Shown here: one piece after another, positions 1 to 47,574 of the stretch | Layout: each line of letters begins with the position of its first letter | Numbering within the stretch: position 1 is the first letter of the stretch | Assembly (NCBI GenBank): GCA_902609675.1 | Contig: CACLST010000007.1 | Span: forward strand, 1 to 47,574 | DNA length: 47,574 bases | Direction of reading: 5' to 3' | From: an uncultured Pelagibacteraceae bacterium | Lineage (GTDB): Bacteria > Pseudomonadota > Alphaproteobacteria > Pelagibacterales > Pelagibacteraceae | Program-made: the position numbers and the translations under genes | The notes under the pieces: model-generated | The model's database searches: none | Seen by the model: only the letters and a program-made list of their open reading frames with translations | Told to the model about the DNA's origin: nothing

Positions 1-272
1 GTATTGGAACCAAATCTACTTAAAGGTTTTGAATAAATTTTAGATTTTAATACACTAATTTTATGTGTCTGTTTCACTTTCTTGTTAAACTTTTCAACTT
101 TTATAAAACCAACATACTTGTCATAAATTGTTCTAACTTTTATAAAATTCTTTTTCTTTTGTATTATTTGAAATTTTTCACCATATAAAATTTGTGAGCT
201 AAGGTTAGATTTTGTTGTAGCTTTCTCATAAACATTTAAATAGGGGCTACGGCAAAAATACCTATTTTTCAC
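1..272 (-). CDS. NlpC/P60-family cell-wall hydrolase, N-terminal fragment (SH3-like part)
   Basis: An open frame runs without a stop from a GTG at 272 to the left edge, giving about 90 residues of a longer protein. The fragment has the look of the bacterial SH3-like repeats that precede an NlpC/P60 cysteine peptidase: short beta-strand segments such as ILYGEKFQII, NFIKVRTIYD and KYVGFIKVEKF. The catalytic domain would lie outside the window. The GTG lies 11 bp inside the end of the upstream AmpG gene, so the two are probably cotranscribed and translationally coupled. Such enzymes cut peptide stems of peptidoglycan, which fits AmpG as neighbour. The open frame and composition are seen; the family call is from resemblance and rests on the non-catalytic part only. 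Confidence 0.6.
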   Translation of the reverse strand, partial: MKNRYFCRSPYLNVYEKATTKSNLSSQILYGEKFQIIQKKKNFIKVRTIYDKYVGFIKVEKFNKKVKQTHKISVLKSKIYSKPLSRFGSN

Positions 273-1635
273 CAATTTTTACCTTATTTCTAATAAACCA
301 AAGACATATTAATGATGGAATAACCATTATTGTAGTGATAACAAAAAATGTTCCCCAGTCCCCATTTAACCAATCTACCAATGCTCCAGATGAAGAGGCA
401 AGTGTAGTTCTGCCGGCAGTTCCTATTGATGCCAATAAGGCATATTGAGTTGCTGTATAGGTTCTATCTACTAATAATGAAATGAATGCTACAAATGCTA
501 CAGTCGCAAATGCTGCAGTTATGTCATCAGCAATTACAGCTATTGCAAACAAAAGTTCAGACTTACCTACCCACGCCAGCAATGCAAAAATAAGATTTGT
601 CAAAGCCATCAGTCCACCAGCAAAAAACATTGTTTTTATTGTACCAGCTCGCATTGCCATTACACCTCCAAGTAGAGTGAAAACAACAGTTGTAATCCAA
701 CCTAATCCTTTAGAATAAATAGCTATTTGTCCTTTAGAAAAACCAATTTCTTTATAAAAGACTATCGACATTCGTCCTAAAAATGCCTCTCCAATTTTAA
801 ATAAAAATACAAAACCTAAAATCCCTAATGCAATAGTAAGACCATTTTTTTTGAAAAAACTTATTATTGGTCCTCCAATAGTACCTGTAATATAAGCAAT
901 AAAGTTTGTTAAAATATTATTCGATCCGAGTTTGTCTCTAATTATTTGATCATTTGCCCTTTGTTTTTTTTGCCTGTCATTTTCAACTGGTTCGTGAACA
1001 AACATTAAACCTATATTCATTAATATGATCAAAACACCTAGAATTAAAAAAGTAGCTTGCCAATAGTCTGCTACTCCAAGATTTTCAAAAAATTCAGCTG
1101 TAAATAATGCGACTACACCACCTAATTTATAACCGGTCCACCAGCCAACAACTGCCATAGCTGCACCTGCAGCCATTGCTCTACCTTCATCTGAATTAAT
1201 TTGTTCAATTCGTAATGCATCAACAGTAATATCTTGAGTGGCAGAAGCTATTGCAATTATTAAACCAACAGTAATTAAAAGAGCAAGGTTTTGTGTAGGG
1301 TTTATAAAACTCCAAACTATCAAACTCAACAGAATTACAAATTGCATTAGGACAATCCATCCTCGTCTATGCCCTAATTTTTTAGACAAAACTGGTATTT
1401 GAATTCTATCAATTATTGGAGCCCACAAATAATTAAATGCATATACCCCAAATATTAATCCAGCCCATCCAATTGTTGATCTACTTAACCCCTCTTCTTT
1501 TAACCAAAGACTTAAGCTACTAGCAATTAATACCCAGGGGAAACCACTTATTGCTCCAAGTAGCAAAATTCTCAACATCCTTACATCTTTGTAAACTAGC
1601 AAAGAGTCTTCCCAGCTTTGTTTTATTGTAGACAT
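262..1635 (-). CDS. ampG: AmpG-type muropeptide permease (MFS)
   Basis: A polytopic membrane protein of 457 residues with about 12 hydrophobic segments. The first helix region (LLLGAISGFPWVLI), the WAPIIDR loop after the second helix, the RRGW motif and the helix SATQDITVDALRIE match the AmpG/PAT branch of the major facilitator superfamily, which imports anhydro-muropeptides across the inner membrane for recycling. I start it at the ATG ending at 1635, not at the in-frame ATG five codons upstream, because GGAG lies nine bases before this ATG and the ATG overlaps the trkH stop as TAATG. It is the middle gene of trkH-ampG-nlpC. An acetyl-CoA transporter of the same family is the main alternative. 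Confidence 0.75.
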   Translation of the reverse strand: MSTIKQSWEDSLLVYKDVRMLRILLLGAISGFPWVLIASSLSLWLKEEGLSRSTIGWAGLIFGVYAFNYLWAPIIDRIQIPVLSKKLGHRRGWIVLMQFVILLSLIVWSFINPTQNLALLITVGLIIAIASATQDITVDALRIEQINSDEGRAMAAGAAMAVVGWWTGYKLGGVVALFTAEFFENLGVADYWQATFLILGVLIILMNIGLMFVHEPVENDRQKKQRANDQIIRDKLGSNNILTNFIAYITGTIGGPIISFFKKNGLTIALGILGFVFLFKIGEAFLGRMSIVFYKEIGFSKGQIAIYSKGLGWITTVVFTLLGGVMAMRAGTIKTMFFAGGLMALTNLIFALLAWVGKSELLFAIAVIADDITAAFATVAFVAFISLLVDRTYTATQYALLASIGTAGRTTLASSSGALVDWLNGDWGTFFVITTIMVIPSLICLWFIRNKVKIGEK

Positions 1636-3083
1636 TAATATTTTCTCCAAAATGATGGAATAAATAATACTAGTACAGCAAATAACTCTAATCTACCCAA
1701 TATCATTGCTAAACTTAAAATCCATTTTGAAAAATCAGATAAATTAGAAAAATTACCATTTGGACCAATAATATCACCTAAACCAGGTCCCACATTTGAT
1801 ATTGATGTTGCAGCAGCAGATATTGATGTTGTCAAATCTAAACCACTAGTAGATAGAAGAGCCGTTATAACAAAAAAAATTACTATATATAGAAATATAA
1901 ACGAAATAATTGATGCTAAAAATTTTTCATCGATATTATTATTTTCATATTTTATTTTAAATATACCTCTTGGATAAATAACTTTCTTTAATTGCACAGA
2001 AATAAACTGGAATAAAATTTGGACTCTGAATATCTTAATTCCGCAGGCTGTAGAGCCTGCACAACCACCAATAAACATTAGAATTAGAAAATAAATTAAT
2101 GGGAATTGACCCCAATCACTAAAGTTTTGAGTTACATAACCAGTACCTGTTAAAATAGATATTACATTAAATGCAACTGACCTAATGTTAGTATCAAAAA
2201 AACTTTGATTTTTTACCAATAGATATAAATACATTAAAAGAATTGAAAAAAAAACAATCTTCATAAATGTTTTAATCTGTGTATCGTTAAAAAATATTTT
2301 TTTGTCTCCATTTAAGTATTTTATATAGGCAATAAATGGAATACTTCCTAAAATTATAAATATAATTGACGTGAATTCAATAAATGAACTATCAAAATAG
2401 CCAATAGACTCATTATAGTTTGAAAATCCCCCTGTTGCAATTGTTGTCATTGAGTGAACAACACTGTCAAAAAAGTTCATACCAAATATTTTATAAAATA
2501 ATGCACATATAAAAGTTAATCCGGAGTATACTAAGATTAATCTCAACGCTATCTCTTTTGATCTAGGTAAAATTTTTTCTGGGGTATCACTCGTGGATAT
2601 AATAAACAACTGCATACCACCAATATTCATAAGTGGCATTAAAGTAATTGCCATCACAATGATACCGATTCCACCTAACCATTGAAGCATTCCTCTCCAA
2701 AGTAAGATACTTTTTGGGGTTTCGTTTAAATTGGTAATTATAGTTGATCCAGTTGTAGTAATACCTGACATGCTCTCAAAAAAAGCATCTGTAACGCTTA
2801 AATTTATTTCAGAAAATATAAATGGTAGTGAACCAAAAATAGCAATACTCAACCATGATAATGCAGTTAAAAGAAAAGCCTGAGGTAAGCTAATTTTTTT
2901 ATCATGATCTAAATTAGATAGTAAAAAGAGAATCCCAAATATAGCAGTCACGATTCCTGAGCTTATAAAACCAGAATCAAGTTCATCATAAAAAAACTGC
3001 GTTAAAATTGGCGCAATCATCGATAAACCTAAAATAATTTGTAAAATTCCTAGGGTAAAAAAAACTGTTTTATAATTGGACAT
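1635..3083 (-). CDS. trkH: TrkH-family potassium uptake channel subunit
   Basis: The 482-residue membrane protein carries the four pore-loop signatures of TrkH/KtrB: TTTGST near residues 109-114, TIATGGFS near 214-221, TGTGY near 312-316 and NVGPGLG near 430-436. These loops form the selectivity filter through which K+ (or Na+) enters the cell. Length is normal for TrkH. No trkA gene, which would encode the gating subunit, is in the window. First gene of a minus-strand run with ampG and an NlpC/P60 gene. Just upstream, the nine bases around its ATG are duplicated 13 bp away, giving a second, out-of-frame ATG. Confidence 0.92.
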   Translation of the reverse strand: MSNYKTVFFTLGILQIILGLSMIAPILTQFFYDELDSGFISSGIVTAIFGILFLLSNLDHDKKISLPQAFLLTALSWLSIAIFGSLPFIFSEINLSVTDAFFESMSGITTTGSTIITNLNETPKSILLWRGMLQWLGGIGIIVMAITLMPLMNIGGMQLFIISTSDTPEKILPRSKEIALRLILVYSGLTFICALFYKIFGMNFFDSVVHSMTTIATGGFSNYNESIGYFDSSFIEFTSIIFIILGSIPFIAYIKYLNGDKKIFFNDTQIKTFMKIVFFSILLMYLYLLVKNQSFFDTNIRSVAFNVISILTGTGYVTQNFSDWGQFPLIYFLILMFIGGCAGSTACGIKIFRVQILFQFISVQLKKVIYPRGIFKIKYENNNIDEKFLASIISFIFLYIVIFFVITALLSTSGLDLTTSISAAATSISNVGPGLGDIIGPNGNFSNLSDFSKWILSLAMILGRLELFAVLVLFIPSFWRKY

Positions 3084-3096
3084 TTTGATTGGACAT
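3075..3096 (-). repeat. Duplicated start region of trkH with an out-of-frame upstream ATG
   Basis: On the minus strand ATGTCCAAT occurs twice, 13 bp apart: at 3083-3075 (the trkH start) and at 3096-3088. The upstream copy opens an eight-codon frame (MSNQNVQL) whose stop overlaps the beginning of trkH. Neither copy has a clear Shine-Dalgarno sequence. It could be a small tandem duplication or a short upstream ORF that affects initiation. Confidence 0.5.
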
Positions 3097-3169
3097 TATT
3101 TTATGGTAAATAAATTTCAACTCTATAAGAATTATTTAAAACGTTATTTTATAGGCTATTTGATTAAAA

Positions 3170-4738
3170 GTGATCGATAAAACCAACATAGATAAAACAA
3201 ACGCTTGGCCCTTTGTTGAGGCCAAAAAGCTTCTAAGAGAGAGAAAAAAAATTATTGAAAATAAAGGAAAAATTATTCTACAAACAGGATACGGCCCTAG
3301 TGGTTTACCCCATATTGGTACTTTTGGTGAAGTGGCAAGAACTTCGATGATTGTTAATGCTCTAAATCATTTAACAGATCTCCCTAAAGAAATAATCACA
3401 TTTTCCGACGATATGGATGGACTTAGAAAAGTACCAGAAAATATTCCTAATTCTGAAAAACTAGAGCAAAATCTTCATAAACCTTTAACCCAAGTTCCAG
3501 ATCCTTTTGGGAAATTTAATAGTTTTGGAGAGCATAACAATGAAATGTTAAAAAACTTTTTAAATAAATTTAATTTTAAATATAATTTTAAAAGTTCAAC
3601 AATTTTATATAAATCTGGATTTTTTAATGACACATTAAAATTAATTTTAGAAAATTATGATGGAATAATGAATATTATTCTACCTACACTTGGTGAAGAG
3701 AGACAAAAAACATATTCTCCATTCTTACCAATATGTCCAGAAACAGGTGTTGTATTAGAGATACCAGTTTCAGAACTAGACACTAAAAGTTCAAAGATAA
3801 TTTTTGATAATAATGGAAAAAAATTAGAACAAAGTATTTTAGATGGTAATTGTAAATTACAATGGAAAGTAGATTGGGCTATGAGATGGTATGCTCTAGA
3901 TGTTGATTTTGAAATGTATGGCAAGGATTTAATTGAGAGTGCGATTTTATCAACAAAAATCATAAAGTTGTTAGGAAAATCAAATCCATCTGGCTTTGCA
4001 TATGAGTTATTTTTAGACGAAAAAGGTGAAAAAATATCTAAGTCAAAAGGAAATGGTATTACAATCGATCAATGGTTAGAGTATGCATCACCTGAAAGTC
4101 TCTCTTTGTATATGTACCAGAATCCAAAAAGAGCAAAAAAACTTTATAGAGAAGTAGTACCAAAAGCTGTCGATGAATATCTTGATTTTATTGAAAAAGG
4201 CAAAACTCAAAACGAACTTCAAAAACTAATGAACCCTGTTTGGCATGTTCATAATTCAGAGATACCAGAGGAAAATTCAATAATGACCTTCTCAATGCTA
4301 TTAAATTTAGTTGAGACCAGCAATGCTGATAATAAAGAATTACTTTGGAAGTTTGTTAAGAAATATAAGAAAGATATTAATGAAGATATGCATCCAATTT
4401 TTGACAAATTAATATCTTACGCAATTAAATATTTTAATGACGCTATAAAATCTAAAAAGATTTATAAAAAACCAAATGAGAGCGAAAAAATTGCTTTAGA
4501 AGCTTTAGTAAACTCTTTAAATAATTGCGATGATGCAATGAAACCAGAGGATATTCAGACTACAATTTATACAGTCGGCAAAGAAAATGGCTATAAAGAA
4601 AATTTGCGTGATTGGTTCAAGTTAATATATGAGGTAGTTTTTGGAGTAGAAAATGGACCACGATTTGGTTTTTTTATTAGCTTTTTTGGTGTTCAAGAAA
4701 CTAAAGAATTAATTAAAAGTAAATTAGAAAATGTTTAA
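3170..4738 (+). CDS. lysK: Class I lysyl-tRNA synthetase
   Basis: Charges tRNA-Lys with lysine in the cytoplasm. The 522-residue protein is of the class I (archaeal/alphaproteobacterial) type, not the class II LysS: it has the HIGH-type motif HIGT at residues 48-51 after GPSGLP, and the KMSKS motif as KISKS at about 288-292. The start is a GTG at 3170; no in-frame ATG precedes the conserved HIGH region closely, and the frame is conserved from there on. The 3' end overlaps pyrD by 8 bp, so the two are translated from one message. Class I LysRS is a good lineage marker for alphaproteobacteria. Confidence 0.93.
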   Translation: MIDKTNIDKTNAWPFVEAKKLLRERKKIIENKGKIILQTGYGPSGLPHIGTFGEVARTSMIVNALNHLTDLPKEIITFSDDMDGLRKVPENIPNSEKLEQNLHKPLTQVPDPFGKFNSFGEHNNEMLKNFLNKFNFKYNFKSSTILYKSGFFNDTLKLILENYDGIMNIILPTLGEERQKTYSPFLPICPETGVVLEIPVSELDTKSSKIIFDNNGKKLEQSILDGNCKLQWKVDWAMRWYALDVDFEMYGKDLIESAILSTKIIKLLGKSNPSGFAYELFLDEKGEKISKSKGNGITIDQWLEYASPESLSLYMYQNPKRAKKLYREVVPKAVDEYLDFIEKGKTQNELQKLMNPVWHVHNSEIPEENSIMTFSMLLNLVETSNADNKELLWKFVKKYKKDINEDMHPIFDKLISYAIKYFNDAIKSKKIYKKPNESEKIALEALVNSLNNCDDAMKPEDIQTTIYTVGKENGYKENLRDWFKLIYEVVFGVENGPRFGFFISFFGVQETKELIKSKLENV

Positions 4739-5771
4739 TATTTTAAGACCACTAATTTTTAAATTTAGCCCTGAAGTAGCTCATTCTCTAGCAATAAAAG
4801 CACTAAAGTTAAATAATATTCCTTACTCAAAACCCAAAGATAATCATATTTTAGAAACAACTTTTTGTGAAAAAAAATTATCTTCACCAATTGGTGTTGC
4901 TGCTGGGTTTGATAAAAATGCTGAAGTATATAATCCTCTCTTTAATCTTGGATTTGGTTTTGTTGAAGTAGGGACAATCACTCCAAAGCCTCAATTTGGT
5001 AACCCCAAACCAAGAGTTTTTAGACTTGAAGAAGATGAAGCTCTTATAAATAGATTAGGTTTTAATAACTCTGGTTCAGAACAAATTAGTAAGAGAATTA
5101 AGGAAAATAATAAAAAAGGTTTTTTAGGAATAAATATTGGACCAAACAAAGATTCCACGAATAGAATCGATGACTATTTAATTTGTTTTCGTAAATTTTA
5201 TAATTTAGCTGATTATATAACTATAAATATCTCCTCACCAAATACAGAAAATTTAAGAGACTTTCATAACCAGGATGAACTAAATTCATTGATTGACAAA
5301 CTAAAAAATGAAAAAAAAGAGTTAAATTCAAACGTTCCACTAGCAATAAAAGTCTCACCTGATCTTAATGATAATCAAATTAATGAAGTTTCCAAGATCA
5401 TTATGGAACAAGAAATAGGAATCATTATCGTTTCCAATACCACAGACAAGAATAGAGAAAATTTAAAAAATATAAATAAATTAGAAAAGGGTGGACTGTC
5501 AGGCAAACCAATTGAAAAGATTTCAAACGAGGCAATTTCTAAATTTTACAAAATTTTAAAAGATAAAACAAAGATAATAGGAGTGGGTGGTGTTAGTAAT
5601 GGACAAGATGCTTTTGAAAAAATTACTTCTGGTGCAACACTCGTTCAATTATATACTGGAATGGTTTATAGGGGTCCTCGTATAGCTTCAAAAATAAGTA
5701 AAGAATTAATTGATTTATTAAAAAATAAGGGGTTTAAAAATGTTTCAGAGGCTATTGGAACTAAAAATTAA
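4731..5771 (+). CDS. pyrD: Dihydroorotate dehydrogenase (quinone), class 2
   Basis: Catalyses the fourth step of pyrimidine synthesis, oxidising dihydroorotate to orotate at the membrane with quinone as acceptor. The 346-residue length and the N-terminal amphipathic segment (RPLIFKFSPEVAHSLAIKAL) are those of class 2 enzymes. FMN/substrate motifs are visible: GVAAGFDKNAE, NRLGFNNSG, the catalytic-loop NISSPNT and the C-terminal phosphate-binding IGVGGV and GATLVQLYTG. It starts within the last codons of lysK (8 bp overlap). Confidence 0.95.
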   Translation: MFNILRPLIFKFSPEVAHSLAIKALKLNNIPYSKPKDNHILETTFCEKKLSSPIGVAAGFDKNAEVYNPLFNLGFGFVEVGTITPKPQFGNPKPRVFRLEEDEALINRLGFNNSGSEQISKRIKENNKKGFLGINIGPNKDSTNRIDDYLICFRKFYNLADYITINISSPNTENLRDFHNQDELNSLIDKLKNEKKELNSNVPLAIKVSPDLNDNQINEVSKIIMEQEIGIIIVSNTTDKNRENLKNINKLEKGGLSGKPIEKISNEAISKFYKILKDKTKIIGVGGVSNGQDAFEKITSGATLVQLYTGMVYRGPRIASKISKELIDLLKNKGFKNVSEAIGTKN

Positions 5772-5773
5772 TC

Positions 5774-5802
5774 TTGACGCGATAAGATTCAGATCCTATA
5801 CA
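5774..5802 (+). promoter_or_regulatory. Sigma-70-type promoter of rpmB, almost leaderless
   Basis: TTGACG at 5774-5779 and TATACA at 5797-5802 are separated by 17 bp, a near-consensus housekeeping promoter. The ATG of rpmB is only 12 nt past the -10 box, so the mRNA should begin about six nucleotides before the start codon, and no Shine-Dalgarno sequence is present. This gives rpmB its own promoter behind lysK-pyrD. Confidence 0.65.
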
Positions 5803-5814
5803 GGCTCATAATTT

Positions 5815-6096
5815 ATGTCTAAAAAATGCGAACTTACCGGAAAAATCCCACTCAAGGGTCATAACGTTAGTCATGCAAATAATAAGACTAAAAGAAGGTT
5901 TCTTCCAAATCTAAAAAAAGTAAAGTTTACGAGTGAGCTACTTAAGAGAAGTTTAAGATTAACCGTCTCAAATGCCGGTGTTAGATCAGTAGATAAAAAA
6001 GGTAGTTTTGACCAATTTCTAATTTCAGCTAAGTCTAGAGATTTATCATTAAGACTAAAAAAATTAAAAAAATTCTTAGTTAGTAAATCAGCATAA
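5815..6096 (+). CDS. rpmB: 50S ribosomal protein L28
   Basis: Small basic protein of 93 residues with the L28 N-terminus [20 protein letters not shown] and the following [13 protein letters not shown] segment; it binds the large ribosomal subunit. Only one zinc-type cysteine (Cys5) is seen, so a zinc-free form is likely. It has its own promoter close to the ATG. The stop codon overlaps the ATG of the next gene (TAATG), coupling translation of the membrane protein behind it. Confidence 0.95.
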
Positions 6097-6644
6097 TGAA
6101 CAAAGTATTCTTAACACTCTCATTTTTAATGGGATTGGTTGTCTTAGCATCTAATTATTTAGTTCAATTTCCAATTCAATATTATGGTCTTCAAGAAATT
6201 CTTACGTACGGAGCATTCAGTTATCCAGTAGCTTTTTTAATAACTGATCTAGCAAATAGATCTTTCGGCAAATTAGTTGCTAGAAAAATTGTATATATAG
6301 GATTTACAATTGGTATTTTGTTTACACTAATTTTCTCAACAAATTTTGCAGATTTAATTTCAGTAAGAATAGCAATTGGTTCAGGAACAGCGTTTATTAT
6401 CGCTCAATTACTGGATGTACAAATATTTGATCAATTAAGACAAAAAAAATGGTTTATCGCACCACTTGCCTCTTCATTAATTGGTTCTACCGTTGATACA
6501 TTTTTATTCTTTTCGATTTCATTTTATGGAACAGGAATACCTTGGGTGACACTTTCTTTAGGAGATTTAGCAGTAAAGATTTTTGTAGCTTTAGTAATGT
6601 TGATACCTTTTAGATTATTATTAGGCACTTTAAAAGCTGCTTAA
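6096..6644 (+). CDS. yhhQ: YhhQ-type (VUT/DUF165) queuosine precursor transporter
   Basis: A 182-residue membrane protein with about six hydrophobic helices. The segments TYGAFSYPVAFLITDLANR and SSLIGSTVDTFLFF are characteristic of the YhhQ/VUT family, which imports queuosine precursors (such as preQ0/preQ1) used for tRNA modification. Length is usual for compact members. The start is a TAATG overlap with rpmB. Substrate is inferred from the family; no queuosine biosynthesis gene is in the window. Confidence 0.8.
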   Translation: MNKVFLTLSFLMGLVVLASNYLVQFPIQYYGLQEILTYGAFSYPVAFLITDLANRSFGKLVARKIVYIGFTIGILFTLIFSTNFADLISVRIAIGSGTAFIIAQLLDVQIFDQLRQKKWFIAPLASSLIGSTVDTFLFFSISFYGTGIPWVTLSLGDLAVKIFVALVMLIPFRLLLGTLKAA

Positions 6645-6645
6645 T

Positions 6646-7710
6646 TCAAATTTTTGGCTCTTGTTGTGTCATGCAATGAATAGCCCCAAAACCCCAAATT
6701 AAATCACTACAATCAATTCCAATAACTTTTCTGTTTGTAAAAAATTTTCTAAAAATTTTTATAACTTTTTTGTCCTCCTTTACATTAAATACTGGAACCA
6801 AAACTGTTTTATTGCTTATGAAAAAATTTAAATAACTCGCTGGAACACGAATTCTGTCAATGATAACTGGGCTTGGCATTGGAATCTTTATAATTTTAAA
6901 TTTTTTTCCATTTTCATCAGAACTTTTACTTAATATTTTTAAATTTTCTCTAAGAGATTTGTAATTTTTATCTGATCTATTTTTTTCTTCAGCAATCATA
7001 ATTGTACTTTTTGAAACAAATCTTGCGATATCATCGATATGCCCGTGTGTGTCATCTCCAACAATTCCTTTATTTAACCAAATAAAATTTTTCGCATTCA
7101 AATATTTTGAAAACAGATTTTCATAGTCGATTTTTTTGAAGCCTTTATTTCTCTCTTGTTTACTACTTAATAAGCACTCTCTTGTTAGCAGTATGGAGCC
7201 CGATCCATTATTATCAAATGCACCTCCTTCCATTACTACTCTTTTAAATTTGTTTGAATTTACTTTTTTAGGCAAAATACTCTCAATATTTAAGTAACTA
7301 CTAATATGGTTATTGATTTTGTTATCATTTCTGAAATTTTTATATTTTGACCAGGCATTAAATTTAAAATCAAGCATGGTCTTTTTTCTTTTTTTTTTGT
7401 TGACCAAAAATATTGGTCCAGAATCTCTTAACCAAAGCCTGTCTGTCTCAAGTTTATGAAATTTAATGTTAGATATATTACAACCCATTTTTTTTAAAAA
7501 TATTCTTGTGGTATCAATACTTTTGGTATTATTGAGTAATAAATCTATTCTTTGATGTTTTGTTAAATATTTGATTATTTTTCCAACTACATTTGGAATC
7601 TTTTCAAATAATCCAGGCCAATCATTTTTATTATGAGGCCAAGCCATCCAAACTGATTTTTGAGGCTCCCATTCTGCTGGCATTCTAAATTCATTTATTT
7701 TTTTATTCAT
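6646..7710 (-). CDS. aguA: Agmatine deiminase
   Basis: Converts agmatine to N-carbamoylputrescine and ammonia. The 354-residue protein has the pattern of the peptidyl-arginine-deiminase/agmatine-deiminase family: MPAEWEPQKSVWMAWPHN at the N-terminus, LWLRDSGPIF, VMEGGAFDNNGSG, the catalytic GDDTHGHIDD and the nucleophilic cysteine in GAIHCMTQQ (Cys346, near the C-terminus). The usual GGGNIHC is GFGAIHC here, a mild variation. The start lies 8 bp inside aguB, the next enzyme of the pathway, and it is the last gene of a four-gene polyamine operon. Confidence 0.92.
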   Translation of the reverse strand: MNKKINEFRMPAEWEPQKSVWMAWPHNKNDWPGLFEKIPNVVGKIIKYLTKHQRIDLLLNNTKSIDTTRIFLKKMGCNISNIKFHKLETDRLWLRDSGPIFLVNKKKRKKTMLDFKFNAWSKYKNFRNDNKINNHISSYLNIESILPKKVNSNKFKRVVMEGGAFDNNGSGSILLTRECLLSSKQERNKGFKKIDYENLFSKYLNAKNFIWLNKGIVGDDTHGHIDDIARFVSKSTIMIAEEKNRSDKNYKSLRENLKILSKSSDENGKKFKIIKIPMPSPVIIDRIRVPASYLNFFISNKTVLVPVFNVKEDKKVIKIFRKFFTNRKVIGIDCSDLIWGFGAIHCMTQQEPKI

Positions 7711-8584
7711 CTTCAGGATTTTTGAGAATATCTTTGTAAAATTCAGTTCTTCTGTCTCTTAAAAAAGGCCAGTGCTGCCTAGTAGTATCTATTTTTTTAT
7801 AATCTATTTCACAAACTAAAATATCCTCTTTTTTATTTCCTGCTTTTGCAATTACTTTCCCACTAGGATCTATCACCATTGAATTACCCCAAAATTCAAT
7901 TTTTTTTTTTCCTTTTGTTTCTATCCCAACTCTATTTATAGCAGCCACATAAGTTCCGTTAGCAATAGCATGAGATTTTTGCATTGTGATCCAAGAATCT
8001 AATTGAGATTTTCCAAACTTTTTTTTTTCTTTTGGATGCCATCCAATAGCAGTAGGATAAAAAATAATTTGAGCCCCTTTTAAGGCCGTTAATCTAGCTG
8101 CTTCGGGAAACCATTGATCCCAACATATAAGAGGACCTATCTTTCCAAATTTTGTCTTAACACTTTTAAATCCAAGGTCTCCAGGACTGAAATAAAATTT
8201 TTCATAATAGCCTGGGTCATCAGGTATATGCATCTTACGATATTTAGATAGAATGTTACCATTTTCATTAATAATGATACTAGTATTATGATAAAACCCA
8301 GATGTTTTTTTTTCAAACATCGTTATATTTAATACAACACCAAGCTCTTTTGCTATATCGCAAAATATTCTAGAGGTTGTTCCTGGAATTTTTTCTGCTA
8401 ATTTAAAGTTTGAATGACTTTCTGTTTGGCAAAAATAATTAGTCAAAAATAGCTCAGGAAGACAAATTATCTTTGCTTTTTTTTTTGCCGCTTTTTTAAT
8501 ATTTTTTATAGCTAAATCAATATTAGATTGAATAGTACCTAAAGATTTACTTTGTATTAAACCGATTTTGATTTTTTTGATCAT
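7703..8584 (-). CDS. aguB: N-carbamoylputrescine amidase (nitrilase superfamily)
   Basis: Hydrolyses N-carbamoylputrescine to putrescine, CO2 and ammonia, completing the agmatine route started by AguA. About 293 residues with the Glu-Lys-Cys triad of the nitrilase fold: Glu in CLPELF (about residue 44), Lys in YRKMHIPDD (about 117) and Cys in LICWDQWFPEAAR (about 154). I use the ATG ending at 8584; a TTG one codon upstream is also open. It sits 3 bp after the preceding gene and overlaps aguA by 8 bp, so all four genes form one unit. Confidence 0.92.
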   Translation of the reverse strand: MIKKIKIGLIQSKSLGTIQSNIDLAIKNIKKAAKKKAKIICLPELFLTNYFCQTESHSNFKLAEKIPGTTSRIFCDIAKELGVVLNITMFEKKTSGFYHNTSIIINENGNILSKYRKMHIPDDPGYYEKFYFSPGDLGFKSVKTKFGKIGPLICWDQWFPEAARLTALKGAQIIFYPTAIGWHPKEKKKFGKSQLDSWITMQKSHAIANGTYVAAINRVGIETKGKKKIEFWGNSMVIDPSGKVIAKAGNKKEDILVCEIDYKKIDTTRQHWPFLRDRRTEFYKDILKNPEDE

Positions 8585-8587
8585 CAA

Positions 8588-9628
8588 TCAAAATATCTTG
8601 GAAAAATTTTTTCTCTCTCTATTTTTCCATTCACCTTTATGATAGGCGTCACTTGCTATTAAGGGTAATACACTTGTTGCTTCTGCAAAAACCATTTGCT
8701 CTTTGGTAATATCTACTTTGCCCCATGAGCTTGCTTCTTTTAGTGTTGAGCTACTGCACGCTCCATCTCTAGAATCAGCAACTGTTATTTGAATAGCATA
8801 TTTATGCATATCTACATCTTTACCTAAAAGTTCAGCGCATATGACAGTGTCTTGAATAAAATTTTTAGGCACTCCCCCTCCAATCATAAAAAGACCTGAT
8901 CCTTTAGATTTAATTTTAATTTCAGTTAGTTCTCTAAACTCTCGTATTGAGTCGATTGTGATATGATTTTTTGGATTTCTTTCTTGATGCATTACAAGCC
9001 CAAATCCTGCGCTTGAGTCAGTAAAAGCTGGACAAAAAATTGGAACGTTGTTGTCATAGGCAACCTCTATTAATGAATCTTTCTTCTTTGCGTTAGTTTT
9101 AAGATATTTGCCAACCTCTTTTATAAATTCTCTTGATGTATAACTTTTAGGCTCTAATTGATCTGCAATTTCTCCAATAGTTTTATCACACATCTGAAGC
9201 TCTTCTTCATCAATATAAGTGTCATATATTCTATCAACGTAGTTATTTCTTAGCTCTGTATCATCTTGATATTGTGATCCCTGATAATGTTTGAAACCAA
9301 GCGATTCAAAGAAATCCATATCAATTATCGAAGCTCCAGTAGCTACTATTGCATCTACCATATTATACTTAACTAAATCTCTATAAATATGCATACATCC
9401 AGCAGCAGACGTTGATCCTGCAAGTGTTAAAAAGATTGTACAATCCTTATCTTTTATCATTTCATTATAAATATTTGCTGCATTTGCAGTCTCTCTTGAA
9501 ACGAAAGACATTTTTTCCATTGAAGAAACGATTTTTCTAGCATCAAAAGAAGTTATATCAATATGCTCTACTTCTTTACTCAGTAAATCACTTTTTCTAT
9601 TACTTGATTTGTTTTTATTATCTGACAT
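8588..9628 (-). CDS. Deoxyhypusine-synthase-like polyamine enzyme
   Basis: A 346-residue protein of the deoxyhypusine synthase fold. Visible motifs include LTLAGSTSAAGCMH, the NAD-site GGGVPKNF, and SSWGKV with Lys304 in the place of the catalytic lysine that carries the aminobutyl imine in the eukaryotic enzyme; the Glu and Trp before it are also kept. Bacteria lack the eIF5A target, so the likely acceptor is a small amine: the NAD-dependent transfer of an aminobutyl group to putrescine would give homospermidine. Its place between a PLP decarboxylase (TAATG overlap) and aguB supports polyamine metabolism. The fold and lysine are seen; the exact substrate is inference. Confidence 0.8.
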   Translation of the reverse strand: MSDNKNKSSNRKSDLLSKEVEHIDITSFDARKIVSSMEKMSFVSRETANAANIYNEMIKDKDCTIFLTLAGSTSAAGCMHIYRDLVKYNMVDAIVATGASIIDMDFFESLGFKHYQGSQYQDDTELRNNYVDRIYDTYIDEEELQMCDKTIGEIADQLEPKSYTSREFIKEVGKYLKTNAKKKDSLIEVAYDNNVPIFCPAFTDSSAGFGLVMHQERNPKNHITIDSIREFRELTEIKIKSKGSGLFMIGGGVPKNFIQDTVICAELLGKDVDMHKYAIQITVADSRDGACSSSTLKEASSWGKVDITKEQMVFAEATSVLPLIASDAYHKGEWKNRERKNFSKIF

Positions 9629-10806
9629 TAAGCAACAAGAAACTCTTTATTTGCTTCTTTGTCGTACATCGTCATGATTGGATTATCCTCAACTTCGTAA
9701 ATATCATCTGAGTAAAATCCATTAAAATTAGTTCTAAAAGTTAATCCATACGCTCCCAGCTGTCCTAACTCTATATAATCATTTTCTTTTATATTATTTG
9801 GTAAAATAAAAGGACCTTTCATATAATCCATACTATCACAAGTTGGACCATAGAAGTCAAATGATGTTAATTTCTTGGAGATTATTCTTCCATCAGTTAT
9901 CATTTTTGATGGATAAACTATGTTAGGAACACCTGCATCAAACAAAGTTCCGTATGTTCCATCATTTATATAAAGTTTTTGTTTTTTTCTTAAATCAACT
10001 CTTACAATTGTTGAACCACTTTCTGCAACAATCGCTCTTCCAGGTTCACAAATAATTTCTGGAAGCTTATCCAATTTTAAATTATTTAAACCTTTTTTAA
10101 TTTCATTAAAGTAAGCATTTAAAGATTGAGGAATAAGATCAGGGTAAATGGTTGGAAAGCCACCTCCAACATTGATTACATCGGGAATAATTTTTGTTTT
10201 TTTAATTATATTACTGATTTCAAATATTCCTTTTGAATAAGATATAGGGTGCATACATTGTGAACCAACATGAAAACTAAGTCCAATTTTTTTAGAATAC
10301 TGTTTTGTTAATCTCAGTAGTCCAGCTGCTTCATTATTAATAGCTCCAAATTTTTTTGATAAATCAATCTCAGCATGTTCATTAGATACAGAAACTCTAA
10401 CAAATAATTCTAAGTCTTTAGCGTAATTAGTACTTTCTAAAATTTTTATCAATTCATCTTTAGTATCTAAAGAAAAGGCCTTAACATTATATTCAAAATA
10501 TGCCTCCTTAATACTTTCTCTACTTTTAACTGTATGCATATAGGAACAGTTCGCATCTGGACTTATTTTTCTTATAGCCTCTATTTCTTTAATAGATGCT
10601 ACGTCAAAACGATTAATACCACTTTCAACAATAGTTTTAAGAACTACTGGATGAGGGTTAGTTTTTAACGCATAAAGTATTTTTCCTGGGAAATTTTTTT
10701 GAAAATATTTAGAAGCCAATTTAATTGACTCTTTTCTAATACAATAAACAGGTCCTGTTGGTCTCAGTTGATTAACTAATTCTTCAACTGACTTAAATTT
10801 TTGCAT
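9628..10806 (-). CDS. Ornithine/lysine-type PLP decarboxylase (fold type III)
   Basis: Makes a diamine, most likely putrescine from ornithine. The 392-residue protein has the alanine-racemase-fold decarboxylase signatures: PLP lysine in YALKTNPHP (Lys48), SFHVGSQC, NVGGGFP, CEPGRAIVAESG and the active-site cysteine with the following Asp in GPTCDSMDY (Cys323, Asp324), as in ornithine decarboxylases. Diaminopimelate decarboxylase is unlikely because that Cys-Asp pair is ODC-like. AGAGG sits about ten bases before the ATG. First gene of the polyamine operon; its leader contains a terminator-like hairpin and a competing helix with the start codon. Confidence 0.85.
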   Translation of the reverse strand: MQKFKSVEELVNQLRPTGPVYCIRKESIKLASKYFQKNFPGKILYALKTNPHPVVLKTIVESGINRFDVASIKEIEAIRKISPDANCSYMHTVKSRESIKEAYFEYNVKAFSLDTKDELIKILESTNYAKDLELFVRVSVSNEHAEIDLSKKFGAINNEAAGLLRLTKQYSKKIGLSFHVGSQCMHPISYSKGIFEISNIIKKTKIIPDVINVGGGFPTIYPDLIPQSLNAYFNEIKKGLNNLKLDKLPEIICEPGRAIVAESGSTIVRVDLRKKQKLYINDGTYGTLFDAGVPNIVYPSKMITDGRIISKKLTSFDFYGPTCDSMDYMKGPFILPNNIKENDYIELGQLGAYGLTFRTNFNGFYSDDIYEVEDNPIMTMYDKEANKEFLVA

Positions 10807-10882
10807 ATCTGCACCTCTAAAAAAAATTTACAAAAAAAACCTGCATATCACGTATGCAAGTTTCATAAATGCAGCATTTATG
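10801..10882 (-). promoter_or_regulatory. Structured leader of the polyamine operon: candidate attenuator/switch
   Basis: On the minus strand, a 19-nt palindrome with 9-bp arms (10882-10864) is followed by CTTGCATA-CGTGA-TATGCAGG (10860-10840), an eight-pair stem with one G-U, then eight T (10839-10832), which is the form of an intrinsic terminator. The ATG of the decarboxylase lies 26 nt further on. The 5' arm TTGCATA (10859-10853) is also a perfect complement of TATGCAA over the start codon (10807-10801), so the two pairings exclude each other. No minus-strand gene lies upstream that would need terminating, since the next gene is divergent. Known alphaproteobacterial ornithine decarboxylases can carry a speF-type leader RNA; I cannot confirm a match. 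Confidence 0.6.
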
Positions 10883-10916
10883 GGAAAAAATTAATAATGT
10901 AAAGTAAATAATGCTA

Positions 10917-10946
10917 TTGAAATATTAAAATTCACTTCCATATAAG
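10917..10946 (+). promoter_or_regulatory. Promoter of regA, apparently leaderless
   Basis: TTGAAA at 10917-10922 and TATAAG at 10941-10946 with an 18-bp spacer. Only four bases separate the -10 box from the ATG at 10951, so transcription should start at or next to the start codon. The same hexamers and spacer, preceded by CCA, occur upstream of the hsp20 gene. Confidence 0.55.
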
Positions 10947-10950
10947 GGCT

Positions 10951-11514
10951 ATGATTAACCAACCAATACTTCAGAAATTAAGTGATTTTGAGGATAAATC
11001 GCTTTTGATCGTAGACGATGACAATCCATTTAGACAAAGATTGGCTAGAGCTATGGAAAAAAAAGGTTTTACAGTTACACAAGCTGAGAGTGTAAAAATT
11101 GGCATTGAGACCGTAAAATCACAAAGTCCAGCATTTGCTGTTGTGGATCTTAGATTAAATGATGGTAATGGATTAGAGGTAGTAAAAGAAATTCAAAAGG
11201 GAAATCTTAAAAGCAGAATTATTATGTTAACTGGATATGGTAATATCCCTACGGCAGTTGCTGCAATTAAAGAGGGCGCAATCGATTATATTGCTAAGCC
11301 TGCAGATGCAGATGATGTTGAAAAAGCACTTTTAGCTGATCCAAATCAAAAACCTGCTCCTCCTGAAAACCCGATGTCGGCGGATAGAGTAAAGTGGGAG
11401 CATATACACAGAGTTTTTGAGTTATGTAACAGAAATGTCTCTGAAACTGCACGAAGACTAAAAATGCATAGAAGAACTCTTCAGAGAATATTATCCAAAA
11501 GATCTCCAAGATAA
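10951..11514 (+). CDS. regA: RegA/ActR/PrrA-type redox response regulator
   Basis: A 187-residue two-domain regulator. The receiver has the acidic pair in LLIVDDDNPF, phospho-acceptor Asp66 in VVDLRLNDGNG and the lysine in YIAKPADADD. A proline-rich linker leads to a Fis-type helix-turn-helix (residues about 154-187) ending SETARRLKMHRRTLQRIL, nearly invariant in the RegA/ActR/PrrA group that controls respiration, energy and carbon metabolism in alphaproteobacteria. Its usual partner kinase RegB is not in the window, so it is encoded elsewhere or lost. It is divergent from the polyamine operon, with 144 bp between. Confidence 0.92.
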   Translation: MINQPILQKLSDFEDKSLLIVDDDNPFRQRLARAMEKKGFTVTQAESVKIGIETVKSQSPAFAVVDLRLNDGNGLEVVKEIQKGNLKSRIIMLTGYGNIPTAVAAIKEGAIDYIAKPADADDVEKALLADPNQKPAPPENPMSADRVKWEHIHRVFELCNRNVSETARRLKMHRRTLQRILSKRSPR

Positions 11515-11515
11515 C

Positions 11516-12445
11516 CTAATTTTTTGTAAGTCTTAAAAATACATCTTCAAGATCTCCATCATCGGTTGAAATATCTTGTATCGTTATATCTTGTTTTTTA
11601 ATTTCAGAAATTATTGCATCAATGCTTAGCTTACTCTTCTCATACGATAAAACTAACCTCTTTCCATCATTTGATATAACTTTTAATGACTCAAAGGTAT
11701 TGTCGTTAATATTAGTTTTTTTATCTGTGGTGACATATACAATTTTTGTTTGAATTCTTTCTAAGAGATTTTTTGTTGTATCCAAAGCTACTAATCTTCC
11801 TCCACTTAGAATACCAATCCTATCACACATTTTTTCTGCTTCCTCAAGATAATGAGTTGTTAGTATTGTTGTTACCCCTTGTTTGTTCAAAGATTTCACA
11901 TTTTCCCACAATGTATTTCTAAGCTCTACATCAACTCCTGCAGTAGGCTCATCTAAAATTATTATTGGAGGTTGATGTACCATAGCTTTTGCTACAAGCA
12001 ATCTTCTCTTCATACCACCTGATAAAGCTCTAGCATAACTGTCAGCTTGTTCCTCTAATGATACCAACTTCAATATAGTGTCTGTAATTCTGTCTTTTTC
12101 TCTAATTCCATACAGCCCTGCTTGAAGCTCTAAAAGCTTTCTGGGACTAAAAAATGGATCGAAGTTTACCTCTTGTGGAACAATTCCAATTGAGGCCCTA
12201 ACTTGTCTTGGATTTTTATCTAAATTAAATCCCCAAACATTTACTTCACCTTCAGTTTTTACAACTGACCCACCTAATATGTTTATAAACGTACTCTTTC
12301 CAGCGCCATTAGGTCCTAATAACCCAAAAATTTCACCCTCTTTCACTTCTAAGTTTAAATTATTAAGAGCATGTATTTGTTTAGATCCGTTTTTTGAATA
12401 TACTTTATTCAAGTTTTTAACAGTTAATACGTTTTTTTTATTCAT
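11516..12445 (-). CDS. ABC transporter ATP-binding protein (ABC-2/exporter type)
   Basis: A 309-residue ATPase with Walker A GPNGAGKST, ABC signature LSGGMKRRL, Walker B IIILDEPTAGVD and the H-loop TTHYLEEAEKMCDRIG. The first domain is CcmA/YadG-like, followed by about 80 residues of C-terminal extension typical of ATPases paired with ABC-2 permeases that export lipids, polysaccharides or drugs. No permease gene is next to it in the window, so the partner must lie elsewhere. It is convergent with regA (1 bp between them) and divergent from polA. The substrate cannot be told. Confidence 0.85.
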   Translation of the reverse strand: MNKKNVLTVKNLNKVYSKNGSKQIHALNNLNLEVKEGEIFGLLGPNGAGKSTFINILGGSVVKTEGEVNVWGFNLDKNPRQVRASIGIVPQEVNFDPFFSPRKLLELQAGLYGIREKDRITDTILKLVSLEEQADSYARALSGGMKRRLLVAKAMVHQPPIIILDEPTAGVDVELRNTLWENVKSLNKQGVTTILTTHYLEEAEKMCDRIGILSGGRLVALDTTKNLLERIQTKIVYVTTDKKTNINDNTFESLKVISNDGKRLVLSYEKSKLSIDAIISEIKKQDITIQDISTDDGDLEDVFLRLTKN

Positions 12446-12483
12446 TTAAGGGCATACATTTATTACATTTGTAAAAATTAAGA

Positions 12484-12489
12484 TATCAT
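12484..12489 (+). promoter_or_regulatory. Candidate -10 box of polA
   Basis: TATCAT lies six bases before the polA ATG, which would place the transcription start on the A of the start codon. No convincing -35 hexamer is visible at 16-18 bp, so this is weak on its own and counts mainly as part of a recurring pattern in this window. Confidence 0.35.
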
Positions 12490-12495
12490 TACATT

Positions 12496-15270
12496 ATGGA
12501 GAAAATTAAAAAAAGTGACCATTTTTACTTAATAGATGGTTCGGGATACATTTTTAGAGCATATTACGCTCTTCCTCCTTTAACTAGAAAAAGTGACGGG
12601 TTACCAGTTGGTGCCGTAAGTGGTTTTTGCAATATGCTTTTTAAATTATTAGAAGACTCTAAATCAGTTGATAATTTAGAAAAACCGACTCACTTTGCTG
12701 TAATATTTGATTCTGCAAGAAAAAATTTTAGAAATGAAATATATTCAGAGTATAAAGGAAATAGATCTGATGCACCTGAGGATCTAATTCCTCAATTTGA
12801 ATACATCAGGAAATCTGTAAAAGCCTTTAATTTACCCTCAATTGAGTTAATCAATTATGAGGCAGATGATTTAATTGCAACATATGTAGAAAAAATTTTA
12901 GACTTAGGTGCAAAGGTAACAATTGTTTCTTCAGACAAAGATTTAATGCAGCTTTATAAAAAAGGAGTAAGAATTTATGATCCAATGAAGAACAAATTTA
13001 TAAATCAAGAAGATGTACACAATAAATTTGGGGTTAGTCCAGAAAAAGTAATAGATGTCCAATCTTTAGCTGGTGATAGCACAGATAACGTGCCAGGTGT
13101 ACCTGGTATAGGAGTTAAAACTGCGGCTGAATTGATAAATCAATATGGAACTTTAGAAAATTTGTTAAAAAATGCATCAAAAATAAAACAAAATAAAAGA
13201 AGAGAAACTTTAATAAATAACAAGGAAGATGCAATTATTAGTAAAAAACTAGTTACATTAAAAAAAGATGTGCCAGTAAAAAATAAAATTGAAGAGTTCA
13301 CATTAAAAAGCGTTGATCAAGACAAGCTTTATTCTTTTCTAAGAGAAATGGAATTTAATAGGCTATTGAGTTCCGCTATCTCAAAATATGGGAGTAGAAA
13401 TAATACTGTAACTAAAGATATTGAGAAAAATTCAGAAAAAACATCAGAAATTAAGAAAAAAAATTATCAATTAATTAAAAATGAGAAGGAAATTGAAGAT
13501 TGGATGAAACAATCTGAAGAAATAGGTGAATTTGCAATAGATACTGAAACAACCTCATTAGACCCTCACACAGCAAATTTAGTAGGTATTTCAATTTCTA
13601 ACAAAATTGGAAATGCATGTTATATTCCATTAAATCATATTAGTGGAAATAATCTTAACGAAAAAAAGGTCTTAAGCGTTTTAAAGAATTATTTAGAGGA
13701 TGAGAGTATTAAAAAAGTAGGGCAAAATATTAAGTTTGATTTCATTGTCTTTTATCACCGTGGAATAACCTTAAATTCTATGGAAGATACTATGCTTATG
13801 TCTTACACACTAGATGCTGGTAAAAATAGGCATAATATGGATACGCTTTCTGAGATCCATCTAGGTCATAAAACTATTAAATTTAAAGATTTAGTTGGGA
13901 CGGGAAAAAAACAACTTAATTTTTCTGAAGTTAATATATCTGAAGCTAAAGATTATGCGGCTGAAGATGCAGATATTACATTTAGATTGTACAAAATTTT
14001 TTTAAAATCGTTAAAAGCAGAAAAACTATTGAATATTTATGAGTTATTTGAAAAACCATTAATTAAAATACTAGCAGAGATGGAGATAAAAGGTATTAAA
14101 CTTGATAAATCTTCACTCAACAAACTTTCTTCAAAATTTTCAACAAAAATCGAAAAATTAGAAAAATCTATTTTTAAGATTTCAAAGAAAACTTTTAACA
14201 TTGGATCAACTAAGCAACTTGGTGAAATCATGTATAACGATTTAAAAATAGCAGCTTTAAAAAAAACAAAAAAAGGAAGTTTTGCTACTAGTGCTTCAGT
14301 TTTAGAAGACCTAGCTTTTAAAGGTTATGAATTTCCAAAACTCATCTTGGAATGGAGGCAAATTAGTAAACTTAAAAATACCTACTCAGATGCATTGCCA
14401 GAACATATAAATCAAAATACTAAAAGAGTTCATACGTCTTTTTTGTTAGCAGCTACTACAACAGGCAGACTTGCATCTAGCGATCCAAATTTACAAAATA
14501 TTCCAATAAAATCAGATGATGGAAAGGATATAAGAAAAGCGTTTGTTTCCGAAAAAAATAATAAATTGATTTCAGCAGATTACAATCAAGTTGAAATGAG
14601 AATTTTAGCAGATCTAGCAGATGTAAAACAGTTGAAAAAGGCGTTTTTAAATAATGAGGATATTCATACTTTGACAGCTAGTCAGGTTTTTGGAAAAGAA
14701 ATTAATAAAATTGATTCAGAAACGAGAAGAAAAGCAAAAGCAATCAACTTTGGGATTATTTATGGCATATCACAATATGGTTTAGCTAAACAAATCAATG
14801 TTTCAAACAATGAAGCAGAAGAATTTTTAAATTCTTATTTTAAAAAATTTCCAGAAATTAAAGATTATATGAAAACAACTATAAATTTTTGTAGAAAAAG
14901 TGGCTATGTAAGTAATATATTTGGAAGAAAAACACATCTCACTGGAATTAACGATAAAAATTTTAATGTAAGAAATTTTCAAGAGAGAGCAGCGATAAAT
15001 GCTCCAATTCAAGGGTCAGCATCGGAGATAATGAGATTAGCAATGATCAGAATAAATAAAGAAATCTCCAATAATAAAAATAATAGTCTAAAAATGTTGT
15101 TACAAATACACGATGAGTTAATTTTCGAAGAAAGCTCAAAAGAAACAAAAAAAAGTATTAAATTAATTAAGGATTTGATGTTGAGTGTTAAAGATAGTGA
15201 ACTTCACTCTTTTTCAATACCTCTTTTAGTCGATATGAATATTGGAGAAAATTGGGGTGAACTTCATTGA
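12496..15270 (+). CDS. polA: DNA polymerase I
   Basis: A 924-residue enzyme for repair and Okazaki-fragment processing, complete with three domains. The N-terminal 5'-3' exonuclease (to about residue 290) has SSDKDLMQLY and GDSTDNVPGVPGIGVKTA. The 3'-5' exonuclease keeps the metal-binding DTET (Asp349, Glu351) and YAAEDAD. The polymerase has motif A SADYNQVEMRILA (Asp695), motif B RRKAKAINFGIIYG and motif C QIHDELIFE (Asp873). Proofreading residues are kept, unlike in some small-genome bacteria. It stands alone, divergent from the ABC ATPase gene. Confidence 0.97.
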   Translation: MEKIKKSDHFYLIDGSGYIFRAYYALPPLTRKSDGLPVGAVSGFCNMLFKLLEDSKSVDNLEKPTHFAVIFDSARKNFRNEIYSEYKGNRSDAPEDLIPQFEYIRKSVKAFNLPSIELINYEADDLIATYVEKILDLGAKVTIVSSDKDLMQLYKKGVRIYDPMKNKFINQEDVHNKFGVSPEKVIDVQSLAGDSTDNVPGVPGIGVKTAAELINQYGTLENLLKNASKIKQNKRRETLINNKEDAIISKKLVTLKKDVPVKNKIEEFTLKSVDQDKLYSFLREMEFNRLLSSAISKYGSRNNTVTKDIEKNSEKTSEIKKKNYQLIKNEKEIEDWMKQSEEIGEFAIDTETTSLDPHTANLVGISISNKIGNACYIPLNHISGNNLNEKKVLSVLKNYLEDESIKKVGQNIKFDFIVFYHRGITLNSMEDTMLMSYTLDAGKNRHNMDTLSEIHLGHKTIKFKDLVGTGKKQLNFSEVNISEAKDYAAEDADITFRLYKIFLKSLKAEKLLNIYELFEKPLIKILAEMEIKGIKLDKSSLNKLSSKFSTKIEKLEKSIFKISKKTFNIGSTKQLGEIMYNDLKIAALKKTKKGSFATSASVLEDLAFKGYEFPKLILEWRQISKLKNTYSDALPEHINQNTKRVHTSFLLAATTTGRLASSDPNLQNIPIKSDDGKDIRKAFVSEKNNKLISADYNQVEMRILADLADVKQLKKAFLNNEDIHTLTASQVFGKEINKIDSETRRKAKAINFGIIYGISQYGLAKQINVSNNEAEEFLNSYFKKFPEIKDYMKTTINFCRKSGYVSNIFGRKTHLTGINDKNFNVRNFQERAAINAPIQGSASEIMRLAMIRINKEISNNKNNSLKMLLQIHDELIFEESSKETKKSIKLIKDLMLSVKDSELHSFSIPLLVDMNIGENWGELH

Positions 15271-15280
15271 AAACAAACAA

Positions 15281-15309
15281 TTGCCCTAATCTGAACAATT
15301 TAGTATTTT
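15281..15309 (+). promoter_or_regulatory. Candidate promoter of chvI
   Basis: TTGCCC at 15281-15286 and TATTTT at 15304-15309 with a 17-bp spacer. The ATG at 15321 is 11 nt after the -10 box, so a leader of about five nucleotides is expected, and no Shine-Dalgarno sequence is seen. Confidence 0.4.
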
Positions 15310-15320
15310 TATTTTAATTT

Positions 15321-16025
15321 ATGTCACAAACAATTGCGTTAGTAGATGATGATCGAAATTTATTAACATCTGTCCAGATGGCTTTAGAAAAGGAAGGTTT
15401 TAAAGTTCAAACTTATATTGATGGTGAAAATGCTCTTGTTGGATTATCAAGAACACCACCAGATCTTGCTGTAATTGATATTAAAATGCCAAGAATGGAT
15501 GGCGAAGAACTTCTAAGAAAACTTAGAAAAAAAACTTCTATGCCAGTTATTTTTTTAACTTCCAAAGATGAAGTTACTGACGAGGTTAGTGGTTTAAAAC
15601 TTGGTGCAGATGACTTTGTTGGTAAAACTGGAGGATTTTCAACCAAAGTTTTAGTTGAAAGAATTAAAGTGCAATTAAGAAAAAAAGATAAGGACATCAA
15701 CATAGAAGAAAATAAAAATGTAATTTCTCATGGTAAGTTAAAATTAGATCCTTCCCAACTCGAATGTGAGTGGGATGGTAAACAATTACCTGATAAACTG
15801 ACTACAACAGAATTTAAAATTGTTGAGGAGCTTGCAAAAAGACCAGGAATGATTAAAGAGAGAGCCTTACTCATGGATGTGGCTTATCGAGAAGATACAG
15901 ATATTGAAGATAGGACTATTGATAGTCATGTTAAAAGAATAAGAAAAAAATTTAAAAAGGTAGATAATGATTTTTCAGCAATTGAAACAAGATATGGAAG
16001 TGGATATAGATGGAATGTTAAATAA
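15321..16025 (+). CDS. chvI: ChvI-type OmpR-family response regulator
   Basis: A 234-residue regulator with the ChvI-like N-terminus QTIALVDDDRNLLTSV, phospho-acceptor Asp53 in VIDIKMPRMDG, and a winged-helix DNA-binding domain (about residues 130-234; TIDSHVKRIRKKFK recognition region). In alphaproteobacteria ChvI with ChvG controls envelope, acid and host-related responses. It is oddly built at the receiver's switch lysine: instead of the usual Lys-Pro-Phe after GADDF, it has GKTGGFS (Lys102-Thr103), which loses the cis-proline and adds two residues. chvG follows after 5 bp. Confidence 0.9.
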   Translation: MSQTIALVDDDRNLLTSVQMALEKEGFKVQTYIDGENALVGLSRTPPDLAVIDIKMPRMDGEELLRKLRKKTSMPVIFLTSKDEVTDEVSGLKLGADDFVGKTGGFSTKVLVERIKVQLRKKDKDINIEENKNVISHGKLKLDPSQLECEWDGKQLPDKLTTTEFKIVEELAKRPGMIKERALLMDVAYREDTDIEDRTIDSHVKRIRKKFKKVDNDFSAIETRYGSGYRWNVK

Positions 16026-16030
16026 TAATT

Positions 16031-17533
16031 ATGGGAAAAATACTAAAAAATCTTTCTATATTACAGAAATTCTTATTTATTAATCTAGTAGTCTTTATAT
16101 TTATAATAATAATCACGTTCTTTTACTTAGGTGCTATTCAAAAAAATTTGATTAATGAAAAACAAAATAATCATACAGATATAATTACTCAAACAATATT
16201 AAATCTTGAAAAATCAAATATAAAATTAAATGAATATGGAATAAGTGAATTTTTATTTTCCAAAAAATCCCGATTTCCTTATTTTGAAAAACTAGATAGA
16301 GTAATATTTTTTGACGATAAATTAAATTGGATTGGAGATACAAGATCTATTCCATCATCATTATTACTAATTGAAAAATTAACTGAACAATCAAGTGAGA
16401 ATAATTTTAATAATCAAGAAAATAAAAATGAAACAATTTTCGATGAAGATCTTAATAAATATTATTTATCAGGATCTGAAAAATCTTTAACTAATTTGAA
16501 ACAAATTCAAGAACAGTTTTTTGTTTTTAGTATTAAGAGTATTAATTATTTGAATAATAGTGGCTATATTCTTATATCTGAAAACGCTGATAACATAATT
16601 GCACAAATTGAAGAGAGAGAGAACTTTATTATTAGAACAGCTCTTGTGGTACTTTTGGTTATCATTATTTTCTCATATGTTTTAAATAGATATTTTTTAA
16701 AACCTATTAAAAATTTAGTTACTTATACAAAAATCATAAAAGATAAAAGTAACGAAAAAACAGATATAGAAAGGGTTAAGACAAGAAATGATGAATTAGG
16801 AATATTGTCAAAATCACTTGATGAAATGACCAGCGAATTAAATAAAAGAATTACAACTGCTGAAAATTATTCAACAGACTTACTTCATGAAATTAGAAAT
16901 CCTCTTGCTTCGTTAAAAAGTGCATCTGAGATAATTTCAGAAACAGAGGATAAAACTAAAAGAGAAAAATTAATTAATATAGTATCACATGATGTTGAGA
17001 GAATAGAAAGATTGATTACTGATTATTCTCAAATGCTGAAAGATGAGGCAGTAATTTCCACAGAAACAATGCAAAAAATTGATATAAAGGATATTGCAAA
17101 ATCTGTAGTTGATGATTTTAACAATATTTATAATTCAAAAAGAAAAATACAAATAAGATTAAAGTCTAATGGATCTGAAAATTATTTTATACTTGGTATC
17201 AACAATAGGATAGAACAAATTATTGCAAATTTACTTGAAAATTCAATTTCTTTTAGCGACGAGAATCAAGAGATTATAGTAGAGGTCAGCAAAGACAAAG
17301 AAGGCAAGCCAAGACTTGTCGTAATTGATGAGGGGACTGGTTTTAGTGAGAAGGATACTACTAAAATTTTCAATAGATTTTACAGCAATAGACCTCAAAA
17401 TTTTGGAGAACACTCTGGCTTGGGCTTAAATATAGTGAAAAACTTAGTTGAATTGCATAATGGACAGATTAAAGCTGAAAATAATAAAGATAAGGGTGCA
17501 AAAGTTGAAATAATTTTCCCGGCGACCCAATGA
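16031..17533 (+). CDS. chvG: ChvG-type sensor histidine kinase
   Basis: The inner-membrane partner of ChvI, 500 residues. One transmembrane helix at about 13-34, a periplasmic sensor domain to about 198, a second helix at about 200-219, a HAMP segment, then the dimerisation/phospho-acceptor helix with LLHEIRNPLASL (His286) and an ATPase domain with N-box NRIEQIIANLLENS, VIDEGTGFS and GLGLNIVKNLV. The kinase core looks intact. In many alphaproteobacteria hprK, PTS genes and then ahcY follow; here ahcY follows at once. Confidence 0.9.
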   Translation: MGKILKNLSILQKFLFINLVVFIFIIIITFFYLGAIQKNLINEKQNNHTDIITQTILNLEKSNIKLNEYGISEFLFSKKSRFPYFEKLDRVIFFDDKLNWIGDTRSIPSSLLLIEKLTEQSSENNFNNQENKNETIFDEDLNKYYLSGSEKSLTNLKQIQEQFFVFSIKSINYLNNSGYILISENADNIIAQIEERENFIIRTALVVLLVIIIFSYVLNRYFLKPIKNLVTYTKIIKDKSNEKTDIERVKTRNDELGILSKSLDEMTSELNKRITTAENYSTDLLHEIRNPLASLKSASEIISETEDKTKREKLINIVSHDVERIERLITDYSQMLKDEAVISTETMQKIDIKDIAKSVVDDFNNIYNSKRKIQIRLKSNGSENYFILGINNRIEQIIANLLENSISFSDENQEIIVEVSKDKEGKPRLVVIDEGTGFSEKDTTKIFNRFYSNRPQNFGEHSGLGLNIVKNLVELHNGQIKAENNKDKGAKVEIIFPATQ

Positions 17534-17575
17534 AAAGTTGATTAATATAAATAAAGTTGTTACAAGCCCTACCTT

Positions 17576-18862
17576 ATGACGGATTATAAAGTAAAAGATA
17601 TTAACGAAGCAGAATTTGGAAGAAAAGAAATCTCTCTAGCAGAGACTGAAATGCCAGGATTAATGGCAGTAAGAGCCGAATATAAAGGCAAAAATCCACT
17701 TAAAGGTGCAAGAATTTTAGGTTGTCTTCATATGACAATTCAAACAGCAGTTTTGATTGAAACTTTAGTTGATTTAGGTGCAGAATGTAGATGGTCTTCA
17801 TGCAATATATTTTCAACACAAGATCATGCAGCAGCAGCAATTGCAAAAGCTGGTATCCCAGTATTTGCATGGAAGGGTGAGACAGAGGAAGAATACTGGT
17901 GGTGTGTAAAACAAACAATTGAGGGTAAAAAAGATTGGATACCTAACATGATTTTAGATGATGGTGGAGATCTCACTGCACTTATGCATAAAGATTATAA
18001 AGATTTATTAAAAGGCGTAAAAGGATTAAGTGAAGAAACGACAACAGGGGTTTTAGCACTTAAAAAAATGGAAGAACAAGGTCAATTGTTAGTACCAGCA
18101 ATTAACGTAAACGACTCAGTTACAAAATCAAAATTTGATAACTTATATGGATGTAGGGAGAGTTTAGTTGATGGAATTAAAAGAGCTACTGATGTAATGA
18201 TGTCAGGAAAAGTTGCAATCGTTGCAGGCTTTGGTGATGTTGGAAAAGGTAGTGCAGCATCTTTAAGACAAAGCGGAGCAAGAGTATTAGTTACTGAAAC
18301 TGATCCTATTTGTGCATTGCAAGCTGCTATGGAAGGTTACGAAGTAGTTTTAATGGATGAAATGATTGGTCAAGCAGATATTGTCGTAACTGCAACTGGA
18401 AATAAAGATGTGGTAACGGCAGATCATATGAGAGCTATGAAAGATAGATCTATTCTATGTAATATCGGTCACTTTGATAATGAAATACAAGTTGAGGCTC
18501 TAAAAAATTATAAATGGGATGAAGTAAAACCCCAAGTTCATGAAATAACATTCCCAGATGACAAAAGATTAATTTTGTTAGCTGAAGGAAGACTTGTAAA
18601 TTTAGGTTGTGGAACTGGTCACCCAAGTTTTGTTATGAGTGCATCATTTACTAACCAAGTAATTGCTCAAATTGAGCTTTGGAATAATTCAGATAACTAT
18701 GAAAATAAAGTTTATGTGCTTCCTAAACACTTAGATGAAAAGGTTGCAAGGCTTCACTTAGATAAAGTTGGTGCAAAATTAACACCATTATCTAAAGAGC
18801 AAGCTGATTATATAAGTGTAACACCAGAGGGACCATACAAGCCTCATGCTTATCGCTACTAG
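17576..18862 (+). CDS. ahcY: Adenosylhomocysteinase
   Basis: Hydrolyses S-adenosylhomocysteine to adenosine and homocysteine, removing the inhibitory product of SAM-dependent methylations. The 428-residue sequence has [19 protein letters not shown], the substrate-site [11 protein letters not shown], the NAD-binding [14 protein letters not shown] (about residues 216-229), [10 protein letters not shown] and the C-terminal YKPHAYRY tail that contacts NAD of the neighbouring subunit. The 42 bp before it are too short for a known SAM or SAH riboswitch. Its end overlaps tsaE by 17 bp. Confidence 0.96.
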
Positions 18863-19325
18863 AAGTGGCAAAATAAATATTTCTAAAGAAAAAGATACTA
18901 AACTTGTAGCTGAACGCCTATGTAAGTTCATTAATTTAGGAGATTTAATACTTTTAACTGGCAATTTAGGCGTAGGGAAAACTACTTTCATTAAATACAT
19001 TATTAATTCTCTTCAAAGAAAAAACAGAAAGGAAATATCGGAAGTTCCTAGTCCTACTTTTAATATTACTAATGAGTATCAGATAAAAAAAATTTTAATA
19101 AAGCACTACGATTTATATAGAATTAAAAATGAAAAAGAGCTTAATAACTTAGGTATCCAAGAAAATTTAAAAAAACAAATTACCTTAATTGAGTGGCCCG
19201 AAATAGCAAAAAAAATAAAAATTAAAAATAGTACTAGTTTAATATTCAAATATAATCAAAGCTATACTGAGCGTTATCTTACAATAATTTCTAAAAACAA
19301 AAAAATAATTAATGAATTTAAATAA
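18846..19325 (+). CDS. tsaE: TsaE, tRNA threonylcarbamoyladenosine synthesis ATPase
   Basis: A 159-residue P-loop protein that supports the TsaD-TsaB complex in making t6A37 on ANN-decoding tRNAs. Walker A is [12 protein letters not shown]; the family motif [10 protein letters not shown] and the HYDLYRI segment with the later LIEWPEIA confirm TsaE. The start ATG lies inside ahcY (17 bp overlap), and its own stop is inside the next gene. The order tsaE, phosphotransferase, nucleotidyltransferase is a common alphaproteobacterial arrangement. Confidence 0.93.
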
Positions 19326-20262
19326 GTTAAAAAAACTAACAGGAGATGCATCATTTAGAAATTTTTATAGAGGAAAAAAATATATTCTTGTTCATTGTGT
19401 AAAAAACAAAAAAAGTAATTTGTTAGAATATGATGCTGTTAATAAAATATTAATTAAAAAAAATATTTTAGCCCCTAAATTAATATCTCAGAATTACAAA
19501 AATAATTATATTGAGATTGAAGATTTTGGTGATTTAACAGTTTTTAAAAAATTTCAAAAAAAAAAAGTAAATAAAAAAATTTATTATAAAAAAATTTTAA
19601 ATTTATTAATCAAAATGAAAAATATAAAAATTAAGTATCAAAAAACATTTTTGAAAACTAATTATAAAGTGCCAGACTATTCATTAAAAAAATTATTAGA
19701 TGAGACTAATTTATTCTTAGATTGGTATTTACCAAGATATGTTAAAAGAGGAAAAATTAAGATTTTAAAAATTAAATTTAATAAGATATTTAAAAAATTA
19801 CTTAATAATATCTATCATAAAAATAAAGTTTTTGTCCATCGAGATTTTCATATATCTAATTTAATGATTACTAAAAAAGGTTTAGGGCTGATAGATAGTC
19901 AAGATGCTGTATATGGTAATATTGCATATGATTTAGCTTCTCTTATCGATGATGTTAGGTTTAAAACAAACATAAAGACTAAAAATTATATTTTTGATGA
20001 ATTCATAAAAAAAAATAAACAATTAAATCTTAAAAAGTTCAAAAATGACTTTGAGATCTTATCTGTATTAAGGAATTTAAAAATAATTGGCATATTTACA
20101 AGATTATCTGTAAGAGATAAAAAAAATCAATATCTTAAACTTATACCTTATGCATGGGATTTAATCGATTACAGAACTTTGAATAATCCAATATTTAAAG
20201 ACTTAAATTACCTTTTAAGTAAAAATTTTGATAAAAAAATTAGAAAATCTTATGAAAATTAA
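19312..20262 (+). CDS. amgK: AmgK-type cell-wall sugar kinase (APH fold)
   Basis: A 316-residue aminoglycoside-phosphotransferase-fold kinase. The N-terminal GDASFRNFYR loop, catalytic HRDFHISNLM (Asp178, Asn183) and metal-binding LIDSQDA (Asp195) are present. In alphaproteobacteria and pseudomonads the kinase between tsaE and murU phosphorylates N-acetylmuramate and GlcNAc at the anomeric carbon for peptidoglycan recycling. The protein is very lysine- and isoleucine-rich, typical of AT-driven drift. It overlaps tsaE by 14 bp and murU by 11 bp. Function is inferred from context plus fold. Confidence 0.8.
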   Translation: MNLNKLKKLTGDASFRNFYRGKKYILVHCVKNKKSNLLEYDAVNKILIKKNILAPKLISQNYKNNYIEIEDFGDLTVFKKFQKKKVNKKIYYKKILNLLIKMKNIKIKYQKTFLKTNYKVPDYSLKKLLDETNLFLDWYLPRYVKRGKIKILKIKFNKIFKKLLNNIYHKNKVFVHRDFHISNLMITKKGLGLIDSQDAVYGNIAYDLASLIDDVRFKTNIKTKNYIFDEFIKKNKQLNLKKFKNDFEILSVLRNLKIIGIFTRLSVRDKKNQYLKLIPYAWDLIDYRTLNNPIFKDLNYLLSKNFDKKIRKSYEN

Positions 20263-20938
20263 AACTGCCCTAATACTCTGTGCTGGATTTGGCAAGAGAG
20301 TACAACCGATAACAGACAGTTTACCTAAGCCATTAATAGTTTATAAAAATAAAACCTTATTAGAAAATACAATTAATTTTCTTATAAAAATAAAAATCGA
20401 AAAAATTAAAATTAATGTTTTTTATTTTAAAGAAAAGATCATTGATTTTATTAATAGTAAAAATTTCCCAATAAATATTGAAATTGTGGATGATGGCGAG
20501 ACAATCTTAGGAACAGGAGGTGGTACTCTAAGTCTTATAAAAAAATCTAATGAGAATGATGTTCTGGTAATTAATCCAGATACAATTTGGGATGATAGTT
20601 ATATCAACTCAATTCATAAAATGGAGAAAATTTACTTTGAAAGAAAAATTAAAAATATTCTATTAATTGTAAATAACTCGACATGTTTTGATAAAAGATT
20701 TAATGGAGATTTTGAGATAAAAAATAATATTCTTTTAAAGGAAAAAATAAATAATTTTAAATATACTGGATGTCAAATATTTAACAAGGAATTAATAACA
20801 GATAAAAAATTAAATTATTTTCCCATATCTGAAATTTGGGATGAACTTTTGAGAGAAAGTAAACTTTATGGTTATGAACATAAAGGCGAATTTAAGCATT
20901 TAACTGATTTTGAAATATACGAAAAATTATTCATTTAG
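20252..20938 (+). CDS. murU: MurU-type N-acetylmuramate-1-phosphate uridylyltransferase
   Basis: A nucleotidyltransferase of about 228 residues with the sugar-nucleotide signature ALILCAGFGKRVQPITDSLPKP and the metal-site VINPDTIWDD. After AmgK it would form UDP-MurNAc, bypassing de novo synthesis (a route that gives fosfomycin tolerance in pseudomonads). I choose the ATG at 20252, since the eight codons upstream begin with TTG and the conserved strand starts directly after this ATG. It ends convergently with gpmA (4 bp overlap). A related mannose/glucose-1-phosphate nucleotidyltransferase is the alternative. Confidence 0.8.
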   Translation: MKIKTALILCAGFGKRVQPITDSLPKPLIVYKNKTLLENTINFLIKIKIEKIKINVFYFKEKIIDFINSKNFPINIEIVDDGETILGTGGGTLSLIKKSNENDVLVINPDTIWDDSYINSIHKMEKIYFERKIKNILLIVNNSTCFDKRFNGDFEIKNNILLKEKINNFKYTGCQIFNKELITDKKLNYFPISEIWDELLRESKLYGYEHKGEFKHLTDFEIYEKLFI

Positions 20939-21645
20939 AAAACTAGAAGATTTTTTGCTCTATCTTTATCTAAATATCTAGCGTGTTTAATCTTTCCTTT
21001 TTCAGTTTCAATCAATAAAGGATTACCAGTTGGTATTTCTAAGTTCGAAATATTTTTATTATCTAAATTAAATAAGTATTTACATAATGATCTAATTGAA
21101 TTTCCATGAGCTGACACAATAATATTTTTATCTAATTTAGGTTCAATATTTTTTTTATAAAAAGGTATTACTCTTTCATAAGTATTTTTTAATGATTCTG
21201 TATCTGGAATTTTATCTTTGGGAATATTTTTATATATATCAATATTTAAAGGATGATAGGGGCTTGTTTTTTTTAGAGGCTCAGGTGGGTTATCCCAAGA
21301 TCTTCTAAAAGTATGAATTTTTTCTTCTCCATAAAGTTTTTTCATTTCATCTTTATTTAAACCAGTTAACGCTCCGTAGTGCCTCTCATTTAGTTCCCAA
21401 GCATTAATAACATTTTGATCTTTAATTCTCATAGTATTGAGGATTAAATTTAGTGTTTCGATCGATCTTGTCTGTAATGATGTATAAAAATAAGATAATT
21501 CAAGGTTTAATTCCTTAATTAATTCTCCTGCCTTACAAGCTTCAAGTTTGCCCTTGGCAGCTAAATCTACATCTACCCACCCAGTAAAACGGTTTTCTAG
21601 GTTCCATACGCTTTGTCCGTGTCTAACAAGTATTAAATTATTCAT
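20935..21645 (-). CDS. gpmA: 2,3-bisphosphoglycerate-dependent phosphoglycerate mutase
   Basis: Interconverts 3- and 2-phosphoglycerate in glycolysis and gluconeogenesis. The 236-residue protein has the phospho-histidine motif LVRHGQSVWN (His9), ENRFTGWVDVDL, the ELNERHYGALTG catalytic loop with its Glu, the IIVSAHGNSIR second histidine motif and the length of the dPGM type. A single gene, convergent with murU and divergent from the zeta-inhibitor gene. Confidence 0.95.
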   Translation of the reverse strand: MNNLILVRHGQSVWNLENRFTGWVDVDLAAKGKLEACKAGELIKELNLELSYFYTSLQTRSIETLNLILNTMRIKDQNVINAWELNERHYGALTGLNKDEMKKLYGEEKIHTFRRSWDNPPEPLKKTSPYHPLNIDIYKNIPKDKIPDTESLKNTYERVIPFYKKNIEPKLDKNIIVSAHGNSIRSLCKYLFNLDNKNISNLEIPTGNPLLIETEKGKIKHARYLDKDRAKNLLVF

Positions 21646-21675
21646 AAATTTAACATAAATATAAATTAAATTAGA

Positions 21676-21703
21676 TTGACATAAAGCTAAATCTTTTTAA
21701 TTT
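21676..21703 (+). promoter_or_regulatory. Promoter of the zeta-inhibitor gene, apparently leaderless
   Basis: Consensus TTGACA at 21676-21681, 16-bp spacer, TAATTT at 21698-21703. The ATG at 21710 is seven bases past the -10 box, exactly where transcription should start, and there is no Shine-Dalgarno sequence. Confidence 0.6.
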
Positions 21704-21709
21704 GTTAAA

Positions 21710-22018
21710 ATGAGTTCATTTGAAGATAGAAAAAAAAGTTTTGAAAAGAAATTTGCTCACGACCAAGAGCTTCAATTCAAAGTTAGCGCTAGAAGGAACA
21801 AATATTTAGGAGAATGGGTTTCTCAGATGCTAAATTTTAATCCAGATCAACAAAAAGAATATATTCAATCTGTCATAAAAGCAGATTTTGCTGAAGCAGG
21901 AGATCAAGACGTTTTTCGAAAAATTAAAGACGATTTGAAAGAAAAAAATGTGTCAGATGAAGATTTACGAAAAAAAATGGATGAACTAAATGAAAAAGCA
22001 AAAACTGATTTTAATTAG
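21710..22018 (+). CDS. F1-ATPase inhibitor subunit zeta (DUF1476)
   Basis: A 102-residue, highly charged helical protein starting MSSFEDRKKSFEKKFAHDQE, the hallmark of the DUF1476 family found in alphaproteobacteria. In Paracoccus the homologue is the zeta subunit, which inserts its N-terminal helix into the F1 catalytic interface and blocks ATP hydrolysis. The middle RRNKYLGEWVSQML segment is also typical. The gene has its own promoter and overlaps the following nuclease by 29 bp. In some SAR11-like species regulation by this subunit is reported to be weak, so the physiological role here is uncertain. Confidence 0.9.
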   Translation: MSSFEDRKKSFEKKFAHDQELQFKVSARRNKYLGEWVSQMLNFNPDQQKEYIQSVIKADFAEAGDQDVFRKIKDDLKEKNVSDEDLRKKMDELNEKAKTDFN

Positions 22019-22505
22019 TTTTTTTTTCCTCTTATTTAATATTAATCACTTATTATCTTCAGACCAAAATTATTTATTAATTTCAGGTAAACCAAAAATT
22101 ACAGATGGTGACACAATTAAGATTAATAATAAAAAAATTCGCTTTAGTGGAATTGATGCTCCAGAAAGTTTTTTTTTCGGAAAAAAACAATCATGTGTTT
22201 TAAATAATGTTGAAATTCTATGTGGGAAGTTATCTAAAGATAAGCTCATTGAAAAAATTGGAAATCAGATTGTTAATTGTAAAATAGAAAAAAATAAAGA
22301 TCAATATAGCAGGTTAATAGGTGAATGTTTTTTAAAAAATGAAAGCCTATCAGTTTTTATGGTCAAAAATGGTTATGCATTTGATTATCCTAAATACTCA
22401 AAGGGTAAATTTAGAAAATACCAGACTTTTGCAAAAAAATTTTCATTAGGTTTATGGCAAATGCAATTTGAATATCCTTGGATATGGAGAAAAAAAAATA
22501 GATAA
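21990..22505 (+). CDS. Secreted thermonuclease-like protein (SNase fold)
   Basis: A 171-residue protein with an N-terminal hydrophobic signal sequence (about residues 1-23) followed by an SNase domain: TDGDTIKINNKKIRFSGIDAPES with the catalytic Asp and Arg, and NKDQYSRLIGECF with the second Arg. The C-terminal SLGLWQMQFEYPWIWRKK ending is common to alphaproteobacterial SNase-like proteins. It probably acts on nucleic acids in the periplasm. The start overlaps the zeta gene by 29 bp; an ATG is the first available codon before the signal peptide. Confidence 0.85.
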   Translation: MKKQKLILISFFFLLFNINHLLSSDQNYLLISGKPKITDGDTIKINNKKIRFSGIDAPESFFFGKKQSCVLNNVEILCGKLSKDKLIEKIGNQIVNCKIEKNKDQYSRLIGECFLKNESLSVFMVKNGYAFDYPKYSKGKFRKYQTFAKKFSLGLWQMQFEYPWIWRKKNR

Positions 22506-22507
22506 TA

Positions 22508-23113
22508 ATGAAATTGATTCGAAATAAAATTATATACTTATTTTTAATTTCAATTTTATTTTCTGGTTGCTCCTCAATTCCTAAAAATACTGCAGATGGC
22601 TGTTCAATTTTTTCCGAAAGATATCTTTGGTACAAATATGCAAAAAAAACTGAACAAAAATGGGGAACTCCTATTAATTTGCAACTTGCTATAATTAAAA
22701 TGGAGTCAGATTTCGATTGGTTGGCAAAACCACCTAGACAAAAATTATTTAAAGTTATTCCTTATAAAAGACCATCAAGTTCTTTTGGTTATTCTCAAGC
22801 AGTCAGAGGAACCTGGAAGCAATACAAAGATGAAACAGGAAACAAGTATGCAACTAGGACAAGATTTAAAGATAGTGTAGATTTTATTGGTTGGTATACA
22901 AACAAAACAGAAAAGATCCTAAAAATCCCAAAAAATGATGCTTTTAAACAATACGTTGCTTATCATGAGGGCTGGGGAAATTACAAAAATTATAAAAAAA
23001 ATCAAAAAATTATTCTTTTAGCGAAAAAAGTTGAAAATCAATCTAGGAAATACAAGGCACAGCTTAATAATTGTCGAAAATCACTTACTACTAAAAAATA
23101 TATTATATTTTAG
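22508..23113 (+). CDS. Transglycosylase (SLT)-like lipoprotein
   Basis: A 201-residue predicted lipoprotein: signal sequence with lipobox LFSGC, Cys21 as lipid anchor. The body resembles SLT-type lytic transglycosylases: AIIKMESDFDW carries the candidate catalytic Glu, followed by SSFGYSQAVRGTWKQY, where the family normally has GxxQ. It would cleave peptidoglycan glycan strands from the outer membrane. It follows the nuclease gene by 2 bp and ends in a 4-bp convergent overlap with the RND pump gene. Confidence 0.8.
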   Translation: MKLIRNKIIYLFLISILFSGCSSIPKNTADGCSIFSERYLWYKYAKKTEQKWGTPINLQLAIIKMESDFDWLAKPPRQKLFKVIPYKRPSSSFGYSQAVRGTWKQYKDETGNKYATRTRFKDSVDFIGWYTNKTEKILKIPKNDAFKQYVAYHEGWGNYKNYKKNQKIILLAKKVENQSRKYKAQLNNCRKSLTTKKYIIF

Positions 23114-26100
23114 TTTAATTGTTTTTTAAGCTCTATATCAACTGCATCAATTCTCTTCGTATTTTTCGCTAAAGTTAAATACATCGTCGGAGTTACATAT
23201 AAAGTGAAGAATGTAGAAATTATCATTCCACCAAGTATAGTTGCACCTACGGCAAGTCTCGAACCTTCTCCAGCACCTGGTCCAATATTTCCAATAACCA
23301 AAGGCAACATCGCAATCATTGTACTTAGGGATGTCATTATAATTGGTCTAAATCTTAGACTGCAGGCATCTTTTACGGCTTTTTCAATATCTTTACCTTT
23401 TGTTCTCAATTGATTAGCATAATCAACTATAAGAATACTATTTTTTGTTGAAATTCCTATGAGTATTACTAAGGCTATTTGTGAAAATATATTTATTGAT
23501 GAATTTAAGAATAAAATAAATACTAATCCTCCAAACACTGCAAGTGGAACAGTTAATATAATTATAAATGGGTGGATAAACGAATTAAAAGTAGCTGACA
23601 TTACAAGATAAGCAGTCAATAATGCTAAAGCAAATATAATATAAAGTTCATTACTGGTTTCTTTTAATTCTTCAGACTTTCCTTTCCAAGTAATTTGTTT
23701 ATCCGGAGCAACATTTGTCATGGTTTCCTCTAAATATTTAATCGCTTCAGCTAAAGTATAACCTTCACTTATGTTAGCCGATATTGTTACAGCACGTTGT
23801 CTATTATATCTTGATAACTTACTAGCTGTTCCTTTTTCTTCAAACTCAACAAGATTAGATAGAGAAACTAAATTACCAGTTTTTTCTGATCGAACAAATA
23901 TTTTACTCAAACTTTCTTTATTTTTTCTATCTTCTAAATATTGTTGTAAAATAATTGGGTATTCTTTTCCAAGTTTATTAAATTTTGTGACCGTTTTACC
24001 TCCATACAAAGTTTCTAAAGTTTGACCTATTGCTTCAGTTGATATACCTAAGTCTTTTGCTTTATTTTTATTTATTTTTATATTTACTTCAGGTTTATTT
24101 CTAGTGTAGTCAGACTCAAGTCTTGATAAATTTCTGTTCTTTCTTAACATTCTAATAACTTGAGCTTGTATTTGTTCTAGCTCTTCATAGGTATTTCCAT
24201 AAATAACCATTTGAACAGGCTTATTATAACTAGAAACTCTTATAGACTGAGGAGAAATTGGAAAAGCTAGTGTTTGAGGAACTGTAACTATCTTTCCAAT
24301 CGCTTGTCTCATTATTGTTTGAGAATTCTGTTTTCTATTTTTCCAATTATCTAAAAGTGAGATAATTAAGAAGCTATTTTCAGAGCCAAAACCTGGAACT
24401 ATCATTAAAAATCTATTGTATGGACTTTTATCGCCATCAAGTAGAGGAATAAGTCTTTTTTCAACATCCTCCGCCCTTTTTTGAGTGTATTGGAATGAAC
24501 TTCCCTCATCAGTAAATCCTATAACCAAGTAAACTCCACGATCTTCTAATGGTAACAATTCTTTCTTTGTATAGTTATACAAACCCCCAGAAGCAACTAT
24601 GATAAAAACTATGAATGTTATTATTGTTTTCTTCTTGTTCATCCAAAATCCTAATGTCTCCGCGTAAAATTTTAAAAAACCTTGAAAAAATTTATCAAAT
24701 CCTCTTGTTAAGAAATTAGACTTTTTCTTTTTATCAAGAAATTTACTACCTAGCATTGGCGAAAGTGTTAAAGCAACAAATGATGACACTACTATTGCAA
24801 ATGATAGTGCTATTGCAGTTTCTTTAAATAAAGTTCCAGCAATACCCTCAATAAAAATTAAAGGTAAAAATACTGCAACCAAAATAAGAGTTGTTGCAAC
24901 AATTGCAAATGTAATTTGTTTTGAACCTTTATATGCTGCTACCAGTGGTGTCTCACCATTTTCAATTCTTCTATATATCGCATCGGTCATAATGACTGAG
25001 TCATCAGTAATTATTCCAATTGCTAATATAAAACTTAATAAAACAAATATATTAATAGATAAATCAAATATATATAAACCTAAGAATGTAGCAATTAGAC
25101 TTACAGGTAAAGCTATTGCAGGAACAATGACTGCTTTTAAATTTCCTAAAAATAAATAAATTATTATTACAACAAGTATAAAGGCTATAGCTAAAGTTTT
25201 ATAAACCTCATTTATTGCCTCGCCAATATAAGTAGCTCTATTAAAAGCTATTTCCAAATTTAAATCACCAGGTAAAGTTTTTCTAATTTCTTTGATTTTT
25301 TTTTCAACATCTTTTGATAATTCAACAGTTGAAGCTCCACTTCTTGCATAAATTCCTATACCCATGGTTTTTAAATTTAGTGCTCCTTTACTTTGTGCTC
25401 TAAATAAAACTTTCTCTGTGACAGGACCTAATTCTAAATTTGCAATATCAGATAGTCTTACGATGTTATCTTTAGCTTTCTTAATTGGGAGTTCTTTAAG
25501 TTTTTCTAAGTCATTATATGATTTATCGATATTGATTGTTAAATCTATATTTTCAGCCTCAAGTGTACCTGCTGGTAATCGAACATTTTCATTTCTTAAA
25601 GATTTTTCTACTTCTTGAATAGTTAAGTTATTTGCAGCTAATTTGATTGGATCTATCCATACTCTTATACTCTGTTCTCTAAGGCCGCCTGTTCTTATTC
25701 GACCAACATTTTTAATGCTAGAAAACTGATCAACTAAATATCGTTCTGCATAATCTCCAAGCTCAAGATCACTCCAGGTTTCTGAAGATAAAGCAAGCCA
25801 CATTGTAGTTGTAAAACCTGCAGATTGTTTAAGTATTCTAGGGGCCTCAGACTCAGCTGGTAATTTTCCAACAATTCTTGCAACTCTCTCTCTTACATCG
25901 TTTGCCGCATTATCAAGGTCAATATCAGTGTCAAATTCGATATTTATAGTACTTTTTCCATTTTCTGATTTAGCGTCTATATTTTTTATTCCCTCTGCAC
26001 CACCTATGACTTCCTCTATTACTTGTGTTACCTCTTCATCAACAATAGGAGCTGACGCTGAGGCATATTTTACTTGAACTTGAACCACAGGGGGTTGCAG

Positions 26101-26220
26101 ACCAGATGGGAGTTCTCTAACAGGTAACTTCGAAAAAACAAAAGTTCCGAAGACGACCAATATCAAGGATAGTACCCATGACAATGCAGGTCTCCTTATA
26201 CTAACATCAGTTAAATACAT
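23110..26220 (-). CDS. RND-family efflux pump, inner-membrane transporter
   Basis: A 1036-residue proton-driven exporter of the AcrB/HAE1-like type with 12 predicted helices and two large periplasmic loops. The helix-4 acidic pair is present in IGIITDDSVIMTDAIYRR and the helix-10 lysine in IGISTKNSILIVDYA, so the proton relay looks intact. RRPALSWVLSLILVVFG at the N-terminus is typical. It is the last gene of msrA-sulfurtransferase-adaptor-pump. No TolC-like outer-membrane channel is in the window. The substrate is unknown; drugs, bile-like compounds or lipids are all possible. Confidence 0.93.
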   Translation of the reverse strand: MYLTDVSIRRPALSWVLSLILVVFGTFVFSKLPVRELPSGLQPPVVQVQVKYASASAPIVDEEVTQVIEEVIGGAEGIKNIDAKSENGKSTINIEFDTDIDLDNAANDVRERVARIVGKLPAESEAPRILKQSAGFTTTMWLALSSETWSDLELGDYAERYLVDQFSSIKNVGRIRTGGLREQSIRVWIDPIKLAANNLTIQEVEKSLRNENVRLPAGTLEAENIDLTINIDKSYNDLEKLKELPIKKAKDNIVRLSDIANLELGPVTEKVLFRAQSKGALNLKTMGIGIYARSGASTVELSKDVEKKIKEIRKTLPGDLNLEIAFNRATYIGEAINEVYKTLAIAFILVVIIIYLFLGNLKAVIVPAIALPVSLIATFLGLYIFDLSINIFVLLSFILAIGIITDDSVIMTDAIYRRIENGETPLVAAYKGSKQITFAIVATTLILVAVFLPLIFIEGIAGTLFKETAIALSFAIVVSSFVALTLSPMLGSKFLDKKKKSNFLTRGFDKFFQGFLKFYAETLGFWMNKKKTIITFIVFIIVASGGLYNYTKKELLPLEDRGVYLVIGFTDEGSSFQYTQKRAEDVEKRLIPLLDGDKSPYNRFLMIVPGFGSENSFLIISLLDNWKNRKQNSQTIMRQAIGKIVTVPQTLAFPISPQSIRVSSYNKPVQMVIYGNTYEELEQIQAQVIRMLRKNRNLSRLESDYTRNKPEVNIKINKNKAKDLGISTEAIGQTLETLYGGKTVTKFNKLGKEYPIILQQYLEDRKNKESLSKIFVRSEKTGNLVSLSNLVEFEEKGTASKLSRYNRQRAVTISANISEGYTLAEAIKYLEETMTNVAPDKQITWKGKSEELKETSNELYIIFALALLTAYLVMSATFNSFIHPFIIILTVPLAVFGGLVFILFLNSSINIFSQIALVILIGISTKNSILIVDYANQLRTKGKDIEKAVKDACSLRFRPIIMTSLSTMIAMLPLVIGNIGPGAGEGSRLAVGATILGGMIISTFFTLYVTPTMYLTLAKNTKRIDAVDIELKKQLN

Positions 26221-26224
26221 TTAA

Positions 26225-27145
26225 TTATTTACTTTTATTTTCTTTTTTTCCCCAACTAGACTTACTTTTTTTTTCGCCATCTTTAATAGGTTTAATTTTT
26301 CCATTGGGTCTTACTTTTTTTAATCCTTCAGCAACAACTATGTCACCCTCGTTTAAACCTGACTCTACTTCAAGATAACCTTTGTTTCTGTTACCAACAG
26401 TGACCTCAACTCTTTTAGTTACATTCTCATTGTCTACTTTATAAATATAAAACTTGTTACCTTCTAAGATTACACTTGTATCTGGTATTCCTAACGAAAC
26501 TCTCTCATTATATTTTATTGTGACTTCCATTAAAGCACCAGGTAAAATCTCAGAATTTGAATTTTGCATTTTAACTCTAAGTCTTAAAGATCTGTTGCTA
26601 ACATCAATTTTGCTGGCTAAAGAATCTACTATTCCGTTATAAGTTTTATCTTTATTACCAGAAAATTTTACATCAACACCAAGTCCTTTTTTAACGAACG
26701 GTGCGAATACCTCTGGAACATCAACATCAATAAATAAAGAAGATGCGTCCTCTATATCAATTACAACAGAACTTTCCGAAACATTAATATCATCAGAAAA
26801 GTTTCTTTTACCAATTACTCCATCGAAAGGTGCTACTAAAGTTCTATTTTTTAATTTTGCGATAACATCACCAGACTTAACTTTGGTATTATATTTGATT
26901 TCTTCTAGAATTTCGTATTTTTCAATATTGTATGACTGTGTTTTTATTGGAACCGCTGTTCCAAAGGTTTCAATGATATTTTGAAATTTTCTTTGCTCAA
27001 CTGTTTTAACTATAATACCCGGTGGTGGTCTTTTGCTAAATTTTTTTTTAAAGTGGTTTCCAATCATTGTCCTGGCAATGATCACACCTGCAATAATTAG
27101 AAAAAAAATTACTATTATTGATGTTATTTTAGTAGATCTTTTCAT
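26225..27145 (-). CDS. HlyD/AcrA-type periplasmic adaptor of the RND pump
   Basis: A 306-residue membrane-fusion protein. One N-terminal transmembrane helix (about 7-26) anchors it. The split lipoyl/barrel-sandwich halves appear as EILEEIKYNTKVKSGDVIAK and LVAPFDGVIGKRNF, followed by beta-barrel and membrane-proximal domains (KTYNGIVDSLASKID, GLNEGDIVVAEGLKKVRPNG). The alpha-hairpin is very short, as in compact adaptors. It lies 4 bp before the pump gene and 2 bp after the sulfurtransferase gene. A lysine-rich tail ends the protein. Confidence 0.92.
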   Translation of the reverse strand: MKRSTKITSIIVIFFLIIAGVIIARTMIGNHFKKKFSKRPPPGIIVKTVEQRKFQNIIETFGTAVPIKTQSYNIEKYEILEEIKYNTKVKSGDVIAKLKNRTLVAPFDGVIGKRNFSDDINVSESSVVIDIEDASSLFIDVDVPEVFAPFVKKGLGVDVKFSGNKDKTYNGIVDSLASKIDVSNRSLRLRVKMQNSNSEILPGALMEVTIKYNERVSLGIPDTSVILEGNKFYIYKVDNENVTKRVEVTVGNRNKGYLEVESGLNEGDIVVAEGLKKVRPNGKIKPIKDGEKKSKSSWGKKENKSK

Positions 27146-27147
27146 TT

Positions 27148-27963
27148 TTATATTCTTCCATATTCAGCCCATGAACCATCATAAACTGTAGGAGAATATG
27201 TATTATTTACTAGGGAATATGCAAGACCTAAAACACATGCTGTTATACCAGATCCACATGAAAAAACTCTTTTATCATCATTTAAATCAATAATTTCGCT
27301 GAACTTTTTTGAGATCTCACTTACCCCTTTAAAAGTGTTGTCTGAGCTATTTATAATTTCTTTAAATGGAAGACATACAGAGTTTGGAATAGATCCACTC
27401 TTCACATTCTTCCTAGGATCTGGAACACTTCCATTAAATCTTTCCTTACTTCTAGCGTCGATTACTGTAAAATTTTTTTTTTCAATATTTTCATTTATTT
27501 CAAAAATACTTTTTACCATATTTTTATTTTCTTTTGCTCTGTAGGTTGAATTATTTAAAATTGTCTTATCACTTGTCGTTTTCTTATTTTCAATTAACCA
27601 TTTTTTTAAACCACCATCTAAAACACTTACTAAGTGTTTATCATGACCAAAATAAATAAAGTTGTACCAACCTCTACATGAACTTAGAACATCAGAGTTA
27701 TCATAAATTACAATTCTATCAGAATTTGATATGCCCATTGAAGATACTATCTCTTCCCATTTCTCTTTTGTAGGAAGCATGTGAGGTAAATCTGTGCTTT
27801 GATCTGAGTTTTTATCTAAATCGAAAAAAATTGCTTCTGGAATATGATTTTTAGAGTATTCCTCTTTAGGATTTCTGTCAATTCCTGGCATATGCCATGA
27901 GCAGTCAATTATTTTGACGTCACCTAAATTATTTTCTAACCAATCTGATGTAACAAGTGACAT
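27148..27963 (-). CDS. sseA: 3-mercaptopyruvate sulfurtransferase (tandem rhodanese)
   Basis: A 271-residue protein of two rhodanese domains. The N-terminal half has DCSWHMPGIDRNPKEEY and HIPEAIFFDLD; the C-terminal half has VIDARSKERFNG and the catalytic loop CGSGITA (Cys236), which with the DGSWAEYG ending indicates mercaptopyruvate sulfurtransferase, not thiosulfate:cyanide rhodanese. It transfers sulfur to thiols or cyanide and may take part in cysteine breakdown. One base separates it from msrA, so it is cotranscribed with it. Confidence 0.88.
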   Translation of the reverse strand: MSLVTSDWLENNLGDVKIIDCSWHMPGIDRNPKEEYSKNHIPEAIFFDLDKNSDQSTDLPHMLPTKEKWEEIVSSMGISNSDRIVIYDNSDVLSSCRGWYNFIYFGHDKHLVSVLDGGLKKWLIENKKTTSDKTILNNSTYRAKENKNMVKSIFEINENIEKKNFTVIDARSKERFNGSVPDPRKNVKSGSIPNSVCLPFKEIINSSDNTFKGVSEISKKFSEIIDLNDDKRVFSCGSGITACVLGLAYSLVNNTYSPTVYDGSWAEYGRI

Positions 27964-27964
27964 T

Positions 27965-28408
27965 CTATCTTTTTTCTAGATACTTTTGATGATATTCTTC
28001 AGCAGTACAGTAGTTTTTCAACTCAGATAGCTTAGTTACCACCTTTCCAGATAATTTTTTATTTACATCATCAATCACTTTTTGAGCAATTTTTTTTTGT
28101 TCATCATTAAGATAGAATATCTCACTTCTATATTGTGTTCCAAAATCAGGACCTTGAGAGTTTAGTGTAGTTGGATCATGGAATTCAAAAAATCTCTTAA
28201 TTATTTGCTCGTATGTAATAATTTTAGGATCAAATTCTAATTTTACAGCTTCCGCATGATTAGTTGTTCCTGTACAAACTTCTCTATAGTTTGTATTAGG
28301 ACTGTTTCCTCCACAATATCCAACCTCTGTTCTGTAGATGCCATCTAATTCTCCATATTTTTTTTCTGGACCCCAGAAACATCCTAAAGCTAAAACTGCT
28401 ATTTCCAT
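27965..28408 (-). CDS. msrA: Peptide-methionine (S)-S-oxide reductase
   Basis: A 147-residue MsrA that repairs oxidised methionine. The catalytic motif GCFWGPE (Cys10) is near the N-terminus, followed by GVYRTEVGYCGG-like IYRTEVGYCGG, the NHAEAVKLEFDP strand and SQGPDFGTQYRS. The short length, with a brief C-terminus ending AEEYHQKYLEK, is typical of compact single-domain forms. First gene of the msrA-sulfurtransferase-adaptor-pump operon, divergent from the EamA gene with only 34 bp between. A -10-like TATAAC is eight bases before its ATG. Confidence 0.94.
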   Translation of the reverse strand: MEIAVLALGCFWGPEKKYGELDGIYRTEVGYCGGNSPNTNYREVCTGTTNHAEAVKLEFDPKIITYEQIIKRFFEFHDPTTLNSQGPDFGTQYRSEIFYLNDEQKKIAQKVIDDVNKKLSGKVVTKLSELKNYCTAEEYHQKYLEKR

Positions 28409-28416
28409 AGATTAAT

Positions 28417-28435
28417 GTTATAATAATAATATAAT
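28417..28435. promoter_or_regulatory. Overlapping divergent -10 boxes of msrA and the EamA gene
   Basis: Within the 34-bp divergent gap, TATAAC on the minus strand (28422-28417) is eight bases before the msrA ATG and TATAAT on the plus strand (28430-28435) is seven bases before the EamA ATG. Either would start transcription at about the start codon. -35 boxes would fall inside the opposite genes and none is convincing. Confidence 0.5.
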
Positions 28436-28442
28436 CTAAACC

Positions 28443-29324
28443 ATGTTATCTAGAAATCAATTAGGCTTTTTGTACATGTTTTTGTCTGTGTGTGCATTTT
28501 CAATGATGGATGTACTCGTTAAGTGGTCTGATAATTATCCTGTTGGTGAAGTTCTTTTTTTTAGAGGAATTTGTGGACTAATACCTATATTTTTTTTAAT
28601 ACCAAAAGAAAACTACACAAATTTTTATAAAACAGATCGACCTAAATTACATTTCTTTAGATGTGCTGCAGGATTAATGGCAATAGTATCAGTATTTATT
28701 GCACTAAGAAATTTACCACTTGCAACTGTAGTAGGTATTTCTTTTGCAGCACCAATTTTTGCAACAATTTTATCTATTTATTTTTTGTCAGAAAAAATTG
28801 GTAAATATCGTTGGTTAGCAGTTTTAATTGGTTTTCTAGGAGTAATAATTATTACACAACCAGGTATTTCCACTTTAAATTTTTATTATATTTACCCTAT
28901 AATTTTTTGTTTAGGAATGTCATATGTTGCAATTGCTATCAGGCAGTTATCCTCATCCGAACCAGTTTGGCTAATTTCTTTTTATTTTTCAGTAGCGATA
29001 TCTATTTTAGGTTTGTTTACAATTCCATTTGGATGGGTAATGCCTACATTAATAGATTTTACTCTTTTGTGCATGATTGGTTTGCTTGGAGGTATTGCTA
29101 ATTTACTACTTGGACAATCCTACAAACTTTCAGAAGTTTCTTTAGTTACTCCACTTAAGTATTTAAGCTTAGTATTTGCAATTGTATTTGGTTACTTTAT
29201 TTGGAATGAAATACCATCTTATAAAACTTTATTGGGTTCATTACTTGTAGTGTTATCTTCATTAATTATATTCAGACGAGAAATCTATTTGAAAAAACCA
29301 AACTTAATTTTTAAAAATGAGTAA
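28443..29324 (+). CDS. EamA/DMT-family permease
   Basis: A 293-residue drug/metabolite transporter with ten predicted helices in two repeated EamA halves. The first half has FSMMDVLVKW and FFRGICGLIP; PLATVVGISFAAPIF and the second-half SYKLSEVSLVTPLKYLSLVFA are typical. Members export metabolites such as amino acids, nucleosides or S-adenosylmethionine, and one SAR11-type paralogue group is abundant; the substrate cannot be assigned. Its end overlaps the glycosylase gene by 8 bp. Confidence 0.88.
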   Translation: MLSRNQLGFLYMFLSVCAFSMMDVLVKWSDNYPVGEVLFFRGICGLIPIFFLIPKENYTNFYKTDRPKLHFFRCAAGLMAIVSVFIALRNLPLATVVGISFAAPIFATILSIYFLSEKIGKYRWLAVLIGFLGVIIITQPGISTLNFYYIYPIIFCLGMSYVAIAIRQLSSSEPVWLISFYFSVAISILGLFTIPFGWVMPTLIDFTLLCMIGLLGGIANLLLGQSYKLSEVSLVTPLKYLSLVFAIVFGYFIWNEIPSYKTLLGSLLVVLSSLIIFRREIYLKKPNLIFKNE

Positions 29325-29940
29325 ACCTCCGATTTATTGGTCAAAGGCAGTAAAGTATCTTTCTAAGGATAAGATAATGAAGAAACTTATTTCTAAATAC
29401 AAAGATAAAACCTTAACAACAAGAAAAGATATTTTTTTATCTCTATGTAAAAGTATAATAGGACAACAAATAAGTGTTGCAGCAGCAAATTCTGTATTTT
29501 TAAAGTTTAAAAAAGAATGTAGAGGAAAGATAAATCCAAAAGTAGTTAATGCCATTACACCAAGTCGGTTGAAAAATTGTGGTTTAAGCAGACAAAAAGT
29601 TAGAGGAATTAAAGAGTTGGCAAAAAAATTTGTAAATAAAACATTTAATCCAAGAGTTATAAAAAAAATGGGAGACGAGGAGGCAATTCTATATTTATCT
29701 GAGTTAAGACAAATAGGTAGATGGTCTGCAGAGATGATATTACTATTTACTTACAATAGATCTAACATATGGCCCGTTCAAGATATTGGTTTACTTAGAG
29801 CAATTTCAAACAATTATAATAAAAGCTATTTACCACCCATGAGCTTTGTAAATCGATTGAAAATGAGATTTTCTCCATATTGTTCCGTAGCTACTTGGTA
29901 TTTATGGCGTTCCATAGACGATGAGCCTATACAATATTAA
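29317..29940 (+). CDS. HhH-GPD DNA glycosylase (3-methyladenine glycosylase II type)
   Basis: A 207-residue base-excision repair enzyme. The helix-hairpin-helix is at about residues 129-140 (ELRQIGRWSAEM), followed by the catalytic aspartate in WPVQDIGLLRA (Asp156). The segment SIIGQQISVAAANSVFLKF matches AlkA-type glycosylases. It has no iron-sulfur cysteine cluster, which argues against endonuclease III or MutY. It would remove alkylated bases such as 3-methyladenine. Overlaps the permease gene by 8 bp and is convergent with a DUF1330 gene (4 bp). Confidence 0.88.
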   Translation: MSKPPIYWSKAVKYLSKDKIMKKLISKYKDKTLTTRKDIFLSLCKSIIGQQISVAAANSVFLKFKKECRGKINPKVVNAITPSRLKNCGLSRQKVRGIKELAKKFVNKTFNPRVIKKMGDEEAILYLSELRQIGRWSAEMILLFTYNRSNIWPVQDIGLLRAISNNYNKSYLPPMSFVNRLKMRFSPYCSVATWYLWRSIDDEPIQY

Positions 29941-30224
29941 GTGCCTTCAACTATTTGATGATGTCTTACAGCATGGCCTTTAATAACGTCTAGTGCTTCC
30001 CGATATTCGGGAGAGTCATAAAATTCTATTGCTGTGTTGTAATCTAGAAATTCAACTACAGTTGTTCTAGGAGAGTTTATTCCCTCATTGGTTCTATTTT
30101 TTCCACCTCTAATTATAAATATCCCTGAGTATTTATCTGCAGCAATCTTGGCTTTTAGAGCATATTCCTTTAATTTTTCCTCATTATTAATTTTTTCCCA
30201 CACACAAACTACGTAACCTTTCAT
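29937..30224 (-). CDS. DUF1330 protein, copy 1
   Basis: A 95-residue protein of the DUF1330 group (dimeric alpha/beta-barrel, ferredoxin-like fold). Features are the first strand GYVVCVWEKI, AKIAADKYSGIFIIRGG, TTVVEFLDYNTAIEFYDSPEYREAL and a C-terminal HHQIVEGT strand. No function is known for the family; some members resemble antibiotic-biosynthesis monooxygenase-fold proteins. AGGA lies before the ATG. A paralogue with the same layout is encoded 42 bp upstream, so this is a local duplication. Confidence 0.85.
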   Translation of the reverse strand: MKGYVVCVWEKINNEEKLKEYALKAKIAADKYSGIFIIRGGKNRTNEGINSPRTTVVEFLDYNTAIEFYDSPEYREALDVIKGHAVRHHQIVEGT

Positions 30225-30266
30225 AATTTTCCTTTATTTAACATTATATAATTAATTTTTACTTTA

Positions 30267-30569
30267 TCAATTTTGTTCTTGATCTATTCCTTCAACAATA
30301 AACATTATTCTCTTAGTTGTATCCTCAGCATGAGTCCAAGCAGATTTATAATCAGTTGATTCATGGCACGACATAGCATCATTGTAAGTCGGAAACTCCC
30401 ATATTACAGTACGCACAACGTTTGGCCCACTAAATGACTTTAATTTTCCATCTCTAACTACTGGTTTACCCCCATAACTTTTTATTATAGGAACAGCCTT
30501 TTCTCCATATTTTTTTAAGTTATCCTGGCTTGAGATTTCTAAGTATAGACTTATCCAATAAGTTTTCAT
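30267..30569 (-). CDS. DUF1330 protein, copy 2
   Basis: A 100-residue paralogue of the next gene: YWISLYLEIS first strand, AVPIIKSYGGKPVVRDGKLKSF, RTVIWEFPTYNDAMSCHESTDY and the closing RIMFIVEGID strand. The two proteins align along their length but differ in most positions, so the duplication is old. AAGGA precedes the ATG at a good distance. It is divergent from the phosphoribosyltransferase gene. Function unknown. Confidence 0.85.
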   Translation of the reverse strand: MKTYWISLYLEISSQDNLKKYGEKAVPIIKSYGGKPVVRDGKLKSFSGPNVVRTVIWEFPTYNDAMSCHESTDYKSAWTHAEDTTKRIMFIVEGIDQEQN

Positions 30570-30612
30570 ATTTATCCTTTTTTAATATTTTTATTTATGA
30601 TACCAAATTTTT

Positions 30613-31137
30613 ATGCCTGATAAATTAATAATTACTTATGAAGAATATAAAAAGGTAGTTGAAAAACTTGCTTTAGAAATTGAAAAAAAATATAAGCCAA
30701 CAGTATTAGTTGGTATCATGAGAGGAGCGGCTCCAATTATAGACATTTTATCTAGAATTTTTAAATTACCTACTGCTTATGTTGTAATTCAAAGTTACTC
30801 TGGTGACACGGTTCAAGATAAACAAGGGGAACTAATATTTGCAAGAGATATAAGTGCAATTGCAACTAACGAAGATTTTAAAAATGTATTGTTAGTAGAT
30901 GATTTATCAGACACAGGACTAACTTTAAATAAAAGTATAGAGTGGCTTAAAGAATATGAACCTGTTAAGGAACACATAAGTGAAATTAAAACAGCGTGTC
31001 TTTGGAAAAAAAAATCTTCCACTTTTACACCTGATTTCTGTCCAATTTTATTAGATAATGATCCATGGATTGTTCAACCATCAGAGTATTATGATGAAAT
31101 CGATATTGATGGTTTGAAAAAAAAGTATTCTAAATAA
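30613..31137 (+). CDS. Purine-type phosphoribosyltransferase
   Basis: A 174-residue type I phosphoribosyltransferase. The PRPP-binding motif is VLLVDDLSDTGLTL (residues 92-105); GIMRGAAPIIDIL is the PPi loop. The C-terminal VQPSEYYDEID resembles the hood of xanthine/hypoxanthine phosphoribosyltransferases, so it likely salvages a purine base to its nucleotide. The convergent neighbour is a BMP-type ABC importer, often for nucleosides, and both share one bidirectional terminator. The base specificity cannot be read from the sequence. Confidence 0.85.
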   Translation: MPDKLIITYEEYKKVVEKLALEIEKKYKPTVLVGIMRGAAPIIDILSRIFKLPTAYVVIQSYSGDTVQDKQGELIFARDISAIATNEDFKNVLLVDDLSDTGLTLNKSIEWLKEYEPVKEHISEIKTACLWKKKSSTFTPDFCPILLDNDPWIVQPSEYYDEIDIDGLKKKYSK

Positions 31138-31140
31138 AAA

Positions 31141-31164
31141 AAAGGCCAGACTAATCTGGCCTTT
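31141..31164. terminator. Bidirectional intrinsic terminator
   Basis: A perfect ten-pair stem, AAAGGCCAGA / TCTGGCCTTT, with the four-base loop CTAA, flanked by A-runs on the left and T-rich sequence on the right. It lies between the ends of the convergent phosphoribosyltransferase and BMP-protein genes and can terminate both transcripts. Confidence 0.93.
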
Positions 31165-31186
31165 AATTTTAATTTTTATTAGAGTT

Positions 31187-32251
31187 TTATTGAGGAATAT
31201 CTCCTTCTACTCCTTTCACATATACATTCATTCCTGCTAACATACCATCGTCAGCTACTGCGCCTTCAGCAACAAGGATATTTCCCTTTTGATCATAAAT
31301 TGGACCTGTAAAAGAGTGTGCCTTACCAGAAGCTAAGTCTTTTTGAAGTTGCTCAACTTCTTTAATTAAATCACTTCCCATTGCAGAATTATAAGGAGCC
31401 ATCGCTACCATTCCTTCTTTTAATCCATGCCAAGTATCTTGTTGTTTCCAAGTACCATCTCTTGCTGCAATTGATCTTTCCACATAGTAAGGTGCCCAAT
31501 CATCAATAATTGACGTTAATATAGATTTTGGAGCAAATCTTTGCATATCACTTGCTTGACCAAATGACCAAACTCCTGCTTTTTCTGCAACTTGTACCGG
31601 AGCAGTACTATCAGTATGTTGCATAATTATATCCGCACCTTGATCAATCAAAGCTTGAGCTGCTTCAGACTCTTTTCCTGGATCATACCAAGTAAAAACC
31701 CAGACAATTTTTGTTTTAATATCAGGATTTACTTTTTGAGCGGCTAATGTCATTGCATTAATTCCTCTTATAACTTCAGGAATTGGAAAAGAAGCAATGT
31801 ATCCAATAGTATTTGTCTTTGTCATCTTTCCAGCCATATGTCCTAATAAAGTTCTACCTTCATAAAACCTTGCAGAATATGTTGAGACATTTGAATGCTC
31901 TCTTTTATAGCCAGTTGCATGTTCAAATTTTACATTTGGAAAATCTTTAGCAACCTTGTTTGTTGGATCCATATATCCAAAACTAGTCGTAAATATTAGG
32001 TCATGACCAGATTGTGCTAATTGTCTTATAACTCTTTCTGCATCAGCACCTTCAGGTACACTTTCTACATAAGTAGTTTTTATACCCAAAGCTTCCACTG
32101 CATTTCTTCCTTCATGGTGTTGGTATGTCCATCCATGGTCTCCAGTTGGACCAACATAAACAAAACCAACTTTAAATTCTGCATTTGCATTTAAGCTAAA
32201 GCCAAGCAAAAATAATACAGAAATTAAACTTCTTAAAAAAAATTTATACAT
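31187..32251 (-). CDS. BMP-family ABC transporter substrate-binding protein
   Basis: A 354-residue periplasmic protein with a 24-residue signal peptide ending ANA before EFKVGFVYVGP. The body is a BMP/Med-type binding fold: GDHGWTYQHHEGRNAVE, the DLIFTTSFGY hinge, GADIIMQHTDSTAPVQVAEKAGVWSFG and GMLAGMNVYVKGVEGDIP at the end. Relatives bind nucleosides or purine-like compounds. AAAGGGG is a strong ribosome site before the ATG. It follows the permease gene by 88 bp and may also have its own promoter (TTGACT at 32298-32293 on the minus strand). Ends at a shared terminator. Confidence 0.92.
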   Translation of the reverse strand: MYKFFLRSLISVLFLLGFSLNANAEFKVGFVYVGPTGDHGWTYQHHEGRNAVEALGIKTTYVESVPEGADAERVIRQLAQSGHDLIFTTSFGYMDPTNKVAKDFPNVKFEHATGYKREHSNVSTYSARFYEGRTLLGHMAGKMTKTNTIGYIASFPIPEVIRGINAMTLAAQKVNPDIKTKIVWVFTWYDPGKESEAAQALIDQGADIIMQHTDSTAPVQVAEKAGVWSFGQASDMQRFAPKSILTSIIDDWAPYYVERSIAARDGTWKQQDTWHGLKEGMVAMAPYNSAMGSDLIKEVEQLQKDLASGKAHSFTGPIYDQKGNILVAEGAVADDGMLAGMNVYVKGVEGDIPQ

Positions 32252-32339
32252 TTGATTTCCCCTTTAAATTTAATTTTGTGATACTACAAACTAGTCAATA
32301 ATCTAATAAAAAAAAATATTTATTTTGGAATAGCTAACA

Positions 32340-33272
32340 TCACTTTTCCTTATAGAAGATTTGTCCCAGGGAAGTAGGTGTATTCAGTTTTATTTTTCTA
32401 CTATCACGAGAAATTACAACTAAAACTATTATTGTCATGATGTAAGGTAATGCACTTAATAATTGAACCGGAATTCTTAAGCCCACTGCCTGCATATGTA
32501 ACTGTAAAATTGTAATTCCACCAAATATTAATGCACCTATTAAAACTTTAATTGGACTCCATGTTGCAAAAACTACTAAAGCTAGTGCAATCCATCCTCT
32601 GCCACCTGTCATATTCTCAATCCACTGGGGAGTGTATATTAATGATAGGTAAGCCCCAGCTAATCCACACATTGCCCCTCCATAAAGAATGCAACTATAT
32701 CTTACTAATGTAACATTAATTCCTTGATTAGAGGCCGAAGTTGGAGAATCCCCAACTGCTCTGATAATTAAACCAGTTTTAGTCTTCTTTAAAAAATAAT
32801 TTGTCAAAAAAGGTAATCCAAACGCAAAATATAATATAATTGAATGGCCAAAGAATATAGGACCCAAAAAAGGAATACTTTCTTTTAAATTAACAAATAA
32901 TAATGGAAATTCCTTTCCTGGAATTCCAACAAAATTCTTACCTATCATTGCTGACATTCCAATACCAAAGATAGTTAGTGCAAGACCTGTAGCTACGTGA
33001 TTTGTGAGGAGAGATTGGGTAAGTAATCCAAAAATAACAGAGATAATTAAACCTGACAGCATTGAGCCTATTACTGCAAAAAATAAATTGTCAGTCACTA
33101 CCATTAAAGCAAATCCTGAGATCGCTCCAATAATCATCATTCCTTCTACTCCAAGATTTAAAACACCAGATCTCTCCGTTATTAATTCGCCAGATGCAGC
33201 AAGTATTAAAGGAACAGATGATGCCATGATGGCACCAATTAAAATACCTATAAAATTTAAATCAAAGCTCAT
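32340..33272 (-). CDS. ABC transporter permease (second BMP-importer permease)
   Basis: A 310-residue membrane protein of the branched-chain/BMP-type permease family (like NupQ/YufQ). Features are ASSVPLILAASGELITERSGVLNLGVEGMM near the N-terminus in parts, AVGDSPTSASNQGINVTLVRY (the ATPase contact region) and GGRGWIALALVVFATW. It forms a heterodimer with the next permease. It overlaps the partner's gene by 11 bp. Confidence 0.92.
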   Translation of the reverse strand: MSFDLNFIGILIGAIMASSVPLILAASGELITERSGVLNLGVEGMMIIGAISGFALMVVTDNLFFAVIGSMLSGLIISVIFGLLTQSLLTNHVATGLALTIFGIGMSAMIGKNFVGIPGKEFPLLFVNLKESIPFLGPIFFGHSIILYFAFGLPFLTNYFLKKTKTGLIIRAVGDSPTSASNQGINVTLVRYSCILYGGAMCGLAGAYLSLIYTPQWIENMTGGRGWIALALVVFATWSPIKVLIGALIFGGITILQLHMQAVGLRIPVQLLSALPYIMTIIVLVVISRDSRKIKLNTPTSLGQIFYKEK

Positions 33273-34335
33273 TTTTTTTTAAACCTAAAAATTTTATTTT
33301 AAAAAATAATAAATAATCAGATCCAAGAAGAAAAAATAAAATCATTCCTTGAAAAACTTGACCTGTGTATTTTGGTACTTGTAAAAATATCTGAGCTGTT
33401 TCTGCTCCTAAATAAGTTAGAGCAACAATCAGAGATGCAAAAATAATTCCAATTGGATTTAGTCTTCCTAAAAAAGCAACAATTATTGCTGTGAAGCCAT
33501 AATCAGGAGAAATATTTCTATGTAATTGTCCTATTGGCCCTGTTATCTCTCCTACACCTGCAAGACCGGCACATGCGCCACTAATCATAAAAACAATAAT
33601 AATCATTGTCTTGCCTTTGAACCCTGCATATTTTGCAGTCTTTAAACTTAATCCTGAAACTTTTATTTGAAAACCTAAATAAGTTTTGTACAAAATAAGC
33701 CAACTTAAGAATACAGAGATAAGAGTAATAAATATTCCAGCATGAATTCTTATACCATCAAATAAAATTGGCATTCTTGCAGACTCACTAAATTGTCTTG
33801 TTTCTGGAAAATTAAAACCTTCAGGATTGCTCCAAGGGCCAACCACTAAAAAATCTAATAATAATTTTGCAACATAAACCAACATCAAGCTGACTAAAAT
33901 TTCATTAGTGTTAAAATAGGTTTTTAAAATCGCTGGTATCATTGCAAATAGCATCCCACCAATTGCTCCAGACAAAATAATTATTGGTAAAACATAAAAT
34001 CCATCATGATTATAAAATAACAAAGCAACTCCGCCACCGACTATTCCACCAAAAATAAGCTGACCCTCTGCACCAATATTCCAATTATTACTTTTAAAAC
34101 AAAAAGATAAACCTATCGCTATTAAACAAAGTGGTGTAGCTTTTACCAAAAGTTCACTCAATCCGTATAAATCTGAAATTGGGGTAATAAAAAAAAATTT
34201 TAAAGCCTCAATAGGATTAAACCCCAAAATAAAAAAAATAATCCCACCACCAAATAATGTGAGAAAAATCGCTAAAACTGGTGTTAAAAAATAAATTGAT
34301 CGAGATACATCGTTACGTTTTTCAACTCTAATCAA
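33262..34335 (-). CDS. ABC transporter permease (first BMP-importer permease)
   Basis: A 357-residue permease, the partner of the next gene, of the NupP/YufP type. Characteristic are PLCLIAIGLSFCFKSNNWNIGAEGQL, the ATPase-contact region with VSGLSLKTAKYAGFKGK and GPIGQLHRNISPDYGFTAIIVAFLG. About eight to ten helices are predicted. Overlaps the ATPase gene by 8 bp at its start. Confidence 0.92.
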   Translation of the reverse strand: MIRVEKRNDVSRSIYFLTPVLAIFLTLFGGGIIFFILGFNPIEALKFFFITPISDLYGLSELLVKATPLCLIAIGLSFCFKSNNWNIGAEGQLIFGGIVGGGVALLFYNHDGFYVLPIIILSGAIGGMLFAMIPAILKTYFNTNEILVSLMLVYVAKLLLDFLVVGPWSNPEGFNFPETRQFSESARMPILFDGIRIHAGIFITLISVFLSWLILYKTYLGFQIKVSGLSLKTAKYAGFKGKTMIIIVFMISGACAGLAGVGEITGPIGQLHRNISPDYGFTAIIVAFLGRLNPIGIIFASLIVALTYLGAETAQIFLQVPKYTGQVFQGMILFFLLGSDYLLFFKIKFLGLKKNEL

Positions 34336-35827
34336 TTGAACCTCCTCCCATCAAAATTCCTAATTTTTCAGCAGTAACAGTATTTGCATTCATTATTTTA
34401 GATAGTTTGCCTTTATAAATTACACAAATACGGTCACTTAATTTTAATAGTTCATCGTTATCAGTAGAAATTAATATTGATGATTTTCCTTGTTCATTAA
34501 TTTGAATTAATGTTTCATGAATGTAATTGATCGCACCAACATCAAGACCCCATGTGGGGTTAAAGCATACCAACAGTTCAGGTGAAGTAATTAATTCTCT
34601 TCCAATAATTAATTTTTGAAGATTTCCACCAGATAAAAATTGACTTTTTAATTCAACATTGTTTGTATTAACAGAAAAATTAGAAAGTATCTTTTTGGAG
34701 TGTTCTTTTATTTTTTTTTCATTCACTAAACCTTTTTCAAAAAAGTTTGATGACTTAAAATTGTTTAATGCAACATTTTCATATATCTTTAGCTCAGGGA
34801 CAGCAGCTTGAGAGATGCGATCTTCAGGTGAAAAAGCCATAAGGTATTCTCTTCTTTCTCTAGGATTCAACTTACCAATTTCTTTATTTCTAAACATTAT
34901 AGAAGTACCTTCGGTAATTATTTCTCCGCTCAGTATTTGGAATAATTCATTTTGTCCATTTCCTGAAATCCCAGCTATACCTAAACACTCTCCTTTTTTT
35001 AAAGAAAGGTTTAAATTATTTAAATTTGTTTCATATGGGTCGTCACTTTTAAAATTTAAATTTGAGATTTTTAAAATTTCCTCGCTATTCTTAAAATTAT
35101 TAATTTTTTTTTTAATAGTATTTAAATTTTCACCTACCATTTTATTAGCTAAACTCTCAATTTTTTCGTCGATTGTATTACTAACTGAAACTACTTTGCC
35201 TTTTCTCATTACGGCTACCTCATCACAAAGTGACAAAACTTCTTTTAATTTGTGAGTAATATAAATAATTAAAATTCCATCTTTAGAAAATTGTTTTAAA
35301 GAAAAAAATAAATCATCAGTTTCTTGTTCAGTTAAAACTGATGTAGGTTCATCCATAATCAATATTTTTGGATTTCTAATTAAACACCTTATAATTTCTA
35401 CTTTTTGTTTTTGACCTGCTGATAAATTTAGAACTGGAATGTCTAGATCAATTTTAAAACTGTACTTTTTTAATATATCTTTAACTATAACTCTTAGATC
35501 TTTATCTTTTTTGTCACTATCGATGCTTAAATTTTCAAATACTGATAAAGTCTCGAAAAGGTTGAAATGTTGAAAAACCATTCCAATATTATTTTTTTTG
35601 GCATCTAGAGGAGAGTTAAGTTTAATACTTTCATCATTTAAAAAAACTTCGCCCTCATCAGGTTTTACTACTCCAGACAAGATTTTAACTAGCGTAGACT
35701 TGCCAGCCCCATTTTCTCCCAATAATGCATATATTTTCCCACTTCCAAATTCTAATGATATCTTATCGTTTGCAATACATCCTGGATAAATTTTTGAAAT
35801 TTCTGATACTTTAAGTTTTGTATTCAT
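34328..35827 (-). CDS. ABC transporter ATP-binding protein, two fused ABC domains
   Basis: A 499-residue fused ATPase for BMP-type importers (similar to NupO/YufO). Domain 1 has Walker A GENGAGKST, signature LSAGQKQKVE and Walker B ILIMDEPTSVL and looks active. Domain 2 has a degenerate P-loop (GISGNGQNE), signature LSGGNLQKL and FNPTWGLDVG in place of a normal Walker B, which is usual for this family. First gene of the four-gene importer, ordered ATPase, permease, permease, binding protein. 139 bp separates it from the divergent lipoprotein gene. Confidence 0.93.
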   Translation of the reverse strand: MNTKLKVSEISKIYPGCIANDKISLEFGSGKIYALLGENGAGKSTLVKILSGVVKPDEGEVFLNDESIKLNSPLDAKKNNIGMVFQHFNLFETLSVFENLSIDSDKKDKDLRVIVKDILKKYSFKIDLDIPVLNLSAGQKQKVEIIRCLIRNPKILIMDEPTSVLTEQETDDLFFSLKQFSKDGILIIYITHKLKEVLSLCDEVAVMRKGKVVSVSNTIDEKIESLANKMVGENLNTIKKKINNFKNSEEILKISNLNFKSDDPYETNLNNLNLSLKKGECLGIAGISGNGQNELFQILSGEIITEGTSIMFRNKEIGKLNPRERREYLMAFSPEDRISQAAVPELKIYENVALNNFKSSNFFEKGLVNEKKIKEHSKKILSNFSVNTNNVELKSQFLSGGNLQKLIIGRELITSPELLVCFNPTWGLDVGAINYIHETLIQINEQGKSSILISTDNDELLKLSDRICVIYKGKLSKIMNANTVTAEKLGILMGGGSID

Positions 35828-35966
35828 TAGAATCGGTTTGATAGTAATAAAAATAAAGAATTAAGTAATATAAATACATTATATTTATCTAATTTTGATG
35901 GAAAACTTATTTTTTTTTCAACTTTTAAGTTAATCTTTTGTCACATTTCAGTATTATAAATAAGTT

Positions 35967-36269
35967 ATGAAAATTAGATTCGCCATTACATTAATATCAA
36001 TACTTTTTTTAACTGTAGGCTGCCAAACTATTCAGAATAAAACTGACGAGGTTGTAGAAAAGGAAAATAAAAAATATGGTTTATTTGTTGGTGGAGATGT
36101 TAATAAAATGAAGTTAGAATTAGGGGCTCCTAACGAAGACATGGTCAATGATACTGGTAATGAAGTTTTAATTTATAAAACAAAAAAATATGGTGTACCG
36201 TGTGAAAGAAGATTTGAAGTCAACGCTGGCGGAACTATTATTGCTTTCAGTTCTAGTGGATGTTTTTAA
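35967..36269 (+). CDS. Small lipoprotein, BamE/SmpA-like
   Basis: A 100-residue predicted lipoprotein: signal with lipobox LTVGC, Cys19. The rest resembles SmpA/BamE-type small domains: GGDVNKMKLELGAPNEDMVN then NEVLIYKTKKYGVPCERRFEVN, with a conserved-looking pair of cysteines (about residues 83 and 99) that may form a disulfide. It may act in outer-membrane upkeep, but this is a weak guess. A TATAAA-like box is six bases before the ATG. A hairpin follows its stop. Confidence 0.7.
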   Translation: MKIRFAITLISILFLTVGCQTIQNKTDEVVEKENKKYGLFVGGDVNKMKLELGAPNEDMVNDTGNEVLIYKTKKYGVPCERRFEVNAGGTIIAFSSSGCF

Positions 36270-36270
36270 A

Positions 36271-36292
36271 CTTGTGGGGCGAACCCCACAAG
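36271..36292. terminator. Hairpin between convergent lipoprotein and hsp20 genes
   Basis: A perfect nine-pair stem CTTGTGGGG / CCCCACAAG around the loop CGAA, two bases after the lipoprotein stop. It is GC-rich for this genome. Only short T-rich sequence follows on either strand, so it may act as a 3' end-stabilising or weak terminator structure. Confidence 0.65.
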
Positions 36293-36307
36293 CAAGGTTA
36301 AACTTTA

Positions 36308-36754
36308 TTACTTAATATCAATAAGTCTTTTTTTCTTATGATCTGGTAAAACTCTCTCACAAGCAATTGTCAAAAGACCGTCTTTAAGTTCAGCTCCATT
36401 TACTTTTACATCATCTGCAATAGTAAAAGATCTTGCGAATTGTCTTTGTGATATTCCTTTATGAATTATTTCACCATCTACATTTTGATCTTCAGACTTA
36501 TTAAGCTGTTTAGTTCTTACAGTTAATATATTATCTTCGAACTCAACCTCGACATCTTTTTTATTAAAACCTGCTAAAGCAACTTCTATTGAATAGTTGT
36601 CTTTACCAGTTTTTCTTATGTTATATGGTGGATAATTTGATTGCATTGTCATGCCACCATTACCAAGCATACTTTCAAATTGGTCAAACATGTCGTCGAA
36701 ACCAATAGAAAATGGCCTTAGTGAGTTAAAGATAGATAGATCCTTACTTGTCAT
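36308..36754 (-). CDS. ibpA: Small heat-shock protein Hsp20/IbpA
   Basis: A 148-residue holdase chaperone that binds unfolding proteins. The N-terminal RPFSIGFDDMFDQFESML is IbpA-like; the alpha-crystallin domain starts at about residue 42 with YPPYNIRKTGKDNYSIEVAL and AGFNKKDVEVEFEDNILTV, and runs to about 140. The C-terminal LPDHKKKRLIDIK keeps a motif for oligomer contacts only loosely. Expression is probably heat-controlled in two ways: a promoter with TTGAAA and CCATATAAG and a ROSE-like leader that sequesters the ribosome site. Confidence 0.93.
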   Translation of the reverse strand: MTSKDLSIFNSLRPFSIGFDDMFDQFESMLGNGGMTMQSNYPPYNIRKTGKDNYSIEVALAGFNKKDVEVEFEDNILTVRTKQLNKSEDQNVDGEIIHKGISQRQFARSFTIADDVKVNGAELKDGLLTIACERVLPDHKKKRLIDIK

Positions 36755-36810
36755 ATTTACTCCTTTTGTTTAAGCAAGTTAATTTATGTAAGCCCCATGA
36801 GGCGACTTAC
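36755..36810 (-). ncRNA. ROSE-like RNA thermometer in the ibpA leader
   Basis: On the minus strand the hairpin next to the start codon pairs CTTGCTT (36778-36772) with the Shine-Dalgarno AAGGAG (36765-36760) across the loop AAACAA. This gives C-G, U-A, U-G, an unpaired or syn G, C-G, U-A, U-A, which is the defining UUGCU against AGGA arrangement of ROSE elements in bacterial hsp20 leaders. A second hairpin with GTAAG and CTTAC ends (36810-36788) lies upstream, at about the predicted transcript start. The leader is about 55 nt, short for a ROSE. Confidence 0.75.
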
Positions 36811-36814
36811 AATT

Positions 36815-36844
36815 CTTATATGGTGATTAAATATAAAATTTCAA
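36815..36844 (-). promoter_or_regulatory. Candidate promoter of ibpA
   Basis: On the minus strand TTGAAA (36844-36839), an 18-bp spacer ending CCA, and TATAAG (36820-36815). Read as a heat-shock promoter it is TTGAAA, 13 bp, CACCATATA. Start of transcription would be near 36808, at the first ROSE hairpin. The same hexamers and spacer occur before regA. Confidence 0.5.
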
Positions 36845-36855
36845 TAAAAGATTAT

Positions 36856-38931
36856 TTAAATTTTTCCTGCAATTTTTAACACAAAAGCATAATCAAGAGC
36901 TATTTCTTCAATAGCACCATCTCTACCAGATTTTCCTCCATGACCAGCGTTCATTTCAGTTTTTAATAATAATAAATTATTATCAGTTTTATAGTCTCTT
37001 AGTTTTGCAGTGAATTTTGCAGGCTCATCAAAGAGAACTCTATTGTCACTAAGACTAGTAGTGATTAAAATATTTGGATAATCCATTTTTTTAATATTAT
37101 TGTAAGGAGCATATGAGTAAATATAGTCAAAATGATCTTTGTTATCTTTAGCATTTCCAAATTCATCAAATTCTCCAATTGTTAATGGCAGAGAATGGTC
37201 AAGGTTAGTAGTTAAAGAGTCAACAAAAGGAACAGCCATTATTAACCCTAAAAATAGCTCAGGCGCTGCATTTACAACTGCCCCCATCAACAACCCTCCT
37301 GCCGAACCACCCATTCCTATAATTTTTCCTTTAGAAGTATATTTTTTTTCAATCAAGAATCTTCCAACAGCAATATAATCTTCAAATGTATTTTTTTTGT
37401 TTAAAAGTTTTCCTTCCTTCCACCATTTCATTCCTCTTTCCATTCCTCCCCTTATATGTGCTGTAACCCAAATTATATTTCTATCAATAAGACTTAGTCG
37501 TGTAGATGAAAAACCAGGAGACATCGAATTCCCATAAGAACCATAGCCATATAGTAAAAGGTTTGATGATCCATCCAGAATTGTATCCTTATGTCTTGTT
37601 ATAGTTATTGGCACCATTCTTCCATCATGAGATGGGCATTCAATACGTTCAACTACATAATCATTTGGGTTATGTCCAGAAGGAATTTCTTGCTCCTTAA
37701 CAAGTTTTTTTTCTTTTGATTTTAAATTATATAAATAAGTCCTTCCTGGTGTTTTAGGAGAAGAATATGATAAATATACATTGTCCGTATTTTTATCTTT
37801 TTGAATTAATGATATACTTGGCACAATTACTTTTTCGTCACAAAAAATTATCTCTTCTTCTTTGTTTGTCTTTGGATCATGTAAAATTATTTTTCCAAGT
37901 GCATTAGATGTTTCGGATCTAATTACCCAATTATTTAAAAATACTAAACCTCCTATCAATACCTCATCTTTTGCAGCAACAAATGTCTCCCATTTTTGTT
38001 TAACTAAATCAGTACACCTATCAATTTTAAAGTCCTCTGCATTTTCATTTGTATGTTTATAAAAATAGTTATCCCAAGAATTCACTGAGTAAATTATACC
38101 TCTTTTCCTCTTTTGGATTAATTTAGGATTGGGATTATTTTCATCAACTCTAAAGTAATATTGTTCCGAAGTGTTATGATCGGAACTTGTAATCATAAAA
38201 TATTTTTCATCTGAACTTAAGCCAATACCAACAGTAAATGCTTCACTTTTTTCTTCAAAGATCAATAAATCATCTTTAGTATCAGTTCCTATTTGGTGTC
38301 TGTAAATAGTTCTAGGTCTGTGATGTTTATCTAACTTAGAATAAAATATATATTTATCATCCAAACTAAATTCGATGCTACCACTCGTCTCTTCAATTTT
38401 TTCAGTTACTAAATTTCCAGATTTTATGTTTCTTACATAAATTGTGTAATACTCAGATCCTTGCAAATCTAAAGAATATCCAAGAAACTCATCATTAAAA
38501 CTTACCTCTAAGTCTCCTAAACCAAAATATTCTGTTTTAAGTTTATCTTTCTCTTTATCGCCATTCCATATTTCCTCAACTTTTTCCTCACCAATTTTTC
38601 TTCTTAATTTAATGGAGTAATTTCCTTTTGCAGTAGTTTTAGTCCAATACTCATAATTTTTATCTTTGTAAGGAAGTGACTCATCGTCCAGTTTGATTCT
38701 TGCTTTTATTTCATCAAAAAGTTTTTTTTGAATATGTTTAGTATCTTTCATTTGATCAGAAAAAAACTCATTTTCATCTTCCAAATATTTTCTTACTTCA
38801 GGCAAAAGTTTGGAGCTATCCTTTAAAACCTCTAGAATATTCGGTTGATGGATCCAACTGTAATCATCAGTCCAAGTCTTGTTGTGACAAGATTTTATTT
38901 CAGGTTTCTTTTCAAGCTGTGGTAATTTCAT
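36856..38931 (-). CDS. ptrB: Oligopeptidase B (prolyl oligopeptidase family S9)
   Basis: A 691-residue serine peptidase that cuts short peptides after basic residues. The N-terminal beta-propeller begins with the DDYSWIH motif of OpB. The C-terminal alpha/beta hydrolase has Ser543 in GMGGSAGGLLMGAV, Asp629 in SLSDNRV and His664 in NAGHGGKSGR. IRGGMERGMKWWKEGK and the EP(A)K context after the Asp are also typical. It has no signal peptide, so it is cytoplasmic. It stands alone, divergent from the J-domain gene by 18 bp. Confidence 0.92.
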   Translation of the reverse strand: MKLPQLEKKPEIKSCHNKTWTDDYSWIHQPNILEVLKDSSKLLPEVRKYLEDENEFFSDQMKDTKHIQKKLFDEIKARIKLDDESLPYKDKNYEYWTKTTAKGNYSIKLRRKIGEEKVEEIWNGDKEKDKLKTEYFGLGDLEVSFNDEFLGYSLDLQGSEYYTIYVRNIKSGNLVTEKIEETSGSIEFSLDDKYIFYSKLDKHHRPRTIYRHQIGTDTKDDLLIFEEKSEAFTVGIGLSSDEKYFMITSSDHNTSEQYYFRVDENNPNPKLIQKRKRGIIYSVNSWDNYFYKHTNENAEDFKIDRCTDLVKQKWETFVAAKDEVLIGGLVFLNNWVIRSETSNALGKIILHDPKTNKEEEIIFCDEKVIVPSISLIQKDKNTDNVYLSYSSPKTPGRTYLYNLKSKEKKLVKEQEIPSGHNPNDYVVERIECPSHDGRMVPITITRHKDTILDGSSNLLLYGYGSYGNSMSPGFSSTRLSLIDRNIIWVTAHIRGGMERGMKWWKEGKLLNKKNTFEDYIAVGRFLIEKKYTSKGKIIGMGGSAGGLLMGAVVNAAPELFLGLIMAVPFVDSLTTNLDHSLPLTIGEFDEFGNAKDNKDHFDYIYSYAPYNNIKKMDYPNILITTSLSDNRVLFDEPAKFTAKLRDYKTDNNLLLLKTEMNAGHGGKSGRDGAIEEIALDYAFVLKIAGKI

Positions 38932-38949
38932 TTTGAATTGAATTAATAT

Positions 38950-39459
38950 ATGAATATTTTTTTTATAACACTGATTATTTTTGTCATTGTATATGTTCTT
39001 CTGACTTGGTTTGCTAGGACCTCAGCTAAAAAAATTTCAAAATTTATAAGAATATTAATTATTTTTTCTGCAATAGTATTGGCCGTTATAATGGCCTATG
39101 CTGGGAGATATATATTTTCATTACCTTTTGTACTTGCAATCTTACCATTGATAAAAACTAAAGCTGGAATATCTTTATTTCAACTCCTCAGATTATGGGG
39201 TCTTTTTAGAGTTTTAAGAAATTCGGGAAGATTTAATTTTAATAATTTTAATCAATCAGTAAATAAACAAAGCTTATCCTTAGATGAAGCTTACAAGATA
39301 CTTAATTTAAAATCTGATATAAAATATACTAAAACCCAAGTAATGCAGTCATATAAATCTATCATGAAAAAAATTCATCCAGATGTAAGCCCAGAGCTAA
39401 CTAGGTTAGCCTCAATAGTAAATGAAGCGAAAGAAATTGTGATAAAAAATATTAGCTAA
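38950..39459 (+). CDS. Membrane protein with C-terminal J domain
   Basis: A 169-residue protein with two N-terminal hydrophobic segments (about 1-20 and 33-70), a short basic linker, and a C-terminal J-like domain with the HPD motif in KKIHPDVSPE (His143). The organisation recalls the alphaproteobacterial TIM14/DnaJ-like inner-membrane proteins, which recruit DnaK to the membrane. Helix I is weak, so the call is for a short J domain. It ends inside the convergent glycosyltransferase gene (8 bp overlap). Confidence 0.75.
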   Translation: MNIFFITLIIFVIVYVLLTWFARTSAKKISKFIRILIIFSAIVLAVIMAYAGRYIFSLPFVLAILPLIKTKAGISLFQLLRLWGLFRVLRNSGRFNFNNFNQSVNKQSLSLDEAYKILNLKSDIKYTKTQVMQSYKSIMKKIHPDVSPELTRLASIVNEAKEIVIKNIS

Positions 39460-40405
39460 TAATTGATTTAAATTTTTTAAAAATTTTCTCGGGATTAATT
39501 TTCTCTTTACCCTTTGAATTATGAGAAACATTCTCCATCCCATCAGGAATTATTGGATACATATTCGGACTGTAACTACCATACAGTAACGGGGTGTCAG
39601 ACATCAAAACTATTGTTGGAACATTTAAAGCAGCGGATAGGTGACTAAAGCTTGAGTCATTACAAATTGATATTTTACAATTTTTAATGATTGGTAATAT
39701 TTCTGAAATTGAATTATTATCCAAAGATACACAAATTTCTTTATAAGACGACAAGATATTATTAAGTATCAGCTGCTCTTCTTCATTTTTACCGGTTGCT
39801 AAATAAAAAATACAGTCATAATCCTTAATAGCTAATTCTATAAATTTTTTAAATTTATCTGCTGGTATTCTTTTTGAAGATCCTGAGCCACCAATTCCTA
39901 ATAAAATATTAGTTTTAGTTTTTGATATGGAGAGATTTTGAACAGCTTGCTTAATTGAACTTTCATCAATATTAATTTGAGGATTACTTACTACTTTTAA
40001 ATTAATTTTTTCTAACAATTTTTGGGCAGCTTCAATTAGGTGTTGTTCTTTTTTTTCAAATAAAGGATATTGAAATATAGTTCTAATACCTGCAAATTTG
40101 CAAATAAGTCTGTATCTTATGGATGAATTAAAAATAAAAACTTTATCAAATGAATTTTTTTTGATCTCATTTTTTAAATTAAAAAAACCTGATAAACCAT
40201 TATGAAAATCATTTTTTTTATCTCTTTTTAAATAAATTATTTTTTTAATAAAATTTAAATTATTTGTATATTCGCTAGCTTTCGTACTTTCTTTTATTAA
40301 AAGCGTTACTGATGAATTATATTTTTTTGAGATTGCTTCAACGAAAGGTAAGAAAATTACCATGTCTCCAATACCCATACGGTTTTGTATAACAAGTATA
40401 TTCAT
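39452..40405 (-). CDS. GT9-family glycosyltransferase (heptosyltransferase-like)
   Basis: A 317-residue protein with the N-terminal NRMGIGDMVIFLPFVEAI of the ADP-heptose:LPS heptosyltransferase family (GT9), and the C-terminal nucleotide-sugar site NILLGIGGSGSSKRIP and ISICNDSSFSHLSAALNVPTI. It likely adds a sugar in the outer-leaflet glycan or lipid A core. The sugar donor is unclear; no LPS locus lies in the window, so it is an isolated gene. Confidence 0.82.
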   Translation of the reverse strand: MNILVIQNRMGIGDMVIFLPFVEAISKKYNSSVTLLIKESTKASEYTNNLNFIKKIIYLKRDKKNDFHNGLSGFFNLKNEIKKNSFDKVFIFNSSIRYRLICKFAGIRTIFQYPLFEKKEQHLIEAAQKLLEKINLKVVSNPQINIDESSIKQAVQNLSISKTKTNILLGIGGSGSSKRIPADKFKKFIELAIKDYDCIFYLATGKNEEEQLILNNILSSYKEICVSLDNNSISEILPIIKNCKISICNDSSFSHLSAALNVPTIVLMSDTPLLYGSYSPNMYPIIPDGMENVSHNSKGKEKINPEKIFKKFKSIIS

Positions 40406-40453
40406 ATCTTTTTATAACCTTTACTAATTTGAATTTTTATATAAATTTTAGCT

Positions 40454-41338
40454 ATGGAACAAATTAAAGGTGTATATGCTGCAGGTTTATCAGTGTTGGA
40501 TGAAAATCTTGCATTAGACGTTAAAAATACCATTAAACACGCAGAAAATGTTATTGATTTAGGTTGCCATGGAGTCGTTTTCTTTGGCAGTACTGGTCAG
40601 TCTCAACTGATATCCTTAAGTGAAAAAATTCAATTAATAAATGAGCTACCTAAAAGCAAGTATAAAAATAAATTTATAATTGGAACTGGACTAAATTCTT
40701 TAATTGATACGATCAATTTAATGAAAATTTCGAAATCAATGGGTTTTAATAATTTTTTAATTATGCCTCCTGCTTATTATAAATATGGTGATGAAGAAGT
40801 AATTAATTTTTATTCTAAAATAATAAATGAAATCAATGATTGTAAGATTATTTTATATAATTTTGAAAAGCTTTGTGGATATAAATTTAGTATTCAATGT
40901 GTTGAAAATTTAGTTAAAAAATTTCCTAACCAAGTCGTTGGTGTGAAAGATAGTAGCTATAATTTATTTGAAACTTTAAAAATAAAAAATTTTTCAATCT
41001 TTCCAGGATCTGAGGCAAAATTATTAAAAGGATTAGAGCTTGGATGTGATGGGATAATTACAGCAACTACAAATGTTACAGGTCACCTAGCTAGAGAAAT
41101 TTATGATAATTTTAACAATAATTTATCACTAGATACTAATCAAAATTTGTGTGATGTAAGAATGTCATTTGATAAATATAACTTAATTTCAGGACTGCAT
41201 ACTCTAATGGCACAAAAAAATTCAGTTTATGAAAACCTTTTGCCCCCATTAAAATTATTAGATGAAGCAGAGAAAAATAATCTTCTATCAAATTTAAAGA
41301 AACTTAATTTTAATATGGAGATATTAAAAGCAGCATAA
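40454..41338 (+). CDS. DHDPS/N-acetylneuraminate-lyase family aldolase
   Basis: A 294-residue (beta/alpha)8 class I aldolase. The Schiff-base lysine is Lys165 in VVGVKDSS and the catalytic tyrosine is Tyr135 in IILYNF. The phosphate/carboxylate loop is GSTGQS instead of the GTTGE of DapA, and the N-terminal GVYAAGLSVL is also unlike DapA, so it is probably not the lysine-pathway enzyme. Candidates include neuraminate lyase, keto-deoxy-sugar aldolases or a related pyruvate-dependent lyase. It is followed after 1 bp by cfa, likely in the same operon. Confidence 0.75.
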   Translation: MEQIKGVYAAGLSVLDENLALDVKNTIKHAENVIDLGCHGVVFFGSTGQSQLISLSEKIQLINELPKSKYKNKFIIGTGLNSLIDTINLMKISKSMGFNNFLIMPPAYYKYGDEEVINFYSKIINEINDCKIILYNFEKLCGYKFSIQCVENLVKKFPNQVVGVKDSSYNLFETLKIKNFSIFPGSEAKLLKGLELGCDGIITATTNVTGHLAREIYDNFNNNLSLDTNQNLCDVRMSFDKYNLISGLHTLMAQKNSVYENLLPPLKLLDEAEKNNLLSNLKKLNFNMEILKAA

Positions 41339-41339
41339 A

Positions 41340-42527
41340 ATGAAGTTAGTAAGTTTTTTAAATAATTTATTTAAACACGATGGTTTCGAACTTATTGATT
41401 CAAATTCAAAAAAATATGTAATTGGAAAACCTATAAAGGAAAAACCAATAGTACTTAAATTACTTGATCAAAAATTAATGCAAAAATTACTTTTATATCC
41501 TGACTTATATTTTGGTGAAGCTTATATGGATGGATCTCTAGTTATTCAGAATGGAACGATTACAGAATTTTTAGATTTAGCATTTAAAAATATTGGTAGA
41601 GGAAACATAAATTCTTATGGAGCGGTAATAAAAAAATTGAGAGGTACTTATAGATATCTTACAAGTTTTAACAAAATAGCAAAATCTAAAGAAAACGTTG
41701 CTCATCATTATGATATATCTGAAAAACTTTATGATTTATTTTTAGATGAGAATAGACAATATTCGTGTGCTTATTTTAAAAATGATAATGATACTTTAGA
41801 GCAAGCTCAAAATAATAAAATTCATCATATAATAAAAAAATTAAATATACAGCCTGATCAGAAGGTTTTAGATATTGGTTCGGGATGGGGAACTTTAGCT
41901 TTAGCAATAGCAAAGGAAACGAAAGCTAGCGTTACAGGCATAACATTGTCAGAAAATCAATTTGAATATAGTAAGAATAAAGCAAAAGAAATGAACCTAT
42001 CTAACCAGGTTGAGTTCAAACTTATTGATTATCGACAACTAAACGAAAAATTTGACAGAGTGGTAAGTGTTGGAATGTTTGAGCATGTAGGAAGAAAATT
42101 TTATAAAACATATTTTAATAAAGTCTTTAAACTCTTGAACGATAAAGGAATAGCATTGATTCACACGATTGGTTCATCGATGCCGCCACGAGATCCACAA
42201 CCATGGATACAAAAGTATATTTTTCCAGGGGGTTATACTCCTAGTTTAAGTGAAGTTGCAAACCCTATTGAAAACTCAGGTTTAATTGTGTCAGATATTG
42301 AAGTTCTCAGAATGCACTATGCACATACTCTTAGGAATTGGAAAGAAAGATTTTTATCAAAAAAAGAGATAGTTTTAGACATGTTTGATGAAAAATTTTT
42401 TAGAATGTGGGAATTTTACTTAGCTAGTTGTGAAATGGCATTTAAATGGGGGGATCAGGTTGTATTTCAGCTTCAATTATCAAAAGATAATACCTCAGTT
42501 CCTAATACTCGGGACTATATTTATTAA
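41340..42527 (+). CDS. cfa: Cyclopropane-fatty-acyl-phospholipid synthase family methyltransferase
   Basis: A 395-residue SAM-dependent enzyme that adds a methylene bridge to unsaturated acyl chains of membrane lipids. The SAM site is VLDIGSGWGTLALAIA (about residues 176-191), with GITLSENQ, the VSVGMFEHVG motif, and the substrate-site HTIGS and YIFPGGYTPS. ENVAHHYDISEKLYDLFLD precedes it, as in Cfa. Length is normal. It begins 1 bp after the aldolase gene. Confidence 0.92.
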   Translation: MKLVSFLNNLFKHDGFELIDSNSKKYVIGKPIKEKPIVLKLLDQKLMQKLLLYPDLYFGEAYMDGSLVIQNGTITEFLDLAFKNIGRGNINSYGAVIKKLRGTYRYLTSFNKIAKSKENVAHHYDISEKLYDLFLDENRQYSCAYFKNDNDTLEQAQNNKIHHIIKKLNIQPDQKVLDIGSGWGTLALAIAKETKASVTGITLSENQFEYSKNKAKEMNLSNQVEFKLIDYRQLNEKFDRVVSVGMFEHVGRKFYKTYFNKVFKLLNDKGIALIHTIGSSMPPRDPQPWIQKYIFPGGYTPSLSEVANPIENSGLIVSDIEVLRMHYAHTLRNWKERFLSKKEIVLDMFDEKFFRMWEFYLASCEMAFKWGDQVVFQLQLSKDNTSVPNTRDYIY

Positions 42528-42557
42528 AATATTACTGATAAATAATTAGCAGTAATA

Positions 42558-43709
42558 ATGAAAAAAAATAAAAAAAAAAAAGTTAAGAAGAAAAAAAAAG
42601 TTATAAAAGTTCCATTAAAAATTAAAAAAAAAGTAAAAAAGAAAAAAATCCTCAAGGCTAAAAGAAAAAAAAATATTCAGAAAAAATCAATCCTAAAAAA
42701 AAAAATAAAAAATAATTTAATTACAAAATCAGTAAGAGTAGAAGAAAATTTAAAATCAAAATTAAACGTCAAAGTTAAATTTGATATTTTTGCAATTGAT
42801 AGACGTATATCTAAATTTTTTAATTCAATAGACGAAAAAATCAATGAATTTAAATCTCAAAGAAAAGATGAAAAAAGGAGATTAAAATTAATAGAAATTG
42901 AAAAAAAAGATAATGAAAAAGAAAAACTTAAGAAACAAAAAATCCTACATGAAGAAAAACAATTAAAACTAAAGGAGCAACAATTAAAAGATGAAGAAAG
43001 AATAGAAAAATTAAGAGCAAAAGACTTAAAATTATTTTTGAGAAAAGAACAAGCTCTCCTAAGAAAAGAGCAATCTGAGAGACAAAAGAAATTTTTACAA
43101 GAATTAAGGATACAAAAACAGATTGAAAGATTTAGAATTAGAGAAGTAAAAGAATTAGAAAAACTTGAAAAAATTTCCTTAAAAGAAAAAAGGGAAGACT
43201 ATGGAGAATTACAGCAAAGAATAGAGAATTTAAAAAATAAGTACAGACTTATAAGAGACCAAAAAATTAGAGAGAGAGTTGAGGCTCTTGGCGTAAAGAC
43301 AGAAGAGGCTGATGATAGATCGGCTCTCCTTCAAAAAGAGAGAGAATATAATTTAGCAAGACAGAAAATTGAGTTTGCTTTAGAAAGTTTTTATAGAAGT
43401 GCCAACAGTTTAGTCTTTCAATTAAATAAAAGATATATCACGAGACACATGTCTATTTTTAGATGTATAGACAAAAGGTTTGAGACAGGAGAAATATTTA
43501 TTAAATGGGACGAGTCCTCAGATGATGAGTGGTTAATTCTAATATATATAAAGGATAATTCACCTGATAAAGGAATAATAATAGAAGATAAGACAAATGA
43601 GGAAAAAAATATGTCTCATGAATTTAAAGCCAATGAAATATTTAAAGCTTCAGACTTGATGGTTGACTCTCTTACTCAGCTTATTTCAAAGAAAAGGCAA
43701 AAACAGTAG
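42558..43709 (+). CDS. Lysine-rich coiled-coil protein of unknown function
   Basis: I do not recognise this 383-residue protein. The first about 55 residues are mostly lysine with a few hydrophobics. Residues about 95-270 are a long charged coiled coil rich in Lys, Glu, Arg and Leu. The C-terminal about 110 residues look like a folded domain: ALESFYRSANSLVFQLNKRY, RCIDKRFETGEIFIKWDESSDDEWLILIYIKDN. No signal peptide or membrane helix. The basic head could bind nucleic acid or acidic surfaces, by composition only. The coding strand has many long A-runs. It follows cfa by 30 bp and faces the ScfR-type gene. Confidence 0.7.
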   Translation: MKKNKKKKVKKKKKVIKVPLKIKKKVKKKKILKAKRKKNIQKKSILKKKIKNNLITKSVRVEENLKSKLNVKVKFDIFAIDRRISKFFNSIDEKINEFKSQRKDEKRRLKLIEIEKKDNEKEKLKKQKILHEEKQLKLKEQQLKDEERIEKLRAKDLKLFLRKEQALLRKEQSERQKKFLQELRIQKQIERFRIREVKELEKLEKISLKEKREDYGELQQRIENLKNKYRLIRDQKIRERVEALGVKTEEADDRSALLQKEREYNLARQKIEFALESFYRSANSLVFQLNKRYITRHMSIFRCIDKRFETGEIFIKWDESSDDEWLILIYIKDNSPDKGIIIEDKTNEEKNMSHEFKANEIFKASDLMVDSLTQLISKKRQKQ

Positions 43710-43720
43710 TAAGCTATTTT

Positions 43721-45145
43721 TTACTCATTTACGTAAACTGAAACACCTCTAGAATTAATGTCTACATCAAATTTTTTATGAAGAGGAGGGAAAGCTCTTT
43801 GTGAACAATCAAGCCTATCACATGTTCTGCATGATACTCCAATAGGTAATTCCGATTTTTTGTCACTAAGATCTAAATTTTCAGTGTATACAAATTCTTT
43901 TGCATATTTTGCTTCACAACCAAGACCTATTGATAGCATACTTTTTTTTTGTCCATATCTTCCAACACCCTTTTCTACAGTTTTTGCTATGCAAACATAT
44001 TTCTCTCCATTAGTCATCTTACTAACTGCTGCTTGAATAACACCTGGCCTTGAAAAGGCTGAGTAAACGTTCCATCTTGGACAGGCTCCACCGTATCTTG
44101 GTATCTCTATACCTGATAATGAAAATCTTTTTGAAATATTTCCAGCAACATCTACTCTTAAAAAATGAAAAGGTATTCCAGGAAGTTTTGGATCTTGTAA
44201 ACATGTAACTCTATGAGCTACTTGTTCAAAAGAAGTAGCAAATGTATTTTGTAAAAGTTCTAAATCATATTTTAATTCTTTACATTCTTTATGAAAAAGA
44301 GTGTAGGGCATTAATATTGCAGCACCACAATAATTCAAAAGTGCAACTCTTGTTAATTTTTTAGACTCTTCAGTTGGAAAATTAAAAGTTGATAGATATT
44401 CATCAATTTCTTTTGATGCACCTTCTTGTGAAATTTGTGCTGCAGCAAAAAGTTTTTTAGTTTCAAGAGAAAGATAATCAGATAATAATAATTCTTTATC
44501 TCTTACTTTATATATTTTTGAAAATGGTTTTCCTTCTTTAGGTATTACATCTTTTACAGTTATACCATATTCATCTTTTAAAAACTGACATAAGGCAATA
44601 TATCTTGTTCTATTATTTTGTTTTACTTTATCAAATATCTGATTTGCAAATTCTTCTAATTTTGGAAAAAAATTTTTATTTTCTTGTAAAAAATCTGAAA
44701 TTACTTCTCCAGGAAATGCGTTTTTTCTCCCATCAATAATTTTGCCTGAAATATTTTCCAATTTATTAAAAATTTCATGATCTTTTTGTTTAAAGTTGTC
44801 ACCTAGTTTAATTAAAGCTTTAGCAATTTTGGGATTTGTATTAACTAAATCTTTTACTTCTGGTCCAAGAATATCTAGATCCTCAAAAAGTTCATCACCC
44901 AATAATTCTGAAATATTGTTCTCAAGATTTATGTCAGTTTTACTTGTGAGGTCTGAAAGCTCTATTTTTAGCTTATCACAAACCCTTAAAAGTAAATCTC
45001 CATCAATTTTTCTTTTTCCACTCTCTATTAGATTTAAATAACTTGGTGAAATAGACATTTCTTCTGCTAGTTTGTTAGCTTGAATTCCTAGTTGCCTTCG
45101 AAATGCTTTAATTTTTGGACCAATTTTTGTATCAATTTGACTCAT
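43721..45145 (-). CDS. ScfR/RamB-type transcriptional regulator (XRE HTH + IrrE-like + DUF2083)
   Basis: A 474-residue regulator. An N-terminal helix-turn-helix (about 8-62; KLAEEMSISPSYLNLIESGKR) is followed by a peptidase-like IrrE-type middle region and a C-terminal domain with CRTCDRLDC (Cys439, Cys442, Cys447), typical of the family that senses short-chain acyl-CoAs and includes RamB, PrpC-regulator and MccR-like proteins. Such proteins control aceA, propionate and acetate genes; here aceA lies divergently next door. TTTGTAAAT repeats lie immediately upstream of its own ATG, suggesting autoregulation. The catalytic histidines of an active metalloprotease are not evident. Confidence 0.88.
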   Translation of the reverse strand: MSQIDTKIGPKIKAFRRQLGIQANKLAEEMSISPSYLNLIESGKRKIDGDLLLRVCDKLKIELSDLTSKTDINLENNISELLGDELFEDLDILGPEVKDLVNTNPKIAKALIKLGDNFKQKDHEIFNKLENISGKIIDGRKNAFPGEVISDFLQENKNFFPKLEEFANQIFDKVKQNNRTRYIALCQFLKDEYGITVKDVIPKEGKPFSKIYKVRDKELLLSDYLSLETKKLFAAAQISQEGASKEIDEYLSTFNFPTEESKKLTRVALLNYCGAAILMPYTLFHKECKELKYDLELLQNTFATSFEQVAHRVTCLQDPKLPGIPFHFLRVDVAGNISKRFSLSGIEIPRYGGACPRWNVYSAFSRPGVIQAAVSKMTNGEKYVCIAKTVEKGVGRYGQKKSMLSIGLGCEAKYAKEFVYTENLDLSDKKSELPIGVSCRTCDRLDCSQRAFPPLHKKFDVDINSRGVSVYVNE

Positions 45146-45152
45146 TTTACCA

Positions 45153-45256
45153 TTTGTAAATTTTGTAAATTTTAATTTACATAAAATTATTTGATTTTAC
45201 AAGCAAAATCAATTTAATTGTAGATTTTGTAAATATTGTAAATTATAAAGTTTACA
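45153..45256. promoter_or_regulatory. Operator array with paired TTTGTAAAT repeats
   Basis: Two head-to-tail pairs of nine-base boxes: TTTGTAAAT at 45153-45161 and 45162-45170, and TTTGTAAAT at 45226-45234 with ATTGTAAAT at 45235-45243. Each pair is followed by an inverted TTTACA half (ending 45181 and 45256); the first makes the perfect inverted repeat TGTAAAT-TTTA-ATTTACA. Between them lies GATTTT (45193-45198) and AAAATC (45205-45210). The first pair is 8 bp before the ATG of the ScfR-type regulator; the second runs into the ATG of a small ORF upstream of aceA. The layout suits binding sites of that regulator, whose relative RamB binds TTTGCAAA-like sites. Confidence 0.7.
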
Positions 45257-45417
45257 TGGAAAAAAACAAAATTAACAACATCGAAAATAACTACCAAATT
45301 ACTAATAAAGAAGAGCATTCTGAGCACAAGTCAAAAGGTATTTACATTAGAGACGATCATTGCGATTGGGGATCTAGCGGAATGAACGAATTTACTGAAG
45401 AATACAGCTCAAAATAG
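45256..45417 (+). CDS. Possible 53-residue small protein upstream of aceA
   Basis: An open frame of 53 codons from ATG at 45256 to TAG at 45417. The product is hydrophilic, acidic at the ends, with a central GIYIRDDHCDWGSSGMNEF containing His, Cys and Trp and no membrane segment. No Shine-Dalgarno sequence is present and the ATG overlaps an operator half-site, so it would be a leaderless or near-leaderless product. I know of no family. It shares its promoter with aceA or has its own. The reading frame is plain; whether it is translated is unknown. Confidence 0.45.
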   Translation: MEKNKINNIENNYQITNKEEHSEHKSKGIYIRDDHCDWGSSGMNEFTEEYSSK

Positions 45418-45440
45418 TCATTAGTCATTTCTAGTCATTT
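45415..45440. repeat. Triple direct repeat TAGTCATTT before aceA
   Basis: TAGTCAT at 45415-45421, TAGTCATTT at 45422-45430 and TAGTCATTT at 45432-45440. The first copy contains the stop codon of the small ORF. The repeats lie 21 bases before the aceA start, between the small ORF and its Shine-Dalgarno sequence. They may be a binding site or a replication-slippage product. Confidence 0.6.
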
Positions 45441-45450
45441 AATCAAAAGA

Positions 45451-45456
45451 GAGGGG
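45451..45456 (+). promoter_or_regulatory. Strong ribosome binding site of aceA
   Basis: GAGGGG five bases before the GTG at 45462. It decides the non-ATG start and is stronger than most ribosome sites in this window. Confidence 0.75.
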
Positions 45457-45461
45457 TTTAA

Positions 45462-46736
45462 GTGTCAGCAGAAAATATTTCATACGATTTACAAAGATTT
45501 GCAGGTATTAGAAGAGATTATACCCCCGAAGAGGTTGAGAGATTAAGAGGATCAATCAAAATAGAGTATTCTATGTGTAAAATGCAGTCACAAAAGCTTT
45601 GGAAACTGCTTAATACAGAAGCTTATGTTAATACCCTTGGATCACTTTCAGGAAATCACGCAGTACAACATGCAAAAGCTGGGTTAAAAGCAATTTATTT
45701 AAGTGGATGGCAAGTGGCAGCTGATGCTAACAGTGCTGGAGAAATGTATCCTGATCAATCTTTATATCCATATGATAGTGCACCAAAATTAGTTGAGACA
45801 ATGAATAATTCTTTAGTTAGAGCTGATCAAATTCAACATATGGAAATGATAGACGGTGATATGGATAAAAGTAAGAGAACTGATTACATGTTACCAATCA
45901 TAGCTGATGGTGAAGCAGGATTTGGTGGACCACTAAATGTATTTGAATTAACTAAAAAATTTATTAGAGCAGGCGCTGCTGGGGTTCACTTTGAAGACCA
46001 ATTAGCTAGTGAGAAAAAATGTGGTCATATGGGTGGAAAAGTATTAGTTCCAACTGGAACAATGGTTAGAAATTTAAAGGCTGCTAGACTTGCAGCTGAT
46101 ATTGCAGATGTACCATTAATAATTTTAGCAAGAACAGATGCAAATGCTGCAAAATTAATTACAAATGATTTTGATGATAATGATAAACCATTTTTAACAG
46201 GTGAAAGATCACCCGAGGGTTTCTTTTATGTTAAAGATGGAATAGAGCAGGCAATTTCTAGAGGTCTTGCTTATGCACCATACGCAGATTTAATTTGGTG
46301 TGAAACTGCTACTCCAAATTTAGAAGAGGCAAAGAAATTTGCTGATGCTATACATGAAAAATTTCCTGGCAAAATGTTAGCTTATAATTGTTCACCATCA
46401 TTTAATTGGAAGAAGCATTTATCTGACGAAGAAATTGGTTCATTTCAAAGAAAGATTGGGGAAATGGGATATAAATTTCAATTTATTACATTAGCAGGTT
46501 TCCACACCCAAAACATCGCAATATTTGAATTAGCAGAAAAATATAAATCAGAAGGTATGACTGCTTACTCAAAAATTCAACAGCATGAATTTGCTAGAGA
46601 AAAAGATGGATATACAAGTGTGAAACATCAAAGAGAAGTAGGTACATCTTATTTTGATGCAGTTTCAAATACAATAAGTTCAGGTAAAAGCTCAACTACA
46701 GCAATGGAAGGCTCAACTGAGTCAGAACAGTTTTAG
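45462..46736 (+). CDS. aceA: Isocitrate lyase
   Basis: Splits isocitrate to succinate and glyoxylate, the first step of the glyoxylate shunt that allows growth on C2 compounds. The 424-residue protein has the catalytic [14 protein letters not shown] (Cys187), [17 protein letters not shown] for metal binding, [11 protein letters not shown] before it and [12 protein letters not shown]. Start is GTG at 45462, supported by GAGGGG. The divergent ScfR-type regulator and the TTTGTAAAT operators indicate control by acyl-CoA or acetate status. Malate synthase is not in the window. Confidence 0.97.
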
Positions 46737-46747
46737 ATGATAGATTA

Positions 46748-47038
46748 ATGTTTGCTAGTGGTCTTCTTTTAATAGTAAGCTATCTTTTATTTAAATATAC
46801 AGTTCAATGGATTCAATATTATAATCAAACCGATCCTAGGATGCCTGACTCAATATGGCGTTATACCTGTGATTATAAAGTTGTTGGCATAAGAGATATC
46901 TGTGACTTGGATGATAAGCCATTTGTAAGACAAAGAAGGAAAAGAGATAAAATTGTTACAATAATGTATTTTATTGTGGTCCTTGCTTTTGTATTTTCTA
47001 TGTATTTTATGGCGAGTTTATTAGGATTAATTCTTTAA
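46748..47038 (+). CDS. Small membrane protein of unknown function
   Basis: A 96-residue protein with an N-terminal helix (LLLIVSYLLF, about 5-20), a central hydrophilic loop with two to three cysteines (YTCDYKVVGIRDICDLDD) and a second helix (VTIMYFIVVLAFVFSMYFMASLLGLIL). No family recognised. It follows aceA by 11 bp and ends inside the convergent djlA-like gene (12 bp overlap). No Shine-Dalgarno sequence is clear. Confidence 0.6.
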   Translation: MFASGLLLIVSYLLFKYTVQWIQYYNQTDPRMPDSIWRYTCDYKVVGIRDICDLDDKPFVRQRRKRDKIVTIMYFIVVLAFVFSMYFMASLLGLIL

Positions 47039-47574
47039 TTTTTGAATCTGGTCCCATGCTGAATTGACGGCCCTCATTTTAGCTTTGCTCTCATTTATCA
47101 CTTCTTGAGGAACACCTTTACTTAATAAAAGATCAGGATGATGCTCTTTGCTAAGTTTAATATAACGTTTTCTTATTTCTTCGAGTGAGTCGTCGGGCTT
47201 ACTCTCTAAAACAATATAAGGATTGAGTTTGTCTGATGACTTTCTGCTTTCTTTAATTCCATTAATTTGAGTCTGATTTAATCCAAAAATTCTTGCTATA
47301 TCTTCTATCATCATTAATTCATTATCACTTACGTGTCCATCAGCTTCTGCAATATAAAATAAAGTATTAATTACCTCTTCTAAAATATTTAAATTACCTC
47401 TGTAAACTTCTGCAATTTGTTTTGCATATGGTTCATATCCAGTACTTTCCTCTTTAGCTTTATTGAAAATTTTACCAACCTGATCTAATTCACTTTCAGG
47501 TATTTTCAATTTATCTTTAACTGCAATTAATTCTTCACGACTAACTTGTCCATCTGCTTTACTTAGCTTTGCTG
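47027..47574 (-). CDS. djlA: DjlA-like co-chaperone (TerB + J domain), partial
   Basis: The frame is open from the right window edge to the stop at 47027, about 182 residues, and the true start is outside. A TTG at 47509 is internal, because the in-frame residues before it, AKLSKADGQVSREELIAVKDK, belong to the same TerB-like helical domain. The two TerB parts (SKADGQVSREEL and YIAEADGHVSDNELMMI) precede a C-terminal J domain with HPD in SKEHHPDLLLSK. DjlA-type proteins regulate DnaK at the membrane; the membrane segment would be upstream. Overlaps the small membrane protein gene by 12 bp. Confidence 0.85.
   Translation of the reverse strand, partial: AKLSKADGQVSREELIAVKDKLKIPESELDQVGKIFNKAKEESTGYEPYAKQIAEVYRGNLNILEEVINTLFYIAEADGHVSDNELMMIEDIARIFGLNQTQINGIKESRKSSDKLNPYIVLESKPDDSLEEIRKRYIKLSKEHHPDLLLSKGVPQEVINESKAKMRAVNSAWDQIQKLKN

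Follow-up and report, generated by a model that had tools for sequence, protein, structure and literature searches.

A conserved terminator-like leader hairpin on a SAR11 polyamine operon

Genes and leader at the locus

The window, by which we mean the whole 47,574-nt stretch of DNA analysed, comes from a SAR11 bacterium, and its decarboxylase is up to 99% identical to those of its closest relatives, whose records are titled Pelagibacteraceae. This decarboxylase is the first gene of a polyamine operon on the minus strand and is separated by an intergenic region of 144 nt from a divergent regulator gene:

10951-11514, plus strand: actR, ActR/RegA-type regulator, divergent from the decarboxylase gene
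9628..10806, minus strand: PLP decarboxylase of the Orn/DAP/Arg family, operon gene 1 (Pfam PF02784/PF00278)
8588..9628, minus strand: deoxyhypusine-synthase family, 1,9-bis(guanidino)-5-aza-nonane synthase model (NF002699, 577 bits, above the cut-off of 500)
7703..8587, minus strand: N-carbamoylputrescine amidase-like (TIGR03381, 295 bits, under the cut-off of 410)
6646..7710, minus strand: agmatine deiminase-like (PF04371; NCBIfam models under cut-off)
11516-12445, minus strand: ABC ATPase, the nearest minus-strand gene upstream of the leader, 677 nt off and beyond the opposed actR

The best solved-structure matches of the decarboxylase (9628..10806) are the lysine/ornithine decarboxylases 2plj and 5gjm. 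Divergent actR lies upstream of the decarboxylase gene in 249 of 250 loci; the sole locus lacking an upstream actR match (L185, genus g5) has the ABC gene upstream. Immediately before actR, at window 10917-10945 on the plus strand, stands TTGAAA-N17-ATATAA, which can be seen by eye in many relatives as well and is probably the actR promoter, which would make the actR mRNA nearly leaderless.

SAR11 bacteria are reported to outnumber all other heterotrophic bacteria of the marine plankton, and they are thought to depend more than others on post-transcriptional control (PMC13198564), and their carbon oxidation often lacks transcriptional regulation (PMC8437039). A conserved leader on a SAR11 polyamine operon that matches no Rfam family is a concrete, testable control point for polyamine metabolism.

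A preliminary description of the window had placed a terminator-like hairpin followed by eight T ahead of the decarboxylase. Both were found there, with a stem longer than claimed (12 pairs, 10864-10836) and a T8 that ends 25 nt before the ATG, whose A is at 10806. In the direction of transcription the leader region contains:

10899..10904, minus strand: CTTTAC, the -35 predicted for the operon; occurs in 174 of 183 distinct leaders
10877..10882, minus strand: CATAAA, predicted -10 from its spacing to CTTTAC
10864..10882, minus strand: 9-bp inverted repeat CATAAATGC-T-GCATTTATG (10882-10874 and 10872-10864), overlapping the predicted -10 and start point
10836..10864, minus strand: hairpin of 12 pairs at the predicted 5' end, GAAACTTGCATA-CGTGA-TATGCAGGTTTT, from fold, covariation and shuffle tests
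10860-10840, minus strand: hairpin core as read from the sequence, CTTGCATA (10860-10853), loop CGTGA (10852-10848) and TATGCAGG (10847-10840)
10832..10839, minus strand: first U8 tract, touching the hairpin (U7 to U10 in 113 genus-type strings)
10827..10831, minus strand: GTAAA, spacer between the two U tracts; in more distant members of the genus mostly R-UUAAA
10819..10826, minus strand: second U8 tract (U7 to U10 in 113 genus-type strings)
10814..10817, minus strand: GAGG, Shine-Dalgarno-like by sequence, G-rich in relatives
10801..10807, minus strand: TATGCAA across the start codon, complement of the hairpin arm TTGCATA, unsupported as a helix

The CTTTAC and CATAAA elements are predicted to form the promoter of the operon, which a sigma-70 scan did not call. 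Among spacings of 13-19 nt tried between CTTTAC and C(A/T)TAA(A/T), 16 nt scored best in 152 of 174 leaders. In the promoter tally, five distance values above 300 were taken as mis-anchored CTTTAC matches and scored as misses. The spacing predicts a start point about 7 nt past the -10, near 10870. The distance from CTTTAC to the first paired base of the hairpin is 34-36 nt in 90 of 112 tallied leaders, and because of this fixed distance the operon mRNA probably begins about 6 nt ahead of the hairpin, with a predicted leader length of about 65 nt.

One terminator-like hairpin was found in 701 nt, against 0.3 expected. Across the 47.6-kb window, 14 hairpin+T6 sites were listed by script, three of them intergenic, and two intergenic sites combine U8 with a hairpin of -12 kcal/mol or better: the decarboxylase leader and one other. 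The latter, at window 31143 on the minus strand, has a -15 kcal/mol hairpin with T8 located 44 nt beyond the gene at 31187-32251; its energy is the lowest of the 14 sites listed, and it looks like an ordinary terminator. A generic terminator scan of 20 kb gave 7 sites vs 6.5 by chance, which gives no clear sign that the host genome uses hairpin terminators as a rule. Taken whole, the 171-nt region is no more stable than its shuffles (z -0.70; 45 of 200 shuffles equally good), and the folding signal resides in the hairpin rather than in the region overall. By eye, few of the 45 window ORFs have a Shine-Dalgarno-like sequence, the GAGG of the decarboxylase being one.

Conservation of the hairpin within the genus and beyond

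We compared 252 loci, of which 250 had a usable gene start (L002 and L096 were dropped) and many repeated one another. Of the 181 distinct leaders among them, 166 contain the U motif; the remaining 15 all come from other genera and gave no hairpin string. The distinct hairpin strings number 124, of which 11 with the layout of other genera were set aside and 113 have the genus layout, including two from other genera (L163 of g14 and L164 of g11). In the genus layout the order is hairpin, U8, RUUAAA, second U8, ribosome site and AUG, and the junction between the hairpin and its U7-U10 is gapless in all 113 leaders. Stem sequence varies widely across this set, from type A (GCATA/TATGC) to type B (AAAGUUUUU/AAAAAGACUUU).

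The hairpin is conserved and selected as RNA; comparison across SAR11 leaders bears out a covarying, terminator-like structure in the polyamine-operon leader. In 112 of 113 leaders the hairpin is more stable than 95% of composition shuffles (mean z -4.3), and when halves are traded between leaders the mean energy weakens from -8.4 to -3.8 kcal/mol. Covariation was assessed on 70 of the 72 type-A strings, L076 and L210 having been moved to the type-B alignment. Two-sided cells numbered 29 vs 9.6 when shuffled (reached in 0 of 500 shuffles), two-sided changes affected 4 pairs vs 1.8 (2 of 500), and there were 19 further pair types vs 15.1 (0 of 500). Pairing holds in 93.9% of cells and drops to 35-63% when the partner is slid by 1-3 columns, a comparison that favours the true structure since the structure was derived from the same 70 sequences. 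On a tree of the actR region, one pair underwent at least 17 pair-state changes and another at least 20, unpaired and gapped states counted. The AU-rich type-B hairpins consist almost entirely of A-U pairs and are weak, at -6.3 kcal/mol on average; they pass the same alignment-free shuffle test in 43 of 43 leaders. MAFFT/RNAalifold found no consensus structure for these 43, probably owing to register shifts in the T runs.

A covariance model of type A has matches at E<1e-4 in 26 of 61 genus genomes, none of the 26 containing a second match at E<0.001; type-B leaders score weakly with it because it was built from type A. In 24 of the 26 the match lies directly before a placed decarboxylase gene, and the genes of the other two (G040 and G042) are outside that listing. 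The U motif was considered as a genome-wide element and rejected: the pattern occurs in 36 of 41 genomes, and among the 30 matches listed, 16 are decarboxylase leaders and 14, by eye, have no ribosome site and start behind them.

Support for the hairpin in other genera is uneven. A hairpin can begin 28-36 nt past CTTTAC in 16 of 17 leaders from these genera (34 nt in seven), in a search that itself began at 28 nt past CTTTAC; L170 was the one of the 17 for which no hairpin was obtained, and in L184 and L185 such a leader, including the hairpin-U8 arrangement in L185, is not visible by eye. These hairpins enclose the U motif and have no U8 behind them (in g4, CUUUGUGUAA follows), and their arms differ (AAGG/CCUU, AAGAG/CUCUU, AAGCU/AGCUU). 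In a fixed 44-nt region, which clipped part of the L188 hairpin, 5% or fewer of the shuffles are as stable in 8 of 21 leaders, and whole-leader z values of 18 leaders (-1.4 to 1.8) are not clearly better than shuffles. If the hairpins are homologous, the structure would be older than the terminator-like U8, which would have appeared in the genus and in L163 and L164. Leaders L166, L172, L179 and others (g2, g4) have UGUGU...ACACA, seen by eye and in some folds, which could pair over 5 bp and leave the Shine-Dalgarno sequence in the loop.

Candidate mechanisms

The preliminary description had further proposed that the terminator and a helix over the start codon are mutually exclusive and that polyamine or ornithine controls the choice. 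The pairing is present in the window clade, where TTGCATA (10859-10853) could pair at every base with TATGCAA (10807-10801); the exclusive helix does not covary and finds no support in relatives. Seven or more start-complementary bases occur in 41 of 166 distinct leaders and in 371 of 1660 with swapped starts, which is not beyond chance, and own arms average 5.49 pairs with the start vs 5.54 when swapped. Among type-A strings, the TTGCAT arm is kept in 20 of 25 with the start ATGAAA, ATGGAA or GTGAAA and occurs in 36 of 47 with ATGCAA (the 47 include the type-B-like L076 and L210), and it is absent from the 41 type-B strings listed. Since the arm persists alongside starts that it does not match, and pairs with its own start no better than with a swapped one, we rejected this switch as a candidate and regard it as highly improbable. 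Ligand sensing finds no footing in the predicted transcript either: by promoter geometry only about 6 nt would precede the hairpin, so that no room is visible for an upstream aptamer or antiterminator. Neither the start-codon helix nor the helix with the second U tract provides a conserved aptamer or alternative pairing with covariation, as would be expected of a riboswitch.

The perfect 9-bp repeat that had been suggested as a tuner of this choice is present in the window, but repeats of 8 bp or more occur in only 14 of 113 leaders. Composition shuffles reach 8 bp in 0.2% of cases, and the mean over the 113 leaders is 4.8 bp vs 3.8 when shuffled. Because the repeat overlaps the predicted -10 and start point, most of it would be outside the RNA; we rejected it as a widely conserved RNA element, and it is possibly a DNA operator. 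In the window clade a 12-codon ORF, MKLAYVICRFFL (10865-10829, minus strand), crosses the hairpin. As a leader peptide it was discarded, being not conserved in relatives: a search for ATG starts only found none within the region covered in 70 of 113 leaders, and an ORF of at least 10 codons in 21 of 113.

Our preferred, still tentative reading, to which we give a probability of about 0.45, is a promoter-proximal intrinsic attenuator on the polyamine operon, without a visible ligand sensor. The mRNA would start a few nucleotides before the conserved hairpin, RNA polymerase would stop part of the time at the hairpin-U8, about 40 nt after the start, and only read-through transcripts would yield the enzymes. 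As in an intrinsic terminator, a stable hairpin stands directly before a U-rich tract, with weak stems in type B; as the hairpin abuts U8 throughout the genus, such partial stopping is what RNA polymerase most likely does there. That the only other intergenic hairpin+U8 at -12 kcal/mol or better lies just past a gene end speaks for this reading; the weak type-B hairpins, the other-genus hairpins without a U8 behind, the near-chance yield of the generic terminator scan and the unremarkable fold of the whole 171-nt region speak against it. The second U8 is not accounted for by termination, and with no visible antiterminator or sensor it is hard to see why an attenuator would be conserved. A bolder possibility, which we consider a long shot, is that the weak 5'-terminal hairpin-U8 itself senses polyamines, which would stabilise it, increase termination and so provide feedback that needs neither aptamer nor protein, while the second U8 would set ribosome loading on the transcripts that escape.

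It is quite possible, instead, that the leader serves ribosome loading or mRNA stability, the 5' stem-loop protecting the message and keeping U8-RUUAAA-U8 single-stranded before the Shine-Dalgarno sequence for S1 or Hfq. Such an element accounts for both U tracts, for how close they are to the Shine-Dalgarno site and for the placement at the 5' end, and it explains the second U8 and the other-genus hairpins, which start at a similar place where termination is impossible, better than an attenuator does. S1-bound U-rich translation enhancers have been described (PMC7769764), and an upstream U tract is not a general feature of the window, since T6 or longer within 40 nt upstream occurs for 3 of 45 ORFs, the decarboxylase among them. 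Ribosome loading does not, however, require the zero-gap junction between hairpin and U tract seen in 113 leaders or U tracts free of A or C, and in other genera the U motif sits inside the hairpin; the zero-gap junction and the strict U tract are why attenuation is favoured. The two are not exclusive.

The second U tract could also be read as one side of a helix, UUAAAUUUUU with AAAAAUUUAA (codons 2-5), that masks the ribosome site and forms a gate, either thermometer-like or under the control of a protein. Counting G-U pairs, 147 of 166 distinct leaders could form some ungapped helix of at least 8 pairs in which their final 40 nt meet the gene's first 18 nt, and in other genera a start-site helix replaces the hairpin in the minimum-energy fold of at least 5 of 18 leaders. 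Codons 3 and 4 are nearly invariant, AAA in 160 of 162 and TTT in 161 of 162 respectively, a constancy that ranks 2nd of 22 Lys columns and 1st of 16 Phe columns. Yet own starts pair no better than swapped ones (9.52 vs 9.63) and little better than synonymous recodings (9.14), the helix is AT-only and weak, and early codons are often AT-rich, which could also explain the constancy; we judge such a gate improbable. Equally doubtful, in our view, is an insulator that ends transcripts from the ABC gene (11516-12445) running antisense through actR. The convergent stop codons of actR and the ABC gene leave almost no space for a terminator between them, but the hairpin sits past the operon's own predicted promoter and would halt the operon as well, and room for a promoter downstream of it is not visible. 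The divergent position of actR in 249 of 250 loci fits an insulator, although it leaves synteny uninformative as a test. The observation that no upstream gene plainly needs a terminator here stands, the nearest minus-strand gene being 677 nt off, behind actR. The leader is real, conserved and ordinary in kind.

Comparison with described leaders

At the gathering score no Rfam family was found in the window or in five related loci. A match to the alphaproteobacterial speF leader (RF00518), which the preliminary description had held possible, did not turn up in a covariance search of the window, nor at E<=10 in 10500-11250. The model had no match in the host's own genome and was silent in the control genomes of that search too; in a separate search it scored in 3 of 76 genomes of the class. 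Like the SAR11 leader, speF precedes a COG0019-type decarboxylase gene in alphaproteobacteria (PMC1273637, Corbino 2005). It is described there as a long leader with a long bulged stem-loop, the construct spanning -400 to +3, and no ligand was identified among those tested. With 153 model positions, speF is unlike the SAR11 leader of about 65 nt and one simple hairpin, and the 144-nt intergenic region does not contain a long leader with an 80-nt bulged stem-loop.

The Salmonella speF leader with orf34 likewise regulates polyamine synthesis from the leader, in part through premature termination, but requires an upstream ORF and Rho (PMC6386406), whereas 70 of 113 SAR11 leaders have no ATG within the region searched. 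Among the structured RNA candidates reported for SAR11 (Meyer 2009, PMC2704228), one is a hairpin followed by a U track of 6-9 nt in about half of the examples; it resembles the present leader in this order and differs in adjoining rhtB and other genes. By term search, the main text of that paper does not contain 'decarboxylase', 'polyamine' or 'ornithine', and that of the SAR11 polyamine paper (PMC8437039) does not contain 'riboswitch'; Pelagibacter passages in PMC2965389 deal with rpsL. In the literature searched, mostly titles and the beginnings of abstracts, we recognised no description of the SAR11 decarboxylase leader.

The standby site of E. coli tisB also combines a structure at the 5' end with a single-stranded region for ribosome standby, but there the ribosome site is sequestered and the standby region lies 100 nt upstream (PMC7708055), whereas the SAR11 U tract adjoins the ribosome site.

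In the E. coli rnd leader, a terminator-like stem-loop and U8 likewise stand directly upstream of the ribosome site. These elements, reportedly described by Zhang and Deutscher in 1992, are said to aid ribosome loading or stability. The SAR11 leader differs in its two U8 tracts, its gene and its predicted 5'-terminal position, with a relation in sequence not shown; its anatomy is nonetheless like that of an rnd-type U-rich enhancer.
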